Shown piece after piece: positions 1-64,000 of a stretch of 64,000 nucleotides of DNA (the first letter of the stretch is position 1; each line of letters opens with the position of its first letter). A program made the position numbers and the translations under genes. The stretch is taken from NCBI GenBank assembly GCA_011390955.1, contig JAABRM010000023.1, positions 1-64,000 on the forward strand, read 5' to 3'. Under the pieces are notes generated by a model that did not search any database, had not been told where the DNA came from, and saw only the letters and a program-made list of their open reading frames with translations. The stretch is from Oscillatoriales cyanobacterium (lineage in GTDB: Bacteria; Cyanobacteriota; Cyanobacteriia; Cyanobacteriales; Laspinemataceae).

Positions 1-160
1 GGTAAATCATACATGGTGGGCAAAGTTTCCCTCGCTGGACGCGGCGGTTCACTTTGTTCCACTGGGTATTTAAATTGTTTGATTTGCATATCTGGCCTCA
101 ACAGTTTATATCTATGATAATTCAATTAATCAATTCAGCCCAGGAACAGGCCAAAAAACG

Positions 161-204
161 AGAATCCAGTAGTCAAAAGTTTAAATTTTTGGCTACTGGA
201 TTCT
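161..204. repeat. Inverted repeat (12-bp arms)
   Basis: AGAATCCAGTAG (161-172) is repeated in inverse orientation as CTACTGGATTCT (193-204) around a 20-nt AT-rich loop. It lies downstream of the minus-strand hydrolase gene and could act as a weak terminator or be a dispersed palindrome. There is no convincing gene in bases 1-273. Confidence 0.6.
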
Positions 205-221
205 GGGAACGAGGAATATTT

Positions 222-272
222 TTATGTTCTTTATGTTCTTTATGTCTTTGTGTTCTTTGTGTCTTTGTGGTG
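222..272. repeat. TTCTTTGTG-type short tandem repeat
   Basis: This is a degenerate run of 9- to 10-bp units (TTATGTTCT, TTGTGTTCT, TTGTGTCTT). Both strands translate into low-complexity peptides (Leu-Cys runs or Lys-Glu-His runs), so apparent reading frames across it are artefacts. Similar tracts are common between genes in filamentous cyanobacteria. Confidence 0.6.
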
Positions 273-273
273 A

Positions 274-1188
274 TTAACCTTTCACCGACTGACGCAAAAA
301 CGAGATTAATTCCCGATTGACTAAATGGGGGACTTCTTGTTGAATCCAATGCCCACATTGCGGCACTAATTTTAATTCAAACGGCGCTTGAATTAACTTA
401 TCCAACCCTTCAGTAAACTTTGGCGAGAGGAAAGAATCATTTTCACCCCAGAGGACTAAGGTAGGGGATTTTACTGGTTTGGGCGATCGCGCCAAAGTCT
501 GCAATAAATTCCCCGGAGACATTAACTGTCGGTAATAATTCAATGCCGCCGATAAAGCACCCGGTTTTGCCAGAGCATCTTGATAAATCTTAGTTAAATC
601 CGCAGTAAACGCCCCTTTGCGAATCGCTTCGTTTTGAAAAATATTCTTCACAAATTCGCGTAAATTTAACTGAATTAACCATTCGGGTAATCCGGGCAAT
701 TGACAAGCGAGGATAAACCAACTGCGCTGAAGTTGATCGAAATTGCCGCCTATTTCTGTTAACCACCGTTGGGGATGTGGGGCATTTAAAATCGCTAACC
801 GATCCAAAGATTGGGGAAACTTTTGGGCTAGGTTCCAGGCGATCGCCCCACCCCAATCATGTCCCACAATATGGGCTTTCACATAACCTAACTGTTTAAT
901 TAACCCTTGGATATCCGCCGTTAACGTATCGAGATCGTAACCACTTTCCGGCTTATCGGAATCATTATATCCCCGTAAATCGGGAACTACAACCTTAAAA
1001 TATCGAGCCAGGGCTGGTATTTGATATCGCCAGGAATACCAAAACTCTGGAAATCCATGTAACAAAACCACCAATTCACCTTCTCCTTGACTCACACAGT
1101 GCAAACGGATCCGGTTGGTTTCAATAAAATGGTGTTGCCAATCAGCTTCTAGCGCAGTCATAAGTTTTTTCTCTTGACCAGTCGGCAT
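274..1188 (-). CDS. Alpha/beta hydrolase, epoxide hydrolase-like
   Basis: This 304-residue protein has the full alpha/beta-hydrolase architecture of the epoxide hydrolase/haloalkane dehalogenase branch. The oxyanion-hole motif HGFPEFW lies at residues 44-50, the nucleophile elbow is GHDWGG with Asp111 as nucleophile, the acid is probably Asp251 in GENDSFL, and the catalytic histidine is His280 in CGHWIQQE. An Asp nucleophile and the HGFPE signature are typical of soluble epoxide hydrolases, which open an epoxide through an ester intermediate. The substrate cannot be inferred. No signal peptide is visible, so it should be cytosolic. The first ATG lacks a clear ribosome site; a second ATG at 1161 (MTALEADW) is preceded by an AGAGAA stretch and is an alternative start. 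It appears to be a single-gene unit. Confidence 0.85.
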   Translation of the reverse strand: MPTGQEKKLMTALEADWQHHFIETNRIRLHCVSQGEGELVVLLHGFPEFWYSWRYQIPALARYFKVVVPDLRGYNDSDKPESGYDLDTLTADIQGLIKQLGYVKAHIVGHDWGGAIAWNLAQKFPQSLDRLAILNAPHPQRWLTEIGGNFDQLQRSWFILACQLPGLPEWLIQLNLREFVKNIFQNEAIRKGAFTADLTKIYQDALAKPGALSAALNYYRQLMSPGNLLQTLARSPKPVKSPTLVLWGENDSFLSPKFTEGLDKLIQAPFELKLVPQCGHWIQQEVPHLVNRELISFLRQSVKG

Positions 1189-1697
1189 AATCAGGAACTT
1201 ACTTAGGGATTACGGGGATCAATCTCAATTCATTAACCAGCCTCCTGTGCGATTCCCTTTCGGGATCCCTGCGCGAATCGCCCCAGAAATCCGGTTCGTT
1301 CTTTTCCGGCGATCGCGCACAGACGATTGATGAACAGTTTTTCCCTGCCCTATTTTCACAGTAGCATTTTCCTGAAACAGCGATCGGCTAATTCAACTTG
1401 CACCAAGACATTCCGAACAATCTTGGTGCTATTTTTGATCGAAGCGGCAGCCAAGACGAGTCCCTGCTGCCTGACCCTGCTGCTTAACATCGATGAAAAG
1501 TGTTTGAAAATCTTTCCCGGCCCTATGTGCAACCGGGCTTATTTGATAGGTTTTTGATCGGTTATCTTCGCGCCGCCTCAAGGTTAGCGATTTATCTCAA
1601 GCCAGACTAGCTGGCGGTCAAGAATCAGCCGGTTGAATCCCCAAATTGAATCCCCAAGCTGTTCCTCAACCCCACTTTCTCCATGAACGGGGTACGC
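1189..1697. other. Intergenic region, no gene seen
   Basis: About 510 bp separate the divergently placed hydrolase start and the end of the next minus-strand gene. It contains HIP1 octamers and a GCGATTCCC...GCGAATCGC partial palindrome near 1249-1281. A 76-codon frame at 1327-1557 has no ribosome site and no family resemblance, and is not called. Confidence 0.5.
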
Positions 1698-2075
1698 TTA
1701 GGCGTGCTGAGTTTTCAGTTCAGTTTTCGATTCCAGGGTTTTATCCTTTGCTTTCGCCGCGTCCATCGGCTTGATTTGATACTTGACTAAATTGGCCAGT
1801 TCTTGCAGTTGAGAGATCGCCTCTGCACCTTCCAACTTCATCAGTTCGCGATCGTCACGCATTTCCGTCCAGGTAATCCCGTAGTCTGACACCAAAAATC
1901 GAATTAGGTGATTTTCCCCTAGACTGACCATGAAGGATGCGCTATTGAGCTCTCCCCCACAGGTATAACAAGAGGCCAGATATCCCCGGTTTTCTAGCAC
2001 GATCGCCAATGCTTGCAAGTTCATCACCAGATCCCGGACAAATTGACGGTGTTGTTCAGCGAGTCTTATAAACAC
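1698..2075 (-). CDS. Small conserved cyanobacterial protein, DUF1815-like
   Basis: This 125-residue soluble protein resembles, from memory, the cyanobacterial DUF1815 family: an N-terminal RLAEQHRQFVRDLVMNLQ helix, a YTCGG motif, then ITWTEMRDDRELM and an amphipathic helix. Two cysteines close to each other (CYTC) could bind a metal or form a disulfide. The last 25 residues are Lys/Thr-rich and probably disordered. The start is GTG at 2075, supported by a GGAGGA Shine-Dalgarno five bases upstream. The function is unknown. There is no same-strand neighbour close enough for an operon. Confidence 0.75.
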   Translation of the reverse strand: MFIRLAEQHRQFVRDLVMNLQALAIVLENRGYLASCYTCGGELNSASFMVSLGENHLIRFLVSDYGITWTEMRDDRELMKLEGAEAISQLQELANLVKYQIKPMDAAKAKDKTLESKTELKTQHA

Positions 2076-3157
2076 AGTAGTCCTCCATTCACCACACCTT
2101 ATACACTTTAGCGTGAATTTTATATTTTCTTTAGATTTGCCCCTGCCTCTAAAATTGATCTACCAACCCTGGCGAAAACTCACCAGACTTTGTTTGATTG
2201 CCTTGGCTCCACTGTAACCGATTTCTCAGATCCGAAAAGTATCAAAACAATCTACTCAGAAATTGCCATACCCTGAGATCCTCAACAAGTAGTTTAATTT
2301 CCGGAAAATTTCAGTAGTAAATCTTTTTCTCAGCTTGGGGTGAAACAGATCACAAAACGTTGGTATGGTGTAGTTTTCAGATGTTTTTCGTCAAATAATT
2401 TGATGATTTAAAATTCTTATCATCACCATTTAGAATTTGTGTCGTTCAAGTTTGACTATAGCATAACTCATTTGAAACCTTGATGTTCTGTTACAATACT
2501 TAAGGAATCCTGAGCCAATTTATTAAAGATTCTTATAAATTATCTACCGCAATTAACAAAACCCCGGGAACAGCTTGATAAAAATTCTTATAGAGGTTAA
2601 AGGCCATGATGCCCAAAACATCGAGCCTTTAAGCTCCTGTGGCGCTCCTGTGGCGATTTGGGGTGGGAAAGTCATTCGCGGCGATTTGGAAAAAAAAATA
2701 AAGCTGATTCTGGTTTACTTTCCTAAATTTAACCGCGTAAATGTCAGGAAAAATTAACAATTTTGGTACTACCAATCAGAATTAATTAAGACTAATTGAA
2801 TTTGACGACAGATATATTGGCGGAGGGATTAAGCAGCGATCGCCTCTCAGTGGCTACAATTCCGAGCAATCTGAGCAAAAATACGCTCAGTCTAATTCAG
2901 AAAAAAATATTAAGATTGTTAGATTTTTGACCATATGTAAATGGGTAGGGTAAAAAACCAATGGCTGATTGCCCAAGTGCCTTTTTCCTGAAACTTTTAC
3001 AGGTACTAATTTTCTGCTAAAGGTTAAAACTTTATGAATAATTTCTGTCAGATAGTCAGCCTTCAGGGGTCAAGATTCAGCGGTCAACCCTCGGACAAGA
3101 TTATTTAAGTGATGTAGAGACGCATACAAGCGATCGCGTCTCTACGTCTCTCGGCAA
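2076..3157. other. Long intergenic region, no gene seen
   Basis: This is about 1.08 kb of AT-rich DNA. A 60-codon frame at 2575-2757 begins at TTG, lacks a ribosome site and contains an internal CTCCTGTGGCG duplication (around 2634-2654), so it is not called. The left part carries the promoter region of the DUF1815-like gene. No tRNA, terminator or recognised RNA was found. Confidence 0.4.
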
Positions 3158-3370
3158 TTAGTTAATTTCCCACCAACCCAAGGACGGGCCGATAAATCGG
3201 ACCGCCAACCACCAAACCACCAGCAATGCAATGCCAGCCCAAGCCCCTTTGGTGGTCAACTGCACAAACTGGTCGGCTTGACTTTTCGTTACCGGCATCC
3301 AAGGTAGGATGTAATCCTCGTGGCCGTATTTTTCTCCTAATGCCTCTTTACGGCGTTTTGCTTCTCCCAT
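3158..3370 (-). CDS. Small membrane protein, DUF2839-like
   Basis: This 70-residue protein starts with the characteristic MGEAKRRKEALGEKYG segment, followed by a short soluble stretch (ILPWMPVTKSQADQF) and one hydrophobic transmembrane helix (about residues 43-62, GAWAGIALLVVWWLAVRFIG) ending in GWWEIN. This layout matches, from memory, the cyanobacterial DUF2839 family. The N terminus is strongly charged and probably cytoplasmic. No function is known. The ATG at 3370 is the only sensible start. Confidence 0.8.
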   Translation of the reverse strand: MGEAKRRKEALGEKYGHEDYILPWMPVTKSQADQFVQLTTKGAWAGIALLVVWWLAVRFIGPSLGWWEIN

Positions 3371-3466
3371 AGTTCTTTACCCTGCTATCAATATTTTATG
3401 GAGTTTGTCTATTCAAATATTGTAAGGGAGCAAGGGAGCAGGGGAGCGGGGGAAGCCGCCGTCGTG

Positions 3467-3690
3467 TAGGGTGTAGGGTGTAGGGTGTAGGGTGTAGGGT
3501 GTAGGGTGTAGGGTGTAGGGTGTAGGGTGTAGGGGTTTGAGAGGGTGTAGGGTGTAGGGTGTAGGGAATAGTTGATAGTTGATAGTTGATAGTTGATAGT
3601 TGATAGTTGATAATTTTGTTAATTGTCAATTATCAATTGTTAATTGTTAATTTCCCCCCCACACCCCACACCCTACACCCTACACCCCAA
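3467..3690. repeat. GTGTAGGG / TTGATAG simple repeats with complementary arm
   Basis: About 100 bp of head-to-tail GGTGTAGG units (3467-3567) is followed by TTGATAG units (3568-3612), AATTGTTAATTG units (3615-3650) and then the inverse CCCTACACC units (3656-3689). The outer halves are complementary and could fold into a long hairpin between the two minus-strand genes. A nearly identical arrangement recurs at 19.5 kb. Reading frames here are repeat artefacts. Confidence 0.8.
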
Positions 3691-3736
3691 AAGCCGATGG
3701 CGGCCGATGGCGGCCCCACACCCCTGTCACCAGTAA

Positions 3737-5335
3737 CTAATTTTTTTTGGCATCCCCAAAACAAGTTATATTTTGATAATCGATGCGAGCATAAGGACTC
3801 AGGGCGGCCAAAACTTCTTTTCCGTAGGTGCGGTGTAGTGTACGGTTATCGAGTAAGGCGACAACCCCTTGACTTTGGCGAAGTGGCGCGATCGCCTGTT
3901 GTAAGGTATTCAAAGCGGTGGGTAAAAGATACAGGCGAAACCAGTCTTGACGACGTTGTTTATAATAAGCTACCCGACCGGCTACCAAGGGATTTTCCAG
4001 GGAAGGAATGGGTAAAGTAGCGATCGCCAGCAGTTTTGGCGGCGGGAAAAAACCCTGCTGTTGGCACCAATATTCCCAGCCGGTGACTAAAATTCCTTGC
4101 TCATGTCCTGGGGGCTTTTCCACCTGCACCCGCGAGCCAAATTCTGCCGCCAAAATCGATCCCAGCCGCGCTTTCATGGGTACATCGTCTACCACGATCG
4201 CCGTAAGTCCCTTTGCGGAGGCACTAATACAAAGTAACTGGCGCAATTGTTCTAATAATGCCCCTTGAAATTGGGGGGTATTCGGCATGGGAATGCGATC
4301 GGGCAAGTAAAGCTGAACGATCTCATTCTGGCGATCGACCGAAAATTTGACACAAGTTAAATCCCCCAGGCCAATTTTTTGCCGATAGATGGGTGCTTCT
4401 GAGTCCAGATCCAAGGCGCCACCAATCAGCACCACGGGCTGTTGCGGCCAAACATTGGCCAAAGCGGAAGCCACTTCTATTGGCCCAGTGGATAAGGTAA
4501 ACTGACCGCGATCGCGATCGACTTCTGCCCACAGCAAAGAAGGACAGGGATCGGGGGATGTGGTTTCCTGTCCTAAACCATGCGGGTGAAATTGTTGCCA
4601 AAAAAGATGCCAACTATCGGGCAATGAGAGGTTGCGACCATGAGAAACCGCCCCTGGATCTAAGTGGGGGGAAAATTCCAGGGCGTTGAGTAAATCTTGG
4701 AGAATTTCTTGCTCTGTTCGATCCAGTAAATAGCACTGATAGGGATTTGGGGGATGCTGAAACAGAGAATGAGTGAGTTTCACTCGAACTTGACGGATGG
4801 TTTCCGCGCGATCGGGACGGGCAAGAAGTAGCTGATTCCAATCACTTTCGTTCAGGCTGAAACTAAGCTGCTGACTTGCCAGCAGTTCCAATCGATCCGC
4901 ACAGTCGAGGATTGTGGGCACCCCACGAGGCAATCGACCGCTGTCATATAAACGGTCGGATAACCAAGATTCTGGGGAAACAATCAGCAGACCGGGGAAA
5001 TCGTCACTCGGCCAGCGATCGCCCGTGCGAATAGTTTTATGAGTGCCAATCCACTGTTGTAACTGAGGAATTTCCACAAACTGTAAACGCTGTTGCACCG
5101 AGTCTGGTGCCACCAATATGGCCGGGGAAGGCCACATTAATATGGGCATGAGATAACTGAGTCGGTGACGTCCGTAGAAGCCCACCGGGGGCACCCCAGT
5201 TTGGATCAAGGCACTGCGACCCAGACGCAACGCCCGTGCAACGAGTCGCCCCATCGTCAAATGATGGGGCCAGTACGGTTCCGCCTGCGATCGCAGGAAT
5301 GCACGGAGTTGTTGGTGGACTTCTACTTCAATCAC
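3737..5335 (-). CDS. DinG/XPD-like helicase homologue with degenerate ATPase motifs
   Basis: This 532-residue protein follows the layout of DinG/XPD-type superfamily 2 helicases. At residues 40-80 the segment LIQTG...YGRHRLSYL...ILVAP sits where DinG has EAGTGTGKS...YLLP...VVAT, but the GKS/T P-loop is missing. At 141-150, TILDCADRLE sits where the DEAH box should be, reading DCAD. The C-terminal half resembles the helicase C-terminal domain (LIGGALDLDSEAP near the middle; LPTALNTLQQAIAPLRQSQG and LLDNRTLHRTYGKEVLAAL near the end). Loss of both Walker A and the DEAH Glu/His suggests it binds nucleic acid or a partner without ATP-driven unwinding. The frame is intact, so it is not a pseudogene. 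The start is GTG at 5335. No operon partner is close. Confidence 0.65.
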   Translation of the reverse strand: MIEVEVHQQLRAFLRSQAEPYWPHHLTMGRLVARALRLGRSALIQTGVPPVGFYGRHRLSYLMPILMWPSPAILVAPDSVQQRLQFVEIPQLQQWIGTHKTIRTGDRWPSDDFPGLLIVSPESWLSDRLYDSGRLPRGVPTILDCADRLELLASQQLSFSLNESDWNQLLLARPDRAETIRQVRVKLTHSLFQHPPNPYQCYLLDRTEQEILQDLLNALEFSPHLDPGAVSHGRNLSLPDSWHLFWQQFHPHGLGQETTSPDPCPSLLWAEVDRDRGQFTLSTGPIEVASALANVWPQQPVVLIGGALDLDSEAPIYRQKIGLGDLTCVKFSVDRQNEIVQLYLPDRIPMPNTPQFQGALLEQLRQLLCISASAKGLTAIVVDDVPMKARLGSILAAEFGSRVQVEKPPGHEQGILVTGWEYWCQQQGFFPPPKLLAIATLPIPSLENPLVAGRVAYYKQRRQDWFRLYLLPTALNTLQQAIAPLRQSQGVVALLDNRTLHRTYGKEVLAALSPYARIDYQNITCFGDAKKN

Positions 5336-5394
5336 TTACAAATAACTTTTAATGTTTCACTGGGGGTATTTAACACTCAAGAACCCCGTGGCAA

Positions 5395-6303
5395 TTACCG
5401 TCTGCGTCCAGCAAAAGACCGACGAGAACCGAATCCACTTCTCCCTGCGGGCGATCGGCCACTGCCAAAGCTGCCAGAACCGCGCTGGAATCGGCTAGGG
5501 CTGGAATTCTCCGAACGTTTCAGATTACTCGCACCAAACCCCGAACCCGTAGGCCGATTATTGCTTACCGTCGGAGTAGAACTCTTCCCAGTGGTCCTGT
5601 TATTGGATCGGATCCGACCCGTTGTTCGGAACTGAGAAGTATTTTTCACCGCCGGAGGAGGCGACTGGTAGCGAGTTTCATATTGCTGCACCGCTTGGCT
5701 GTAAGTATTGCCATATCCACCATAGCCGCTTAAAACGATTCCGGGTTGATAAACCGGCGGCAAATAATAATGGGGAGTAAACAACATATTTGCCACCATT
5801 TGTCCGGCAATTGCCCCGGCAAAGGGAGTCCAAAAACTCGACTCCCGGCGCACAATCACCGTTTGGGGTTGGTTGGTCTGCGGGTTGGTTTGAGTTTCTG
5901 CCACCGCGTGGATATACTCAATTTTAAAATCTTCACTCAGGTGCAACACAGGTTGACCAGAGGCAACTGCCAAATAACTGGTTTGACCCTGGGAAATTTC
6001 CTCGTCGGTCAAACGAGCCATTTGCAAATCGATGGTGACAAATACGGACTGTGGCGCATTGAGGACAAATAAACTATAAGCACCATCCCCATCGTTATAG
6101 CTGGCTTGTTGAACGGGATAGCGCCCATCAGGGAGTTTGGTTGCCGGGGCTGCCGCGATTAAATTTGATAAATTTGACTCTGGAACGATCGCTGCGGTTG
6201 ATTCTCCAACCGCTAACGTTGTCCAACAGAGCAACATTCCCAGGAAAAGTGCAATGAGTTTGCGAAACATAAATGAGTCAAGCATGGGTAAAAAATCTTT
6301 CAT
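5395..6303 (-). CDS. Secreted protein with Gly/Ser/Arg-rich tail
   Basis: This 302-residue protein has a signal peptide (MFRKLIALFLGMLLCW, cleavage probably after VGESTAA). A globular part of roughly 120 residues follows, including LPDGRYPVQQASYNDGDGAYSLFVL. A short hydrophobic segment, FAGAIAGQMVANMLF, lies near residue 165, then a Tyr/Pro/Gln-rich linker (HYYLPPVYQPG) and a low-complexity tail rich in Gly, Ser and Arg ending in RRSFAGRRR. The basic tail could bind polyanions at the cell surface; that is inference. Three in-frame ATGs exist (6303, 6285, 6270). The one at 6270 gives the cleanest signal peptide, and none has a strong ribosome site. Function is unknown. It lies 40 bp downstream of the DUF1517-like gene on the same strand and may be co-transcribed with it. 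Confidence 0.65.
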   Translation of the reverse strand: MKDFLPMLDSFMFRKLIALFLGMLLCWTTLAVGESTAAIVPESNLSNLIAAAPATKLPDGRYPVQQASYNDGDGAYSLFVLNAPQSVFVTIDLQMARLTDEEISQGQTSYLAVASGQPVLHLSEDFKIEYIHAVAETQTNPQTNQPQTVIVRRESSFWTPFAGAIAGQMVANMLFTPHYYLPPVYQPGIVLSGYGGYGNTYSQAVQQYETRYQSPPPAVKNTSQFRTTGRIRSNNRTTGKSSTPTVSNNRPTGSGFGASNLKRSENSSPSRFQRGSGSFGSGRSPAGRSGFGSRRSFAGRRR

Positions 6304-6343
6304 GCGATCGCTGGTTTAACTAACCATTGTCCGGCAATCAAGC

Positions 6344-6949
6344 CTATAAAGGAATCAATTCCGGAAAATATTCTAACAACTGTTCATCGGTGAGTAGATC
6401 GCCGAGTTGTGCCGGGGAAAAATGAATTTGAATTGCCCGGAGTTTTTCTTGATAGTGTAAGTTAATTAAAGCGTTGAGAGCCGCGCCCAGGGCTTCGATG
6501 TTGCTTAAATCCGTTTCCAGGTCAGGCACTTCCCCTTCATAAGCGACGGTGAGCATGACCACCAGATTATGAGTCACTGGCAAGGATAAAATTTCATCTG
6601 GGGAAGTTTCGGCTTGACTTGGATCGATTTCACTCAAATATCTTTGACCAGAGTCGGTAAAAAGTTCAGTCCAATAGTCTCCGGCTTCGCCTTCATCCCA
6701 AAATACATCGCCTTCGTTGGCAGCGGATTGCCAATAAGCATCATTTTCTACTAACTTGTGACAAATTTCTACCAATCCTTCACCAATGACTGACAGATCC
6801 CCGTCAGAGGCGATCGCCTCTCTCGCGGTGCGATTCAGCAATCCCAGCATGGGGGTGATATCTGACCCTTTCATGTGAACAAATAAGCGACAGACCACAA
6901 AGCGAGTGCGGCCAAACATAAGATTAACGCGATCGGTAATTGGGTTCAT
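6344..6949 (-). CDS. DUF1517-like protein
   Basis: From the ATG at 6949 this encodes 201 residues. That ATG is preceded by AGGAA with good spacing; an upstream TTG at 6979 would add ten residues but is less likely. The C-terminal half reads like the end of the DUF1517 family: a HNLVVMLTVAYEGE strand, a DLSNIEALGAALNAL helix, and a terminal LLTDEQLLEYFPELIPL. DUF1517 includes cyanobacterial and plastid proteins such as FLAP1, which are usually membrane-anchored, but no transmembrane segment is visible here. The central region is acidic (EGDVFWDEGEAGDYW). It precedes the secreted-protein gene by 40 bp on the same strand. The exact role is unknown. Confidence 0.6.
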   Translation of the reverse strand: MNPITDRVNLMFGRTRFVVCRLFVHMKGSDITPMLGLLNRTAREAIASDGDLSVIGEGLVEICHKLVENDAYWQSAANEGDVFWDEGEAGDYWTELFTDSGQRYLSEIDPSQAETSPDEILSLPVTHNLVVMLTVAYEGEVPDLETDLSNIEALGAALNALINLHYQEKLRAIQIHFSPAQLGDLLTDEQLLEYFPELIPL

Positions 6950-7019
6950 CTTTATTTCCTCACGGACATTTTCTACCAAAAGACTATTCTATACTTAAAA
7001 CTCGAAATATCCTCATTTT

Positions 7020-8582
7020 TTAGGCTTCTAAATAATAAAAACCTTGCACAAACTCAACTAAAGTTTCCAAGGAAAATGAAGTATTTTTCTTGGTTCTCAT
7101 AGTTCTATCTTTCACGGAATTAAATGCCGAAGATGAAGGGATTAACCTTTGACCAAAACTGGGATCCTGATAAAGATCGATAGTTTTATCGCTCGAATTA
7201 GTAATTTTTACATGAGTGGGAGCCTGTAAAAAATTTAGCTTCATGCCTTCAGAGTTTTTCGGCACTTCAATTTTCATTTCTTGAGTCATTTGCATGGTTT
7301 GGCTCAAGGCTCTACTCAATTGTTTAATTTGCTTCAAAGCTTCCATACTATGACTTTTGATAGCATAGCCTTGCAGCATCTTCATAAATCTCACAATATT
7401 TATTTGGGTTTCCCGCGCATTTTCAAATGGTAAAATTGCCAAATAAGCCGTTGGTAATATTTGCTCATCGCTTTCTACTTTAAAAATAATTTCTGTCCGC
7501 CGAAATCCCACATCAATACTGGGAGAATGTGGCCACAAATTACATTGTTGATAAATTTGATAATAAGTAGTAGCGAGAGCCAAATTTGCTTCAGGATCGT
7601 TCGGTTCATCCACAATAATCCGCACCGTCGGAGGCGTTTGATTAAAAAACTTTTTCGCTTGTTCTGGGGTGAATCTGTAGATTTTACTGCGATCGCCGTG
7701 AGCGCTCAAATCAACCCATTCACAGGTAATCCCTTCAGTTTTGAGATCGTATCGGGCAACCGCAAAAAGTTTCGCGCCCGTTAATGTCGCCCCACTGAGA
7801 TCCGCACCCACCCAGTCAACTCTAATCAAATTCGCTTGGGTTAAATCAGCGTGAACAAAACTAGCATTGGTTAAAGTCGCATTGGTCAAATCCGCTCCCA
7901 GTAAATTCGCCCCACTTAACTTCGCGTCGCTCAGATCGGCCCATCGTAAATTCGCCCCACTGAGGTCAGCCCAGCGGAGATTGGCGCCCCTAAGATTGGC
8001 GCCATTGAGATTCACCCGACTGAGATTCGCGTGCCTGAGTTCGGTATCGCTGAGATCGGCTCCACTCAGGTCAGATCGACTCAGATCCGTGGCACTCAAG
8101 GTAGCGTGTTCTAAATTGGCGCCCACCAAACTGCATCCGCGCATATCCGCCTCGCTCAAGTTGGCGCCACTCAAATTCGCTTGTTTGAGTTGGGCTTCTC
8201 GGAGATCCGCCCCACTGAGGTTGGCTTCCCGCAAGTTGGCTCCGGTCATTTCTGCCCGAATCATTTCCGCCCGAATCAAAGCGGCTTGAATCAGTTCACT
8301 TCCTTTGAGGTTTGCCCGGACTAAATTAGCGACATTGAGGATGGCACCATTAAATTTGGCCTGGGTAAAATTGGCACCACTCATTTTGGCGACATTGAGT
8401 TTGGCCCCCGTCAGGTTCGCTTCGGTAAGATTGGCGCCACTGAGATTGGCAATACTCAGGGTGGCATCAGAGAAGTTGATCCCAGCTAAATTCGCTCGAC
8501 TGAGGTTAACTTCTGTGATGTTGATCCCAGAAAAGTCTCTCTCTCCATCGCCATATTTTTTGAGAATTTCCTCTGCTTGCAT
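7020..8582 (-). CDS. Pentapeptide-repeat protein (paralogue 1)
   Basis: This 520-residue protein has a short N-terminal segment (MQAEEILKKYGDGERDFSG) and then about 50 consecutive A(D/N)LxX pentapeptides over residues 20-275, predicted to form a right-handed quadrilateral beta-helix. The remaining 240 residues are non-repetitive: a DLKTEGITCEWVDLSAHGD junction, a predicted alpha/beta domain (PPTVRIIVDEPNDPEANLALA), and a terminal hydrophobic stretch. The same architecture occurs in the next gene upstream. Pentapeptide proteins are abundant in cyanobacteria; most are uncharacterised, a few mimic DNA or act as adaptors. The ATG at 8582 has an AAAGG ribosome site. No signal peptide is visible. 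Confidence 0.85.
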   Translation of the reverse strand: MQAEEILKKYGDGERDFSGINITEVNLSRANLAGINFSDATLSIANLSGANLTEANLTGAKLNVAKMSGANFTQAKFNGAILNVANLVRANLKGSELIQAALIRAEMIRAEMTGANLREANLSGADLREAQLKQANLSGANLSEADMRGCSLVGANLEHATLSATDLSRSDLSGADLSDTELRHANLSRVNLNGANLRGANLRWADLSGANLRWADLSDAKLSGANLLGADLTNATLTNASFVHADLTQANLIRVDWVGADLSGATLTGAKLFAVARYDLKTEGITCEWVDLSAHGDRSKIYRFTPEQAKKFFNQTPPTVRIIVDEPNDPEANLALATTYYQIYQQCNLWPHSPSIDVGFRRTEIIFKVESDEQILPTAYLAILPFENARETQINIVRFMKMLQGYAIKSHSMEALKQIKQLSRALSQTMQMTQEMKIEVPKNSEGMKLNFLQAPTHVKITNSSDKTIDLYQDPSFGQRLIPSSSAFNSVKDRTMRTKKNTSFSLETLVEFVQGFYYLEA

Positions 8583-9211
8583 TGTACCTTTAATATTTTT
8601 TTATGAGGTTTTCACTTCCCACTTACCAGAGAGCGGATCGCCTGCTGGTATGAAATCGGTGGTCAAAGATGCTGACCCACAAGGGCTGGATTTGGCTGGA
8701 AACAAGATACAAGAAACACGCCAGAAGGCTTTTAATGGTCTTGATCGGGCACTCATGGGCAAGATCGGCGCTCGTGCGGTCTTCTCTCGGTCGTTGCGAA
8801 GGCAAAAGACTACAGACTGATGACTTTTAGGCTAAAACCAGTCTAAATCGACTTCAACTGACCGAGGAAAGATTTTCCCCAGAAGACGATATGCCTCCGG
8901 CACGCTACGCGAACGCCAACCATTTTCTATGATGACTCAGATTATGACGCGATCGAAAATTGATCTAAATTGTAAAACTCCTCTGCTCGGATATAGATCG
9001 TGGGGACTAAATCCGATCGCGGGCGAGGAATCGCATCTGGAGATCGCCCATGTATATTCTCTGGCGGCGATTTTTTCCCAGCAGCTTCGATCTCAGAACT
9101 TGGCCGTTGCCGATGTTCTCAGCCGGAATTAAACCCCGATCGCATCCTCAGCGGATAACTCTGAATAAAATTGGCTTAATTTGCATCATTAATTCTGATG
9201 CAATGGAACCA
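8583..9211. other. Intergenic region between the pentapeptide paralogues
   Basis: About 630 bp lie between two same-strand genes. Short frames here (for example 8929-9132 on the plus strand) lack ribosome sites and domain resemblance. The gap is long enough to suggest that paralogue 1 has its own promoter, but no consensus promoter was identified. Confidence 0.4.
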
Positions 9212-10744
9212 TTATCGATTCACTGCTGGTCGAAAAGATCCCCCCTCTAAACCTTTGAGAAAGTTGACAATAATATTGACTGGGGGCAATTTTAAATTGG
9301 GAACAGCGATCGCTCTCTCGGAGTTTTCAGAAATTAAAGAGCTTAACAAACGTTTGCCAAAGTTAGCATTATGATATATATCCAAGGTACGATTCCCTGA
9401 ATTTGTTAAAATTGTTTGGGTATTAGCCTGAAAAAAATTTTCCCTTTGGAGATTGCGCGTAAATGTGGGCGAATTATGTATTTCTCTAACAGTTTCTCTG
9501 GCTTCATTCAATCTATTTAATATTTCATTAGATTGAATCATTTGCACCACATGAACCAGGTTTTCTTGTGTCACCTTAGCATCAGCAAAAGGCAGGATCG
9601 CAGCAAAGGCGATCGCGAATAAACTCTGGTCGCTATCCATCGTAAAAGTCAGTTTGGTTCGGCGTTGGCTGAGTTCAATATTCGGAGGAATCATCATAGC
9701 GGAATATCTCTGAGCAATTTGATGATAGGTGAGGGCGACGGCTAAATGAGCATCGGAATCCAGGGGAGCATCAATAATAATTTGCACCGTGGGCAAAGTA
9801 TTGTGAAAAAAGTTTTCTGCCCCTTGGCCCGTAAATCGGTAAACTTGTGTGCGATCGCCCTTTTCACTCAGATCGACCCACTCACAAGTTAACCCTTCAG
9901 TTTTCAGACCAAACCGAGAAACCCCATACAGCTTGGCGCCAGTTAAAGTTGCCCCAGAAAGATCCGCCCCCGTCCAATCCACTTCGCTAAGATTAGCTTG
10001 ACGTAAATCCGCATAAACTAAACTCGCATCAATTAAATTCGCCTGATGCAAGTTAGCTCCTCTTAAATTCGCCCCACTCAATTTTGCTCCCGTGAGGTCA
10101 GCCCCACTTAAATTTGCCTCACTTAAATCTGCCCAACGCAAATTAGCGCCACTCAAGTCGGCGCCAACCAATTTGGACTGAGACAGATCCGCTTGTCTCA
10201 ACTCTGTATTTCTCAAATTGGCAGCGGTAAGATCCGCTTCACTAAAATTAGTTTCGCGTAAATTCGATAGTTCAAGATTGGCGCCAATCAGAGAAGTCCC
10301 ACGAAAATCTGCCTCCGTTAAATTGGCGTTAACTAAGTTCGCTTGTCTGAGTTTAGCTTCTCGCAAATTAGCGCCATTTAAATTAGCTTGTGCGAGGTTA
10401 GCCCCACTTAATTCCGCTCGCATCAACTCCGCTCTAATTAAAGCCGCTTGCATTAATTGTGCATCACTCAGATCCGCTCTAATTAAATTAGCCACATTGA
10501 GATCCGCACTAGACAGATTCGCCCCAGTAAGATGAGCGCTATTCAGTTTAGCGACATTCATTTTTGCATGAGAAAGATTTGCGCCAGAGAGATTTGTGCC
10601 ACTGAGATTGGCAATACTCAAATTGGCTCCACTTAAATCGATATCGCGTAAATCTAACTGGGAAAGGTTGACCTCAGTCAGGTTACTCCCAGCAAAATTT
10701 CTTTCGCCAAGCGAATATTTTTTGATCAGTTCTTCTGCTTCCAT
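9212..10744 (-). CDS. Pentapeptide-repeat protein (paralogue 2)
   Basis: This 510-residue protein is colinear with the paralogue at 7020-8582. It has the N-terminal MEAEELIKKYSLGERNFAG, about 50 pentapeptides of the ANLSG type, the junction GLKTEGLTCEWVDLSEKGD, and a C-terminal domain containing LPTVQIIIDAPLDSDAHL. The ATG at 10744 was chosen because it aligns with the paralogue's start and is preceded by AGGGTAGGG. An upstream TTG at 10804 would add 20 residues. The two genes clearly arose by duplication, and the C-terminal domains have diverged more than the helix. Cytosolic; function unknown. Confidence 0.85.
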   Translation of the reverse strand: MEAEELIKKYSLGERNFAGSNLTEVNLSQLDLRDIDLSGANLSIANLSGTNLSGANLSHAKMNVAKLNSAHLTGANLSSADLNVANLIRADLSDAQLMQAALIRAELMRAELSGANLAQANLNGANLREAKLRQANLVNANLTEADFRGTSLIGANLELSNLRETNFSEADLTAANLRNTELRQADLSQSKLVGADLSGANLRWADLSEANLSGADLTGAKLSGANLRGANLHQANLIDASLVYADLRQANLSEVDWTGADLSGATLTGAKLYGVSRFGLKTEGLTCEWVDLSEKGDRTQVYRFTGQGAENFFHNTLPTVQIIIDAPLDSDAHLAVALTYHQIAQRYSAMMIPPNIELSQRRTKLTFTMDSDQSLFAIAFAAILPFADAKVTQENLVHVVQMIQSNEILNRLNEARETVREIHNSPTFTRNLQRENFFQANTQTILTNSGNRTLDIYHNANFGKRLLSSLISENSERAIAVPNLKLPPVNIIVNFLKGLEGGSFRPAVNR

Positions 10745-11305
10745 CGCCCTACCCTGAAAAATCCCCGACCCGATCGGCTTAAACTTCAGCATCACGATGC
10801 TCAATTTTAATCCATCTCGGTGGGAAAAGTTAATATATTTAATCGTCTGGTTGATTCAGATTTATGAGCCTTTTTATCCTCTAGCGAATCACTTTCATGG
10901 GGCTAGAGCCAAAATTTTGGGGGTGAATTCCGGGGTTTTACCCAGAATCCCAACAAAACACTAATCTACAAAATATCCCAAATATCTCATATTTTATTTT
11001 GACAGAGGGTTGAAGCGTCAACATGGCCAATCAAGACTCCTGGGCAGACAATATGGGGGCAGATAGGGCGAGTTCGGTCATTGAGCAGGATGACTCAGGG
11101 GGCTTAGTCTGAGCAGATTCATGCTGGCGGCGGAAATCTACTCATGGGAATGGTAAGGTTATAGGTGAAAAATCCGTCATAAAAACTTGTGAAGCAACAT
11201 ATATCATTCTCTATGATGATTCCGGTTGAATCACGGTTCGTTGAACTACTCACAGGATGTGTTTAGTTAGGTATGATGACCGATTGTCAGTTTTTTGGGT
11301 AGCAA
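10745..11305. other. Divergent intergenic region before tyrA
   Basis: About 560 bp separate the divergent starts of the pentapeptide gene and tyrA, so it should carry both promoters. No consensus -35/-10 pair or recognised operator was identified. A frame from 11257 overlapping the tyrA start is an out-of-frame shadow. Confidence 0.4.
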
Positions 11306-12157
11306 ATGAATATTGGGATTGTCGGACTAGGACTAATTGGTGGTTCATTAGGGTTGGATTTACGCTCACTAGGGCACCAAGTTTTAGGGGTTTCTCGTCG
11401 CCAAACTACTTGCCGAGTGGCCAAAGAACGCGGCATTGTCGATGAATCTGATGTGGATCTCAAACTGATGGCATCCGCAGAGGTGGTGTTTATTTGTACG
11501 CCGATCGCTTTAATTGCGCCAACGGTACAACAGCTAGTTCCTTATCTGGCTGCTGATGCCATCATAACGGATGTGGGGTCGGTAAAAATGCCAATCGTGG
11601 AAGCAATTTCCCCCTTGTGGCCAAATTTTGTCCCGGGGCATCCGATGGCAGGTACGGCAGAAACAGGGGTGGAAGCGGCATTACGCAATTTGTTTGTCGA
11701 GCGACCTTATGTGCTGACCCCGATCGCGACTACCCCCAGGGATGCGGTAGAGACGATCGCTCAACTCGCGCAGTCCCTGGGATCGCAGGTTTATCAATGT
11801 TCCCCCCAAGCTCACGATCGCGCCGTATCTTGGATCTCTCACCTGCCGGTGATGGTTAGTGCCAGCTTATTGGATGCTTGCGCCCAAGGGGAAACGGATC
11901 CCACCGTGCTGGAGTTGGCCAAACAATTGGCATCTTCTGGGTTTCGGGATACCAGTCGGGTCGGAGGTGGGAACCCCGAACTGGGACTGATGATGGCTCA
12001 ATACAATCGCCCAGAATTGCTGCGATCGCTGTATGTTTACCGTAAAACTCTCAATGATTTGATTTCCCAGATCGAGGCGGAAAACTGGCCGGGGATCCAA
12101 AAAACCCTCGAACTTACCGCACAGGTGCGTCCCGAATTTGTCAAAAATTTAACCTGA
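11306..12157 (+). CDS. tyrA: Arogenate/prephenate dehydrogenase
   Basis: This 283-residue NAD(P)-dependent dehydrogenase of tyrosine biosynthesis begins with a Rossmann dinucleotide motif (GLGLIGGSLG, residues 7-16). It contains VFICTPI, the TDVGSVK segment and GHPMAGT, followed by SHLPVM, which carries the conserved substrate-site histidine. The C-terminal helical dimerisation half ends RPEFVKNL. Cyanobacterial TyrA enzymes of this length (Synechocystis about 279 residues) mainly oxidise arogenate to tyrosine with NADP; that preference is family knowledge, not shown here. The protein lacks a chorismate mutase or ACT domain, so it is the short monofunctional form. A type-1b aminotransferase elsewhere in the window (36147-37319) could make arogenate from prephenate. 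Confidence 0.9.
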   Translation: MNIGIVGLGLIGGSLGLDLRSLGHQVLGVSRRQTTCRVAKERGIVDESDVDLKLMASAEVVFICTPIALIAPTVQQLVPYLAADAIITDVGSVKMPIVEAISPLWPNFVPGHPMAGTAETGVEAALRNLFVERPYVLTPIATTPRDAVETIAQLAQSLGSQVYQCSPQAHDRAVSWISHLPVMVSASLLDACAQGETDPTVLELAKQLASSGFRDTSRVGGGNPELGLMMAQYNRPELLRSLYVYRKTLNDLISQIEAENWPGIQKTLELTAQVRPEFVKNLT

Positions 12158-12550
12158 CCCCAGTCCCCGGAAACCCCAAAAAAGGGGTAAAATAGTTGAC
12201 ACAGCTTGGAGTCTTTCAGTCAAACAAAAGCCTTCAATTGTTCTCAAACCAATGTCGGCAAAGAGTTTTCCTCTGAACAGTTGTTAGACAATGCTAATAA
12301 ATGGCTTTTCTTGCAAACAACACTGCCAAATGCTCACTTTTAGAGTTAAAATATCCAACTAAATCAGTCTAAGAGGTCGATCCCACACCGAGAATGTAAC
12401 AAGCAATACATGATTTCAAAATCCTAAATCGATCGAAGCGAATGGGTGAGTGATTAACTCACCGAGTTCAGCGGATTTCAAATTAACGCAAGCATCACTT
12501 TCAGTCAATAATAGACCTTGAAAAACTTAACTATCGAGGAGAAACTACCC
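12158..12550. other. Intergenic region with small hairpin after tyrA
   Basis: ACCCCAAAAAAGGGGT (about 12173-12188) could form a short hairpin just after tyrA, but it has no U-tract. A TTGACA at 12195-12200 lacks a good -10 partner. A long leader therefore precedes the next gene, and no RNA structure was recognised in it. Confidence 0.35.
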
Positions 12551-12862
12551 ATGCTACACCGCAAGATATATCAACTTTGTTGTGATGGTCGTGAAGTTTA
12601 TGTTTTCTTGCGGGATCAGCAACGTTGGATTGAACGTGCCCACATTTTAGATATTGAGGGAGATTTAGTGACCCTGCGCTATGAAACCGATGAGGAAGAT
12701 GAGATTTGTTCTTGGGAAGAAATCGTTCGGTTAGAAAGTATTGGATCGATTAGTCAAAAGTTAGCATCGGTGCCAACGGGTAATTTCGATCTCCCAGTTT
12801 CCGACGATTGTCCCGAAGCTGAACAATTGCCAAAATCATCTCCAGATTCCAATTTCGACTAA
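12551..12862 (+). CDS. Small conserved cyanobacterial protein of unknown function
   Basis: This 103-residue protein starts at the ATG at 12551, which has a strong GAGGAGA Shine-Dalgarno eight to ten bases upstream. An upstream TTG at 12518 is therefore rejected. The first 70 residues (MLHRKIYQLCCDGREVYVFL, then DQQRWIERAHILDIEGDLVT) look like a compact beta-rich domain with an acidic loop, YETDEEDEICSWEE. The C terminus is acidic and probably disordered. The compact N-terminal domain resembles a protein I recall from many cyanobacteria, without a known role. The gene is monocistronic, with its own terminator at 12939-12976. Confidence 0.75.
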   Translation: MLHRKIYQLCCDGREVYVFLRDQQRWIERAHILDIEGDLVTLRYETDEEDEICSWEEIVRLESIGSISQKLASVPTGNFDLPVSDDCPEAEQLPKSSPDSNFD

Positions 12863-12938
12863 ATTTCTAGACCGATATAATCTCTTTATTTTCCTCGTTG
12901 GTCTAGCAATGTGTTGAGATATTAATTATTAGTCAGTA

Positions 12939-12976
12939 ATTAGTCAGTCAGCGATCGCCTGTCTGACTAATTTTTT
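12939..12976 (+). terminator. Intrinsic terminator
   Basis: ATTAGTCAG (12939-12947) pairs perfectly with CTGACTAAT (12963-12971) around a loop containing a HIP1 octamer, followed by six Ts. It terminates the small conserved gene ending at 12862. Confidence 0.75.
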
Positions 12977-12992
12977 ATGTTTAATCTTTAAT

Positions 12993-13230
12993 TTGTTGGT
13001 TGTTGTTGGTTGTTGGTTGTTGGTTGTTGGTTGTTGGTTGTTGTTTGTTGGTTGTTGGTTGTTGTTGGTTGTTGGTTGTTGTTGGTTGTTGTTGGTTGTT
13101 TGTTGTTTGTTGTTTGTTGGTGGTTGTTGGTTGGTTGTTGTTGGTTGTTGGTTGGTTGTTGTTGGTTGTTGGTTGGTTGTTGTTGGTTGTTGGTTGGTTG
13201 TTGGTTGTTGGTGGTTGTTGGTTGGTTTTG
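12993..13230. repeat. TTGGTTG/TTGTTGG simple repeat tract
   Basis: About 240 bp of GTTGTTGGTTGTTGG-type units. All three plus-strand frames stay open as Val/Leu/Gly/Cys strings and the minus-strand frames as Asn/Gln/Pro/Thr strings. This is the signature of simple repeats rather than of genes. The sequence is complementary in type to the CAACAAA tract 160 bp downstream. Confidence 0.85.
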
Positions 13231-13273
13231 GCCAAATTTAATCCTAAATAAGTAAATTATAAATAACAAACAA

Positions 13274-13373
13274 TATAGCGGTTTTTATTGTATAAATTAT
13301 AGAGGTTTTCTGGATTCCCGCGCAGGCGGTAATGACGGTTTTTTTGTACTTCATAACTCCACAAAGTGCTATA
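13274..13373. mobile_element. MITE-like element, TATAGC family, copy 1
   Basis: This 100-bp element begins TATAGCGGTTTTTA and ends GTGCTATA. It contains the palindromic core TGGATTCCCGCGCAGGCGG and the tail TTTTTGTACTTCATAACTCC. Related copies lie at 15414-15514 and, inverted, at 24532-24619. It sits between two simple-repeat tracts. Confidence 0.6.
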
Positions 13374-13387
13374 AATAATATTATATA

Positions 13388-13540
13388 TTAACAAACAACA
13401 AATAACAAACAACAAACAACAAACAACAAACAACAAACAACAAACAACAACAAACAACAAACAACAAACAACAAACAACAAACAACAAACAACAAACAAC
13501 AAACAACAAACAACAAACAACAACCAACAAACAACAAATA
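13388..13540. repeat. CAACAAA simple repeat tract
   Basis: About 150 bp of AACAAACAAC units lie directly downstream of the metallo-hydrolase gene (minus strand). The tract is complementary in type to 12993-13230 and brackets the MITE-like copy. Reading frames here (Val-Cys-Cys-Leu-Leu repeats) are artefacts. Confidence 0.85.
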
Positions 13541-13542
13541 AA

Positions 13543-15270
13543 TTAAGTTTGGATTCCAGCGGCTTCAAAAGCGGGACAATATCCCGTGGGTGTCACCTTA
13601 AAACTAAATAACGGTGAGGTTTGGTTCCAACAACGTTGCCCCCGGTAGTGCCAGCAGTTACCGCAACAGTCGATCCCCGGAGGGACTCTAGCGGCAGTCC
13701 CCTGGGTGAGTAGTTCTCTTTGGGATAAGCCGCGTAATACCAATTCATCCCCTTGCCAACGGATTTCGACTAATCCAGTGTCCGCAAAGGTTTGCCAGCG
13801 CGGATCGGTGGCGATCGCCCCCGGTAGCCCAATTGTCACCCAGTCATCTTCTTCGTTCAACTCCCCTTCATAAGTGGTGGGCGTAATTTCCGGTTGGATA
13901 AAAGTTTCCCCGATGGGTAATTCTACTAATTGCATTGGCTGGGGTAAATGCAGTTGGTAACGATTGCGTAATTCATCCAAATTGGTCAAATCGGCCAAAT
14001 AGTTGGCGGAACTGTGAAAAAATACCACGTGCTGAGGACGAATATTATGTATCAGTTGGGTGGTGCCAGAAACATCGCAATGTTCCGCCAGCAAGTAAGT
14101 TTCTACGAATAATTGAGGGTTTTCAGTGGGGACAGAGGGAACGACGCGGAAATCTCCAGGACTTTCGGGGATTAAGACCAGCCAAGGGGTCGAAGCGGTT
14201 TGGCAATACTGCTGTAAATCCGCAGTTTCATCGGTGAGGACGATACAAGGAGACTCCCCTAAAGTTGGCCTTTGTTCGGGAAGTAATCGACGAGTTCGTG
14301 GTCTTACTCGGTCATCCCAAAATAGCGGTTGATGTTGGGCAAAATTCTGCACGGTACTGGGCAAATCCGCGAGTATGTTTAAATAGGCATCACAACCGAG
14401 GGCGACTTGTCCATCTACCCAGATATCTAAGTCTTTCCCGGTGAAGTTGTGGTGCGATCGCAGCAACATGAGGAGTTCTTGACCCAAACCCAGTGCCGGT
14501 GAGGGCAAAATTACCGATTGTCCTTGGGCGATCGCTACATTAATCCGTTCTGCCAGTTGATTTTCCAGGTTGCGCCGTTTTCTGATCCGAGAAGTGCCAT
14601 AAGTGCCTTCGAGAATTAACACATCAGGACGTAATCCCCGTAACTCTTCCAGGGGCAAGCCTTCGACTAATCGCGAATTGGACAGGAGAAAATCTCCGGT
14701 GTATAAGACTGTATAAATATGAGATGACTTATCTCGTTCCTGGGGATCGAGATAACTGAAGAGGACTGCGGCAGCCCCAGGTAAATGACCGGAGGGAAAT
14801 AGTTGAGCCGTCAAACCATCCAGTAATTCTACCGGGGTGCGCCACGGCAGGGCTTGAAAAAAGGGCGCCACTGCTGGCGGATTGCCCAGACAAAAATCCG
14901 GCCAATTCAGTGGTAATAGTTGGGTGGTGACTTCACTGGCATAAATCGGTAATTGATTAAATGCCTGATGTAAGGCTAATAAACCTTTAGCATGATCCTG
15001 ATGGGCATGAGAGCAAAAGACCAAATCTGCCGGTAGTCCATTGTCGGAGTTGTCGGCGATCGCTTCTGACAATGGGGCAATATTCTTTAGACCACAGTCA
15101 AGTAGAACTCGGTACGGACCGATTCGCAGGAGTAAACAAACTCCCTCATCTTCATAACCCACGCTATAGGGTAAACATTCGAGGGGTGTGAGGTTGGCTT
15201 GATTTTCCACTTTTGATTGTGATTTTCTGCGATGATTTGATTCACATCGGACTGACCCACGGAAGGCCAT
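13543..15270 (-). CDS. MBL-fold metallo-hydrolase, beta-CASP type
   Basis: This 575-residue protein has the metallo-beta-lactamase zinc motif HAHQDH (within CSHAHQDHAKG, about residue 88), a following SGHLPGAA histidine, a TGDF aspartate and LEGTYG, the start of a beta-CASP domain. A later HVVFFHSSA histidine completes the site. Beta-CASP enzymes are mostly RNA (or DNA) nucleases, such as RNase J and CPSF73. An unusual C-terminal extension holds a four-cysteine cluster (CCGNCWHYRGQRCW, then YCPAFE) that may bind another metal. The first 30 residues are basic and poorly conserved-looking. It reads leftward into the CAACAAA tract. The ATG at 15270 is the first start; a shorter start near LTPLECLP is possible only with a non-ATG codon. 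Confidence 0.8.
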   Translation of the reverse strand: MAFRGSVRCESNHRRKSQSKVENQANLTPLECLPYSVGYEDEGVCLLLRIGPYRVLLDCGLKNIAPLSEAIADNSDNGLPADLVFCSHAHQDHAKGLLALHQAFNQLPIYASEVTTQLLPLNWPDFCLGNPPAVAPFFQALPWRTPVELLDGLTAQLFPSGHLPGAAAVLFSYLDPQERDKSSHIYTVLYTGDFLLSNSRLVEGLPLEELRGLRPDVLILEGTYGTSRIRKRRNLENQLAERINVAIAQGQSVILPSPALGLGQELLMLLRSHHNFTGKDLDIWVDGQVALGCDAYLNILADLPSTVQNFAQHQPLFWDDRVRPRTRRLLPEQRPTLGESPCIVLTDETADLQQYCQTASTPWLVLIPESPGDFRVVPSVPTENPQLFVETYLLAEHCDVSGTTQLIHNIRPQHVVFFHSSANYLADLTNLDELRNRYQLHLPQPMQLVELPIGETFIQPEITPTTYEGELNEEDDWVTIGLPGAIATDPRWQTFADTGLVEIRWQGDELVLRGLSQRELLTQGTAARVPPGIDCCGNCWHYRGQRCWNQTSPLFSFKVTPTGYCPAFEAAGIQT

Positions 15271-15670
15271 TGCTAGGATGTTTTTCTACATCTATAGTCT
15301 AGGCACAAGTGCTACCTGAAAAAAAGCCGGCGATCTTTAGTCGCTTTTTTAGCTTACCGTTTAACGTTCAAATCCCGATCGCCTTTGCTCCGCGATCGCG
15401 ATCGCGAATCAGATACAGCGGTTATTGTCCTAATGAAGTACAGAGTTTTTCTGGATTCCCGCCTGCGCGGGAATGACAGGTTTTTTTTACTTCATAACTA
15501 TGACAATTGCTATAGATCCGATAACGAGGAAGAGATCCCCTGGGATCGAGATGCCGGTTTCCCGTTGATTCCCTGGCAATTCCCAGTCATTTGCCACAAA
15601 ACCGCGATCGCGAATAACTCAAGCCTTAGAATAGTCAGATGATAGCTTGACTATGAGGAATGGGTAAAAA
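15271..15670. other. Divergent intergenic region
   Basis: About 400 bp separate the divergent starts of the metallo-hydrolase and the CpcS-like gene. It contains a HIP1 cluster (GCGATCGCGATCGCG near 15393-15407) and a MITE-like copy (15414-15514). A GTTCAAATCCC string at 15367 resembles a tRNA T-loop, but no tRNA folds around it. Confidence 0.45.
15414..15514. mobile_element. MITE-like element, TATAGC family, copy 2
   Basis: This 101-bp copy begins TACAGCGGTTATTG and ends ATTGCTATA. The core TGGATTCCCGCCTGCGCGGG and the tail TTTTTTACTTCATAACT match the copies at 13274-13373 and 24532-24619. It lies in the promoter region of the CpcS-like gene. Confidence 0.6.
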
Positions 15671-16225
15671 ATGGACAGGTCTAAATTTCACTATTTTTTT
15701 GACTGTTGTGTCGGTCAATGGAAAACTGAACGCACTTATCATTATTTGACTTATCAAGAAGTGGAGCGATCGCACACTGAATTTGTGGTTCACCCGCTAA
15801 CTGCCGCCCAAAAAACCAAGGTATTGGCAGACAACGGGCGACCGGATCATTCTGACTTAGATAGTTTGCCCGGATTTCATCTCGAATTTGAAACCACTTC
15901 CGAAAAGGGCGAACAAGTTTCCCAGCAGCTTAATTTGCTGTTTGTCCCCACCAGTTCTCACGGGTCTATTTTAGAGGGAGACTATTTACGCGATCGCGCT
16001 TATGAAGAAGCCAAACCGATGATTTCCCATTTTCGCTTCGACTCGGAAACTAAGGAATTACTAATGACCACCAACTACACTCGTGTGGTTTCCGTTGATT
16101 CAATTACCCTAATTAACCCGAATTTACGCATTCGGAAAATTCTCAACTATCAGCGTCCCTTCAGTGACCAACCTTTAGACCAAGTGGTATTAGTTGGTTT
16201 TGGGGTCGAGCAAAAAGTCCCTTAA
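15671..16225 (+). CDS. Phycobiliprotein lyase, CpcS/CpeS family
   Basis: This 184-residue protein resembles the CpcS/CpeS/CpcU lipocalin-fold lyases that attach phycocyanobilin to phycobiliprotein cysteines. It begins FHYFFDCCVGQWKTERTYHY, the family's FF..c.G.W.s.RT.H pattern, followed by alternating beta-strands (LHLEFETTSEKG, GSILEGDYLRDRAY, HFRFDSETKELLMTTNY). The length fits the family (about 175-200). Which subgroup (CpcS, CpcU or CpeS) it belongs to cannot be settled by eye. The ATG at 15671 has a GAGGAATGG ribosome region. It is cytosolic, acting during phycobilisome assembly. No phycobiliprotein structural genes are nearby, as is usual for S-type lyases. Confidence 0.75.
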   Translation: MDRSKFHYFFDCCVGQWKTERTYHYLTYQEVERSHTEFVVHPLTAAQKTKVLADNGRPDHSDLDSLPGFHLEFETTSEKGEQVSQQLNLLFVPTSSHGSILEGDYLRDRAYEEAKPMISHFRFDSETKELLMTTNYTRVVSVDSITLINPNLRIRKILNYQRPFSDQPLDQVVLVGFGVEQKVP

Positions 16226-17263
16226 ATTCCCCTAATCCCACAAAGCAAGATATCTGGGTTACGCTCCCAAGGGTGGGACTGGAGTCGGTTTCCCACAGAG
16301 ATTCCTGGAAGACATTGAAGGATCTCAAATCAAATCAATGACTCAACCAGCTTAACCCAGATATTAACCCGATTACTGACCTGATTACTGACATGATTAC
16401 TTATTTGATATTGTGCTTTTCGGCAAAAGTTTTATCGGGTTTTTTTATTCCTCATAAATTCTCAGACTTTTTTAATTTCGAGCCGATTTGAGTCGAGTTT
16501 ATTTTTTGCCCAAGGTTTACCGTCAATCCCGGTAAATTATTAAGTTTTGTAACGTTTCTTGACGATTAATTAACAGTAAGTTCGGGAATGGCAATCTGCA
16601 ACCATTTTGGCGGATCCTAAATATTAAGGATAGTTCGGGACAGGGAAAACCCCACGAGCGATCGCCTCTCTCATGGGAATCGTGCAGTTTGTCTAGGCAA
16701 TAATCCCTCAGTCTGATGATTGCTGAATTGCTGGATGCGGGAAAAACGAATGACTTGATTCATTTCCAGGCGATCGCGCTTATAGGTAGATCCCATCATT
16801 TGATCCCCGGCAAAGAGAAAAAGTGAACTCGCCACAAAATATATGATTCAAACGAACCCATTCAATGATACCATGTGAAAATTGAGCGGTGCTTTTCTGG
16901 ACTTTTACTTCCGGTAGTTTAATCGGTCTTCACAGACTTGTCTCAACCACAATTCGCTCAAGAGACCAGTACATTTTTATCGTGAACCCTAAAACTTTTC
17001 AGGATAGTAAGACTCAGCTTAAAATGAACCGCCCCTCTAAAAAACCCCCGATTTTGCGTTTTTAAATTGGCAAGCGATCGAAGAATAATGCTGTATTTTA
17101 TAGCAAATTATCTTGAAATAAAATCAAAAGGAGATGCTAAACCTGAAATCAATGATGCTGTTTTCATTGTGAATGGCCAGCCTCAAATAGGATGCCTAAC
17201 AAAAACGCATCGGGGAAATCATTAAATTTAACTAAGTTAGGAGGCAGCCATAGGAGGTTTTCA
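16226..17263. other. Long intergenic region with tandem repeat and possible terminator
   Basis: About 1.04 kb without a gene. GATTACTGACCT/GATTACTGACAT 12-bp repeats lie at about 16370-16400. AACCCGAT (16365-16372) can pair with ATCGGGTT before a T-run (about 16434-16447), giving a long-looped terminator-like structure for the lyase gene. The right end is the leader of the coiled-coil gene, with two AGGAGG-type sites at about 17238 and 17252. Confidence 0.4.
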
Positions 17264-19339
17264 ATGGCAAAAAGAAAGCGCGATATGATTAAAGCAAATC
17301 CAGATGGACAAATGAAAATGCAGGTATCAATTAGCCGTATTGGTAGTCAGTCTTTCACTACAATGGCTGAAGCATTGAAGATGAATCGTACTCAGTTTTT
17401 TGAGCAGCTATCCAGAGGCAATATTGATATCTCTAGCGATGGTTCTGAGATGACGATCGTCTTAAAAACTAACCTAGTTGATAGCAATGAAAGTGAAAAT
17501 TCCGCAGTCAACAAGTCCGCACAGAAAAAACAAGTCATTCAGGTGACTTCAGCACGGAAAGATCGCCTTTCAGAAAGACTATCTTCAGAAGATCGGCAGG
17601 ATGAGATTGCTGTGGCGCAACAGTCTCAGGAGCAAGCCAGTTTTATTGCCGATTTAAAACAGAAAATTGCTGAATTAGAGCAACAGTTACAACAACAAGG
17701 GACTCAAAACACTTCTTCTGTTTCCCTTGAGCAATACCAAGCTTTACAGCAAGATTCGGCAGCACAGGGTAATCGCATTCAGGAATTGGAGCAACAAGTT
17801 ACCAATTTTGAGCAACAAGTAGCCAATTTGCAAGCTGAGGCTAGTTCCAAAGTGGCAGCAGACGAGCATGATGCTTTGCGGCAACAGTCGGAACAGCAAG
17901 CTAATCGGATTGGGGAATTAGAACAACAAGTAGCCAATTTACAAGCTGAAGCTAATTCTAAGGTGGCAGCAGATGAGCACCATGCTTTGCGGCACCAGTC
18001 GGAACAGCAAGCTAATCGGATTGGGGAATTAGAACAACAAGTAGCCAATTTACAAGCTGAAGCTAGTTCTAAAGTGGCAGCGGATGAGTATGATGCTTTG
18101 CGGCAACAGTCGGAACAGCAAGCTAACCGAATTGGGGAATTAGAACAACAAGTAGCCAATTTACAAGCTGAAGCTAATTCTAAGGTGGCAGCAGACGAGC
18201 ACCATGCTTTGCGGCAACAGTCGGAACAGCAAGCTAACCGAATTGGGGAACTTGAGCAACAAGTAGCCAATTTACAAGCTGAAGCTAGTTCTAAAGTGGC
18301 AGCGGATGAGTATGATGCTTTGCGGCACCAGTCGGAACAGCAAGCTAACCGGATTGGGGAACTTGAGCAACAAGTTGCTCATTTGCAAGCTGAGGCTAAT
18401 TCTAAGGTGGCAGCGGATGAGCATAATGCTTTGCGGCAACAGTCGGAACAGCAAGCTCACCGAATTGGGGAACTTGAGCAACAAGTAGCTCATTTACAAG
18501 CTGAAGCTAATTCTAAGGTGGCAGCGGATGAGCACCATGCTTTGCGGCACCAGTCGGAACAGCAAGCTAACCGAATTGGGGAACTTGAGCAACAAGTAGC
18601 TCATTTACAAGCTGAAGCTAATTCTAAGGTGGCAGCGGATGAGCACCATGCTTTGCGGCACCAGTCGGAACAGCAAGCTAACCGAATTGGGGAACTTGAG
18701 CAACAAGTAGCTCATTTACAAGCTGAAGCTAATTCTAAGGTGGCAGCAGATGAGCACCATGCTTTGCGGCACCAGTCGGAACAGCAAGCTAACCGAATTG
18801 GGGAACTTGAGCAACAAGTAGCTCATTTACAAGCTGAAGCTAATTCTAAGGTGGCAGCGGATGAGCACGATGCTTTGCGGCAACAGTCGGAACAGCAAGC
18901 TAACCGAATTGGGGAACTTGAGCAACAAGTAGCTCATTTACAAGCTGAAGCTAATTCTAAGGTGGCAGCAGATGAGCATGATGCTTTGCGGCAACAGTCG
19001 GAACAGCAAGCTAATCGGATTGGGGAACTTGAGCAACAAGTAGCTCATTTACAAGCTGAAGCTAATTCTAAAGTGGCAGCAGATGAGCACCATGCTTTAC
19101 GGCAACAGTCGGAACGGCAACATCAGGCGATCGCTACTTTAGAAAAACAACTCCAAGAGTCGCAAATCCGGGCATCAAAAACAGTGTCCTCGGAAATTTA
19201 TCAAGCGTTGCAACGCCAAGTTGAACAGCAAACTCGTTCGATTTCTGTTTTGCAAGCGGAAGTATCTAATTTACGTTCAGTGGCCATCATCGGAGAAAAT
19301 ATGCTGAATAAGTGGCAGTTGCGCTATTTTTCTAAATAA
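17264..19339 (+). CDS. Coiled-coil protein with twelve 37-residue repeats
   Basis: The ATG at 17264 is preceded by a near-perfect AGGAGGT five bases upstream, so I prefer it over the ATG at 17192, which has no ribosome site; the product is then 691 residues. Residues 1-75 are basic (MAKRKRDMIK) and contain TMAEALKMNRTQFFEQLSRG, which looks like a helical, possibly helix-turn-helix or ribbon-helix-helix element. A Ser/Lys-rich linker and a first coiled coil follow. Residues 186-629 hold twelve near-identical 37-residue units (VANLQAEANSKVAADEH, then HALRQQSEQQANRIGELEQQ). The tail ends with a further coiled coil and MLNKWQLRYFSK. It is a highly charged, Gln/Ala/Glu-rich rod, probably cytoplasmic and filament-forming. 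No family was recognised. It is followed by its own terminator. Confidence 0.8.
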   Translation: MAKRKRDMIKANPDGQMKMQVSISRIGSQSFTTMAEALKMNRTQFFEQLSRGNIDISSDGSEMTIVLKTNLVDSNESENSAVNKSAQKKQVIQVTSARKDRLSERLSSEDRQDEIAVAQQSQEQASFIADLKQKIAELEQQLQQQGTQNTSSVSLEQYQALQQDSAAQGNRIQELEQQVTNFEQQVANLQAEASSKVAADEHDALRQQSEQQANRIGELEQQVANLQAEANSKVAADEHHALRHQSEQQANRIGELEQQVANLQAEASSKVAADEYDALRQQSEQQANRIGELEQQVANLQAEANSKVAADEHHALRQQSEQQANRIGELEQQVANLQAEASSKVAADEYDALRHQSEQQANRIGELEQQVAHLQAEANSKVAADEHNALRQQSEQQAHRIGELEQQVAHLQAEANSKVAADEHHALRHQSEQQANRIGELEQQVAHLQAEANSKVAADEHHALRHQSEQQANRIGELEQQVAHLQAEANSKVAADEHHALRHQSEQQANRIGELEQQVAHLQAEANSKVAADEHDALRQQSEQQANRIGELEQQVAHLQAEANSKVAADEHDALRQQSEQQANRIGELEQQVAHLQAEANSKVAADEHHALRQQSERQHQAIATLEKQLQESQIRASKTVSSEIYQALQRQVEQQTRSISVLQAEVSNLRSVAIIGENMLNKWQLRYFSK
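17819..19150 (+). repeat. Twelve tandem 111-bp coding repeats
   Basis: The units are in frame (111 bp = 37 codons). Units 7-9 encode identical protein units and are nearly identical in DNA, which points to recent expansion by slippage or unequal exchange. Variation is concentrated at a few codons (EHD/EHH/EYD/EHN; NLQ/HLQ; RQQ/RHQ). The last unit degenerates after ALRQQSERQ. Confidence 0.95.
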
Positions 19340-19382
19340 CTGTTAAATGCCAGTAATTTGTCTAGATATTTTGTCTAGATAT

Positions 19383-19416
19383 ATAGAGTCGTTATCGATC
19401 GCGACTCTATTTTTTT
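19383..19416 (+). terminator. Intrinsic terminator
   Basis: ATAGAGTCG (19383-19391) and CGACTCTAT (19402-19410) form a perfect 9-bp stem followed by a run of seven Ts. It lies 44 bp after the stop of the coiled-coil gene. Confidence 0.85.
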
Positions 19417-19452
19417 CCGCAAATTTTGGGGGGAAAATTTGGCAATACCCAA

Positions 19453-19630
19453 AATGGTATAACGAATACCATTTACAAAAATTCATCCAACAGTCTCTAA
19501 GATTCTTAGGGTGTAGGGTGTAGGGGAAACAATTAACAATTAACAATTAACAATTGATAATTGTTAATTAAAGATAATTATCAATTATCAATTATCAATT
19601 ATTCTCTCTTCCCCTACACCCTACACCCTC
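19453..19630. repeat. ATACCATTT element end plus GTGTAGGG/TTGATAATT palindrome
   Basis: AATGGTAT (19453-19460) and ATACCATTT (from 19466) are inverted ends like those of the element at 48692-48838. They are followed by the same ACAAAAATTCATCCAACA sequence. From 19508, GGGTGTAGGG, then AATTAACAATTG/AATTATCAATT units, then CCCTACACCC form a large near-palindrome reaching 19630. It separates the coiled-coil gene from the convergent cyclase gene. Confidence 0.7.
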
Positions 19631-19677
19631 TAGATAATGTTGGGTTTCGTTCCTCAACCCAACCTACAAAATACTAA

Positions 19678-21918
19678 TTATTGATAAAATTTACAAAGAT
19701 GGACGGCAATTTCTGGAGGCATGGATGTAAATCTAATTAAGAAAAAAGGCTCATAAACTGAACATTTCTTTAAAACTTTGGCGTAAATATCCCCTGGTTG
19801 TTCGTCTGAAGTTAAGCCTAGGTCTAAGTTAATTTTAATATTGCTTAAGGGTTCGATTAATCTTTCCGTTTTTATTTCTGCGAGTTCCTCGGATAATTTG
19901 ACTAAAGTTGCTCGATATTGGGTGGAATTGATATGTTTGCCATCGATCGAGCTATAAGTTAAAGCAATTTCGGGTCTAACCGGAAATAGTTCGGCTTCCA
20001 TTTTGGGCATGAACTGCATATATTGACCGCCAATACCGCCGACTTCATAAATAATAATTTCTTCATTGAATCCTTTGGGATTGACGATTTTTTTGTCGTC
20101 GAGTCTTAAAGGACTTTTGATGCTGTTCATGGTAGCTTCTGAGATTAATATTTGTCCGCCTATTGTATAGGATTCAATCCGAGAAACGAGATTTACTTCA
20201 CTGCCGATCGCGGTATATTCGGCGTGTTTCTGGGAGCCAATATTGCCGACGATTACTTCTCCGGTATGAATGCCAATACCCATTTCAATCACAGGTAAAT
20301 TTAACTGGCGTAGTTGTTGATTAATTTCTTTCATGGCAATTTGCATGGCGATCGCGCAAGCAACCGCTCGTTCTGAATCGTCTTCGCAGCTAGTTGGGGC
20401 GCCAAAAATGACTAAAATTGCATCGCCCATAAATTTATCAATGGTGCCATTATATTCTTCAATAATTTGGCACATTCTATCTAAGTAAATATTTAGTAAT
20501 GTGACCACTTTTTCCGGGGGCAAAGGTTTGGCTAAAGCGGTAAATCCCCGCAAGTCAGATAAGAGCAAGGTGACGTTGCGGTTTTCGCCCCCTAATTTGA
20601 AACCTTGGGGACTTTCTAGTAAGTTGGCAATTACCCCATCATTTAAATAACGTCCAAAGGTTTTTCTAATTTCTCCAGCGGTTCGGGCAATATATCCTTG
20701 AATGGCGATCGCCGATCCTAGTAAACCCAATAAGGGCGGAACTACGGGAATCCACCAGCCTTCTAAAAACACAAAATAGGCGATCCAGAACAAAGTACAA
20801 CTGCTCAGAAATAAACTGCCTGAAGTCAGCCAAGATATGTGAGTGGTGCCGCTAGAATATCGCCATTTCCAAGTAATAGTTGAGCCCAAGGCTGACCAAG
20901 CAAAAATCCACACCCATTCTAGGGGTTCTGACCAAGTTTTAACTAAGGGACGATCGCCCAGTACCTTGTCCAAAATTTGGCTGGCAACATTGGCATGAAT
21001 TTCTACTCCGGCAGTGGGTTCAGGAGTGGTAATCAGCCCACTACTATAAGGAGTAAAAAAGAAATCATTCAGGCTTTCGGCAGTGGAACCAATTAACACA
21101 ATGCGATCGCGCATTAGGCGAGCGGGCACTTTATTTTCTAGCACATCGGTCATCGACACGAGTTGATACGGGCAGTGATTTTTGTCTTGTAAACAAGAAG
21201 GCCCGCGAAAATTTAATAAGATTTGATAACCGGATGCCTCTGCTCTAATATAGCTGCCATCATTTTGTTCAAAAGGAGGAAAAACTACCTCACCAAATTT
21301 GATCGAGTTGTCATCGGTTAACCCAACCGGAATTCCCACCGCTTCCAAATATAACCAAGCTAAAGTAAATCCTAGACTATAAACCGCATTGCCTTCGCGA
21401 TCGCTCAGATAAAAAAAGCCGCGCCGGATTTTTCCATCGGCATCTTTCACAAAATCATTGGCACTCACTTGGTCTAATTCCGCTAATGCTGCCGGTGGAT
21501 TCACCCCAAAAGCGTTTTCGTCTCCGACAACTTTCTTAATCCCAATTAAATTCGGTGTAGATTTGTAAATTTCCACTAATTCTTGATGACCTGGTTCTAC
21601 GGGTAAATCCCGATAAATATCTAAACCAATGGCACGAGGTTCTTGGGCTTTAATTTTCTCTAATAATTTAGCCAGCACGCGATCGGGGACGGGCCATTGT
21701 CCCACACCCCGCAAATCTGACTCATCAATTGTCACCAAGACAATGCGATCGTCTGGACTTTCCGGTGGACGCAGGCGAAAATATCGATCCAATAATGCCC
21801 ATTCGAGCATTTGCAGTCCCCCTGTCCAACGCAAGCCCAATAATAAAATTGTCAGACACGGGGCTGCGATCCAAACCCCACGCCATTCCCAAATTCGCTG
21901 TTTTAGCTTGGCCCACAT
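19678..21918 (-). CDS. CHASE2-domain adenylate cyclase (class III)
   Basis: This 746-residue membrane enzyme has an N-terminal transmembrane segment (WIAAPCLTILLLGL) and an extracytoplasmic CHASE2 sensor (LLDRYFRLRPPESPDDRIVL through LMRDRIVLIGSTAESLNDFF). Two or three further transmembrane helices follow (about residues 330-410), then a cyclase catalytic domain (about 425-600). Both metal-binding aspartates are present (LLLSDLRGFT, KFMGDAIL). So are the Lys of the IDKFMGD segment and the YTAIG threonine typical of ATP specificity, and the NLVSR Asn/Arg pair. It should therefore be an active adenylate cyclase making cAMP. About 120 extra residues follow the cyclase domain, with no recognised motif. 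It lies 112 bp downstream of the TPR-CHAT gene on the same strand. Confidence 0.9.
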   Translation of the reverse strand: MWAKLKQRIWEWRGVWIAAPCLTILLLGLRWTGGLQMLEWALLDRYFRLRPPESPDDRIVLVTIDESDLRGVGQWPVPDRVLAKLLEKIKAQEPRAIGLDIYRDLPVEPGHQELVEIYKSTPNLIGIKKVVGDENAFGVNPPAALAELDQVSANDFVKDADGKIRRGFFYLSDREGNAVYSLGFTLAWLYLEAVGIPVGLTDDNSIKFGEVVFPPFEQNDGSYIRAEASGYQILLNFRGPSCLQDKNHCPYQLVSMTDVLENKVPARLMRDRIVLIGSTAESLNDFFFTPYSSGLITTPEPTAGVEIHANVASQILDKVLGDRPLVKTWSEPLEWVWIFAWSALGSTITWKWRYSSGTTHISWLTSGSLFLSSCTLFWIAYFVFLEGWWIPVVPPLLGLLGSAIAIQGYIARTAGEIRKTFGRYLNDGVIANLLESPQGFKLGGENRNVTLLLSDLRGFTALAKPLPPEKVVTLLNIYLDRMCQIIEEYNGTIDKFMGDAILVIFGAPTSCEDDSERAVACAIAMQIAMKEINQQLRQLNLPVIEMGIGIHTGEVIVGNIGSQKHAEYTAIGSEVNLVSRIESYTIGGQILISEATMNSIKSPLRLDDKKIVNPKGFNEEIIIYEVGGIGGQYMQFMPKMEAELFPVRPEIALTYSSIDGKHINSTQYRATLVKLSEELAEIKTERLIEPLSNIKINLDLGLTSDEQPGDIYAKVLKKCSVYEPFFLIRFTSMPPEIAVHLCKFYQ

Positions 21919-22030
21919 AGATTTGCGATTCGCGTTCGCGATCCCCGAAGAGAATCGGCTGTTAGTTATTTCATCTTAACTATCTACTGTTAGTTTTCTT
22001 GTATAAGCCATCGGTGTAGGGAAGCCCCTA

Positions 22031-24460
22031 CTACAACCAGTTCCCCACCAAGACAAATGGAGCCCAATAAAAAGGATGTTGATATTGGCGATTTTTTAGT
22101 AAGGTCAGTTGAGTTTGACGCAGTGCTTCAGCTTTGCTAATCCCTGGTTCAGTGCTGAGTATGCGGTAGAACTCTACCATAAACAGGGCGGTGGCTTCGT
22201 CTTTGACCGCCCAAAGCGCGGCGATCGTGCTGCGAGCTCCCGATCGCACCGCCATTCCTGCGAGTCCCAAGGCAGCGCGATCGTCTCCAGCGGCGGTTTC
22301 GCAGGCACTAAAGACTAATAATTCAATGGGGGTGCGCTGTTTGGATTGGCTATTTTTGCCCGGAGTTTGGGTGGATGCCAGAAATTCATTTAACTCTTTG
22401 ACGTTAATTTCCCCATCCCAAGTGAGAATAAAGGTGTCTTCGGCTTTGGAACTAAACTGCCCGTGGGTGGCGAAGTGAACCACCGGAAAATTTCCTCGAT
22501 CCAGTTTTGCTTGAATCTTGGTGCGGGTAAAGTCTTCATTTAGTAGCATTTGAGTGGGCAGTTGGGATTGAATTTGATTGAGTTCAAACTCTACCGCAGG
22601 CAGGGGGGAAAATCCTTGCCGAGATTCGCTTAAACCAGCGGTTAAGGCTTGCAGCTTGATTTCTCCCAAGGATTTCGGTTCGAGGAGTTGCAATCCAGGA
22701 GTGAGCGCGATCGCATATTTCTCCATTAAATATTGCTGGCCATTGTATAAGGTGGACATGGGCACATTCCGAAATGCCCCATCCGGCACAAATACTAAGG
22801 TTTTCACCCCACTGGCAGCGAGTTCGGTTTCGATGGGGCGAATCAGCCAATCATAAACTTGTTCCGAGAGTTCCAAGCGTTTTTTTCGAGAAACCACCGG
22901 ACTTAATGAGATTCTAAATTCTGCCAGGATGGATTCTATTTCTGTTTGAGAAACCGCACTACTGTAGTGAATTAAGGGTTTTTCCGGTAAAGAAAGAATC
23001 ACCTCTAAGCGATCGCTCAAAATAATTGGATAAATTACGGCTGCGCTGCGATCTATTTGATCGATTTGTACGGGTTTGGTATCTAAACAGGCATCCTGAA
23101 AAAAGTTATCCAGTTCCGCTAATTGCAGTAATTCCATTACATCTAAGGCGGTTTTCAGATCGATTTGATTCGGTTCAGCGGTGAGTAATTCACTGACTAA
23201 CTCTCGATAGACGGGTTCCACACTTTCTCGGAAAGAAAATTGCACGTCAGAGTTGATGGCGACGATATCATTCCGCAACAACTGAAGGGTATTCACCGCT
23301 TGGGTATAAATAGCGATCGCGCCCGATCTTTTGCCGCTATTTTTTAACAATCTGCCTAATTGCCATTGCCATTGATAGGCAATATCCGCAGCATTAATTG
23401 ATTGAGCAATGAGTAATGCTTGTTCTGTCACCTGAGTGGCGGCAGAAAATTGTTCAGTTTGGGTATAAAGATAGCCTAATTTTCCCAGGGCATAAGATTC
23501 TGCCCGTTGGTCATTGATACTTTTTGCTTCTTGAATGGCTTTGGCTAACTGTTCCGCCGCTTGATTTAGATAATTATGATTGATATAATTAGCTTGATTT
23601 TTGGCGGTATTTGCCGAGTTTAATTGAATTAAACTCTCGGCAAACTGAATCCGAGCATAAGCCGCACCATGACTAGGTTGAATGGGAGCAAGTTCTGACG
23701 CAATTTCCGGCACCAAAGAACCCGCATTCGCCCATTTTCGCTCAAAAATCAATAAACTTAGTTGATTTATTTTTGCTTTTAGTCTATTAATTTGACTAGG
23801 GCAAGATTGATTTTCCGCTGGACATTGGGCTATGGCGGCAGCTTCTTGATAATAAGCATAAGCGGCGTCAGAGTCTGCTTGATTGCGGGCGGTATTTCCT
23901 AATGCAATTAAATTGTCGCTAATTTCTTCAGGTTTGCCGAATTTGCGCGTAATTTCTAGGCTTTCTAGTAACATTTGACGAGACTGGTCAATGTCACCAA
24001 TTTGTTGTAAGGTTTTACCCAGCGATCGCAAAGTAGCGGCTTTGATTAACGAGTCCGGTTCGCTTGACAAGGCTTGCATCACTGCGGTTAAAGTTCGCCG
24101 CGATCGCAGATACAAACCTAATCCTTGCATGGCTTGGGCTTGATTAATTTGACTGCCGATAACTCCCAAGCGATCGCCCGCTTTGGCATAAGCCATTTCT
24201 GCCGCTTGCCAAGTAGCTAAAGCCGCTTCCATATTACCAGCGGTTAACTCTTGTAATCCTTGCTGGTTTAAGGTTTGAGCGCGAATTAAATCCGAATTAT
24301 CCGCCAAAAAAACCTGGTGATGATTGCGGTTTGGCATTAAAGCAATAGGATTTGGAGATGTTGGTGTTAGCAGAAACGATGGTGTTTTAGCTAATACCTG
24401 AGTTGTCATAAAACAACTTAAAAATAAGCAGATGAAAGTTAATATTTTTTGCTTATTCAT
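22031..24460 (-). CDS. Secreted TPR-CHAT caspase-like protein
   Basis: This 809-residue protein starts with a signal peptide (MNKQKILTFICLFLSCFMTT, cleavage near VLA). A string of tetratricopeptide-like helical repeats runs over roughly residues 60-420, then a C-terminal CHAT domain (caspase HetF-associated with TPRs). The predicted dyad is the histidine of VHFATHGQFSS and the cysteine of LLVFSACETAAGD. The ALWAVKDEAT and FYWAPFVLVGNWL segments are typical of CHAT C termini. CHAT proteins are cysteine proteases of the caspase-separase clan; some act in defence or cell-death systems, others in differentiation. The signal peptide would place it outside the cytoplasmic membrane. The gene lies upstream of the CHASE2 cyclase, in the same orientation. 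Confidence 0.9.
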   Translation of the reverse strand: MNKQKILTFICLFLSCFMTTQVLAKTPSFLLTPTSPNPIALMPNRNHHQVFLADNSDLIRAQTLNQQGLQELTAGNMEAALATWQAAEMAYAKAGDRLGVIGSQINQAQAMQGLGLYLRSRRTLTAVMQALSSEPDSLIKAATLRSLGKTLQQIGDIDQSRQMLLESLEITRKFGKPEEISDNLIALGNTARNQADSDAAYAYYQEAAAIAQCPAENQSCPSQINRLKAKINQLSLLIFERKWANAGSLVPEIASELAPIQPSHGAAYARIQFAESLIQLNSANTAKNQANYINHNYLNQAAEQLAKAIQEAKSINDQRAESYALGKLGYLYTQTEQFSAATQVTEQALLIAQSINAADIAYQWQWQLGRLLKNSGKRSGAIAIYTQAVNTLQLLRNDIVAINSDVQFSFRESVEPVYRELVSELLTAEPNQIDLKTALDVMELLQLAELDNFFQDACLDTKPVQIDQIDRSAAVIYPIILSDRLEVILSLPEKPLIHYSSAVSQTEIESILAEFRISLSPVVSRKKRLELSEQVYDWLIRPIETELAASGVKTLVFVPDGAFRNVPMSTLYNGQQYLMEKYAIALTPGLQLLEPKSLGEIKLQALTAGLSESRQGFSPLPAVEFELNQIQSQLPTQMLLNEDFTRTKIQAKLDRGNFPVVHFATHGQFSSKAEDTFILTWDGEINVKELNEFLASTQTPGKNSQSKQRTPIELLVFSACETAAGDDRAALGLAGMAVRSGARSTIAALWAVKDEATALFMVEFYRILSTEPGISKAEALRQTQLTLLKNRQYQHPFYWAPFVLVGNWL

Positions 24461-24531
24461 GTTTTTTTAATAGATGAGTTTAACGCTTGTTTGGCAAAAA
24501 TATGAATATGTTTGTTAGCAAATAAATCTGA

Positions 24532-24619
24532 TATAGCAGCGGAGTTATGAAGTACAAAAAACCTGTCATTCCCGCGCGGGAATCCAGAAAACCTCTGTAA
24601 TCCAGTAAAAACCGCTATA
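24532..24619. mobile_element. MITE-like element, TATAGC family, copy 3 (inverted)
   Basis: This 88-bp copy is bounded by TATAGC and GCTATA. It carries the reverse complement of the copies at 13274 and 15414: GAGTTATGAAGTACAAAAAA, the core CATTCCCGCGCGGGAATCC, then AAAAACCGC. It lies upstream of the CHAT gene start. Confidence 0.6.
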
Positions 24620-24675
24620 ACTAATTGCTAGTAATTTTCTAATTTTGTCTAAATTAGCGTTTTTAATTGGCGCTA

Positions 24676-24867
24676 TTAATTAGCGCTTGGCGGACAATTC
24701 TCAGAGGATTCTCGGTTTTCTGTTTGATTTTCCGGGGTGGTTGGCTGGGGTGAGTCATCCGCTTTGGCCACGGGATCCTCAATGGTGCCATTATCAATTT
24801 GTTCCTGCCAATCTGAGAGCATTTCAAACATTTTATTGGTGACATTAAATACAGGTTCTTGGGACAT
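24676..24867 (-). CDS. Small hypothetical protein
   Basis: This is 63 residues from the ATG at 24867, which has an AAGGAAG ribosome site six bases upstream. Upstream starts (to 24924) lack one. The N-terminal half could be a helix (MSQEPVFNVTNKMFEMLSDW, then QEQIDNGTIEDP). The C-terminal half is a Pro/Thr/Glu/Asn-rich acidic tail that is probably disordered. No family was recognised. The good ribosome site is the main reason to call it real. It lies between the CHAT and Dus genes, all on the minus strand, and is about 215 bp from the CHAT start. Confidence 0.5.
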   Translation of the reverse strand: MSQEPVFNVTNKMFEMLSDWQEQIDNGTIEDPVAKADDSPQPTTPENQTENRESSENCPPSAN

Positions 24868-25090
24868 GATTTTCTTCCTTAAATCCATAATGTTTAATAA
24901 GTAGGTGAACATAATTAATTGCACTTTTCGTTCCCCGCCGATAGGCTTTGGATTCCCGTCGGAGTTTACCCCCGCGAATGCGTGGGGCGGGAATGACAGT
25001 TTTTCTTTTCATGGGGTCTGTGATGCATTTATTTCTGCCCGGAAACTTAATAGATCGACTAAAAATCGATCTACTGGGATGATGACAAAA

Positions 25091-26125
25091 TTATAACCGG
25101 GCGATCGCCTCTTCAAGTAACTGACAGCCCTGGGCAACATTAGCCATGCGAGATAATCGATCTCGTAATTCATTCGCCCCCACAAACCCTTTGGCATACC
25201 AGGTCATGTGTTTTCGGGCTTGCTGCACCCCGCGATCGCCCTTATACTCCCACAATAAAAGTAAATGTTCTTTCGCACATTCTAACCTTTCTATGGCCGT
25301 AGCTGGTGGCTTTTGTTTTCCTGTTTTCAAAAAATAATCAATTTCTCCCACTAAAAACGGATAGCCCAAGGTTCCTCGCGAACACATCACCCCATCGGCC
25401 CCAGTTTCCTGCAAACACCGAATCGCTGATTCCACAGAAAAAATATCCCCATTGGCAATCACGGGAATCGAGAGAATTTCTTTAACTTTAGCAATCCAAT
25501 CCCATCGTGCATCACCCGTATAACCCTGCGATCGGGTGCGACCATGAATAGTAATCATCTGCGCCCCCGCATCTTGCATTCTTTGGGCAAATTCTAATAT
25601 ATTAATTTCATTATCATCCCAACCAATCCGGGTTTTTACCGTCACGGGGACATCAACCGCTTTGATTGTTTCTCGGACAATCGCCTCAGCGGTTTCTGGT
25701 TCCCGTAATAACTTTGAACCGCCCCCTTTTTTGGTAATTTTATTCACCGGACAGCCCATATTAATATCAATGGTATCTGCCCCTTGTTCTACAGCAATTT
25801 CCGCCGCTTTTGCCAGGAAATCAGGGCGACAATCAAACAGTTGAATACTAATGGGAGTTTCCTGGGGGTCAACTTCCATTATTTTCGGTAATTCTCGGAG
25901 ATGTTGTAATTGACTCGCTTGCACCATTTCTGTGTACATCATCGAATCTGGGGCATAGCGGCGAACTAAACGTCGAAATACCAAATCTGTCACCCCAGAT
26001 AAAGGGGACTGCAATACCCGACTTTGAAGTGTAAAAGCGCCAATTTTTAGAGGCGTCGATAATTTATGTTTGAGTTGAGAATCTAGGGTAGGGTTTAGAT
26101 GCGCGATCGGCAATTCTGTCAGCAT
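25091..26125 (-). CDS. dusB: tRNA-dihydrouridine synthase, DusB-type
   Basis: This 344-residue flavoenzyme reduces specific uridines in tRNA to dihydrouridine. The FMN-barrel start (QSPLSGVTDLVFRRLVRRY), the catalytic Cys125 in DINMGCPVNKI, the KTRIGWDD segment, HGRTRSQGYTGDARWD and IPVIANGDI are all present in order. The length matches the DusB/NifR3 family. The C-terminal helical tRNA-binding domain contains RKHMTWYAKGF. No strong Shine-Dalgarno precedes the ATG at 26125. It is cytosolic and presumably constitutive. A degenerate GGATTCCCG...GCGGGAATGAC palindrome lies 70-150 bp after its stop, at about 24950-25000. Confidence 0.9.
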   Translation of the reverse strand: MLTELPIAHLNPTLDSQLKHKLSTPLKIGAFTLQSRVLQSPLSGVTDLVFRRLVRRYAPDSMMYTEMVQASQLQHLRELPKIMEVDPQETPISIQLFDCRPDFLAKAAEIAVEQGADTIDINMGCPVNKITKKGGGSKLLREPETAEAIVRETIKAVDVPVTVKTRIGWDDNEINILEFAQRMQDAGAQMITIHGRTRSQGYTGDARWDWIAKVKEILSIPVIANGDIFSVESAIRCLQETGADGVMCSRGTLGYPFLVGEIDYFLKTGKQKPPATAIERLECAKEHLLLLWEYKGDRGVQQARKHMTWYAKGFVGANELRDRLSRMANVAQGCQLLEEAIARL

Positions 26126-26252
26126 TGTGAATTCGTTAAGTTACCAGATATCATGCCTCATTATATCATCCTAGATTCATTATCCGCGAATCAATTTCAT
26201 TCATTTTCAGCCTAAGCAGGCGATCCATAGGCGATCGATTTATTGCTTCAGG

Positions 26253-27992
26253 TTATTGTTCCAGGATAGCTGTGACATTTGGCACCATTTCCTTCAGCAA
26301 TCCCAAAACTTCTCCCCAAGGGTAATCGTCCCCATAAACACTCAAGCGAGTCAAGGTATTATGGAAGATAATTGAATCAGAAATATTGGCCAAATACCGG
26401 GCGGCAAAATACTCGTGAAACGTCAAGTGAGAAAAGGAGTAAATTCCTTTAGCCCGTTCGACTAATAATCCATGCTGCATTTCTATTGTTTTCAGAACCA
26501 CCTCACTTTCTTCTCGGAGTGATTCCGGGTCGGTTTCACCGGATTTCATCGTTGATAAATGCTCGTAAATATAGGAAACTAACTCCCGTTGCTCGAAAAA
26601 ATACTTGCCTGATTCAAAAGTATCAAAGGCGATTTGGCTCAATAACTTAATTTTCTGGTTGCGTGACCAATTGATTTCTGGTTCATCTCGTTGAATTAAA
26701 GCGGATTCATAATTATCAAACAAAAAAATATCTAATGCGGCTTCATAAATTTTATGCTTGATGTTCTCAGAAAAATTATTTTGACTACTAAATACGATCG
26801 CCAATAACTTTAGGAGAATAGGAGTCATCCCTAGTCCCCGCAAGGATTTATTTTCTGGTAAAGCCAGCTTTTCCAGAAACTGCCGGGATTTTTCTAAGCC
26901 AACTGCGGCATGATTGTCCGCCTCCAGCAAAAACCATTTCTGGGCAAAAAGTTGAATATCTGCTTCATTAAAATCCGCTAATTCTTTAGTTTCAAATCCA
27001 GGGATATGATAATGTAATGTCCCTAGGCGACAGGTAATAATAAACTGATTTCGATCGTAAGTTTCCGCAAAACTGGTGACGGATTGGATTACTTGCGATC
27101 GCGTTTCTTTGTTGACCTGATCTAACCCATCCAGTAAAATTAAAATTTGGCCTTGTTTGAGCAAAATTTCTAGGTGGTCGGGATTAATGCCCAACGACCC
27201 ATATTTATAGCGGAGATAGGCGATAAAACTTAACTGGTCTTTTTTTAACTCTTCGATCTGCTTGACTCTTTGAATCCAGCGGCGGATGGAGATGAATAAA
27301 GGAATCCGTGACGATGGCAATTGTTGACGAATGGCACAGAGAGAGAGATATTTTAATAAAGTGGTTTTGCCACTGCCCGGTTTGCCTAAAATTAAAAGTT
27401 TCTGACAACTTTCTACCGCTGACATGGCCGGAATTGTCTGGTAGTTCGTCTGCGGGTTCAAAGAATTACTCAAAGAATAATCTAAACGGTCTAAGGGATT
27501 TACCTGAGCGGATTTACTGGCAAAAATACTTTCGTTTAATTCCGTAATATCCAGCCAAGTTTGACCTCTGACTATGGGATAAATTTTTTGTTCAATATAG
27601 ATATCTTCTAAGGGAACCGGATGACCAGTTTCTAATAAGTTAATGGTGCTATTGAGCTTTAAAATAGACTCCGTTAAAGCTTCTCTCACTGCTGTCACCA
27701 GGGAAGGAATATCCCCTATATTCAAGGCAGCTTGAGGATTTGACTCGGTTATTTCGGCTAAATTTTCCCCAGTTAAACCGGCAATTTCCGCCCAATCTAA
27801 ATCCAAACTTTTACAGATATCGATAAAAATATATCGTTCAACGGGACGACCAGAGAAAAACTTCCAGACTGACTGACGAGTCTGTAGTCCGACTTCAGCG
27901 GCTAGATATTCTTGGGTCCATCCTCTGCGTTCAAAGGCTTTTTTGGCTTGTTCTACACCAGATGGAGAGGCTTTGAGCGATCGCTTAGTCAT
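26253..27992 (-). CDS. HTH-NACHT NTPase (NLR-like)
   Basis: This 579-residue STAND NTPase has an N-terminal helix-turn-helix-like segment (residues 10-70: RRGWTQEYLAAEVGLQTRQS, then VWKFFSGRP). A linker is followed by a NACHT domain with Walker A GKPGSGKT (203-210), Walker B LILLDGLDQ (about 284-292) and a sensor segment, FIITCRL. The winged-helix region ends with FSHLTFHEYFAARYL, typical of cyanobacterial NACHT proteins. Many relatives continue with a C-terminal sensor region (helical, LRR, HEAT or pentapeptide). This one stops about 50 residues after HEYFAARYL, so it has little or no sensor. Bacterial NACHT proteins include anti-phage defence proteins, but regulatory roles are also possible, and the DNA-binding-like N terminus fits either. 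It is monocistronic. Confidence 0.85.
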   Translation of the reverse strand: MTKRSLKASPSGVEQAKKAFERRGWTQEYLAAEVGLQTRQSVWKFFSGRPVERYIFIDICKSLDLDWAEIAGLTGENLAEITESNPQAALNIGDIPSLVTAVREALTESILKLNSTINLLETGHPVPLEDIYIEQKIYPIVRGQTWLDITELNESIFASKSAQVNPLDRLDYSLSNSLNPQTNYQTIPAMSAVESCQKLLILGKPGSGKTTLLKYLSLCAIRQQLPSSRIPLFISIRRWIQRVKQIEELKKDQLSFIAYLRYKYGSLGINPDHLEILLKQGQILILLDGLDQVNKETRSQVIQSVTSFAETYDRNQFIITCRLGTLHYHIPGFETKELADFNEADIQLFAQKWFLLEADNHAAVGLEKSRQFLEKLALPENKSLRGLGMTPILLKLLAIVFSSQNNFSENIKHKIYEAALDIFLFDNYESALIQRDEPEINWSRNQKIKLLSQIAFDTFESGKYFFEQRELVSYIYEHLSTMKSGETDPESLREESEVVLKTIEMQHGLLVERAKGIYSFSHLTFHEYFAARYLANISDSIIFHNTLTRLSVYGDDYPWGEVLGLLKEMVPNVTAILEQ

Positions 27993-28355
27993 TTTTGTTC
28001 CCGGCTTTGTAGTATTTATACCTAACTCCTACTGTAGACGCAGGAAGATTAAACAACGGTGATCTAGAAGTTGCAAGTTAGCGATCGCTGTCTGGTTTTT
28101 TGTTGAGTGCGATCGCCTTTGCGCGGTGATATGCATAAGAAATAACTGCGATCGCATACCACAATCCTCTGTGACGGCGATCGCCGGGGATTCTGGTGTG
28201 CGATCGCATATTCGCCATGAGTCCCAACATTTCTTAAAAAAATATTATATTACCTAATAGTAATGTCACCTAACATTAACGTAAATAATTTGCTAAGTTT
28301 TAGCATTAGGAGGCCAAAAGGGGCAGCCCGTAAGCAACTCATTCCCCTTCGCCCG

Positions 28356-28376
28356 AAGTTATACATAAGTTGAACA
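28356..28376. promoter_or_regulatory. Operator-like dyad shared with 32179-32199
   Basis: AAGTTATACATAAGTTGAACA contains the imperfect dyad GTT-N2-AC-N-TA-N-GT-N2-AAC. Exactly the same 21 bases recur at 32179-32199 upstream of a small gene. Both lie 105-140 bp before a start codon and 30-45 bp before a putative -10, a position suited to an activator. Confidence 0.55.
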
Positions 28377-28416
28377 TAAAATAAACATAAAACAACCGCG
28401 ATCGACCAAGATAACC

Positions 28417-28425
28417 TGTTATAGT
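28417..28425 (+). promoter_or_regulatory. Putative extended -10 of pflB
   Basis: TGTTATAGT fits an extended -10 element (TGnTATAGT). No good -35 is present 17 bases upstream, consistent with activator dependence. The flanking TGTT...ATAAAT resembles the promoter of the small gene at 32307. Confidence 0.4.
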
Positions 28426-28512
28426 GATAAATGAAAGAAACCTTAGTGTTGGTTAAGTTATATCCAACGTATTTTACTTAACCAAGTTGTCTCACAGCAG
28501 GTAAAAAAATTT

Positions 28513-30795
28513 ATGGTTATGAATCGGGAACGTCCCACCCAAGTATATCCTCAAGATTTGGGTGAAATTTGTCAACAATGGCAAGGTTTTACCGGCGGAC
28601 AATGGACGCAAGAAGTTAATATTCGAGATTTTATCCAACAAAACTATACTCCTTATTTAGGAGATGAATCATTTCTCAAACCTGCCACAGAACGCACCAA
28701 ATCTCTTTGGCAAGAAGTCTTAGAATTAATGAAGGTAGAACGAGAAAAAGGATTGCTGGATGTGGATACCAAAGTCCCATCAAGTATTACCGCTCATGCC
28801 CCCGGATATATTAACCAAAACCAGGAAATTATTGTCGGTTTACAAACCGAAAAACCTCTCAAACGTGCGATCATGCCCCTGGGGGGAATTCGGGTGGTCA
28901 AAGCCTCCCTCGCAGCTTATAATTATCAACTCGATCCAGAAACCCAGGAAATCTTCACCAAATACCGCAAAACTCATAATGATGGGGTGTTTGATGCTTA
29001 TACCAGTGAAATGCGTTTAGCCCGTCATGCGGGGATTATTACCGGGTTGCCGGATGCATATGGTCGGGGTCGGATTATTGGGGATTATCGTCGGGTCGCT
29101 TTATATGGCATCGATCGCTTAACTCTGAATAAAAAACACCAACTTTCTGCCCTAGAAGTGGATGTCATTGATGAGTCAGTGATTCGACTGCGGGAAGAAG
29201 TCAACGAACAAATCAAAGCCCTGGTCGAACTAAAAGAAATGGCCGCCGCTTATGGGCTTGATATTAGTGTTCCAGCGGCTAATGCCAAAGAAGCAGTGCA
29301 ATGGACTTATTTTGGCTATCTCGGTGCCGTCAAAGAACAAAATGGTGCCGCCATGTCTTTGGGCCGAGTGTCTAATTTCCTCGATATTTATTTTGAACGG
29401 GATTTGCAATATGGGATTTTAACCGAAGCGGAAGCCCAAGAAATTATTGATGACTTCGTGATTAAATTGCGGATGGTGCGTTTCCTGCGATCGCCTGAAT
29501 ATAATCAGCTATTTTCTGGAGATCCGGTTTGGATCACGGAAGTAATCGGCGGTATGGGAGAAGATGGCCGTCCTTTAGTCACCAAATCTAGTTATCGCTT
29601 CTTGCATACCTTAGATAATTTAGGCCCTGCCCCCGAACCGAATTTAACGGTTTTATGGTCAGAATTTTTGCCAAAGAAATTCAAAAATTTCTGTGCCAAA
29701 ATGTCCGTAACCACCAGTTCCATTCAGTATGAAAATGATGATTTAATGCGTCCTGAATTTGGCGATGATTACGGAATTGCTTGCTGTGTTTCGGCGATGG
29801 AAATTGGCAAAAAAATGCAGTTCTTTGGGGCGCGGGTGAATTTAGCCAAAGCCCTGCTGTATGCAATTAATGGTGGTAAAGATGAAAAATCCGGCCAGCA
29901 AGTCGGGGTTAAAGCAGATCCCATTACTGCGGATTATCTAGATTATGATGAGGTATTGGCCAAATTTGACGTGATGATGGCATGGTTAGCCAAAACCTAC
30001 ATTAACACCCTGAATGTAATCCATTATATGCACGATAAATATTGTTATGAACGCTTGGAAATGGCGTTACATGACTTAAATGTTCAGCGGACAATGGCTT
30101 GTGGAATTGCCGGTTTATCGGTGGTGGCTGATGCTTTATCGGCGATTAAATATGCCAAGGTGAAAGTGATTCGCAATGACAGCGGTTTGGCCGTAGATTA
30201 TCAAATTGAAGGGGATTATCCTAAGTTTGGCAATAATGACGATCGCGCCGATGAAATTGCGGTGAATTTAGTCCGGCAAGTGATGAATAACCTCCGCAAA
30301 CATAAGACTTATCGTGATGCAATTCCCACTCAATCAGTTCTGACCATTACTTCTAATGTAGTATATGGGAAAGCCACGGGAAATACCCCCGACGGACGCA
30401 AAGCGGGCGAACCTTTTGCCCCAGGTGCTAATCCCATGCATGGACGAGATACTAAAGGCGCGATCGCCTCGATGAGTTCCGTCGCCAAACTGCCTTATGA
30501 TGATGCTCGGGATGGGATTTCTTACACCTTTACGGTTGTCCCAGAAGCCCTCGGTAAAACTGAAGAATCTCGCATCAATAATTTAGTCGGATTATTAGAT
30601 GGTTATTTCCACGAAACCGGACATCAAATTAATGTGAATGTCCTCAATCGTGAAACCCTCCAAGATGCGATGGAACACCCGGAAAAATATCCCCAGTTAA
30701 CAATTCGAGTTTCCGGTTATGCGGTGAACTTTATTAAGTTAACCCGCGAACAACAAATGGATGTGATTACGCGGACTTTCCACGATCGCTTCTAG
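28513..30795 (+). CDS. pflB: Formate C-acetyltransferase (pyruvate formate-lyase)
   Basis: This 760-residue protein has the same length as E. coli PflB. It converts pyruvate and CoA to acetyl-CoA and formate by glycyl-radical chemistry under anoxia. The catalytic cysteine pair is Cys424-Cys425 in [17 protein letters not shown], and the radical glycine is Gly735 in [31 protein letters not shown] and [20 protein letters not shown] are family signatures. It is complete and should be active, given the activase gene 395 bp downstream. In cyanobacteria PFL is found only in some lineages and works in dark fermentation. Two ATGs (28513, 28519) are close together and either could be used. It is likely controlled through the dyad at 28356-28376. 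Confidence 0.97.
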
Positions 30796-30813
30796 TAAAC
30801 TGCGCCAAGTCCT

Positions 30814-31122
30814 GTAGGGTGTGTTAGGCGGTCAAAAACCCATGATAAACTAACTAGAATCATCGGTTTCTGACCGCCGTAACGCACCGAATCAATCGCC
30901 ATAAAAGCCAAGTCTCGTAGGGTGTGTTAGGCGGTCAAAAACCCATGATAAACTAACTAGAATCATCGGTTTCTGACCGCCGTAACGCACCGAATCAATA
31001 GGGATAAAAGCCAAGTCTCGTAGGGTGTGTTAGGCGGTCACAACCCCATGATAAATCAACTAGAATCATCGATTTATGACCGCCGTAACGCACCGAATCA
31101 ATAGGGATAAAAGTTCTATATT
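30814..31122. repeat. Three tandem 103-bp palindromic repeats
   Basis: Copies start at 30814, 30917 and 31020 with a constant 103-bp period. Each contains GTAGGGTGTGTTAGGCGGTCA and, 45-50 bp later, TGACCGCCGTAACGCACCGA, so each RNA copy can fold into a long imperfect hairpin. They lie between pflB and pflA and may attenuate or process the transcript. Confidence 0.9.
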
Positions 31123-31131
31123 GTTTATGCG

Positions 31132-31154
31132 GGGACACGGCATTGCCGTGTCCC
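31132..31154. repeat. Perfect hairpin repeat
   Basis: GGGACACGGCA and TGCCGTGTCCC form an 11-bp perfect stem with a 1-nt spacer, 37 bp before pflA. There is no T-run, so it is more likely a dispersed palindrome or an mRNA stabiliser than a terminator. Confidence 0.7.
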
Positions 31155-31190
31155 TACGAGTGAAAAATATTAAAACATATTAAAAAAATT

Positions 31191-31922
31191 ATGCCAATTA
31201 CAGGTAAAATTCACTCCCTAGAAAGTTGTGGCACCGTTGATGGCCCCGGCATCCGATTTATTATTTTTACCCAAGGCTGTCCCCTGCGGTGTTTATATTG
31301 TCATAACCCCGATTGTCGTAACCTCCAAGATGGTCAAGAAATGTCCGTTGACGATTTGATTGCGGAGGTGCAAAAATATCGGACTTATATGGAGTTTTCC
31401 GGTGGCGGACTGACGATTTCTGGGGGCGAACCTTTGATGCAACCAGAATTTATCACCGAAATTTTTCAACGCGCTAAAGCATTAGGCATCCATACCGCCC
31501 TGGATACCTCTGGGTTTGTGGATTTAGAAGTGGCGAAACCTGTATTAGAGTATGTGGATTTAGTCTTATTGGATATTAAATCTTTCGACCCCGCTACTTA
31601 TTTTAAAATTACCCATGTTGACATTCAGCCAACTTTGAGGTTAGCTCAATATTTGCAGCAAATTCATAAGCCTACTTGGATTCGCTTTGTCTTGGTGCCA
31701 AATCTATCCGATCGCGAGGATAATATTCAGGGATTAGCAGAGTTTGTTTCCCACTTAGATAATGTGGAAAAAGTGGAAGTTTTACCGTTTCATAAAATGG
31801 GCGAGTATAAGTGGGAATCGCTGGGCTATGATTACCGTTTGCAGGACACGCAACCCCCCAGTCCGGCAGAAGTGAAAAATGCGATCGCGATTTTCCAGAA
31901 ATATCATCTCACCGTTCAATAG
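31191..31922 (+). CDS. pflA: Pyruvate formate-lyase activating enzyme (radical SAM)
   Basis: This 243-residue radical-SAM enzyme generates the glycyl radical on PflB. The iron-sulfur ligands are Cys30, Cys34 and Cys37 in GCPLRCLYCHNP, preceded by GTVDGPGIRFIIFTQ. The SAM-binding GGE motif is in LTISGGEPLMQPEF, and LPFHKMGEYKWESLG near the C terminus is a family signature. The length matches E. coli PflA (about 246). No Shine-Dalgarno is evident before the ATG at 31191. The gene lies 395 bp downstream of pflB on the same strand, separated only by palindromic repeats, so the two may be one operon or pflA may have its own promoter. Confidence 0.96.
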   Translation: MPITGKIHSLESCGTVDGPGIRFIIFTQGCPLRCLYCHNPDCRNLQDGQEMSVDDLIAEVQKYRTYMEFSGGGLTISGGEPLMQPEFITEIFQRAKALGIHTALDTSGFVDLEVAKPVLEYVDLVLLDIKSFDPATYFKITHVDIQPTLRLAQYLQQIHKPTWIRFVLVPNLSDREDNIQGLAEFVSHLDNVEKVEVLPFHKMGEYKWESLGYDYRLQDTQPPSPAEVKNAIAIFQKYHLTVQ

Positions 31923-31949
31923 CAGAGGAGCTTCCGGTGCAGAGGAGCG

Positions 31950-32115
31950 GAGGGGAGAGTGAATAATTGATAATTGATAATTGATAATTGATAATTGATA
32001 ATTGATAATCGATCTGTTTAATTGTCAATTGATAATTGATAATTGATAATTGATAATTGATAATTGATCTGTTTAATTGTCAATTGTCAATTGTCAATTG
32101 TTAATTGTCTTCCCC
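31950..32115. repeat. AATTGATAATTG tandem repeat with flanking inverted repeat
   Basis: Two blocks of TTGATAATTGATAAT units, each followed by CTGTTTAATTGTCAATTG, lie between GGAGCTTCCGGTGCAGAGGAGC (31926-31947) and CCCCTGCTCCCCTGCACCGGAAGC (about 32112-32135), which are partly complementary. It is the same class of palindromic simple-repeat block as at 3.5, 19.5 and 34.4 kb. Confidence 0.8.
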
Positions 32116-32178
32116 TGCTCCCCTGCACCGGAAGCCCCTATTTTGGCCGTTTTCTAGAAGTTGGACAAATATTCCCTA

Positions 32179-32199
32179 AAGTTATACATAAGTTGAACA
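32179..32199. promoter_or_regulatory. Operator-like dyad shared with pflB
   Basis: This is identical over 21 bases to 28356-28376 (AAGTTATACATAAGTTGAACA). A candidate -10 (TGTTGATACT, 32228-32237) lies about 30 bp downstream, and the gene starts at 32307. Confidence 0.55.
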
Positions 32200-32306
32200 G
32201 ACCATAGACGCGATCGCAAACAAGCACTGTTGATACTAATAAATATAAGGAAGGCAACCAAAGCCAAACCAATCAAAAAACCCTTACTAGATTAGGAACA
32301 AAAACA

Positions 32307-32546
32307 ATGTTTGCTACTGAAACTATTTCCCCAGTCTCTACATTTTCCGTTTATACTTCTCGCAAATCTGATAATTTAAACGCTACACCAAGTAATCCCG
32401 AACAAAATTCTCCCGTCGCTCCATTAGTGGCTAAATTAATCGATCGCAACTGCCAAGGCGGAGAAGCGGCGACTATTATCAACGATCTATCGGCGGAAAA
32501 ACTGCTAGAAGTTATGGATTACTGGTGGAAAAATAATGGTTTTTAA
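32307..32546 (+). CDS. Small protein, probably co-regulated with pflBA
   Basis: This 79-residue protein was not recognised. The N-terminal 40 residues are Ser/Thr/Asn/Pro-rich and probably flexible (MFATETISPVSTFSVYTSRK). The C-terminal half looks folded: VAPLVAKLIDRNCQGGEAAT, IINDLSAEKLLEVM, DYWWKNNGF, a helical segment with one cysteine and a terminal Tyr-Trp-Trp. An AGGA lies about nine bases before the ATG. It has its own promoter region with the pflB-type dyad, and a strong terminator after it (32676-32703), so it is an independent small transcript. A role in fermentative metabolism or low-oxygen response is inferred from the shared operator only. Confidence 0.65.
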   Translation: MFATETISPVSTFSVYTSRKSDNLNATPSNPEQNSPVAPLVAKLIDRNCQGGEAATIINDLSAEKLLEVMDYWWKNNGF

Positions 32547-32675
32547 TTCGGTCAATTAACCTCATTAAACAATACCTAATATTGACCTATTATTCACCTA
32601 TTAAGCATTAATAATTTTTCAGGGTTTTGCTTAATAAATTTTACCACGATAAATCTACCACAATAAAATATCATA

Positions 32676-32703
32676 AATTCCCGGTCGAAAAAACCGGGAA
32701 TTT
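32676..32703. terminator. Bidirectional intrinsic terminator
   Basis: AAATTCCCGGT and ACCGGGAATTTT form a strong stem around TCGAAAAA, flanked by A/T runs. It lies between the small plus-strand gene and the convergent ubiD gene and can serve both. Confidence 0.75.
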
Positions 32704-32727
32704 TAGCTTAGTGATTTTTTGGTAATT

Positions 32728-34236
32728 TTACTGAATGTTATACCCAAATAAATTGGGATTGACTTCGGTTAACTTCAAGTCATCTAATCCATATTCAGCC
32801 CAACGGCGATCGACCATTGCCGCAATATCTGGGTCTGACTCCAAAGGTTTACCCCATTCATGGTCATTTTCCGGGGGAATTTTCGTAGTAGCATCAATGC
32901 CCATGCGTCCCCCTAAGCCGATTTTTTCGCTGGCAAAATCTAAGGTATCAAAGGGGGTATTTTCCAGAATAAATACATCCCGTGATGGGTCAACTTTAGA
33001 ACTAATTGCCCAAACCACTTGCCGGGGGTCGCGAATATTAATATCTTTGTCTACGACTATGACAAATTTGGTATAAGTAAACTGGGGCAAGGCACTCCAA
33101 AAAGCCAGGGCAGCCCGTCGCGCTTGTCCCGGATAAGCTTTATCAATGGAAATAATTGCGGCTTTATAACTTAGGGCTTCCATTGGCAGGAAAAAGTCCA
33201 CAATTTCCGAGACTTGTTGCCGCAAAATTGGGGTATAAATCCGATTGAGAGCGATCGCTAACATCGCCTCTTCTTTCGGGGGACGACCACTAAATGTGGT
33301 TAAATAAATTGGGTCTTTTCGATGGGTCATGCAGTGGAAGCGAATCAACGGCGAATCTTCCACTCCGCCGTAATATCCCATGTGATCGCCAAATGGACCA
33401 TCGGGCAATTCTTCCCCAGGGGTAATAGTTCCTTCTAATACAAATTCACTATCAGCGGGCACTTCTAAATCCACGGTTTTGCACTTGGCAAGTTGCACCC
33501 CGCTGCCCCCATAAAGTCCGGCAAATAACCATTCTGATAAGTCCACGGGGATGGGGGTCGCAGCAGCCATAATAATCAGTGGGTCAATACCGAGGGCGAT
33601 CGCTACTTCTAACTTCTGCCCTTTTGCCGCTGCCTTGCGTAAATGGCGGGCGCCTCCCCGCACCGACAACCAATGCACCGTCATAGTATTCCGGGATTGC
33701 AACTGCAACCGATAAACCCCCACATTCGGCGTTCCCGTCTCGCAATCTTTGGTAATGACCAGACCCAGAGTAATAATTTTCCCCGCATCCTCACCATAAG
33801 GGCGAATCATCGGGATTTTGCCCAAATCCAAATCATCTCCCTGAATCGTCACCTGCTGACAAGCGGGGAAAAAGTCCCGTCCTGGCTTGGCTTTGAGCAC
33901 ATCAAACAGCACCTTACCAAACTCTACCGCTTGGGCGACCTTTTTCGGTGGCTTTGGCTGTTGCAACATCGCCAGCTTTTTGCCCAATTCTTCTAACTCA
34001 ATGGGCTTTTCCATATTCATCGCCCAGCAAACCCGTTCTTCCGTCCCCATCAAATTAATCGCCACGGGATGATCGGAACCTTTGACATTTTCAAATAGAA
34101 GTGCCGGCCCTCCCGCTTGCAGCATCCGATTAGAAATTTCGGCAATTTCCAGATCCGGGTCAACCAAAGCACTAATCCGGCGTAATTGCCCCCGTTCTTC
34201 TAGGAGTTTCAGGAATCCGCGTAAGTCTCTTGCCAT
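32728..34236 (-). CDS. ubiD: UbiD-family prenylated-FMN decarboxylase
   Basis: This 502-residue protein matches UbiD-type decarboxylases along its full length: MARDLRGFLKLLEERGQL, the metal/prFMN segment NVGVYRLQLQSRNTMTVHW, the GGSGVQLAKCKTVDLEVPA region and the active-site PDGPFGDHMGYYGG. The family uses prenylated FMN made by UbiX. In cyanobacteria the UbiD homologue is thought to decarboxylate a prenylated 4-hydroxybenzoate during plastoquinone synthesis. No UbiX gene is in the window. The ATG at 34236 opens a typical family N terminus. It is cytosolic and convergent with the small gene at 32307. Confidence 0.92.
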   Translation of the reverse strand: MARDLRGFLKLLEERGQLRRISALVDPDLEIAEISNRMLQAGGPALLFENVKGSDHPVAINLMGTEERVCWAMNMEKPIELEELGKKLAMLQQPKPPKKVAQAVEFGKVLFDVLKAKPGRDFFPACQQVTIQGDDLDLGKIPMIRPYGEDAGKIITLGLVITKDCETGTPNVGVYRLQLQSRNTMTVHWLSVRGGARHLRKAAAKGQKLEVAIALGIDPLIIMAAATPIPVDLSEWLFAGLYGGSGVQLAKCKTVDLEVPADSEFVLEGTITPGEELPDGPFGDHMGYYGGVEDSPLIRFHCMTHRKDPIYLTTFSGRPPKEEAMLAIALNRIYTPILRQQVSEIVDFFLPMEALSYKAAIISIDKAYPGQARRAALAFWSALPQFTYTKFVIVVDKDINIRDPRQVVWAISSKVDPSRDVFILENTPFDTLDFASEKIGLGGRMGIDATTKIPPENDHEWGKPLESDPDIAAMVDRRWAEYGLDDLKLTEVNPNLFGYNIQ

Positions 34237-34359
34237 TTTGTTTGAGAATTATTAAGCATTATTAAGCGTCCTTTCTATTATCCGCCGCGATGCCCGGATT
34301 TCTACCCTGACCGGAAGGCAAGAGACAACGGGGGAGCCGCCATCGTGCAGGGGAGCGGG

Positions 34360-34540
34360 GGAAAACAATTAACAATTGATAATTGACAATTGACAATTAA
34401 ATATAATTATCAATTGTCAATTGTCAATTATCGATTATCGATTATCGATTATCGATTATTTTTTACCAAACAACCAACAACCAACCAACAACAAATAACA
34501 AACAACCAACAACCAACAACCAACAACCAACAACCAAAAA
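34360..34540. repeat. AATTGTCAATT / CAACAACC repeat block
   Basis: AACAATTGATAATTGACAATTG units and ATCGATT units (34366-34460) are followed by CAACCAACAAC units (34465-34540). The gap of about 300 bp between the ubiD start and the methyltransferase stop is almost entirely this simple sequence. It also contains GGGGAGCCGCCATCGTGCAGGGGAGCGGGG at about 34330-34360, which resembles 3440-3465. Confidence 0.8.
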
Positions 34541-35917
34541 TTAAATAATTTTTTCTAAGAAAACTTGGCGCTGGTCAATTTCAATTACTTTGAGTTTGTC
34601 GGCAAATAGCTTCATAAAAGCATCGATCGCCAGTCCGGTATTCCATTCGGGATGGTCTTCAAAGACAAAATTATAATCATCAAAAATAATCAGTCCACCG
34701 GGTTTAACTAATCGCCAGCTAATCACCGCATCTTCTAAGACATCGCTGGCTTTATGGGAACCATCAATGTAGACAATATCGAAGGAATTTAAGGGAAGCG
34801 ATCGCATCACTTCCTGAGAATAGCCCACAATTTTATTCACCTTATATCCTGCCCCATTGCGGGCAATATTAATATCAAAATTTTTCTCAATTAACCGATG
34901 TTTTTCGGGATTTTTAATCTGGAAATCTAACACCCCTTCAAAAATATCAATACAAGTAATTCTGGCGTCAGGATCCGTCAGCACTTCATCCAGTAACCAA
35001 CAAGTGGCCATCCCTTCAAAACAGCCAATTTCCAATATCTTTAATCCGGGGAAACCGGCATATTTCTTTAAATGCTTTGTCCACAGAGGAATCAAACAAG
35101 TAAAGCATTCCGCCGAAATAGAATAGCCTTTGGCGGCAAATTTTTGCAAATAAGGAATGGTTTGCAGTCGTTCTTTGGCATCCCGAACATCTGGGTTAAA
35201 TTCTAAAGTTTTGGTAAATCTCAGGGCTGCTTCGTCATAAGCTGCCCCTTGACAATCAAATAAAGCGTGATAATATAGTGCTAATCCTAAATTAAACTGC
35301 ATCGCTGCGGAATTAGGATTTAGTTCTAATGCTTGACGCGATACTTGAACCGCATCGACATATCGGCATCTTTGCCAATTTTGATAGTTATTTATGGTGT
35401 AAATTCTCGCCAAAAAATGGCGGGCTTCAGTAAATTCTGGGTTGAGTTGTACCGCTTTTTGGCAAGCTTGAATTGCTTCTGATATTTTTTCTTGTTTTTC
35501 CCATATTTGCGCTAAATTAAAATAGCCACCGGCCAAGTTAGGTTGCAGTTGAATCACTCTCTGGGCTAGAGATTCTGCGGCATTTAAATCATTATGCTGC
35601 CAATAATTTACCGAGCATTGAGCATAAATTGTTGCAAGCTTTTCCCCTAATTTAGCTTGTTCATTTATTAGCTGCGGGTTAATTAAACCAGCATTTAAGC
35701 AAACTTCGCTAAATTTTAAATAATCTAAATAAAAGGGTCGTGAGTCTATTAAATAGTCTAAAATTTTCCAGACTAAATCACGATTAATTAACTGGGGATT
35801 TGTGCTTGGTAGTAATTGGGTGGCTTGAACTAAAGCCGAATTTCCATTTACTTGAAAGGTTCCTTGTTGGATACTCAGGAAGATGTGAGAAAGTAACTGG
35901 TTTAAGTCTGGAGCCAT
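34541..35917 (-). CDS. TPR protein with C-terminal class I methyltransferase
   Basis: This 458-residue fusion has several TPR repeats over residues 100-250 (for example GGYFNLAQIWEKQEKISEAI and ARHFLARIYTINNYQNW). A SAM-dependent methyltransferase domain follows from about residue 285: motif I ILEIGCFEGMATCWLL, an acidic ITCIDIFEG strand end, FDIVYIDGSHKASDVLED and LVKPGGLIIFDDYNF. The YIDGSHK-DDY pattern is typical of the Methyltransf_24 group, whose substrates are usually glycans or small molecules. Here the substrate is unknown, and TPR repeats could dock a protein partner. The first 90 residues are helical with no recognised family. The ATG at 35917 has no strong ribosome site (GAGC just before). 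Confidence 0.8.
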   Translation of the reverse strand: MAPDLNQLLSHIFLSIQQGTFQVNGNSALVQATQLLPSTNPQLINRDLVWKILDYLIDSRPFYLDYLKFSEVCLNAGLINPQLINEQAKLGEKLATIYAQCSVNYWQHNDLNAAESLAQRVIQLQPNLAGGYFNLAQIWEKQEKISEAIQACQKAVQLNPEFTEARHFLARIYTINNYQNWQRCRYVDAVQVSRQALELNPNSAAMQFNLGLALYYHALFDCQGAAYDEAALRFTKTLEFNPDVRDAKERLQTIPYLQKFAAKGYSISAECFTCLIPLWTKHLKKYAGFPGLKILEIGCFEGMATCWLLDEVLTDPDARITCIDIFEGVLDFQIKNPEKHRLIEKNFDINIARNGAGYKVNKIVGYSQEVMRSLPLNSFDIVYIDGSHKASDVLEDAVISWRLVKPGGLIIFDDYNFVFEDHPEWNTGLAIDAFMKLFADKLKVIEIDQRQVFLEKII

Positions 35918-35994
35918 GATTAATTATTAAACATTAACGATTAATAATTGTAGCATTATGGGTTTTCCCTGTTATTGCTTATTCTTTATTCCAG

Positions 35995-36100
35995 GATATA
36001 TAACCAATAACCAATAACCAACAACCAACAACCAACAACCAACAACCAACAACAACCAACAACCAACAATCAACAATCAACAAACAACCAATAACAAATA
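35995..36100. repeat. CCAACAA/CCAATAA simple repeat tract
   Basis: About 100 bp of AACCAACAACCAACAACCAA units lie between the methyltransferase start and the aminotransferase stop. The same class of tract occurs at 13.4, 34.5 and 37.97 kb. Confidence 0.8.
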
Positions 36101-36105
36101 AAAAA

Positions 36106-36126
36106 GGTGGGCAAAATTTGCCCACC
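36106..36126. terminator. Hairpin downstream of the aminotransferase
   Basis: GGTGGGCAAA and TTTGCCCACC form a perfect 10-bp stem with a 1-nt loop position. It lies just after the minus-strand aminotransferase stop (36147). The same GGTGGGCAAA..TTTGCCCACC core occurs inside the dispersed element at 45.5 kb, so it may be a repeat reused as a terminator. Confidence 0.5.
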
Positions 36127-36146
36127 CTACTTATATAAGCGATCGC

Positions 36147-37319
36147 CTAGGAGAGTGCTTGATTTCGCATAAACTTCTCTAAGCGATCCATGCCTTTTTC
36201 AATGGTGGCGAGATCCGTGGCATAAGATAGACGAATGCAATCATCGGCGCCAAAAGCGATACCGGGAATGACGGCAACTTTCTCCGAGTCTAATAAGGCT
36301 TTGGAGAATTCCAGCGATTTCATCCCGGTGGCGCTGATATTGGGAAACATATAAAAGGCGCCGGTGGGTTTGGGACAAATGATTCCCGGAATGGCCGTTA
36401 ATCTATCAAACATGACTTGTCGGCGTTTGGTAAAGGCTGCTACCATTTCCGCTACACAGTCTTGGGAACCTTCCAAAGCAGCGATCGCGCCATATTGGGC
36501 AAAGGTACAAACGTTAGAAGTGCTATGACTTTGAATGGTACTCGTGGCTTTAACGATCGGCAATGGCCCAGCCAAATAGCCCAAACGCCACCCAGTCATG
36601 GAGTAAGCTTTGGCAAACCCGTTACTAATAATGGTGCGTTTAAATATCTCTTCACCGAGGGAACCAATACTGACGTGCTTCTCATCTTCGTAGAGAATCT
36701 TCTCGTAAATCTCGTCGGAAACGACCAAAATATCTTTTTCGACGACAACTTGCGCGATCGCTTCCACTTCTGCCGGACTGTAAACCATCCCGGTCGGGTT
36801 TGACGGGGAGTTAAACACCAATAACTTAGTCTTCGGTGTGATGGCTGCCCGCAGTTGTGCCGCCGTAATTTTATAGCCACTCTCCTCGGTGGTGGGCAGA
36901 ATGACCGGGACCGCATCCGCTAATCGCGCCATTTCTGGATAACTCAACCAATATGGCGCCGGAATGATCACCTCGTCACCGGGATTGAGGATCGCCACCA
37001 TTAAGTTATAAAGCGAATGTTTTCCGCCATTGGTGACGATTACATTTTCCGCTTTGTAGTCCAGACCGTTATCAGTTTTCAGCTTATTGGCGATGCACTC
37101 CCGCAACTTCGGTTCCCCAGACACGGGGCCATACTTGGTTTTTCCGGCCTCCAATGCTTTGGCCGCTGCTGCTTTGATATGATCCGGGGTATCAAAATCC
37201 GGTTCTCCGGCACTGAAACTACAAACATCAATTCCTTCTGCTTTCAGCGCCTTGGCTTTAGCCGCGATCTCCAAGGTGAGTGACGGGGTAATTTGAGCAA
37301 TTCTATCTGCCAGCTTCAT
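36147..37319 (-). CDS. aspC: Aspartate/prephenate aminotransferase (type 1b)
   Basis: This 390-residue PLP enzyme of fold type I belongs to the 1-beta aspartate aminotransferase subgroup. It has [14 protein letters not shown] at the N terminus, [11 protein letters not shown], the [11 protein letters not shown] asparagine loop, [12 protein letters not shown], the PLP-binding Lys237 in [17 protein letters not shown] and the carboxylate-binding arginine in CIRLSYA. In plants, cyanobacteria and some bacteria this subgroup also transaminates prephenate to arogenate. That would connect it to TyrA at 11306-12157, which probably uses arogenate. Whether this copy has that activity cannot be seen from sequence alone. 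The ATG at 37319 opens the usual MKLADRI start. Confidence 0.9.
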
Positions 37320-38561
37320 GGCTAATCAATAATGAAAGTAAATTTTCTAAGTTGATAAATATCCTACTGCAATGTTAAATCAAGGAATCCCTATGTCAAA
37401 TGCTGGTGACATCAAAATCTAGGAAAAACTTAGGAAAACTATGCAGGGGAGATTAGCAAACCTATTGCCCAAAATCATAGAAGCTGTCTATGAAGAAAAG
37501 CTTAAAATTTGCCTTAGCATGATTAATTTGCATCCAAGGGATAAAAATCTTGTCTGCACAGATCATCCCCACTCATGGCATCACAAATTAATCATTAAAT
37601 AAACCGGAAAAATTGTCCTACGCTGTAGTCAGAAGTCTTTGCCATCATCCCTGGGTGGAGATTTGAAGCGATCGCCCCTGATATTCTGGCTTTGGCTGCG
37701 GCATGGAAACGGGGCAAAATTCGCGGCGATCGCTTTCCCCTCACACTGAAGTGACCACCCATTCTCATGTATCAGCCCATCTCCGTATTTTCACGGAGAG
37801 GAATCCGTAACTACATCAAAACTTTACATTTTTGGGGCGCCACTGGGAGGTCGATCGTCCGATCCTGGGGGCGAGCGATCGCCTTAGAGTCGATCATCTG
37901 TGTTACAATAGATCAAAGGGTTGAGTTATTGGTGACTGTTAGTTTGATATTTTTCCCAAATAACCAATAACCAAGAACCAACAACCAATAACTAATCATA
38001 ATTAGCTCGATTAAATATGCCTGTAAATATGCCTGAAAGCCAATCAGGATGGCATCTGTAGGGCGATGGTGACGAAAATCACCGCAATGGCTAACCGCGA
38101 TCGCTTCTCCTCTGCCATCAATTAGTTAGACTAAGAGTATCGGCAACCAAAGGACAAAACCTTTGAGGTTAGGCCAAGCAATCTTTACGCCAAAAGACTG
38201 GGAACCAAAGATTTCTGGCAATCTCTCTCAGATTTAGTCTTTGCCTCAGACAAACCCAATGATTGATGCTGAAGTTCACAGAAACTTTACACAAAGATCC
38301 GGGGATCCACTGATGACTCAACATGATTCACTTGCTATGATTGAGTTATCAAGCAAAGATAAACTTTAAGCAAAGAAAAATCAGAACTTGACCAAAACGC
38401 TGAAAAAATAATAAAAATTTAATCAGTTCAGTTAAGTAAGAGACGGTGACAAGATTAGAGTTCCATTACTCAATTCAAACTCACCGAATCAACCCACTAC
38501 CCAGTTCATCAATTTTTCGATTCAACAACAACTCACAAAAAACAGTCAAGGGGGAGCCATC
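37320..38561. other. Long intergenic region
   Basis: About 1.24 kb between divergent genes. It contains a start-less open stretch with protein-like composition (37629-37754, ending in RGDRFPLTLK), possibly a gene remnant. It also has a small CTCCGT..ACGGAG hairpin (about 37781-37797), a CCAATAACCAA tract (37960-38000) and a long leader before the PEP-CTERM gene. Frames such as 37767-37970 look spurious. Confidence 0.4.
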
Positions 38562-39308
38562 ATGAACACTAAATTATTTGCTACTGCCGCTGCCGCTACT
38601 ACCGCCACCGCTTTACTAGGTTTCGCTGGTGCCGCCCAAGCCTTCTCTTTTGGCACCGATGGCATGAGCTTTAGCCAGGACATGGATATCAAGTTTAACT
38701 TTATCCAATCCAATGGCTGGTTCCAGTCAACCTTATCGGTTTATGAAGTCACCACAGGCGCCAACGGCAAGCTCCAGACCACCTTGGTCGCCGATCTGTT
38801 CAAGGAAATGCGAAATGTTAACGTTGGTTCTGGTCGTCAGAACGGATTTTTTTCCTCCGCTGAAGAAGAGGGAGGCGTAGTCAGAACCATCAACAATACC
38901 GTCACCTTTTTGGCCAACAGAGTTTACACCCTCGGTCTGAGCAGCGTGACTCCCAAGGGTCAAAATATGGGAACGGTCTACACCATGAGTGCCCTGAACC
39001 AAAAAGGCCAGCAACGGGCTGTGTTTGAAGCACCCCACAGTGAAGTTGAAAATGGCAACGATGGTGCAGCATTGGTTAATCCAGGTGGCTTTGGTGCCGC
39101 AAATCCTTTCCTGCCTCCTGTGGCTCCAGGCCAGATTTTCAAACCTGTGGTGATTGGCTTTGAAGATACCGTTGGCGGTGGCGATCGCGACTACAATGAC
39201 TTTATCGTTACTGCTGAAGCCCCCGAACCGTTGACGATCGGTGGTCTAGTCCTGGGAGGCGCTGGTTTGTTGGCTGCTCGTCGTCGTCGCCAAGGGAAAC
39301 AAGCTTAA
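38562..39308 (+). CDS. PEP-CTERM sorted surface protein with DUF4114-like domain
   Basis: This 248-residue exported protein has an N-terminal signal peptide (MNTKLFATAAAATTATALLG, cleavage near AQA) and a beta-rich body. The segment VVIGFEDTVGGGDRDYNDFI resembles the DUF4114 calcium-site-like motif. At the C terminus is a PEP-CTERM sorting signal: the PEP tripeptide in EAPEPLTIGG, a hydrophobic helix (LVLGGAGLLAA) and an RRRR cluster. The sorting signal is the substrate of exosortase, whose gene lies 740 bp downstream. The ATG at 38562 has GGGGGAG seven bases upstream. A terminator follows the gene, so it is transcribed separately from the exosortase. It is likely a component of the extracellular matrix or surface. 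Confidence 0.9.
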   Translation: MNTKLFATAAAATTATALLGFAGAAQAFSFGTDGMSFSQDMDIKFNFIQSNGWFQSTLSVYEVTTGANGKLQTTLVADLFKEMRNVNVGSGRQNGFFSSAEEEGGVVRTINNTVTFLANRVYTLGLSSVTPKGQNMGTVYTMSALNQKGQQRAVFEAPHSEVENGNDGAALVNPGGFGAANPFLPPVAPGQIFKPVVIGFEDTVGGGDRDYNDFIVTAEAPEPLTIGGLVLGGAGLLAARRRRQGKQA

Positions 39309-39389
39309 TCTCCGTCAAACAATCTGAGTGCATCTGACTCTGCATCGATCGCACTTTGATTGGATTTTGATTGGATCAAATAATTTTCC

Positions 39390-39421
39390 GCAGTTGGTTT
39401 ATATTGCCAACTGCTTTTTTT
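39390..39421 (+). terminator. Intrinsic terminator
   Basis: GCAGTTGG and CCAACTGC form a perfect 8-bp stem with a 9-nt loop followed by seven Ts. It lies 82 bp after the PEP-CTERM gene stop. Confidence 0.9.
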
Positions 39422-39446
39422 ATGGTTCTCCTGCCTTGGCTCTAGA

Positions 39447-39955
39447 TAAGTATTTCATACCAAATCCGCTTTTCATTTACTGACTATTATAATCCTCTAA
39501 AACGCTTATGGATTCCCGCATTCGCGGGAATGACATATCACTAAGTATTTCATACCAAATCCGCTTTTCATTTACTGACTATTATAATCCTCTAAAACGC
39601 TTATGGATTCCCGCATTCGCGGGAATGACATATCACTAAGTATTTCATACCAAATCCGCTTTTCATTTACTGACTATTATAATCCTCTAAAACGCTTATG
39701 GATTCCCGCATTCGCGGGAATGACATATCACTAAGTATTTCATACCAAATCCGCTTTTCATATACTGACTATTATAATCCTCTAAAACGCTTATGGATTC
39801 CCGCATTCGCGGGAATGACATATAACTTTGTATTTCATACCAAATCCGCTTTTCATATACTGACTATTATAATCCTCTAAAACGCTTATGGATTCCCGCA
39901 TTCGCGGGAATGACATATAACTTTGTAAGTGGGCTTTGAGAACCGGATTTGGTAT
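39447..39955. repeat. Five tandem 95-bp repeats with MITE-type ends
   Basis: Copies start at 39447, 39542, 39637, 39732 and 39827 with an exact 95-bp period. Each reads TATTTCATACCAAATCCGC, an AT-rich middle and GGATTCCCGCATTCGCGGG, a perfect small hairpin. After the last copy GGGCTTTGAGAACCGGATTTGGTAT closes the array with the inverse of ATACCAAATCCG. The units are uniform, without unique spacers, so this is not a CRISPR array. Confidence 0.9.
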
Positions 39956-40050
39956 CATCTCTTGCGAAACCCGGTATTGATGAGTTAAAACAGCAGAAAC
40001 ATCTAATCAATGCAATCTTTGGATGACGCAAATAATTCACGATCACTTTT

Positions 40051-40902
40051 ATGAACACGCTTAGGAACTCGCTAAAATTATGGGACAGTCCCAAATACTG
40101 GCTGTTGGCGATCGCCACAGGTTTAATTGCCATCCATCTCACCTTAACTTGGCGATCGGACAACATTGATGTACTCGGCACCAGCTTGCTCTTTTGGGGC
40201 GCGGGTGCGATACTGATGTGGGAAAAAAAAGACTCCCTGGACTTTGAAACTGAGTTAGTCTCAACCTTGGCGGGCATCTCGATCCTCGCCCTGGTGTTAC
40301 TCAAAAGTCTTTCCATCTCCGGTTATGACATTTTCCTGCGTTTTTCACCGTTGATTTCTGGGCTAGGGCTGGGGCTGGTAGCTTCTGGTTTCAAAGGCTT
40401 AAAGCAATATTGGCAAGAACTGCTGATCGTCGGTTTTATTGCCATTCCCCCCGGATTAATTTTAAAGTTTATTGATGTCGCCCCAGTCACCGCTAGATTC
40501 ACCCATTTTATCCTTCATTATTTAGGAGTTAATGTCACTCGCCAAGGAGTTCATTTAATTGTGGCTAACTCCAGTTTAGAAGTCGCTTCTGGCTGTACCG
40601 GAGTCGGGGCAATTTTGCAATTGCTGGGACTGGGAATTCTGGTGTTATTAATGTTTCCTACCACTTTACGCCAGAAAATTTTGGTGCTGCTGACGGCAAT
40701 TGTGGTGGCATTTGTGGTTAATGGGGTCAGAGTTGCTCTGATGACCTATCTGTTAGCTTTTTATGGTCAAAAAGCTTTTGAATATTGGCATTATGGAGAT
40801 GGTTCTTTGATATTTTCTATGATTGCGGTGGCGATTTTTGGATTATTCTGCTGGTTTACGGTGTTACGAGATGAACCGAAAAATTCACCATCGGGAGAAT
40901 AA
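40051..40902 (+). CDS. crtA: Cyanoexosortase (exosortase A-type transpeptidase)
   Basis: This 283-residue integral membrane protein has about eight hydrophobic helices. The three catalytic residues of exosortases are present: Cys182 in VASGCTGVGAIL, Arg227 in VNGVRVALMTYL and His247 in YWHYGDGSLIF. It cleaves PEP-CTERM signals at the membrane and, in analogy with archaeosortase, probably transfers the protein to an acceptor. The length and neighbours fit the cyanobacterial exosortase A variant named CrtA in family nomenclature, which is unrelated to carotenoid CrtA. The next gene starts 3 bp after its stop, so the genes are translationally linked. The ATG at 40051 is the first in frame. It lies after a 95-bp repeat array that may mark a mobile-element insertion upstream. 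Confidence 0.92.
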   Translation: MNTLRNSLKLWDSPKYWLLAIATGLIAIHLTLTWRSDNIDVLGTSLLFWGAGAILMWEKKDSLDFETELVSTLAGISILALVLLKSLSISGYDIFLRFSPLISGLGLGLVASGFKGLKQYWQELLIVGFIAIPPGLILKFIDVAPVTARFTHFILHYLGVNVTRQGVHLIVANSSLEVASGCTGVGAILQLLGLGILVLLMFPTTLRQKILVLLTAIVVAFVVNGVRVALMTYLLAFYGQKAFEYWHYGDGSLIFSMIAVAIFGLFCWFTVLRDEPKNSPSGE

Positions 40903-40905
40903 TCA

Positions 40906-41580
40906 ATGATCGCTGATTCCTGGAAAACTGCTAGAATCGCCCTGTTAGGGACAACGTTTGCCGGTGTGCTGTTGGTATTGGTAAAATCGATTTTCTATCC
41001 AGCCAGCAGCGATCGCCCCTTATCTGCTTTTGACTTTCCTCAAACCGTCCCTTTATCCGGGTGGCAGCAGATCAAAAGCACACCCTTACCCGTGACCGAA
41101 GATGCTTTATTTTTATCTGCCGCTCATTATCAATATTTGCAAGAAAACCGTTCCCTGGACATCAAAATGTACTATGTAACTGTTGGTAATGCCTCCGGTC
41201 TCCAGGATGTAATTAAAAAGTATGGTTATGAAAACTGGGTACAGAATCAAGTAGAAATGCGGCAGGATAAAAACATCGGTTTTTATGGTTTTTGGCAGAA
41301 AGAAAATCGCGTTAACCTTGCTGCTTGCATTAATCCTATCCCTAGAACCACCTTGACCGGAGACCAGTTTGGCCAAATGTACAACAGTCAAGCTTTCCAG
41401 TTGGGTCGGATTATTCCTTGGCTGCTGGGAAAAGCGCCGTTGAGAGACAGTCGTTGTCTCTGGACAACGTTATCTGTACCCATAGAAACCGGGAAATCAC
41501 CACAAGAACTTTACCCTGTGTTAGAACAGGTGTGGTTTTCTTGGTATGAATGGTGGCAGCCACGGTTTCCCCAACCATAA
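40906..41580 (+). CDS. Cyanoexosortase A system-associated protein
   Basis: This 224-residue protein has one N-terminal transmembrane helix (IALLGTTFAGVLLVLVKSIF) and an extracytoplasmic domain (FDFPQTVPLSGWQQI onwards, ending EVWFSWYEWWQPR-like). This type of protein is regularly encoded directly after cyanobacterial exosortase genes and is named only by that association. The close coupling (3 bp) to the exosortase gene suggests they form a complex or a pathway. The domain contains two cysteines (ACINPIPR and SRCLWTT) that could form a disulfide. No catalytic motif is seen. Confidence 0.85.
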   Translation: MIADSWKTARIALLGTTFAGVLLVLVKSIFYPASSDRPLSAFDFPQTVPLSGWQQIKSTPLPVTEDALFLSAAHYQYLQENRSLDIKMYYVTVGNASGLQDVIKKYGYENWVQNQVEMRQDKNIGFYGFWQKENRVNLAACINPIPRTTLTGDQFGQMYNSQAFQLGRIIPWLLGKAPLRDSRCLWTTLSVPIETGKSPQELYPVLEQVWFSWYEWWQPRFPQP

Positions 41581-41667
41581 TCAATTGACTACTATTCCAG
41601 CACGATCTGGAATAGCAACTTAAATATAAAAAATAGAAATCAAGACTCAAGGGAGGGTGCTAATTTT

Positions 41668-42342
41668 ATGAGTGGCTCGCAAGAACAAGGACTTTCAATT
41701 TATAGGCTACGTTTGGTAGGGTATGGCTTATTGCTGTTTGCACTGGCTGACACGCTTCTAGTTTTTTATCCACCTCAGTTTACTAACGCCGCTTGGGAAT
41801 TGCAGACAATGGGCGCAGTTGTGGAACGTTTGCCGGTGCCATTGTTAGGACTGGTGATGGTTTTTTTCGGGGAAAATTATGAACGCAATCGCTTAGAAGA
41901 TATTTTCTTAAAAATTGTCTCTTGGTTTTCTTTATTGTTGGCGATCGCCTTTTTGTTACTCTTGCCTCTAGGGATTAATAATACCCTGCGGATCAATGCC
42001 GAAAATAATCAAGGTATTCAAGCGCAAGCCCAACAAAGGCAGGCTGAACTCGAAGCCGTGGAAACTCAAGTCAATCAAAGCAGCACTGGGGATCTGCAAA
42101 ATCTAGCTTTAGAACTTAACCGCATGGGTTTGCCCGTAGATACAGCCAACACTCAAGAGCTTAAATCAGATATTCTCGCACGAGTGGCCACCGCCAAAGA
42201 ACAGCTACCAGGCCAAACTCAAGCAGCGCGAAACAGTCAGCGTCAGGTTCTCCTTAAAAATTCATTTAAATGGAATCTGGGCGCCCTGATTGGGAGTATT
42301 TTATTTTTCTATATTTGGCGAGGCACCTATTGGGCTAGATGA
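41668..42342 (+). CDS. HpsJ-like membrane protein
   Basis: This 224-residue protein has two N-terminal transmembrane helices (LRLVGYGLLLFALADTLLVF; LPVPLLGLVMVFF), a third (IVSWFSLLLAIAFLLLLPLG), an extended coiled-coil region rich in Gln/Glu/Ala and a C-terminal helix (FKWNLGALIGSILFFYIW). The layout matches the HpsJ family, first seen in the Nostoc hormogonium polysaccharide cluster and found near exosortase genes. A GGGAGGGT ribosome site precedes the ATG. It is 87 bp downstream of the associated protein and on the same strand, so it is probably the third gene of the exosortase operon. Confidence 0.8.
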   Translation: MSGSQEQGLSIYRLRLVGYGLLLFALADTLLVFYPPQFTNAAWELQTMGAVVERLPVPLLGLVMVFFGENYERNRLEDIFLKIVSWFSLLLAIAFLLLLPLGINNTLRINAENNQGIQAQAQQRQAELEAVETQVNQSSTGDLQNLALELNRMGLPVDTANTQELKSDILARVATAKEQLPGQTQAARNSQRQVLLKNSFKWNLGALIGSILFFYIWRGTYWAR

Positions 42343-42525
42343 TGGTTTTCCTGTGGGCAATGGTCGCGATCGCCTATTGACCACAGGGGCGGAATGGGAA
42401 ACACGATCGACATGATTCATTTGTCACCGTCATCTCATGCCAGAGGTGGCGGTTTCTGTTGATTTGGCCAATATTTCTGTGTTAAGTGGGCAAATTCTGT
42501 ATTTTTTGTGTTATTATTTATTTCG

Positions 42526-42552
42526 TAATACAGTGTATTATAATATAATACA
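42526..42552. promoter_or_regulatory. Nested operator-like dyads overlapping -10 candidates
   Basis: TAATACA-G-TGTATTA (42526-42540) and the perfect 19-bp palindrome TGTATTATAATATAATACA (42534-42552) overlap, giving three TGTATTA half-sites. The palindrome includes TATAAT twice, so a bound repressor would block the -10. It lies about 200 bp before the AAA+ ATPase gene. Confidence 0.5.
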
Positions 42553-42683
42553 TATTGTTGAGAGGTGCTAACATATTCAATTATTGATTCAAAGATTGAT
42601 TCAAAATGCTGTTCAACGGTTTCATTGAGATTCTATTCTTTAAATGTCCATAAACCAGCTTTAGACCATCCGATTCACTCACA

Positions 42684-42731
42684 GCATTCATCATCGCATT
42701 CATCATCGCATTCATTATCGCATTCATTATC
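42684..42731 (+). repeat. Four tandem 12-bp repeats
   Basis: GCATTCATCATC twice, then GCATTCATTATC twice, ending 19 bp before the ATG of the AAA+ gene. It would lie in the 5' leader of that mRNA. The function is unknown; it could be a slippage-prone control element. Confidence 0.85.
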
Positions 42732-42750
42732 ATAGACCTAATTGAAACCT

Positions 42751-43959
42751 ATGGGCATGAGATATTTTCGAGATTATAATGACAGCCCCATGTATAGAAA
42801 AAATCAAGAACAAGACCTGTTAAGAAATGGTTGGCGACCCTTGTATCGTGACCTGGATCCGCAATTTTTATTAGAACTTCTGTCTAACGATCCGTGGAAA
42901 ATCACTCAAAAAAGTTTAGATTTACTGAGTCGAATTGCCGATAATTTAGGCAGAACCAACTATGCTTGGTGGGCGAATATTTTGAATTTGTTTTCTGAAG
43001 ATTTACGCTATAATATCGATGAGTTTTGGGACTATATTACCCCAGAACCGCCCCTGCCTAATCAGGATTATCTAGAAAATTTGACTACAGAAACTCCGGT
43101 ATTCCAGTTGGTCAACCGGGATACGATTCCCATTGATTATGTTCTCCGCAGGCTACAAGAAATTACCGTTTTCGCAATTTTAGATTTAATCGATCGCCCG
43201 GATATGATTCTCCAATGTTACGATGAGCGACATTTTTATTATCCCATCGATCGCTTTGACAAATGGGAAAAACTAGATGCGATCGGCACCATTTTTGCTT
43301 ATTGGTCAAAACCAGATATCTGGCTGCAAATTAACAGTGGGGGCAGTACCATTAAACGATATACTCTCATGGCCAAAAAATTAGGTTATTTGGTCAGCCA
43401 AGCTACCAAAAATTTAGCGGTGATGCTGAGTGGTTATCAAACTCGCGTGGGGAAAATTCACAGCCAATATCCCCTGAGTTCTTTTCCTAGCAATATTCAA
43501 AGCTTTACCCATGAGGTGAAAGAAGCTATTCTCAACCAAGAACAATTAGCAGTTCTGGTCCAAGGAAAGCCCGGAACCGGAAAAACTGCCTGGACACAAG
43601 CGATCGCTCACGAAATTTTATCCCCCTTGGGTTATGTGGTATTTATTCTTGACCATGATGCCGTAGAAAACTTTATCCCACCGAGTTATTTAGAGCGGAT
43701 TTGCTTAATTATTAATGAAGCGGATAACTTAGCCCAAGATCGAGCCAGAGAAGCGGCTCAATGGACGAGCAAAACTGAGCATATTCTCAGTTTACTTGAT
43801 GGGACTTTATACAAAAGTGTGATTTCAGAATCGGGGATTCAAGACCAACAGCGTTTGGTGGTTTTAATGACCTGTAATACTACCGAAAGACTCGATCCGG
43901 CTTTTTTACGCAAAGGTCGAGTTGATTTAATCTCTGAATTTACTTATCAGTTTGTTTGA
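42751..43959 (+). CDS. AAA+ ATPase with Asn in place of the Walker B Asp
   Basis: From the ATG at 42751 the protein has 402 residues. A TTG nine bases upstream and an ATG at 42757 are alternatives; none has a clear ribosome site. The N-terminal 230 residues are helical (RNGWRPLYRDLDPQFLLELL; WWANILNLFSEDLRYNIDEF) with no recognised family. The AAA+ domain has Walker A GKPGTGKT (272-279) and a Walker B reading CLIINEADNL (about 318-327), where Asn replaces the usual Asp while the catalytic Glu remains. It also has sensor-1 VVLMTCNTTERLD and an RKGRVDL arginine-finger region. It may be a remodelling ATPase; the substrate is unknown. It overlaps no gene and is followed by a hairpin, then kptA. 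Confidence 0.75.
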   Translation: MGMRYFRDYNDSPMYRKNQEQDLLRNGWRPLYRDLDPQFLLELLSNDPWKITQKSLDLLSRIADNLGRTNYAWWANILNLFSEDLRYNIDEFWDYITPEPPLPNQDYLENLTTETPVFQLVNRDTIPIDYVLRRLQEITVFAILDLIDRPDMILQCYDERHFYYPIDRFDKWEKLDAIGTIFAYWSKPDIWLQINSGGSTIKRYTLMAKKLGYLVSQATKNLAVMLSGYQTRVGKIHSQYPLSSFPSNIQSFTHEVKEAILNQEQLAVLVQGKPGTGKTAWTQAIAHEILSPLGYVVFILDHDAVENFIPPSYLERICLIINEADNLAQDRAREAAQWTSKTEHILSLLDGTLYKSVISESGIQDQQRLVVLMTCNTTERLDPAFLRKGRVDLISEFTYQFV

Positions 43960-44004
43960 GGCACAATCGAGATCGCCGACCTATTTCACAAATAGAAAAA
44001 ATCT

Positions 44005-44023
44005 CCCCCCTTTTTTAGGGGGG
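44005..44023 (+). terminator. Hairpin between the ATPase and kptA
   Basis: CCCCCC-TTTTTTA-GGGGGG is a strong 6-bp GC stem, 45 bp after the ATPase stop. It lacks a 3' T-run and is a common interspersed palindrome in cyanobacteria, so termination is only possible. Confidence 0.4.
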
Positions 44024-44059
44024 TTGGAGAGAACCATAGGGGATTTGGCAATAGATATA

Positions 44060-44608
44060 ATGAATCAATCGCGATTAGTAAAAATTAGTAAATATCTGAG
44101 TTATCATTTACGTCACCAGCCAGAAAAACTGGGTTTAACTCTGGATGTTGGCGGTTGGGTTCCGGTAGAAATGCTGTTAGCAGCCGCTGCAAAAGATGGC
44201 TTTCCCCTTTCGGCGGATGAGTTGGAAGCAGTGGTGGCTAACAATGATAAAAAACGCTTTTCTTTTGATGAAAATAAAGGTAAAATTAGGGCAAATCAAG
44301 GCCATAGTGTTGCGGTTGACCTCCAGTTAGCAGCAGTCAAGCCTCCAGAGAAGCTTTATCACGGTACGGCAGCAGGTGCGGTAGATTCAATTCTGAACCA
44401 AGGATTGCAGAAAATGAGCCGTCATCATGTGCATTTGTCCGCCGAAATTGCGATCGCCAAAAAGGTAGGAGAACGCCACGGTCGTCCGGTGGTCTTTATG
44501 GTAGATGCTGCCGCTATGGATGCCCAAGGTTATCCGTTTTATCGGAGTGATAATGGCGTTTGGTTGGTGGATAAAGTGCCGCCAGAATTTTTGCAGCTTT
44601 TACAGTAA
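44060..44608 (+). CDS. kptA: RNA 2'-phosphotransferase (KptA/Tpt1)
   Basis: This is 182 residues from the ATG at 44060; an upstream TTG at 43952 reads through the hairpin and is rejected. The family pattern is complete: LVKISKYLSYHLRHQPEKLG with the conserved Arg/His, an LDVGGWVPVEMLL winged-helix region, NDKKRFSF, LYHGTAAGAVDSILNQGL, MSRHHVHLSAE and GRPVVFMVDAAAM. The Arg-His-Arg residues of Tpt1 enzymes are present. KptA moves a 2'-phosphate from RNA to NAD, forming ADP-ribose 1''-2'' cyclic phosphate. In bacteria the natural substrate is unclear because tRNA splicing of the eukaryotic kind is absent. It lies between the AAA+ ATPase and a protein of unknown function, which follows after 39 bp. 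Confidence 0.9.
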   Translation: MNQSRLVKISKYLSYHLRHQPEKLGLTLDVGGWVPVEMLLAAAAKDGFPLSADELEAVVANNDKKRFSFDENKGKIRANQGHSVAVDLQLAAVKPPEKLYHGTAAGAVDSILNQGLQKMSRHHVHLSAEIAIAKKVGERHGRPVVFMVDAAAMDAQGYPFYRSDNGVWLVDKVPPEFLQLLQ

Positions 44609-44647
44609 TTACAGCAAATTACCTGAAATTTCTGGCAAAGATAATTT

Positions 44648-45490
44648 ATGGCAGATATTAGAAATTTAATCAAGCAAATTGCCGCCGAATCAGCCCAACT
44701 TTGCCAAACCCAATTTGTTGCCCCGTCGGTCAGGGGAGGCAAGGTGAGAATTCGTGTGGCGGGGTTGATTTATACTTTTATCCCGGAACCGAAAACGTTT
44801 GAAGGTTGGGGCATTTTTCAGCCGATCGATGAGAAAACTGCCCGGTTGGTGGCGGAGGCAGATTTACCAGAGATTACGGAATATTTAGCCCAATTTCCTT
44901 TAGTGCGTTTGTGGTTAGTCGATCGCATTCAAGGGAAAAGTTGGTTAGCTTATCCGGTGAATGAGTCGGATTTGCGGCAGCGCGTCGGATTAATTCAGTC
45001 CGTGGTTCAGCCCGTGGTGGTGCATTTGGTGAGTGAGGCTGGATCCTTTGACCCGATTGTGGCCCGATTTGATGGGGCTTCTTGGTGGTTTGAAGCGATC
45101 GATCGACGGGCAGATCCGATCGCGACCCAGGAGTTGCAAGACCAATTTCAGCAGATGATACCACCGGAAAAACTGCGATTTAAAGGGATGACTCCAGAAA
45201 TGCGAATCGCTTATGAGTTGCGGGCAAACCGGAGTGGCAATTTCCATCAGAAAAGTGATGAATGGCGTTTACAGCAGGCTTTGAAAATGGGGGGCGGTGC
45301 GTTACAAAAGTTTGAAGATCGCGGGGATGATTATTGGTTGGTGGAATGGACTACGACTACAGGGGAATGTCATACTTCGGCGATCGCTAAAGAAGATTTG
45401 ACGGTAATTAGTGCCGGAATTTGTTTGAGTGGGGGCGATCGCCTGTTTGATTTGCAGTCTTTAGTCGGAGTCGTGGAACAACGGGATTAA
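44648..45490 (+). CDS. Protein of unknown function linked to kptA
   Basis: This 280-residue soluble protein (MADIRNLIKQIAAESAQLCQ start) has a predicted alpha/beta fold: VRIRVAGLIYTFIPEPKTFE, then LVRLWLVDRIQGKSWLAYPV, and a second half with an FDGASWWFEAIDRRADP motif, GMTPEMRIAYELRANRSG and a WLVEWTTTTGECHTS strand pair. No family was recognised and no transmembrane helix or signal is visible. It begins 39 bp after kptA on the same strand, so the two are probably co-transcribed. Its stop is followed immediately by an ATACCATTT-type element end. Confidence 0.7.
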   Translation: MADIRNLIKQIAAESAQLCQTQFVAPSVRGGKVRIRVAGLIYTFIPEPKTFEGWGIFQPIDEKTARLVAEADLPEITEYLAQFPLVRLWLVDRIQGKSWLAYPVNESDLRQRVGLIQSVVQPVVVHLVSEAGSFDPIVARFDGASWWFEAIDRRADPIATQELQDQFQQMIPPEKLRFKGMTPEMRIAYELRANRSGNFHQKSDEWRLQQALKMGGGALQKFEDRGDDYWLVEWTTTTGECHTSAIAKEDLTVISAGICLSGGDRLFDLQSLVGVVEQRD

Positions 45491-45728
45491 TACCATTTAC
45501 AAAAATTTATCCAACAACCCCTAAAATTCGTAGGGTGGGCAAAAAATTTGACCCGCCCTACCATATATGATGGGGGAATTTTGCCCACCCTACAATATAA
45601 ATACTACAATATAAATACTACAATATAAATACTGTCAGACCCTAACATTCTTCGGGTGGGCAAAAAATTTGACCCGCTTTACCATATATGATGGGGTAAT
45701 TTTGCCCACCCTACAATATAAATATAAG
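45490..45728. mobile_element. ATACCATTT-family element, internally duplicated
   Basis: It starts with ATACCATTTACAAAAATTTATCCAACA. It contains the hairpin-rich block GTAGGGTGGGCAAAAAATTTG...TTTTGCCCACCCTAC twice (about 45530-45593 and 45653-45715), joined by three TACAATATAAATAC units. The right inverted end is absent. Compare the complete copy at 48692-48838. It occupies the gap before the CrtI-type gene. Confidence 0.65.
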
Positions 45729-45738
45729 GTGAAATTAG

Positions 45739-47238
45739 ATGAAAATTGTGGTCATTGGCAGTGGCTTTGGCGGTTTATCGGCAGCAATTAGATTGCAAGC
45801 CCAAGGACATCAGGTGCAGATTTTGGACAAGCGCGATCGCCCAGGAGGTCGGGCTTATGTCTATGAACAAGATGGCTTTATTTTTGATGGCGGGCCGACG
45901 ATTATTACCGCGCCCCAGTTGATTGATGAGTTATTCCAACTACATGGCAAAAAAACCAGTGATTATGTCCAGTTAGTTCCCCTTGACCCTTTTTATACTG
46001 TGAGATTTGCCGATGGTTCCGCTTTTTATTACAACAGCGATCGCCATGCTTTAATTGAGCAAATTCGGCAATTTAATCCCGCAGATGTGGCGGGATACGA
46101 GCGATTTGCTCAAGCTACGGAGCAAATTTATCAAAAAGGGTTTCCCTTGATGACCAAAGCCTTTAGCCGGTTTACGGATATGTTGCCAGTGGCGCCGGAT
46201 ATGTTGCAGTTGCAATCCTATAAATCCGTAACCTCGTTTGTGAATCAATATATTAAGGATGAAAGATTGCGGCAAGTTTTCAGTTTTCATCCTTTATTGA
46301 TTGGGGGAAATCCTTTTACCAGTTCGGCTATTTATGCCATGATTCACCAATTAGAACAACATCAAGGAATTTGGTATGCAATGGGCGGCACTGGGGCGCT
46401 AGTTCAAGCCTTGGTGCGCTTGTTTACAGAAATGGGCGGGGAAATTTTCCTCAATACTGAGGTTGAGCAAATTTCTATTAATGAAAATACCCGCAAAGCC
46501 GATGGGGTGAACCTGAAAAATGGGGAATTTATTGCCGCTGATGTGATTGTGAGTAATGGGGATGTCGCCCATACTTATCTGAATTTGGTGCCGGAAAAGT
46601 TTCGCCGAAAATATCGCGATCGCCGCATCAAAAAGATGAATTATTCTATGTCGTTATTTGTCCTCTACTTCGGCACCAATCGCCGTTATGAGCAAATGGG
46701 ACACCATGAAATTATCATGGCCCCACGGTATCGGGAGTTAATGCAGGATATTTTTGACCGCAAGCAGTTAGCGGCGGATTTTTCCTTATATTTACATCGT
46801 CCCACTGCCACGGATCCGGCGATCGCCCCTGAAGGTTGTGACGCTTGGTATGTTCTGTCTCCCGTACCCAATTTAGCGGGGCCGACGGATTGGCGAACTC
46901 AGGCGAAATCTTACCGAGATCAAATTATCCACTATTTAGAACAGCGTTACTTGCCAAATTTATCTCGACATATTGTTACAGAACGTTACATCGATCCCCT
47001 GCATTTCCGGGATACCCTCAATAGTTACTTGGGCAGTGCGTTTTCCGTGCAACCGACTTTGATGCAATCCGCTTGGTTTCGACCCCACAATCATAGCGAA
47101 GATGTGGCAAATCTTTATCTGGTGGGGGCTGGGACTCATCCAGGGGCAGGAATTCCCGGAACGATCTGTTCTGGCAAAATCGTCGCCGAAGCGATCGCCT
47201 CTCGGTCATCCTCTCCCCCCTCAAACCCCTTTAATTAA
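45739..47238 (+). CDS. CrtI-type phytoene desaturase-like oxidoreductase
   Basis: This 499-residue flavoprotein has the N-terminal dinucleotide motif VVIGSGFGGLSAAIRLQAQG, then RPGGRAYVYEQDGFIFDGGP, typical of bacterial CrtI. The C-terminal FAD-binding signature is NLYLVGAGTHPGAGIPGTIC. Known CrtI members perform carotenoid desaturation at the membrane. Most cyanobacteria use the CrtP/CrtQ/CrtH set instead; CrtI is known from Gloeobacter, so the exact reaction of this copy (phytoene desaturation versus another carotenoid step) is uncertain. An AAGGTG lies eight bases before the ATG. No other carotenoid gene is nearby. Confidence 0.75.
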   Translation: MKIVVIGSGFGGLSAAIRLQAQGHQVQILDKRDRPGGRAYVYEQDGFIFDGGPTIITAPQLIDELFQLHGKKTSDYVQLVPLDPFYTVRFADGSAFYYNSDRHALIEQIRQFNPADVAGYERFAQATEQIYQKGFPLMTKAFSRFTDMLPVAPDMLQLQSYKSVTSFVNQYIKDERLRQVFSFHPLLIGGNPFTSSAIYAMIHQLEQHQGIWYAMGGTGALVQALVRLFTEMGGEIFLNTEVEQISINENTRKADGVNLKNGEFIAADVIVSNGDVAHTYLNLVPEKFRRKYRDRRIKKMNYSMSLFVLYFGTNRRYEQMGHHEIIMAPRYRELMQDIFDRKQLAADFSLYLHRPTATDPAIAPEGCDAWYVLSPVPNLAGPTDWRTQAKSYRDQIIHYLEQRYLPNLSRHIVTERYIDPLHFRDTLNSYLGSAFSVQPTLMQSAWFRPHNHSEDVANLYLVGAGTHPGAGIPGTICSGKIVAEAIASRSSSPPSNPFN

Positions 47239-47386
47239 TCCCTTTCATTAATAATTTTCCCTTCCCCTCCCGGCTTTGACGCCGTTTCCCGTCGGTTTGG
47301 GGCGTGACCCCCGATCCGTAAATCCTCGGAGAATAGCCGATTTTTCGGTCAGCAAATTCGGTCAGCAAAAAGTAGATCGATTATGG

Positions 47387-47416
47387 TTGACAAAAGAGAA
47401 AAACTAGAGTTATAAT
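47387..47416 (+). promoter_or_regulatory. Consensus sigma-70-type promoter
   Basis: TTGACA (47387-47392) and TATAAT (47411-47416) are both perfect consensus hexamers, separated by 18 bases. The expected transcription start is about 47423-47425. This is the best promoter match in the window. Confidence 0.8.
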
Positions 47417-47423
47417 CTATTCA

Positions 47424-47540
47424 TGTAAGAAGTTTGTGGCGGTTTTATAGCATCCACAAATTATCTCCCCCTTATGGGCGATCGCAACTCTCAAATTTCT
47501 TTTCAAGACATAGTTGAGGCGATCGCCTTTTTATTTTTTT
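47424..47540 (+). ncRNA. Candidate small RNA (about 115 nt)
   Basis: Downstream of the perfect promoter the sequence folds into two stems. The first is TTTGTGG/CCACAAA (47433-47439 / 47454-47460). The second is a terminator stem, GGCGATCGC-AACT (47477-47489) with AGTT-GAG-GCGATCGCC (47512-47527), followed by an 18-base T-rich run (47528-47546). Between them lies the unpaired CTCCCCCTTAT. No coding frame is evident. It matches no small RNA I recognise. The alternative is a leader with an attenuator for the gene at 47660. Confidence 0.55.
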
Positions 47541-47659
47541 TATTTTTATCCACAAACAGAATTTCTCCGATAGCGATATCCTCCTGGGTATTCTGGTGAG
47601 GCGATCGCCAGTTATAGTAAAAAGGATTAACTTTGAGATTTGCGAGAAATACTAGGCTT

Positions 47660-48688
47660 ATGACGGTTTTTCAAGGGCGATCGAATTCGGCGCTAAACCA
47701 ATGGATTTTCTATGCTTTTGTGGCACTCATCCTGATGACGATGTGCTTATCCCTGGGGGGATACTTGGGCTTATACCATCAATATTTGGATATCACCAAT
47801 TCTTTTAAAGCCCAATACTTAGCGATCGGAATTTCTGCTTTAGTTTACTTTTTTTTAACGCAGCGGCAACAATGGGTCGTGGTGAGTTTAGTGAGTATTT
47901 TTATCAATGGCATGGAAGTTTTGCCTTGGTATATTCCCCAAGGAATTGCTGCCAGCAATCCCCCGCAAACCCTGCGAGTTTTGGCGTTTAATGTATTAGC
48001 TAGTAACTCTGAATCCGATCGGGTAATTTCTTGGGTAAAAACCGAAAAACCTGATATTGCCATTTTTATGGAAGCGAGTAATCAATGGATTAAACAACTG
48101 AAGAATTTAGATGATACTTTTTCTTATCATGTGAGTGCGGAAAAGATTGATATCCAAATTTATAGCACTCTGCCCCTAGAAAATCCTAAGCTAAACATTC
48201 ATGGTAAAAATCGTGGCTATGTGATTGCGGATATTAATCAAGGGGCTAATTTTTCCCTGATTGCCAGTCATGCTTATCCGCCAGTGGTATTTGGTCAGGA
48301 GGGATTTAACTTGCGGAATGAACAGTTAAAAGAAATGGGTGAAACTGTTACGCAACTAGAAAAACCTGTAGTGGTGGCGGGAGATTTAAACGTGACGATG
48401 TGGTCGCCATATTATCAAAATAACTTTAAAAATGCCCAGTTAAGAAATACTCGTCAAGGTTTCGGCATTTTGCCCACTTATGAAGCGAAAAATTTCTTCA
48501 AAGCTATTCCCGTTGACCATTGCTTAGTCAGTGAGGAAATTCAAGTGGCCGATCTGCGCCTTGGGCCTAGTTTAGGTTCAGATCATGTGCCGATTATTGC
48601 CGATTTAGTGGTGCCTAATTTGGTGAAAAATCAGCAATTCTTTAACCCAGAGGTTCAGCCAGAGTTGAAGCCAGCGATTAAATTGTAA
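47660..48688 (+). CDS. Membrane-anchored endonuclease/exonuclease/phosphatase-family protein
   Basis: The ATG at 47660 gives 342 residues. A TTG at 47633 with AAAGGA upstream would add nine and cannot be excluded. Three hydrophobic helices lie in the first 95 residues (FYAFVALILMTMCLSLGGYL; YLAIGISALVYFFL; VVVSLVSIFINGM). An EEP-fold domain follows: LRVLAFNVLAS, PDIAIFMEAS (metal-binding Glu), LIASHAYPP, VVVAGDLNVT and LGSDHVPIIADL with the terminal catalytic histidine. The domain probably faces the periplasm and hydrolyses a phosphodiester or phosphate ester. The substrate is unknown. The candidate small RNA lies just upstream and might be its leader. Confidence 0.8.
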   Translation: MTVFQGRSNSALNQWIFYAFVALILMTMCLSLGGYLGLYHQYLDITNSFKAQYLAIGISALVYFFLTQRQQWVVVSLVSIFINGMEVLPWYIPQGIAASNPPQTLRVLAFNVLASNSESDRVISWVKTEKPDIAIFMEASNQWIKQLKNLDDTFSYHVSAEKIDIQIYSTLPLENPKLNIHGKNRGYVIADINQGANFSLIASHAYPPVVFGQEGFNLRNEQLKEMGETVTQLEKPVVVAGDLNVTMWSPYYQNNFKNAQLRNTRQGFGILPTYEAKNFFKAIPVDHCLVSEEIQVADLRLGPSLGSDHVPIIADLVVPNLVKNQQFFNPEVQPELKPAIKL

Positions 48689-48691
48689 TTG

Positions 48692-48838
48692 ATACCATTT
48701 ACAAAAAATTATGCAACAATAAGTATTTATATTGTAGGGTGGGCAAAATTCCACCATCATATATGGTAGGGTGGGTAAAATATGCCTGCCCACCCTACGA
48801 ATGTTAGGGGCTGTTGGATGAATTTTTGTAAATGGTAT
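48692..48838. mobile_element. MITE-like element, ATACCATTT family, complete copy
   Basis: This 147-bp element has terminal inverted repeats of about 27 bp (ATACCATTTACAAAAAATT... at the left and ...AATTTTTGTAAATGGTAT at the right). The interior has GTAGGGTGGGCAAAATTCC, ATATATGG and GCCTGCCCACCCTACG hairpins. It lies between two convergent genes. No target-site duplication was clear. Confidence 0.75.
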
Positions 48839-48845
48839 TACTTGT

Positions 48846-49598
48846 TTAATTTAACGGTTCAGTTGCCAAGTCATTTAGACCGACCTCATTTAGTAAATTT
48901 TCCCATCTATTTTCAAAGGTGGGATTGTTGGGGTCTGATTGACGTAGATCCGCTAAACTGGCCATTAAATCATACCAGAGGAGTTCGCTGGCGTACTTTT
49001 CTAGGCGATCGCTTGGGGAAACCGTTTGAATTTGTTTCTGAATTAATTCACTATTTTCGATTCGGTTAATCCAGCCACCCACCACAGAACTTGCCGCTAA
49101 ATCAGTTTCACTACAAATTAAACTAAATGACCAAAGGTAACTTCTACCTTCTTGCAAAGGATTGACATAAGTGGGAATATCAATGCGGTAAATGCCCTCT
49201 TGTCCGTTACCTAAGAACTCTTGCTTGTAAAGCAAATTTTCGTTTTCATCCCGAAGTTCAAACTCCATTTTGGTTTTTTCGGGAGTTGAAGGCACATATA
49301 AGAAAATGCTGGGATATGGTGAGGCAGTTCGACCGATTTCTGATTCAGGAACGATCGCGGTCAAAGGTTTGAGCCCGATTGGGCAACTGCCTCTGGTTGC
49401 CCCACCGACTCTTCGACCGGGTGCATTTCCCGCGTTCTCTGTCTCAAAGGCATTCCAATCACTACCTAATCCTTGACTGATTTCCCTGGACTGGATCGGA
49501 GTTTGGGCTTGGGTTCGGGCGATCGGGGTACTAAAGAGTCCCAGAAAGAGAAACAGAGAAATTGACAATATATTTAGAGGATACTTTTTCCCAGACAT
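48846..49598 (-). CDS. Secreted DUF928-family protein
   Basis: This 250-residue protein has a signal peptide (ILSISLFLFLGLFSTPIAR, cleavage near AQA). It then has the DUF928 hallmark PGRRVGGATRGSCPIGLKPL, FLYVPSTPEKTKMEFELRD, a beta-strand region, YLWSFSLICSETDLAAS and a helical tail with YASELLWYDLMASLADLR. Two cysteines (GSCPIG, LICSET) probably form a disulfide. In cyanobacteria DUF928 genes often sit next to TPR-CHAT and CHASE2 genes. Here the DUF928 gene is alone, 24 kb from the CHAT/CHASE2 pair. The role is unknown. A CCGGGG-AAAAC-CCCCGG hairpin lies about 30 bp upstream of the start. Confidence 0.8.
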   Translation of the reverse strand: MSGKKYPLNILSISLFLFLGLFSTPIARTQAQTPIQSREISQGLGSDWNAFETENAGNAPGRRVGGATRGSCPIGLKPLTAIVPESEIGRTASPYPSIFLYVPSTPEKTKMEFELRDENENLLYKQEFLGNGQEGIYRIDIPTYVNPLQEGRSYLWSFSLICSETDLAASSVVGGWINRIENSELIQKQIQTVSPSDRLEKYASELLWYDLMASLADLRQSDPNNPTFENRWENLLNEVGLNDLATEPLN

Positions 49599-50186
49599 AA
49601 TAAACCTGCTTGCTTGAAATTACCTACCGGGGAAAACCCCCGGACAAATGATTAATTTACCAAATGTCTCAAAAACACGATATTTATGATATTTTCTCGT
49701 TTGGTAGTTGGCTTGTTCGGTAGATGCACGTCATTTAATCCGGGTCAGATTTAGGAGATGCGAAACGTTTACTAAATACCAGAGACTTTTAAAACCGATT
49801 GGTTCCCTAGATCGCAGCCCGGATATGCATCGATCTCTGGTGGCTAAAGAAACGCTCTCTCTGAACAGATAAAGTTCAGTACCCGTTGATAGAGTACCCT
49901 GGTAGAGTAAAAGCTATCCTCATGGGAAACGAGGCGATCGCCTTTATGCTGCTTCCTTGATGCTGTATTGTGCCTTTGGATCCTTGGGTTCAGAGCAGTT
50001 TAACCAGGAGCCAGCCTAGCAACCCAGCAGAGAAACTTTTATTCTATGATAACTGCTGATTTCCGTTCCGCCTAGTGGCCAGGGTTAAAAATTTAAGCAT
50101 AATTTAATCTTGGCTAGAGTCAGGGAAGGAAAAGGCAAGGGTATGATTCAGACACCCGGTTTAATTTTAGCAATCTGACATTCTGT
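49599..50186. other. Divergent intergenic region
   Basis: About 590 bp between divergent starts. It holds the CCGGGG..CCCCGG hairpin at 49627-49643 in the DUF928 leader and a HIP1 octamer near 49930. No promoter, RNA or gene was identified with confidence. Confidence 0.4.
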
Positions 50187-51881
50187 ATGACTCTAGAAAA
50201 ACTCATTGTTTCTGCTGAAACAAATCAATGGTTAAGAACAGTTAGACCTCATGGGGTCTATAAACTTCATGGCATGGCGTTTATCGGCGATCGCTTAATC
50301 ACCATTGATTCGATTCGGGGATATTTACTGGAAATAGACTGTATTAATGACAATACTAAGGTTCTCAATCCCGATCGATCTGAAGAATTTATTGATACCA
50401 CGGGGTTAGCGATTTGGGACAAGAGTTTATGGTTAGCTCGCGATAACAGCGTTTACTTTTGTGAAAATGTCCCCGATACCCTGGGCAGTGAACGGTTAAA
50501 TCCCGAACATTTTGTCACCTTATCTTATCCGGCTAATAGCGTCGCTGTGTGGCAATCTACGGTATATGTAAGCTGTCAAAGAACCGGGTTGATTTTGGTG
50601 TTTAATCGCCATAACGGGCAGCAAATTACTCAGTTTTATGCTCCCGGAATTGGGGTGGAAAATTTGACGGTTCGGCAGGAAGAATTATGGGTTTGTGACA
50701 GTACCGAACAAACGGTTTATTGCATGGATCGCGCTACAGGTGAGGTGAAATTTAGTGTTTTGACACCGTTTGCTAATCCCACGGGTTTGGCGTTTCACCA
50801 AGATGCTACTACGGGCAAAGATATTTTATATGTGGTTTACTCTAATGAAGAACCTTATATTAGAGATGACCCGAATTCTAGCGATCCTTATCAGTTGACT
50901 TTCCGCGATCGCGTGTTAATTCATCCCCTAGATTTTCACTATAACCCAGACCAGGGTTTTGCCTTGTCTAATGGGTATTTATTAGAAATGTCTTATGTGG
51001 AAGAGTTAGCTTGTCTTGATGAGGTTAATTTAGAAAATCTAGAATGGCGGATTGCTTTGCCAGCGGAAACCGATCGCCAGCATCTTAGGTCGGTGGAAGC
51101 GATCGGAATGCCTTTCACGGAAGAAATTGAAGCAGGACAACGAATTGCGCTGTTTAAATTCGATCGCTTAAAAGGTCATCAATCGGGAATTTTTGGCTGG
51201 AAGGCATCGATCGAAGTGCGGGGGATTAAGTACCAATTGAAACCACTAGATGTGGAAAATTTACCCCCACTGCCCCCAGAGTTTCAAGAGCGTTATTTAG
51301 TGGATAACGATCATCTGGCAATGGATACGGAAATTGTCCGTCAAGCTGCCCAAGAAGCGATCGGGGATGAAACCAATTTGCTGCGGAAAATTCTCAGTAT
51401 TCGGGATTATGTCTATGACAAACTCTCTTACGGAATTCAACCGAAAATCGATCCCCCAGATCAAGTTTTGCAAAGAGGGGTTGGGTCTTGTGGCGAATAT
51501 GTTGGCGTCCTTTTAGCCTTGTTGCGTCTCAATGGGATTGCTTGTCGAACGGTGGGTCGCTATAAATGTCCTGCCCATCCTGACTGGCAAAATATTCCTC
51601 TGCACCCTGACTACAATCATGTCTGGTTGGAATTTTATATTCCCGGTGTCGGTTGGGTGCCAATGGAATCAAATCCCGATGATTTGATCGAACGTGGCAC
51701 TTATCCCCTGCGATTTTTTATGGGTCTGGCTTGGTATCATGTGGAATTGGGCAAAGGCATCCGCTTTGAAAGTCTCAATCTAGATGGGGTGCGCGTTCAT
51801 AAGCGGCAAATCCCCATTGGTGAATTGGCTCTCAATCATATTCAGTTCAAAATTTTGGGCGAATTGCCCGCAATGCCCTAG
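50187..51881 (+). CDS. Beta-propeller plus transglutaminase-like protein
   Basis: This 564-residue protein has an N-terminal half of repeated beta-strand units resembling a propeller (HGMAFIGDRLITID; VAVWQSTVYVSCQRTG; ENLTVRQEELWVCDS; GLAFHQDATTGKDILYVVY). The C-terminal half is a transglutaminase-like domain with Cys435 in RGVGSCGEYVGVL, the histidine in DYNHVWLEFY and the aspartate in MESNPDDL. Such domains act as proteases, amidases or crosslinkers; the reaction here is unknown. No signal peptide is seen. A small membrane-protein gene follows after 26 bp. Confidence 0.8.
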   Translation: MTLEKLIVSAETNQWLRTVRPHGVYKLHGMAFIGDRLITIDSIRGYLLEIDCINDNTKVLNPDRSEEFIDTTGLAIWDKSLWLARDNSVYFCENVPDTLGSERLNPEHFVTLSYPANSVAVWQSTVYVSCQRTGLILVFNRHNGQQITQFYAPGIGVENLTVRQEELWVCDSTEQTVYCMDRATGEVKFSVLTPFANPTGLAFHQDATTGKDILYVVYSNEEPYIRDDPNSSDPYQLTFRDRVLIHPLDFHYNPDQGFALSNGYLLEMSYVEELACLDEVNLENLEWRIALPAETDRQHLRSVEAIGMPFTEEIEAGQRIALFKFDRLKGHQSGIFGWKASIEVRGIKYQLKPLDVENLPPLPPEFQERYLVDNDHLAMDTEIVRQAAQEAIGDETNLLRKILSIRDYVYDKLSYGIQPKIDPPDQVLQRGVGSCGEYVGVLLALLRLNGIACRTVGRYKCPAHPDWQNIPLHPDYNHVWLEFYIPGVGWVPMESNPDDLIERGTYPLRFFMGLAWYHVELGKGIRFESLNLDGVRVHKRQIPIGELALNHIQFKILGELPAMP

Positions 51882-51907
51882 AAAAATAATTATCAATTGG
51901 AGGATTA

Positions 51908-52045
51908 GTGGAAACTTCGGCATTGACTATATTGGCTTCGATCGCTTTTCTGTTGTTAGTGACAATTAGCGGTGGCGTACTCTATTTAACCTTAGCGGAG
52001 TGGCGCGATCGCCGTCGTCAAGACCAAGAAAAGCGATCGCGGTGA
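51908..52045 (+). CDS. Small single-pass membrane protein (45 aa)
   Basis: It starts at GTG 51908 with GGAGG four bases upstream and ends with TGA at 52043-52045. The product is 45 residues: an N-terminal hydrophobic helix (ALTILASIAFLLLVTISGGV), then LYLTLAEWRDRRRQDQEKRS. The helix plus an EWRDRRR basic-acidic cytosolic tail looks like small membrane proteins I recall from other cyanobacteria, but no name is assigned. It follows the transglutaminase-like gene by 26 bp and is probably co-transcribed with it. A perfect hairpin lies 18 bp after the stop. Confidence 0.65.
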   Translation: METSALTILASIAFLLLVTISGGVLYLTLAEWRDRRRQDQEKRSR

Positions 52046-52063
52046 TCCTCATTCCCTATTTTG

Positions 52064-52125
52064 AGAAACCGGGTTTCTGCTGCATCCCAGTTATCGGCGA
52101 TCGGCAAAACAGAAACCCGGTTTCT
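52064..52125. terminator. Long bidirectional hairpin between convergent genes
   Basis: AGAAACCGGGTTTCTG (52064-52079) and CAGAAACCCGGTTTCT (52110-52125) are perfect 16-bp inverse copies, and each copy is itself near-palindromic. It lies between the convergent small-membrane-protein gene and the giant kinase gene. Similar GAGAAACCCGGTTTCT palindromes are dispersed in cyanobacteria. Confidence 0.65.
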
Positions 52126-52144
52126 TGGGGCGAAATCAACAAAA

Positions 52145-55100
52145 TTATTGAGTCAGAGGCAAGGCGACGGTAAACTCAGTTCCTTTGCCCAATTCTGATA
52201 TACAAGTAATTTTTCCGCCATGACTCACTTCGACAATTTGCCGAGAAATAGATAAACCCAATCCGGTGCCTTTATCCACCGCTTTGGTAGTAAACAAATG
52301 GTCGAAGATTTTTGCTTGAATTTCTGGAGACATCCCCCGTGCATTATCTTTAATTTTAATCAGCGCATTGCGGCCATCTTCGGATAAGATCGTTTCAATA
52401 ATAATCTGATTCGGATTGGCCTTAATTTCATCTTTAGATCCGTATTGATTGTAGTCTTCTAAAGCATCAATTCCATTGGCGATCAGATTCATAAACACCT
52501 GATTCAGTTGTCCTGGATAGCACTTCACTGCGGGCAAATTGCCATATTTTTTAACGATCTGAATTTCGGGGCGGTGTTGACTAGCTTTCAGGCGATGCTT
52601 TAAAATTAGCAGGGTACTATCAATGCCCTCTTCTATATGAAAGGGAACTTTTTTCGCCGTATCCGCACGGGAAAAAGTCCGCATGGATTTACTAATTTCC
52701 CGAATGCGATCGGTTCCCTCTTTCATGGAGGCAATCATGTCTGGCAAGTCTTCCATAATATATTCTAGCTCAATTTCTGCGGCAGACTCCAGAATTTCTG
52801 GCACCGGATCGGGATAATATTTTTGATAAAGATGTAAGTGGCTCAGAATATCTTGAATATATTGTTTAGCGTGTTCTAAGTTACCAGCAATAAAGCCCAA
52901 CGGATTGTTAATTTCATGGGCAACCCCGGCCACTAATTGACCCAAAGAGGCCATTTTTTCACTTTGTACCAGTTGCAATTGTGCGGTTTTCAATGTTTCC
53001 AGCGACTTTTCTAACTGTTGGGCATAATGTTGAGATTCCTCATAAAGACGAGCATTTTCTATGGAAATTGCTGCTTGAGAGGATAAGAGTTGTAAAATTT
53101 GTAAGCGATCGCTGGTAAAAGCTCCCGTGGTCAGACAATTTTCTAAATATAAAATACCCATGATTTTGCCGCGATCGATCAGGGGAGTACAAAGCCAACT
53201 TGCGGGGTGGTATTGAGTCAGATAAGCATCCCGAAGAAACGGACGATCGGTGGTAGAATTATTCACCATCACCGTAGTATTAGTATGCCATGCATAATAG
53301 ATGGGTTGAGTGGGAATTTCTTGGCTTTCTGCCAAGGGTAAAGATTTGCCTACAGAAATTAATTCCAGTTTTTCTGTCGCCGATCCGGTGGCGGATGTTT
53401 CTTTCGATAAGCAGGCGATCGCCTCAATAACTAATTGTGCTTTTTTCGGTAATAATAAGGCCGCTTTTGTGGCGCCAGCATTTTGCAAAACTAATTGCAT
53501 CAAACTGGAAAGTAACTCGGACAATTCCATCTGACTGGAAAGGGTCTGGGAAGCTTTAATCGCCGACGCAATATCTAACAAACCTGAGAAACTGGTAGAA
53601 TTAGAAGTGTGAGTAATAGTGGGCAAGTGAGCAATGGTTGCGGATAGATTAATTGGGGTGTTTTCCCGGTTGAAAATCGGGGCAAGCTGTTGGGGATAGC
53701 GGGCTCCTAAATCGGCAATTTTTGCTTGAGAACCCCAACGGGAGTAGGCATAATATGCTTCTTGAATATAGCCAGCCGCCACTTTTTCTTTCCCCCAGTC
53801 TAAATAGAATTTGGCCGCCAGTTCATTGGCTAATGCTTCTTCTGGGAGATACTGATTTTCTTTCGCCCCGGCGATCGCGCGATCGTAGAGTTCAAGGGCT
53901 TCTGCCTTATTCCCCAATACTCGACAAAGTTCCGCTGCCACTAAATCAAACTTATGGCGATAATTCATCGGCGCATTTTGGGCAAAGACTTGCATCTTTG
54001 CTTGATTATGCGTCACTTTTGCCAAAATCTCTTCCTGTTCTGCCGCTGTTTTTTGGGGATAAATAGCCAAATTGACCAGAGAATCATAGAAATAAAACAG
54101 CGGCACAATCACTAACCCGGTAGCAGCAGCTAAATATTGTTGAGTATTACCTAAATGGGTTAAAGCCTGAGAAAAATCTTGAAACAGATAAGTCAGAATG
54201 ACTTTATTGACCTCGTAATAACAAATGCCCAAAGAGTTATGAGATGCGTGATACAGTGGCACCGTCTCGGTTTCATTGTAATGGCTGCCAATTAGGTTGC
54301 AGGGATAGGGCGATCGCTCCATCAAATTACTAACAACTTGTAGCAGCAACCGTTGATAACTCAACGTTTGTGTTTGATTAATTTGCTCAATAGCCGCTGC
54401 ATACTTAATAAGTTCTTCCTGTAAAATATCCAGCGGCATCCCACTAAAATAAGCATAGTAAGAATAGACTTGAACCGCTAAACCGGCAAATTCTAAATCC
54501 CCCATTTCTAAGCCACTTTGATAGCCCTGAAGAAACAGCGGCAAAGTTTCGCGAATCGGCTTTCGCCAATGGTCAATCAAACAAGCCACATTCACCAAAA
54601 CCTTAGCTTTAATTTCGTAACTATCCCCTTGCTCCAATAACCGTAAAGCCACTTGCCCTAATTGATACCCTGCATCATAGTCTGTCAAAACTCCACAAAG
54701 AATCAGCCCATAATTCGCATAAGCTAAGGGAGCCAAAGGACTATTGCCATAAGTCAAAAATAAATCGATAGGTTTGGCTAAAATAAATAAAATTTTATCG
54801 CAATTAGTTTGATAGGCAGGAGAGGCAATATTTAACAAAATTCTAATCGCCGACTTTTGGTGCAAATCGGTCATTACTGGCAAGTTGACTAAATTTTCAA
54901 TGCCGATATTTTTTAAATTTAAAGTCGTACTTTGCAACAACTTTTGATTATCGTCTTGAGTCGGCTGTTCGGGAAAAGTAATTCCCAGTTTTTCCAAAAA
55001 AGACAACCCCAAATTGACCGCTTTTAAGGGATGATTTTGAAAAATATAGGCTAAAGATTTTGTCTCATAAACTTTCAGTCGATCTAGTAAGGTTTTAGCC

Positions 55101-57607
55101 TGCTGCATCACGGCATTAATATAGTTGGTCATTGACACAAAATCCCCAACTAAACAATTAGCCTCCGCCGCCGATTCATATAAGGCTAAATTCAGTTCAT
55201 AAGCGGTTTCCCAACTATCCCCTGCCAGTAATTCAATTCCGGTCGTAAAATAGGCGATCGCTGCCCCATAAGCGGTAGATAATTTAGCTTTTCGTCCCGC
55301 CCTTAAATTGAGATGAGCTAATTGATTAAGCTCATGGCGATCGCGCAACAAAGACTTGCCCAAATTCAACTGGTTAACAATTTCTAAGATTCTTTCGCTT
55401 TGCTCATGGGCGGGAATTTTTTCTAACAGAAGTTGGCCAATTGTTAAATGAGTCGCTTGTTTTTCCGCGTCAGGAATTAACACATAAGCCGCTTGTTGCA
55501 CTCGGTCATGGAGAAACTTATAGGAAATATTGGGCAAAAACTCTGAGTTTTCCGGCAAATCCGCCTCATTCACCTCATCCAGGAAAAATTTATAGGTTTT
55601 CGTCAGGGGAATCACCAACCCTGATTCTAAAGCCGCCCAAATAATTTGCGCTATTTGATGAGGAGATTTTTCACTAACAATTGCTAACTTTTCTAAGTCA
55701 AACTGGTTGCCAATGCAAGCCGCTAATTTTAAAATATTTTGGGTCAAATCTGGTAATCTCTTGACTTGAAGCACCATGAATTCAAGCACATCATCGGTCA
55801 GAGACAATTCTCTAACTTGGCTCAGATCGCATTGCCAAGAATTTGTCTGCCGATTAAACTGGATTAAGCCGTCGGTATATAAAAAATTCAAAAATTGCGT
55901 AACAAACAATGGATTACCCTGGGTTTTTTGCTCAACCAGTTGACTGAATGGGGTCGCTAATGAATGGGAACAGCCCAAGGTATCCGCAATTAATTGAGTT
56001 AAATCCGTAGAGGTTAAAGGGCCTAAAATCAGCGAATTTACAGAGGATGTGGTTGTTTTAATCTTTTCCACGGTTAGCATCAGGGGATGTGCCGGAGTGA
56101 CTTCATTGTCTCGATAAGCCCCAATCAGGAATAAATATTGATCTTGTTGATTAATTAAAAGTTCGATCGCTTGCAAAGAAGCGGAATCTATCCATTGTAA
56201 ATCATCCAGAAAAATCACCAGGGGATGTGCTGAAGTAGCGAACAAACCCACAAATTTGATCAAAATTAAATTAAATCGGCTTTGGGCGGCACTTCCTGAC
56301 AGTTGGGCTACAGGGGGCTGCGGGCCGATGATGCTTTCAAGTTCGGGAATTACTTCAATAATAACTTGTGCTTGTTCTCCTAAAGCTGCTAAAATTTTGC
56401 TTCGCCAAACACTGAGTTTTTCATTAGATTCTCCGAGTAACTGACCCATTAAATCCCGGAAAGCTTGGACAAACCCACTAAAGGGAATATTGCGGTTAAA
56501 TTGGTCAAATTTCCCGGCAATAAAATAACCCCGCTGCCGCACAATTGGTTTGTGAATTTCGTTCACTACGGCGGTTTTGCCAATCCCAGAAAATCCGCCA
56601 ACCAGCATCATTTCTGCTCTAGATTTACCCGGATTACGCAGGGTTTCCGAAGATTTAGCCACTCGTTCAAAAGCATCAAGGAGGATTTGCACTTCTTTTT
56701 CTCGACCATAAAGTTTTTCGGGAATTGAGAAGCGATCGCATATATCATATTGGCCTAATTCAAAAGCGGGAATAGTTTGATTTAAGCGCCATGCTTCTAA
56801 GCATTTTTCTAAATCATGGCGAATTCCCCACGGACTTTGATAGCGACTTTCCGCAGTTTTGGCCATTAATTTCAGAACCAGATCGGCAAGTAACTGGGGA
56901 ATTTTAGGATTCACTAAATGGGGCGGCTGAGGATTTTTAGCCAGATGACAATGGATTAATTCCATTGGGTCATCAGAGTTAAAAGGTAACTCACCTGTTA
57001 ATAGTTGATAAAAGGTCACTCCTAATGAGTAAAAATCACTGCGATAGTCAAGTCCCCGGTTCATTCTTCCCGTTTGTTCCGGGGCAATATAGGCTAAAGT
57101 CCCTTCTAAAACATTGGGATTTTGCAGGGATTGATTTTCTTTGGGCAACCGCGAGGCAATGCTAAAATCAATCAGTTTGATTTCTTTGGTTTGAGGATTA
57201 ATCAGAATATTGGCTGGTTTAATATCTTTGTGAATGATGCGGTGATGATAAAGGTTTTCTAAGATTTGACAAAGGGCGATCGCAATTTCCAGAAATGTTT
57301 CTAAACTTAAAGGGTGGTCTTCAACATAACTGAGTAAAGAGACACCCTGAGTATCTTCCATCACCAACAGATAACCGTTCCCAGAGTGTTCTATCCCTAG
57401 AGGTTTAACAATGCCGGGAATTTCTAGATTTTTGGTTAATACATATTGATGCCGAAACTGTACCAGTTCATTAAACTGGGGATAGTCATTGCGTAATTTT
57501 TTAATCACCACTAAATTTTGGTCAGCTTCTCGGATGGCTCGATATACTTCAGTGCGATTCCCTTGGTAGAGACATTCTTGAATCCGATATCCTTTGAGGT
57601 TTAGCAT
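52145..57607 (-). CDS. Ser/Thr kinase - ATPase - GAF - histidine kinase (paralogue A)
   Basis: This 1,820-residue signalling protein begins with a Ser/Thr kinase domain (about 1-270: VVIKKL lysine, [14 protein letters not shown] catalytic loop, [10 protein letters not shown]). A STAND/AAA-type ATPase follows ([34 protein letters not shown]), then about 600 residues of TPR-like helices, a GAF domain (about 1330-1490; GILYLENCLTTGAF) and a histidine kinase. The latter has the phospho-acceptor in ASLGQLVAGVAHEINNPLGF (about residue 1560), the N-box FMNLIANGIDAL and [14 protein letters not shown]. The G1 box reads DNARGM instead of DNGPGM. These proteins integrate a cytosolic signal through GAF with both Ser/Thr and His phosphorylation. 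It begins 39 bp after the end of paralogue B. Confidence 0.92.
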   Translation of the reverse strand: MLNLKGYRIQECLYQGNRTEVYRAIREADQNLVVIKKLRNDYPQFNELVQFRHQYVLTKNLEIPGIVKPLGIEHSGNGYLLVMEDTQGVSLLSYVEDHPLSLETFLEIAIALCQILENLYHHRIIHKDIKPANILINPQTKEIKLIDFSIASRLPKENQSLQNPNVLEGTLAYIAPEQTGRMNRGLDYRSDFYSLGVTFYQLLTGELPFNSDDPMELIHCHLAKNPQPPHLVNPKIPQLLADLVLKLMAKTAESRYQSPWGIRHDLEKCLEAWRLNQTIPAFELGQYDICDRFSIPEKLYGREKEVQILLDAFERVAKSSETLRNPGKSRAEMMLVGGFSGIGKTAVVNEIHKPIVRQRGYFIAGKFDQFNRNIPFSGFVQAFRDLMGQLLGESNEKLSVWRSKILAALGEQAQVIIEVIPELESIIGPQPPVAQLSGSAAQSRFNLILIKFVGLFATSAHPLVIFLDDLQWIDSASLQAIELLINQQDQYLFLIGAYRDNEVTPAHPLMLTVEKIKTTTSSVNSLILGPLTSTDLTQLIADTLGCSHSLATPFSQLVEQKTQGNPLFVTQFLNFLYTDGLIQFNRQTNSWQCDLSQVRELSLTDDVLEFMVLQVKRLPDLTQNILKLAACIGNQFDLEKLAIVSEKSPHQIAQIIWAALESGLVIPLTKTYKFFLDEVNEADLPENSEFLPNISYKFLHDRVQQAAYVLIPDAEKQATHLTIGQLLLEKIPAHEQSERILEIVNQLNLGKSLLRDRHELNQLAHLNLRAGRKAKLSTAYGAAIAYFTTGIELLAGDSWETAYELNLALYESAAEANCLVGDFVSMTNYINAVMQQAKTLLDRLKVYETKSLAYIFQNHPLKAVNLGLSFLEKLGITFPEQPTQDDNQKLLQSTTLNLKNIGIENLVNLPVMTDLHQKSAIRILLNIASPAYQTNCDKILFILAKPIDLFLTYGNSPLAPLAYANYGLILCGVLTDYDAGYQLGQVALRLLEQGDSYEIKAKVLVNVACLIDHWRKPIRETLPLFLQGYQSGLEMGDLEFAGLAVQVYSYYAYFSGMPLDILQEELIKYAAAIEQINQTQTLSYQRLLLQVVSNLMERSPYPCNLIGSHYNETETVPLYHASHNSLGICYYEVNKVILTYLFQDFSQALTHLGNTQQYLAAATGLVIVPLFYFYDSLVNLAIYPQKTAAEQEEILAKVTHNQAKMQVFAQNAPMNYRHKFDLVAAELCRVLGNKAEALELYDRAIAGAKENQYLPEEALANELAAKFYLDWGKEKVAAGYIQEAYYAYSRWGSQAKIADLGARYPQQLAPIFNRENTPINLSATIAHLPTITHTSNSTSFSGLLDIASAIKASQTLSSQMELSELLSSLMQLVLQNAGATKAALLLPKKAQLVIEAIACLSKETSATGSATEKLELISVGKSLPLAESQEIPTQPIYYAWHTNTTVMVNNSTTDRPFLRDAYLTQYHPASWLCTPLIDRGKIMGILYLENCLTTGAFTSDRLQILQLLSSQAAISIENARLYEESQHYAQQLEKSLETLKTAQLQLVQSEKMASLGQLVAGVAHEINNPLGFIAGNLEHAKQYIQDILSHLHLYQKYYPDPVPEILESAAEIELEYIMEDLPDMIASMKEGTDRIREISKSMRTFSRADTAKKVPFHIEEGIDSTLLILKHRLKASQHRPEIQIVKKYGNLPAVKCYPGQLNQVFMNLIANGIDALEDYNQYGSKDEIKANPNQIIIETILSEDGRNALIKIKDNARGMSPEIQAKIFDHLFTTKAVDKGTGLGLSISRQIVEVSHGGKITCISELGKGTEFTVALPLTQ

Positions 57608-57646
57608 ATTTTTAATTACACAAACACTATCATTATTATGGCATCA

Positions 57647-60600
57647 TTATGGCATTAAAGATGCCTCAATCTCATTCTTACTACCGGCGATCGCCGTGGG
57701 TTGAACCGGGATTTCAATAATAAACTCTGCGCCTTTCCCCGGTTGGGAAATACAGCTTAACTTTCCCCGATGTTTTTCCACGACAACTTGATAGCTAATT
57801 GAAAGTCCTAACCCGGTGCCCGACCCTACAGGTTTAGTCGTAAAAAACGGATCGAAGATTTTTTTCTGGATTTTTGCACTGATTCCCGGCCCATTGTCAG
57901 CAATGTGAATTTTTACCGAGTAAGTATTCGTTAATTCGGTGGAAATCCGAATCATGGGCGGGGATAAATCTGCCCCTTCGTTCGGTGAATTAGGCTCGCC
58001 AGCAATGGGCTGAGACAACACATCAAAAGCATTATTTAAAATATTCATAAATACCTGATTAATCCCTGAAGCATAGCAGGTGACTTTGGGCAGTTTGCCG
58101 TAATTTTTAATCAGTTTAATTTCGGGAAAATTTTCACTCCCTTGCCAACGAGATTTTAACAGGGTCAAGGTACTTTCTAAGCCATCATGGATATCCACGG
58201 GCTTCATTTCCGCTTCATCCAAGCGGGAGAAATTTCGCAGGGATTTCACAATATGGCTGATGCGTTGCGCCCCATTTTTCATAGAATTCAGAATTTTTTC
58301 TAAATCTTCTTGTAAAAACTCTAGATCGATCGCCTCTATTTCCTCTTGAATTTCTGGATCTGGGTGGGGATATTTACCTTGATACAATTTTAGCAGATTA
58401 ATTAAATCTTCCACATATTCGCAAGTATGATCGATGTTGCCGTAAATAAAACTGACCGGGTTGTTGATTTCATGGGCAATCCCGGCTACAATTTGACCCA
58501 AGCTAGACATTTTTTCCGTATAAATCATCTGACTTTGAGTGCGTTTCAGTTCTTGGATCGCCTGTTTCAGCCGGAGATTTTTTTCATGGAGTTCTTGAGT
58601 GCGTTCTTGGACTTGTTGCTCTAAGGAATTATAAAGCTGGGCATTTTCTAGAGAAATGGCGGCTTGGGCTGTAAATAGGTTAAGCAGTTCTAAGCGATCG
58701 CGGCTAAAGGCTTGAGCAATGGCTTGGTTTTCCAAGTAAAGTAAGCCGCCAATTTGACCGCGATTTCGGAATGGCATACATAAAATACTTTTCGGTTTTT
58801 GCTCCGTAATATATGGGTCAGCCGCAAAAGTTGGATCGAGGGTGGCATCCGCTAAAATCAAGGTTTCTTCAGTTCTTTGCACATAGCGAACTACCGTGAG
58901 GGGAATTTCCCGACTTTCGCCTAAAGTAATCCAATTTAATTGCGGGGGAATTTCTGGATCGCTTAGGGGATCCAAAACGCTTAAAGTAGCGATCGCCCAA
59001 TCATTTTCTTCAGGCAAAATAATCGCGCATTTCTGGGCACCGGCATTTTCCTGACAAATCTGCATTAACTTGGCTAACAATCGATCCAAATAAATTTCTC
59101 CAGATAATGCTTGAGATGCTTTCATTGCCGACAACAAATCCAGCACGCTAGAATTGCCGGTACTACTCATAGACTGACTTACAGAAAGATTGCTTTGACT
59201 GCTGGAACTCACCGTGGTTGTAGTGCTAATTTCCATTGTTTGATGGCTGAAAACCGGAGAGAGTAACTCCCGATGAGATTCCGTTAAATGCTCTACCTTT
59301 TTTTTCGCACCCCAGCGAGCATAAGCGTAATAAGCGTCAATCAAATAAGTTTGGGTAACTTTTGTCCGTCCACAAGCTAAATAAAATTCCGCCGCTAGTT
59401 CATTAGCTAAGGCTTCTTCTTGGATATATCCAGAGTTTTTCGCCCCGTCGATTGCTCGTTCATAAAGTTCTGTAGCCAGCCAATTCTCCCCCAAAATCCG
59501 GGCTTTTTCCCCTTCAACTAAATCATACTTATGCTGAAAATTCATCGGCGCATTAGTTGCCCAAATTTTCATTTTTTCCTGGTTAGCAGCCACTTTTTCT
59601 AAATATGCGGACTGTTGCGATGGATTTACTTGGGGATAGCAGGCTAACAATGCCAGAGACTCATAGAAAGGATATTGAGCGATCGCCAATAAACCACCCA
59701 TTGCTTGCTGATACTCTGAAGCGATCGCTGCATTAGCAACTGCTGCCTCATAATCCTTAAATAAATAACTCAAGAAAGTTTTGCCCAAATAAACCACAAA
59801 CAAAGTCTGGATATTGTTATTTTCCCGTAAAATCGGCACCGCAGTAACTTCATTGGCTAACTCACCAATTAAGCAAGTAGGATCGTTTGATGACTCGACT
59901 AACCCGGCTAAATTTAGAACCATTTGGCCCCAAAGACAGGTGCCATTGTAAGGAAACTCTTGCTTAAATTTCTGCATTAAATTCAGATAAGTGGCTTGTT
60001 TGGCCACCACAGCATCCAAAGGTTCACCAACTAAGAAAATGCCAATACAATAACCCATCGCCGCATAACAAGCGTATTCGATATCGCCAGCATCTAAAGT
60101 GAACTGAATCGTATCTAACCAAGGGGCGATCGTGTCTCGGGCAGACTCGCGCCAATGTCGAATAGCTACATTAACTAAATGGTAAACCTTGCCTTTAATT
60201 TCTAAATCATCAAATTGCTCTAAAACCTGCAAAGCTTGTTGGCCAAATTCATAGCCAGTTTCTATTTGTTCCATCTGGGAACATAAGAAAACTCCATAAA
60301 AAGCGTAGGCATAAGCAGCCAAAGAAGAATTTCCCCCTTGGATGCAAATATTCACCATTGTTAAGGTCAATAAAGGAACCAGTTCTGGAGTAGCATTATA
60401 AGCAGCAGGGGCGATAATAATTAAAATTCTCAAAGCGGCTAATTTAACCGGATCGGTCATTTTCGGCAAGTTATGCAGGTCTTTAACGATCGCACCTGTA
60501 GGCAGTGCATCTACCAGAGGAATATCTAGGCTCTTCAAAACATTTAAACCAATATCAACTGCCTCTTGGAGTTGATTTTTGGCGGTGGCAATTTGAATTT

Positions 60601-63196
60601 TTAACTCATAAATTCTAATCCGAACCAATAAATTATTGACTTGAGATAAAATCACTTGCCCCAAAGCTTCGCAGCGCTCATAGTTAGTATTAAAATATTC
60701 CGTTTCCGCCAACTCTAAATAAAGAGTAACCGTAAGGTCATAGCACTCTTGCCAACTTTCTGGGGCTAACAGAATAACCCCTGTATTTAAATATTTTAAT
60801 GCCGAAGCATAAGCCATCGATGCTTTAGCTTTTTTGCCCGCAGTCAGATTCAACTCAGCCAACTGATAGCGTTCCTCTTGGCTGGGCAGTAATTCTATTC
60901 CATAATTCAGTTGATTGACAATATCAAAAATTTTTGCTGCTTGTTTTTTATCTGGGGTATGCTGCCATAGGGATTGGCCAATTTTTAAATGAGTAGCTTT
61001 CCGTGCCTCATCACCAATTAAAGCATAAGCCGATTGTTGCACTCGGTCATGTAAAAACTTATAACTTAAAGACAAATTTTTAATCTTGGCTGCATCTTCT
61101 AACGAGGCATCCTGGAAAAACTTATAAGCTTGACTCGTGGGTAAAATTAAACCTTCTTCTAACGCTGGCCATAAAGCTGATGCGGTTTCTCCTAAAGATT
61201 TTTCTGAGACGATCGCTAAAGTTTGTAAATCAAATTGGTTATCAATACAGGCCGCTAATTTGAGCATATTTTGCGTAGCTTCTGGCAATTTTATCAACTG
61301 AGATGCCATAAAATCGACCACATCATTACTAATAGCGAGAGCTTTAATTTGCGCGATATCGCATTGCCAATAGTCCCCGCTCGGTACATCAATAGTTGCG
61401 GCTGCTGAATCGTTGCTTTTGCCCACATAATAAATTAAACCAATTTGGTGCAAAAATTTCAAAAATTGAATCGTAAAAAATGGGTTGCCTTGGGTTTTGA
61501 TCTCTACTAACTCAGTCAAGGGCAGGGCAACGGATGGCTCACACTTAAGAGTGTCAGCAATTAAGCAATTCAGAGAATTAAAATCTAACGGTTTGAGCGT
61601 AATTTTAGCCACCGACTGTTCGGCGTTGGGCAGGGATTGCAACATCAACATTAAAGGATGCGCCGGAAATACTTCATTATCGCGATACGCCCCAATCAAT
61701 AGTAAATAATTAACCTCATTTTCACCCAGTAAATTGTGCATCAATTTTAAAGAAGCAGAGTCAGCCCATTGTAGGTCATCCAGGAAAATCACCAGGGGAT
61801 GTTCTGGGGCAGCAAAAACCTGAATGAATTTCTGAAATAATAAATTAAACCGATTTTTCGCCGCCTTGCCGGATAATTTTTCCACCGGAGGTTGGGAACC
61901 GATTAACAATTCTAATTCCGGGATTACATCAATAATTACTCGAGCATTTTTGCCCAGGGCTTGAAGAATTTTTCCTTGCCATTGCTGCACCGAGGCTTCA
62001 CTTTCAGTCAGCAGTTGCCGAATTAAGTCAGCAAATCCCCGGACGATCGCACTCAAAGGAATATCCCGCTGAAATTGATCGTATTTTCCCGAAATAAAAT
62101 AACCTCGCTGTCGAATAATTGGTTTATGTATTTCATGGACTAAGGCTGATTTTCCAATTCCAGAAAAACCCGTCACCAGCATGAGTTTAACTCCTCTTTC
62201 CTCGGTCTGAGTCCCGGTCTGAGTCAGAGACGGTTGCGGGGGGTTAGCTACTTGATTAAACCCATCTAGCAGGATTTGAACTTCGGTTTCTCTGCCGTAG
62301 AGTTTTTCTGGAATTATGAAGCGATCGGCTACATCTTTTTCCGCTAAAGCAAAGGAGGTAATTTGCCCATTTGCGGTATATTGTTTTAAACAAATATCTA
62401 AATCATGCCAAATCCCGATCGCACTTTGATAGCGGTCTTCGGCGGTTTTTGCCATTAATTTCAGGATAATTGCTGCCACGACATCGGGAATTTCTGGATT
62501 AAGTGTTTTAGGAGATATCGGGGGTTTAGCAATATGGCAATGAATTAACTCTATTGGGTCAGTAGAGGCAAAAGGTAACTGCCCCGTTAAAAGCTCATAA
62601 AACGTCACCCCAAGGGAATAGAAATCGGTGCGATAATCGATGCCTCGATTCATCCGTCCCGTTTGTTCAGGAGAAATATAAGCCAGAGTTCCTTCTAGGA
62701 CATTGGGAGTGAAAATTTCCTGAGTTTCTCTGGGCAATACAGACGCAATACTAAAATCAATCAGCTTGACTTGTTTACTTTCCGGGTTAATCAGAATATT
62801 GTCCGGCTTAATATCTTTGTGAATAATTCGACTTTGTAAGAGTTGGTTTAAGGTTTGCACCATTTGCAGGGCGATCGTCAGAAATTCCCCGATCGATAAC
62901 GGTTGATTTTGGGTATAATCTCTCAGAGAAATTCCCCCAAAGTCTTCCATCACCAGCACATAACCATTGCCATAGTTTTCTAGGCTAAGTGGTCGGACGA
63001 TTCCCGCGATTTTAAGATGCTTTATCAGACTGTATTGATGGCGAAACTGAACTAATTCTGTGAAGCTGGGATACTCGTTTGCTAAATATTTGAGAATTAC
63101 GCGGTTTCCGTCTAATTCTTGAGCAGCCCGATAAACTTTCGTGCGATCGCTGCTATAGATTTCTTCAATGACTTGATACCCTGGAAGTTTAATCAT
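57647..63196 (-). CDS. Ser/Thr kinase - ATPase - GAF - histidine kinase (paralogue B)
   Basis: This 1,849-residue protein is colinear with the downstream paralogue. It has a kinase domain ([57 protein letters not shown]), an ATPase with Walker [16 protein letters not shown], a helical region, GAF (about 1340-1510; [15 protein letters not shown]), a coiled coil and a histidine kinase. The latter has [20 protein letters not shown] (about residue 1575), [27 protein letters not shown] and [11 protein letters not shown]. Unlike paralogue A its G1 box is canonical. The 39-bp gap makes an operon (B then A) likely. Cytosolic. No response-regulator gene is in the window, so the partner is unknown. Confidence 0.92.
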
Positions 63197-63296
63197 GTTC
63201 TAGCCTGGTACTGGGACAAATTTAATTTAATCAATGGTAGCAATTTTTAACTCAATCTGGTTAAAATTATCGCCGTTCCTGGTCAGAGGTAAGGCA

Positions 63297-63331
63297 AATG
63301 TCGGAGCAAATTGAGCGATTGCCCCGACATT
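63297..63331. other. Strong hairpin between sbcC and the kinase operon
   Basis: AATGTCGG-A-GCAA and TTGC-C-CCGACATT form a 12-bp stem with one mismatch around a 9-nt loop. There is no T-run, so it may be a processing or roadblock structure in the 190-bp gap rather than a standard terminator. Confidence 0.5.
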
Positions 63332-63386
63332 TCGGGAACCTTCATAGAAAAAATTTTAGGGTTTTTGCCGATAAATTAGTTCTACA

Positions 63387-64000
63387 TTATAGCATTTCTA
63401 GCTCAAGACGAGAGCCGTTGGGTGATTTATAAACTCGGACTTGAGTTGGTAATCTTTCGGCTAAATCCCGCACATGGGTAATTACACCAATCATACGCGA
63501 TCGCTGGCGTAAACTTTCCAGAATTTGGGTCACACCTTCTAAAGTTTCGGCATCCAAAGTGCCGAATCCTTCATCTAAAAATAAACTGCCTAAATCTGCC
63601 CCCATTGAAAGGCGTTCCGACAAAGCCAAAGCCATTGATAAAGAAGCAGCAAAAGTCTCGCCCCCAGAAAGAGTTCTGACCCGGCGCTTTTCGCCCCCAT
63701 TCCAGTTATCTTCTACCCAATATTCGCCATTTTCAATGGTTAACTTATATCGAGCATCAGATAATTCTTGTAAAAGCACCGTTGCCCGGGCTAAAAGTTC
63801 CGCTTCTAAATGTTCTAAAATATACGCTTGAAACTCATTAGTTTTCAGATTTTGGGCTAAAGTGTGATAAGTTTCTGCTTCTTGCTTGAGACATTCTTGC
63901 TGGCTTTCTAAAACATTTAATTGCTGAATTTTACTTTGGCTAACTTGAATCCACACCGTTAATTCCGTGCGCCGATCGCTGGCTTGTTTCAGTTGTTTTT
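63387..64000 (-). CDS. sbcC: Exonuclease subunit SbcC, C-terminal part (runs off the window)
   Basis: The frame is open to the right edge (…KQLKQASDRRTELTVWIQV), so about 204 C-terminal residues are visible and the start lies outside. The sequence is the C-terminal ATPase half of an SMC/Rad50-like protein: end of a coiled coil, then ELSDARYKL, ABC signature LSGGETFAASLSMALALSE, Walker B LGSLFLDEGFGTLD, and a VITHVRDLAERLP D-loop/H-loop region. SbcC with SbcD cleaves DNA hairpins and blocked ends. The short tail ends RVYKSPNGSRLELEML. The methionine codon or GTG near 63956 is internal, not the true start. Confidence 0.9.
   Translation of the reverse strand, partial: KQLKQASDRRTELTVWIQVSQSKIQQLNVLESQQECLKQEAETYHTLAQNLKTNEFQAYILEHLEAELLARATVLLQELSDARYKLTIENGEYWVEDNWNGGEKRRVRTLSGGETFAASLSMALALSERLSMGADLGSLFLDEGFGTLDAETLEGVTQILESLRQRSRMIGVITHVRDLAERLPTQVRVYKSPNGSRLELEML

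Follow-up and report, generated by a model that had tools for sequence, protein, structure and literature searches.

Cyanobacterial trans-encoded small RNAs (sRNAs) such as Yfr1, IsaR1 and PsrR1 are transcribed from promoters of their own, end at intrinsic terminators and carry an unpaired strand rich in pyrimidines. In Firmicutes, Hfq-independent sRNAs with C-rich motifs aim a C-rich single strand at Shine-Dalgarno sequences, and lineage-specific sRNAs are common in bacteria. The lengths given for Yfr1, IsaR1 and PsrR1 are 65 nt, 68 nt and 131 nt, respectively, and PsrR1 is reported to meet the ribosome-binding regions of its targets (PMC6202907). Yfr1 is credited with a fully conserved motif (PMC6974561), and broad conservation is reported for both Yfr1 and PsrR1 (PMC6974561, PMC6202907).

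Here we analyzed a locus in a 64,000-nt stretch of DNA (the window) from a 7.1-Mb cyanobacterial genome (G000; assembly 95% complete), together with two genomes of the same genus, Planktothricoides (G001 and the single-contig genome G002). We hold with moderate confidence that the locus represents an autonomous, that is free-standing, and genus-restricted sRNA gene, whose constitutive RNA would likely pair with mRNAs through a C-rich linker. Upstream lies a crtI-family carotenoid (phytoene) desaturase gene (45739-47238, + strand; TIGR02734, E 6e-191), and downstream an EEP-family gene on the same strand, with a start at 47633 (TTG) or 47660 (ATG). No open frame of at least 60 aa overlaps the element region on either strand. 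The crtI-family gene is 98% identical within the genus. Its best match in each of 11 other genomes of the family reached only 25-36% identity and cyanobacteria mostly use CrtP/CrtQ, so that horizontal acquisition of this gene is possible.

Consensus promoter and predicted RNA fold

The original prediction had named a perfect consensus promoter at this locus, which was confirmed. A sigma-70 type promoter, TTGACA-N18-TATAAT, occupies 47387-47416 of the + strand and matches the consensus at 12 of 12 positions (TTGACA at 47387-47392, an 18-nt spacer and TATAAT at 47411-47416), and its hexamers are the same in G001 and G002. In a simple scan of the surrounding 4 kb this was the only 12/12 promoter. 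The scan returned 7 promoter-like sites against 8.4 expected from shuffles and 3 terminator-like sites against 4.7, so neither count was raised. Dinucleotide-shuffled windows contained a mean of 0.06 perfect promoters, with at least one in 6 of 100 shuffles. Across the 7.1-Mb genome, perfect promoters with a spacer of 16-18 nt occurred 17 times, compared with 2 for the reversed pattern, a control that suggests about two chance occurrences genome-wide. Another of the 17 lies 12 nt ahead of the start of a tmRNA match (L084), which serves as a positive control. No NtcA site (GTA-N8-TAC) was seen by eye ahead of the -10 box; the promoters of IsaR1 and NsiR4 are under Fur or NtcA control.

The 17 perfect sigma-70 promoters constitute loci L078-L094, 15 of which were taken in by the Rfam scan. 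At three of the 17 (L081, L082 and L094), no open frame of 60 aa begins within 400 nt of the promoter, and these promoters may stand ahead of further RNAs. The scan also found two RNAs that do not adjoin the promoter, a group II intron (L079) and a tRNA (L089).

From the positions of the promoter and the terminator, the transcript is predicted to span 47423-47546 of the + strand, with its start 6-8 nt past the -10 box (47422-47425), its end in the U tract and a length of about 107-124 nt. The fold of a 123-nt version was predicted at -35.1 kcal/mol (z -4.9), and none of 200 shuffles was as good. The 5' hairpin, hairpin 1 (47431-47462), which had been proposed as an extra hairpin of 7 bp, was recovered with a longer stem: its arms, 47431-47439 and 47454-47462, form 9 outer pairs, with 3 more pairs inside. 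Folded alone, hairpin 1 reached -11.6 kcal/mol (z -4.4; 1 of 1,000 shuffles equaled it). The terminator stem region alone gave a z of -4.8 (2 of 1,000), and the 5' part with the linker was weaker, at -3.0 (10 of 1,000).

As had been proposed, two HIP1 octamers (47478-47485 and 47519-47526) make up the stem of the intrinsic terminator (47475-47546, + strand); a T-rich tract comes after the second octamer and extends to about 47549. The AACT/AGTT pairing that was to prolong this stem found no support: the minimum-energy fold pairs CTCAA with TTGAG and lacks AACT/AGTT, and the sister species has ACTT in place of AACT, a change that spoils AACT/AGTT and leaves CTCAA/TTGAG intact. A strict pattern for HIP1-built terminators matched 3 sites in G000 and 4 in G002, too few for a general rule to be claimed; the reversed control matched none, reversed HIP1 being an unfair control.

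Between the two stems lies the candidate pairing strand, the linker CUCCCCCUUAU (47465-47475, + strand), which is identical in all three genomes. The stretch CTCCCCCTTAT had been predicted to be exposed and able to pair with Shine-Dalgarno sequences. Its exposure is backed by the fold prediction, in which CCCCCUUAU is 85-100% unpaired in both orthologues, and the CU directly before it is 25-31% unpaired in the window version and 57-95% in the sister G001. Pairing of this kind is possible, and our searches found no credible target for it.

An ATG at 47474 opens a frame that codes for 41 aa in the window but 21 aa in G001, and the RNA could also be read as the message for a very short protein. 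This frame is open in all three genomes, and its first 21 codons are alike save codon 5. The sole differing codon is non-synonymous (N to T), however, and the frame lacks a Shine-Dalgarno sequence, having CTCCCCCTT before the ATG. It also crosses the terminator, beyond which it ends in the window, its length is not conserved and it has no Pfam match. We therefore consider a small-protein mRNA unlikely and give it little credence.

Conservation within the genus and relation to neighboring genes

The element is single-copy in its own genome (1 match, with 40 of 154 candidates scored), and G001 and G002 have one match each, at 95% identity. Aligned with G002 over 47424-47530, the window version of the transcript shows 3 differences in 107 positions, and the hairpin arms, the C-rich linker and the terminator stem are unchanged in both sister genomes. 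The promoter region differs at 2 of 37 positions, both within the spacer. In the upstream intergenic region, 8 of 135 aligned positions differ and 13 bases are missing. For comparison, 126 of 984 fourfold sites in seven neighboring genes differ (naive P 3e-4 against the transcript), as do 476 of 5,695 non-coding positions aligned elsewhere in the window (naive P 0.018). Three changes or fewer are found in 14% of the 107-nt windows taken from aligned non-coding sequence. The transcript is thus better conserved than neutral sites, though other stretches match it, and judged from these alignments conservation of the element is good, not exceptional. The transcript does not differ between G001 and G002, which makes this conservation that of one pair of lineages, and the stems are invariant in the relatives found, which leaves no covariation to measure.

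This level of conservation bears on the possibility that there is no functional RNA, and that the crtI-family gene terminator and a spurious or residual promoter have been conserved by short divergence alone. The fairly conserved intergenic region as a whole and the share of equally conserved non-coding windows are both consistent with such an origin, and no terminator-like site was reported from the crtI-family stop to 47386. On the other hand, perfect promoters are found 17 times where the control suggests about two, the promoter hexamers are the same in the sister species, and hairpin 1 is significant without the terminator. We regard a non-functional locus as possible but doubtful. At the sequence level the small RNA reading of the original prediction is upheld by a rare consensus promoter of an enriched type, by two stems that are each significant, by the terminator and by conservation of the element in two other genomes of the genus.

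The original prediction had offered a leader or attenuator of the EEP-family gene as the alternative, in which RNA started at 47423 would be either stopped at the terminator or let through into the gene at 47633 or 47660, as an attenuator or riboswitch. Like attenuator and riboswitch leaders, the element has a terminator upstream of a same-strand gene, about 113 bp ahead of the EEP ATG in the window, and no second 12/12 promoter lies between the two. The gene order in the sister genomes contradicts this arrangement. A conserved tail (47547-47571, + strand) follows the terminator; just past it, at about 47571, the G002 alignment stops, and it picks up again at about window position 47589, more than 1 kb further on in G002. 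The layout of G001 is the same. In both genomes the element is intact and is separated from the EEP gene by about 1.15 kb, and in this gap lies a gene of 147 aa that is read from the opposite strand and converges on the RNA (L006:2993-3436; window point 47571-47589). The 147-aa gene is very probably real, since two further genera of the family have relatives of it at 54-58% identity; it has no match in G000, whose assembly is 95% complete, and a signal peptide is seen in its product by eye.

Unlike attenuator and riboswitch leaders, the element thus has a convergent gene between itself and the downstream gene in G001 and G002. Since the element is kept in three genomes and this gene is interposed in two of them, the leader reading explains the locus poorly. 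Moreover, from about 47589 on the EEP gene retains a conserved upstream region of its own, no antiterminator appeared in the minimum-energy fold extended to 47575, and no riboswitch family was found in Rfam. Linkage on one transcript is not conserved in the sister genomes, and a cis-acting leader or attenuator was set aside as very unlikely.

The sequence ATCCACAAA occurs twice, at 47453-47461 in the 3' arm of hairpin 1 and at 47549-47557 just past the terminator, in all three genomes, and with GTTTGTGG at 47432 it makes an inverted repeat that flanks the element. A mobile palindrome of the MITE type, with GTTTGTGG at 47432 and CCACAAAC at 47551 as its short terminal inverted repeats, would account for the 8-bp inverted repeat at both ends. 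Against it, there is one match in G000 and one in the single-contig G002 (14 of 150 candidates scored) where a MITE should have multiple copies, the position is the same in three genomes, and no common duplicated target site is present. A mobile origin is extremely improbable. Elsewhere in the window, a MITE-like element was noted by eye at 48693-48837, with TACCATTTACAAAAA at 48693, its inverse TTTTTGTAAATGGTA at 48823 and inner copies of a TAGGGTGGG(C/T)A motif between them.

Search beyond the genus and candidate targets

We searched 388 genomes of the order, its own included, by BLAST, and full-length matches were found in three, all of the genus. With two candidates scored per genome, 12 of the 388 gave a match. 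The nine matching genomes outside the genus contributed 10 short matches of 26-56 nt, 8 of which lie inside open frames of at least 100 aa (the exceptions being L045 and L046). In a set of 59 genomes, own included, 4 matched at E ≤ 0.001: the three of the genus and a fourth, from another family, in which a 30-nt match covers the promoter only.

A covariance model was built on three sequences, two of them identical, and applied to the 10 loci and L004. The best E-values were 0.0018 (L047), 0.01 (L045) and 0.015 (L044); these are rough, the loci having been preselected for similarity. None of the three was kept as a homologue: L047 lies within an 895-aa frame and has no GC stem, L045 matched only in the HIP1 stem-loop and has no T tract, and the model match of L044 is about 1.1 kb away from its BLAST match. 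When applied to 14 genomes of the family, the model gave something at E ≤ 10 in 11 (mostly with 150 of several hundred candidates scored), and only the three genus genomes were strong (E 1.2e-26 or better), the next best being 0.14. Where other genera have relatives of the convergent gene (L171-L173), the model scored no better than E 0.21 beside them, with filters off.

No match to the element was found in plasmids and phages at E 1e-5, and no exact match to the hairpin in viral contigs. A collection of genome contigs yielded one matching record, Planktothricoides sp. SR001. Against Rfam 15, Yfr1 included, the window had no covariance match at the gathering score. At E ≤ 10, the region 47340-47660 gave five matches, all far below the gathering score and none named for a cyanobacterial RNA. 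Among the genomes searched, sequence comparison thus points to no convincing homologue outside the genus.

We then looked for targets of the C-rich linker. The extended complement RTRRGGGGGRGRTRRT, with one mismatch allowed and the element itself counted, was counted 8 times in G000 and 15 times in G002, compared with 10 and 16, respectively, for the reversed control, and was therefore not above control in either genome. Three RTRRGGGGGRGRTRRT matches are common to G000 and G002, and in G000 they lie in long open frames, two sense and one antisense. The shorter pattern GGGGGAG-N(2-14)-ATG, where GGGGGAG is the linker complement, occurred 95 times in G000 and 100 times in G002, compared with 33 and 36 for the controls. 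This enrichment before ATG is taken to reflect general Shine-Dalgarno and codon use, as expected of any anti-Shine-Dalgarno sequence. From the 50 listed of the 95 G000 matches, 14 regions were hand-picked, most of which had a similar-sounding match in G002; they hold 15 sites, none of them a convincing ribosome-binding site. L166, where the only site ahead of a long frame (311 aa) stands, was rejected as a target because the site is internal to a 350-aa frame. With the extended complements at control level and no convincing site among those picked, we infer trans-pairing from the architecture of the element.

Proposed mode of action and comparison with known sRNAs

At the sequence level, the features of a trans-encoded sRNA (its own promoter, a short structured non-coding transcript and an intrinsic terminator) are all present, and from them we infer transcription, the RNA ends, constitutive expression and the pairing mechanism. 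In the proposed model, RNA polymerase would initiate at about 47423 from the consensus housekeeping promoter and halt in the U tract past the terminator built from HIP1, so that a constitutive RNA of about 107-124 nt would result. Its parts would be a stable hairpin at the 5' end, the exposed C-rich linker and the hairpin of the terminator. If trans-acting sRNAs are a guide, the linker would most likely pair with G-rich ribosome-binding regions of distantly encoded mRNAs, and their translation would be repressed. A title cited in PMC6202907 attributes altered RNA-binding properties to the cyanobacterial Hfq homologue, so that Hfq-independent action would be expected. The fullest form of the model, a new, strongly and constitutively expressed sRNA born in Planktothricoides, with a two-HIP1 terminator and a broad, Hfq-free anti-Shine-Dalgarno action on many mRNAs, is rather unlikely.

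If transcribed, the element would be a small RNA gene in a genus for which our literature search found no paper linking Planktothricoides with small RNA. It would also be an example of abundant genomic repeats (HIP1) supplying the terminator of a new gene. Rho is generally present in bacteria, but Synechococcus elongatus is named as an exception in which intrinsic termination is reported to be of major importance, and RNA polymerase peaks are reported to be enriched at HIP1 sites, in passages that do not describe HIP1-made terminators (PMC3219970).

Like Yfr1, IsaR1 and PsrR1, the element is a short intergenic RNA, here a predicted one. Unlike the broadly conserved Yfr1 and PsrR1, it was found in one genus only and has no Rfam covariance match. 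It shares with the C-rich-motif sRNAs of Firmicutes a C-rich stretch that is predicted to be single-stranded, but it comes from another phylum, and the likeness is one of architecture.
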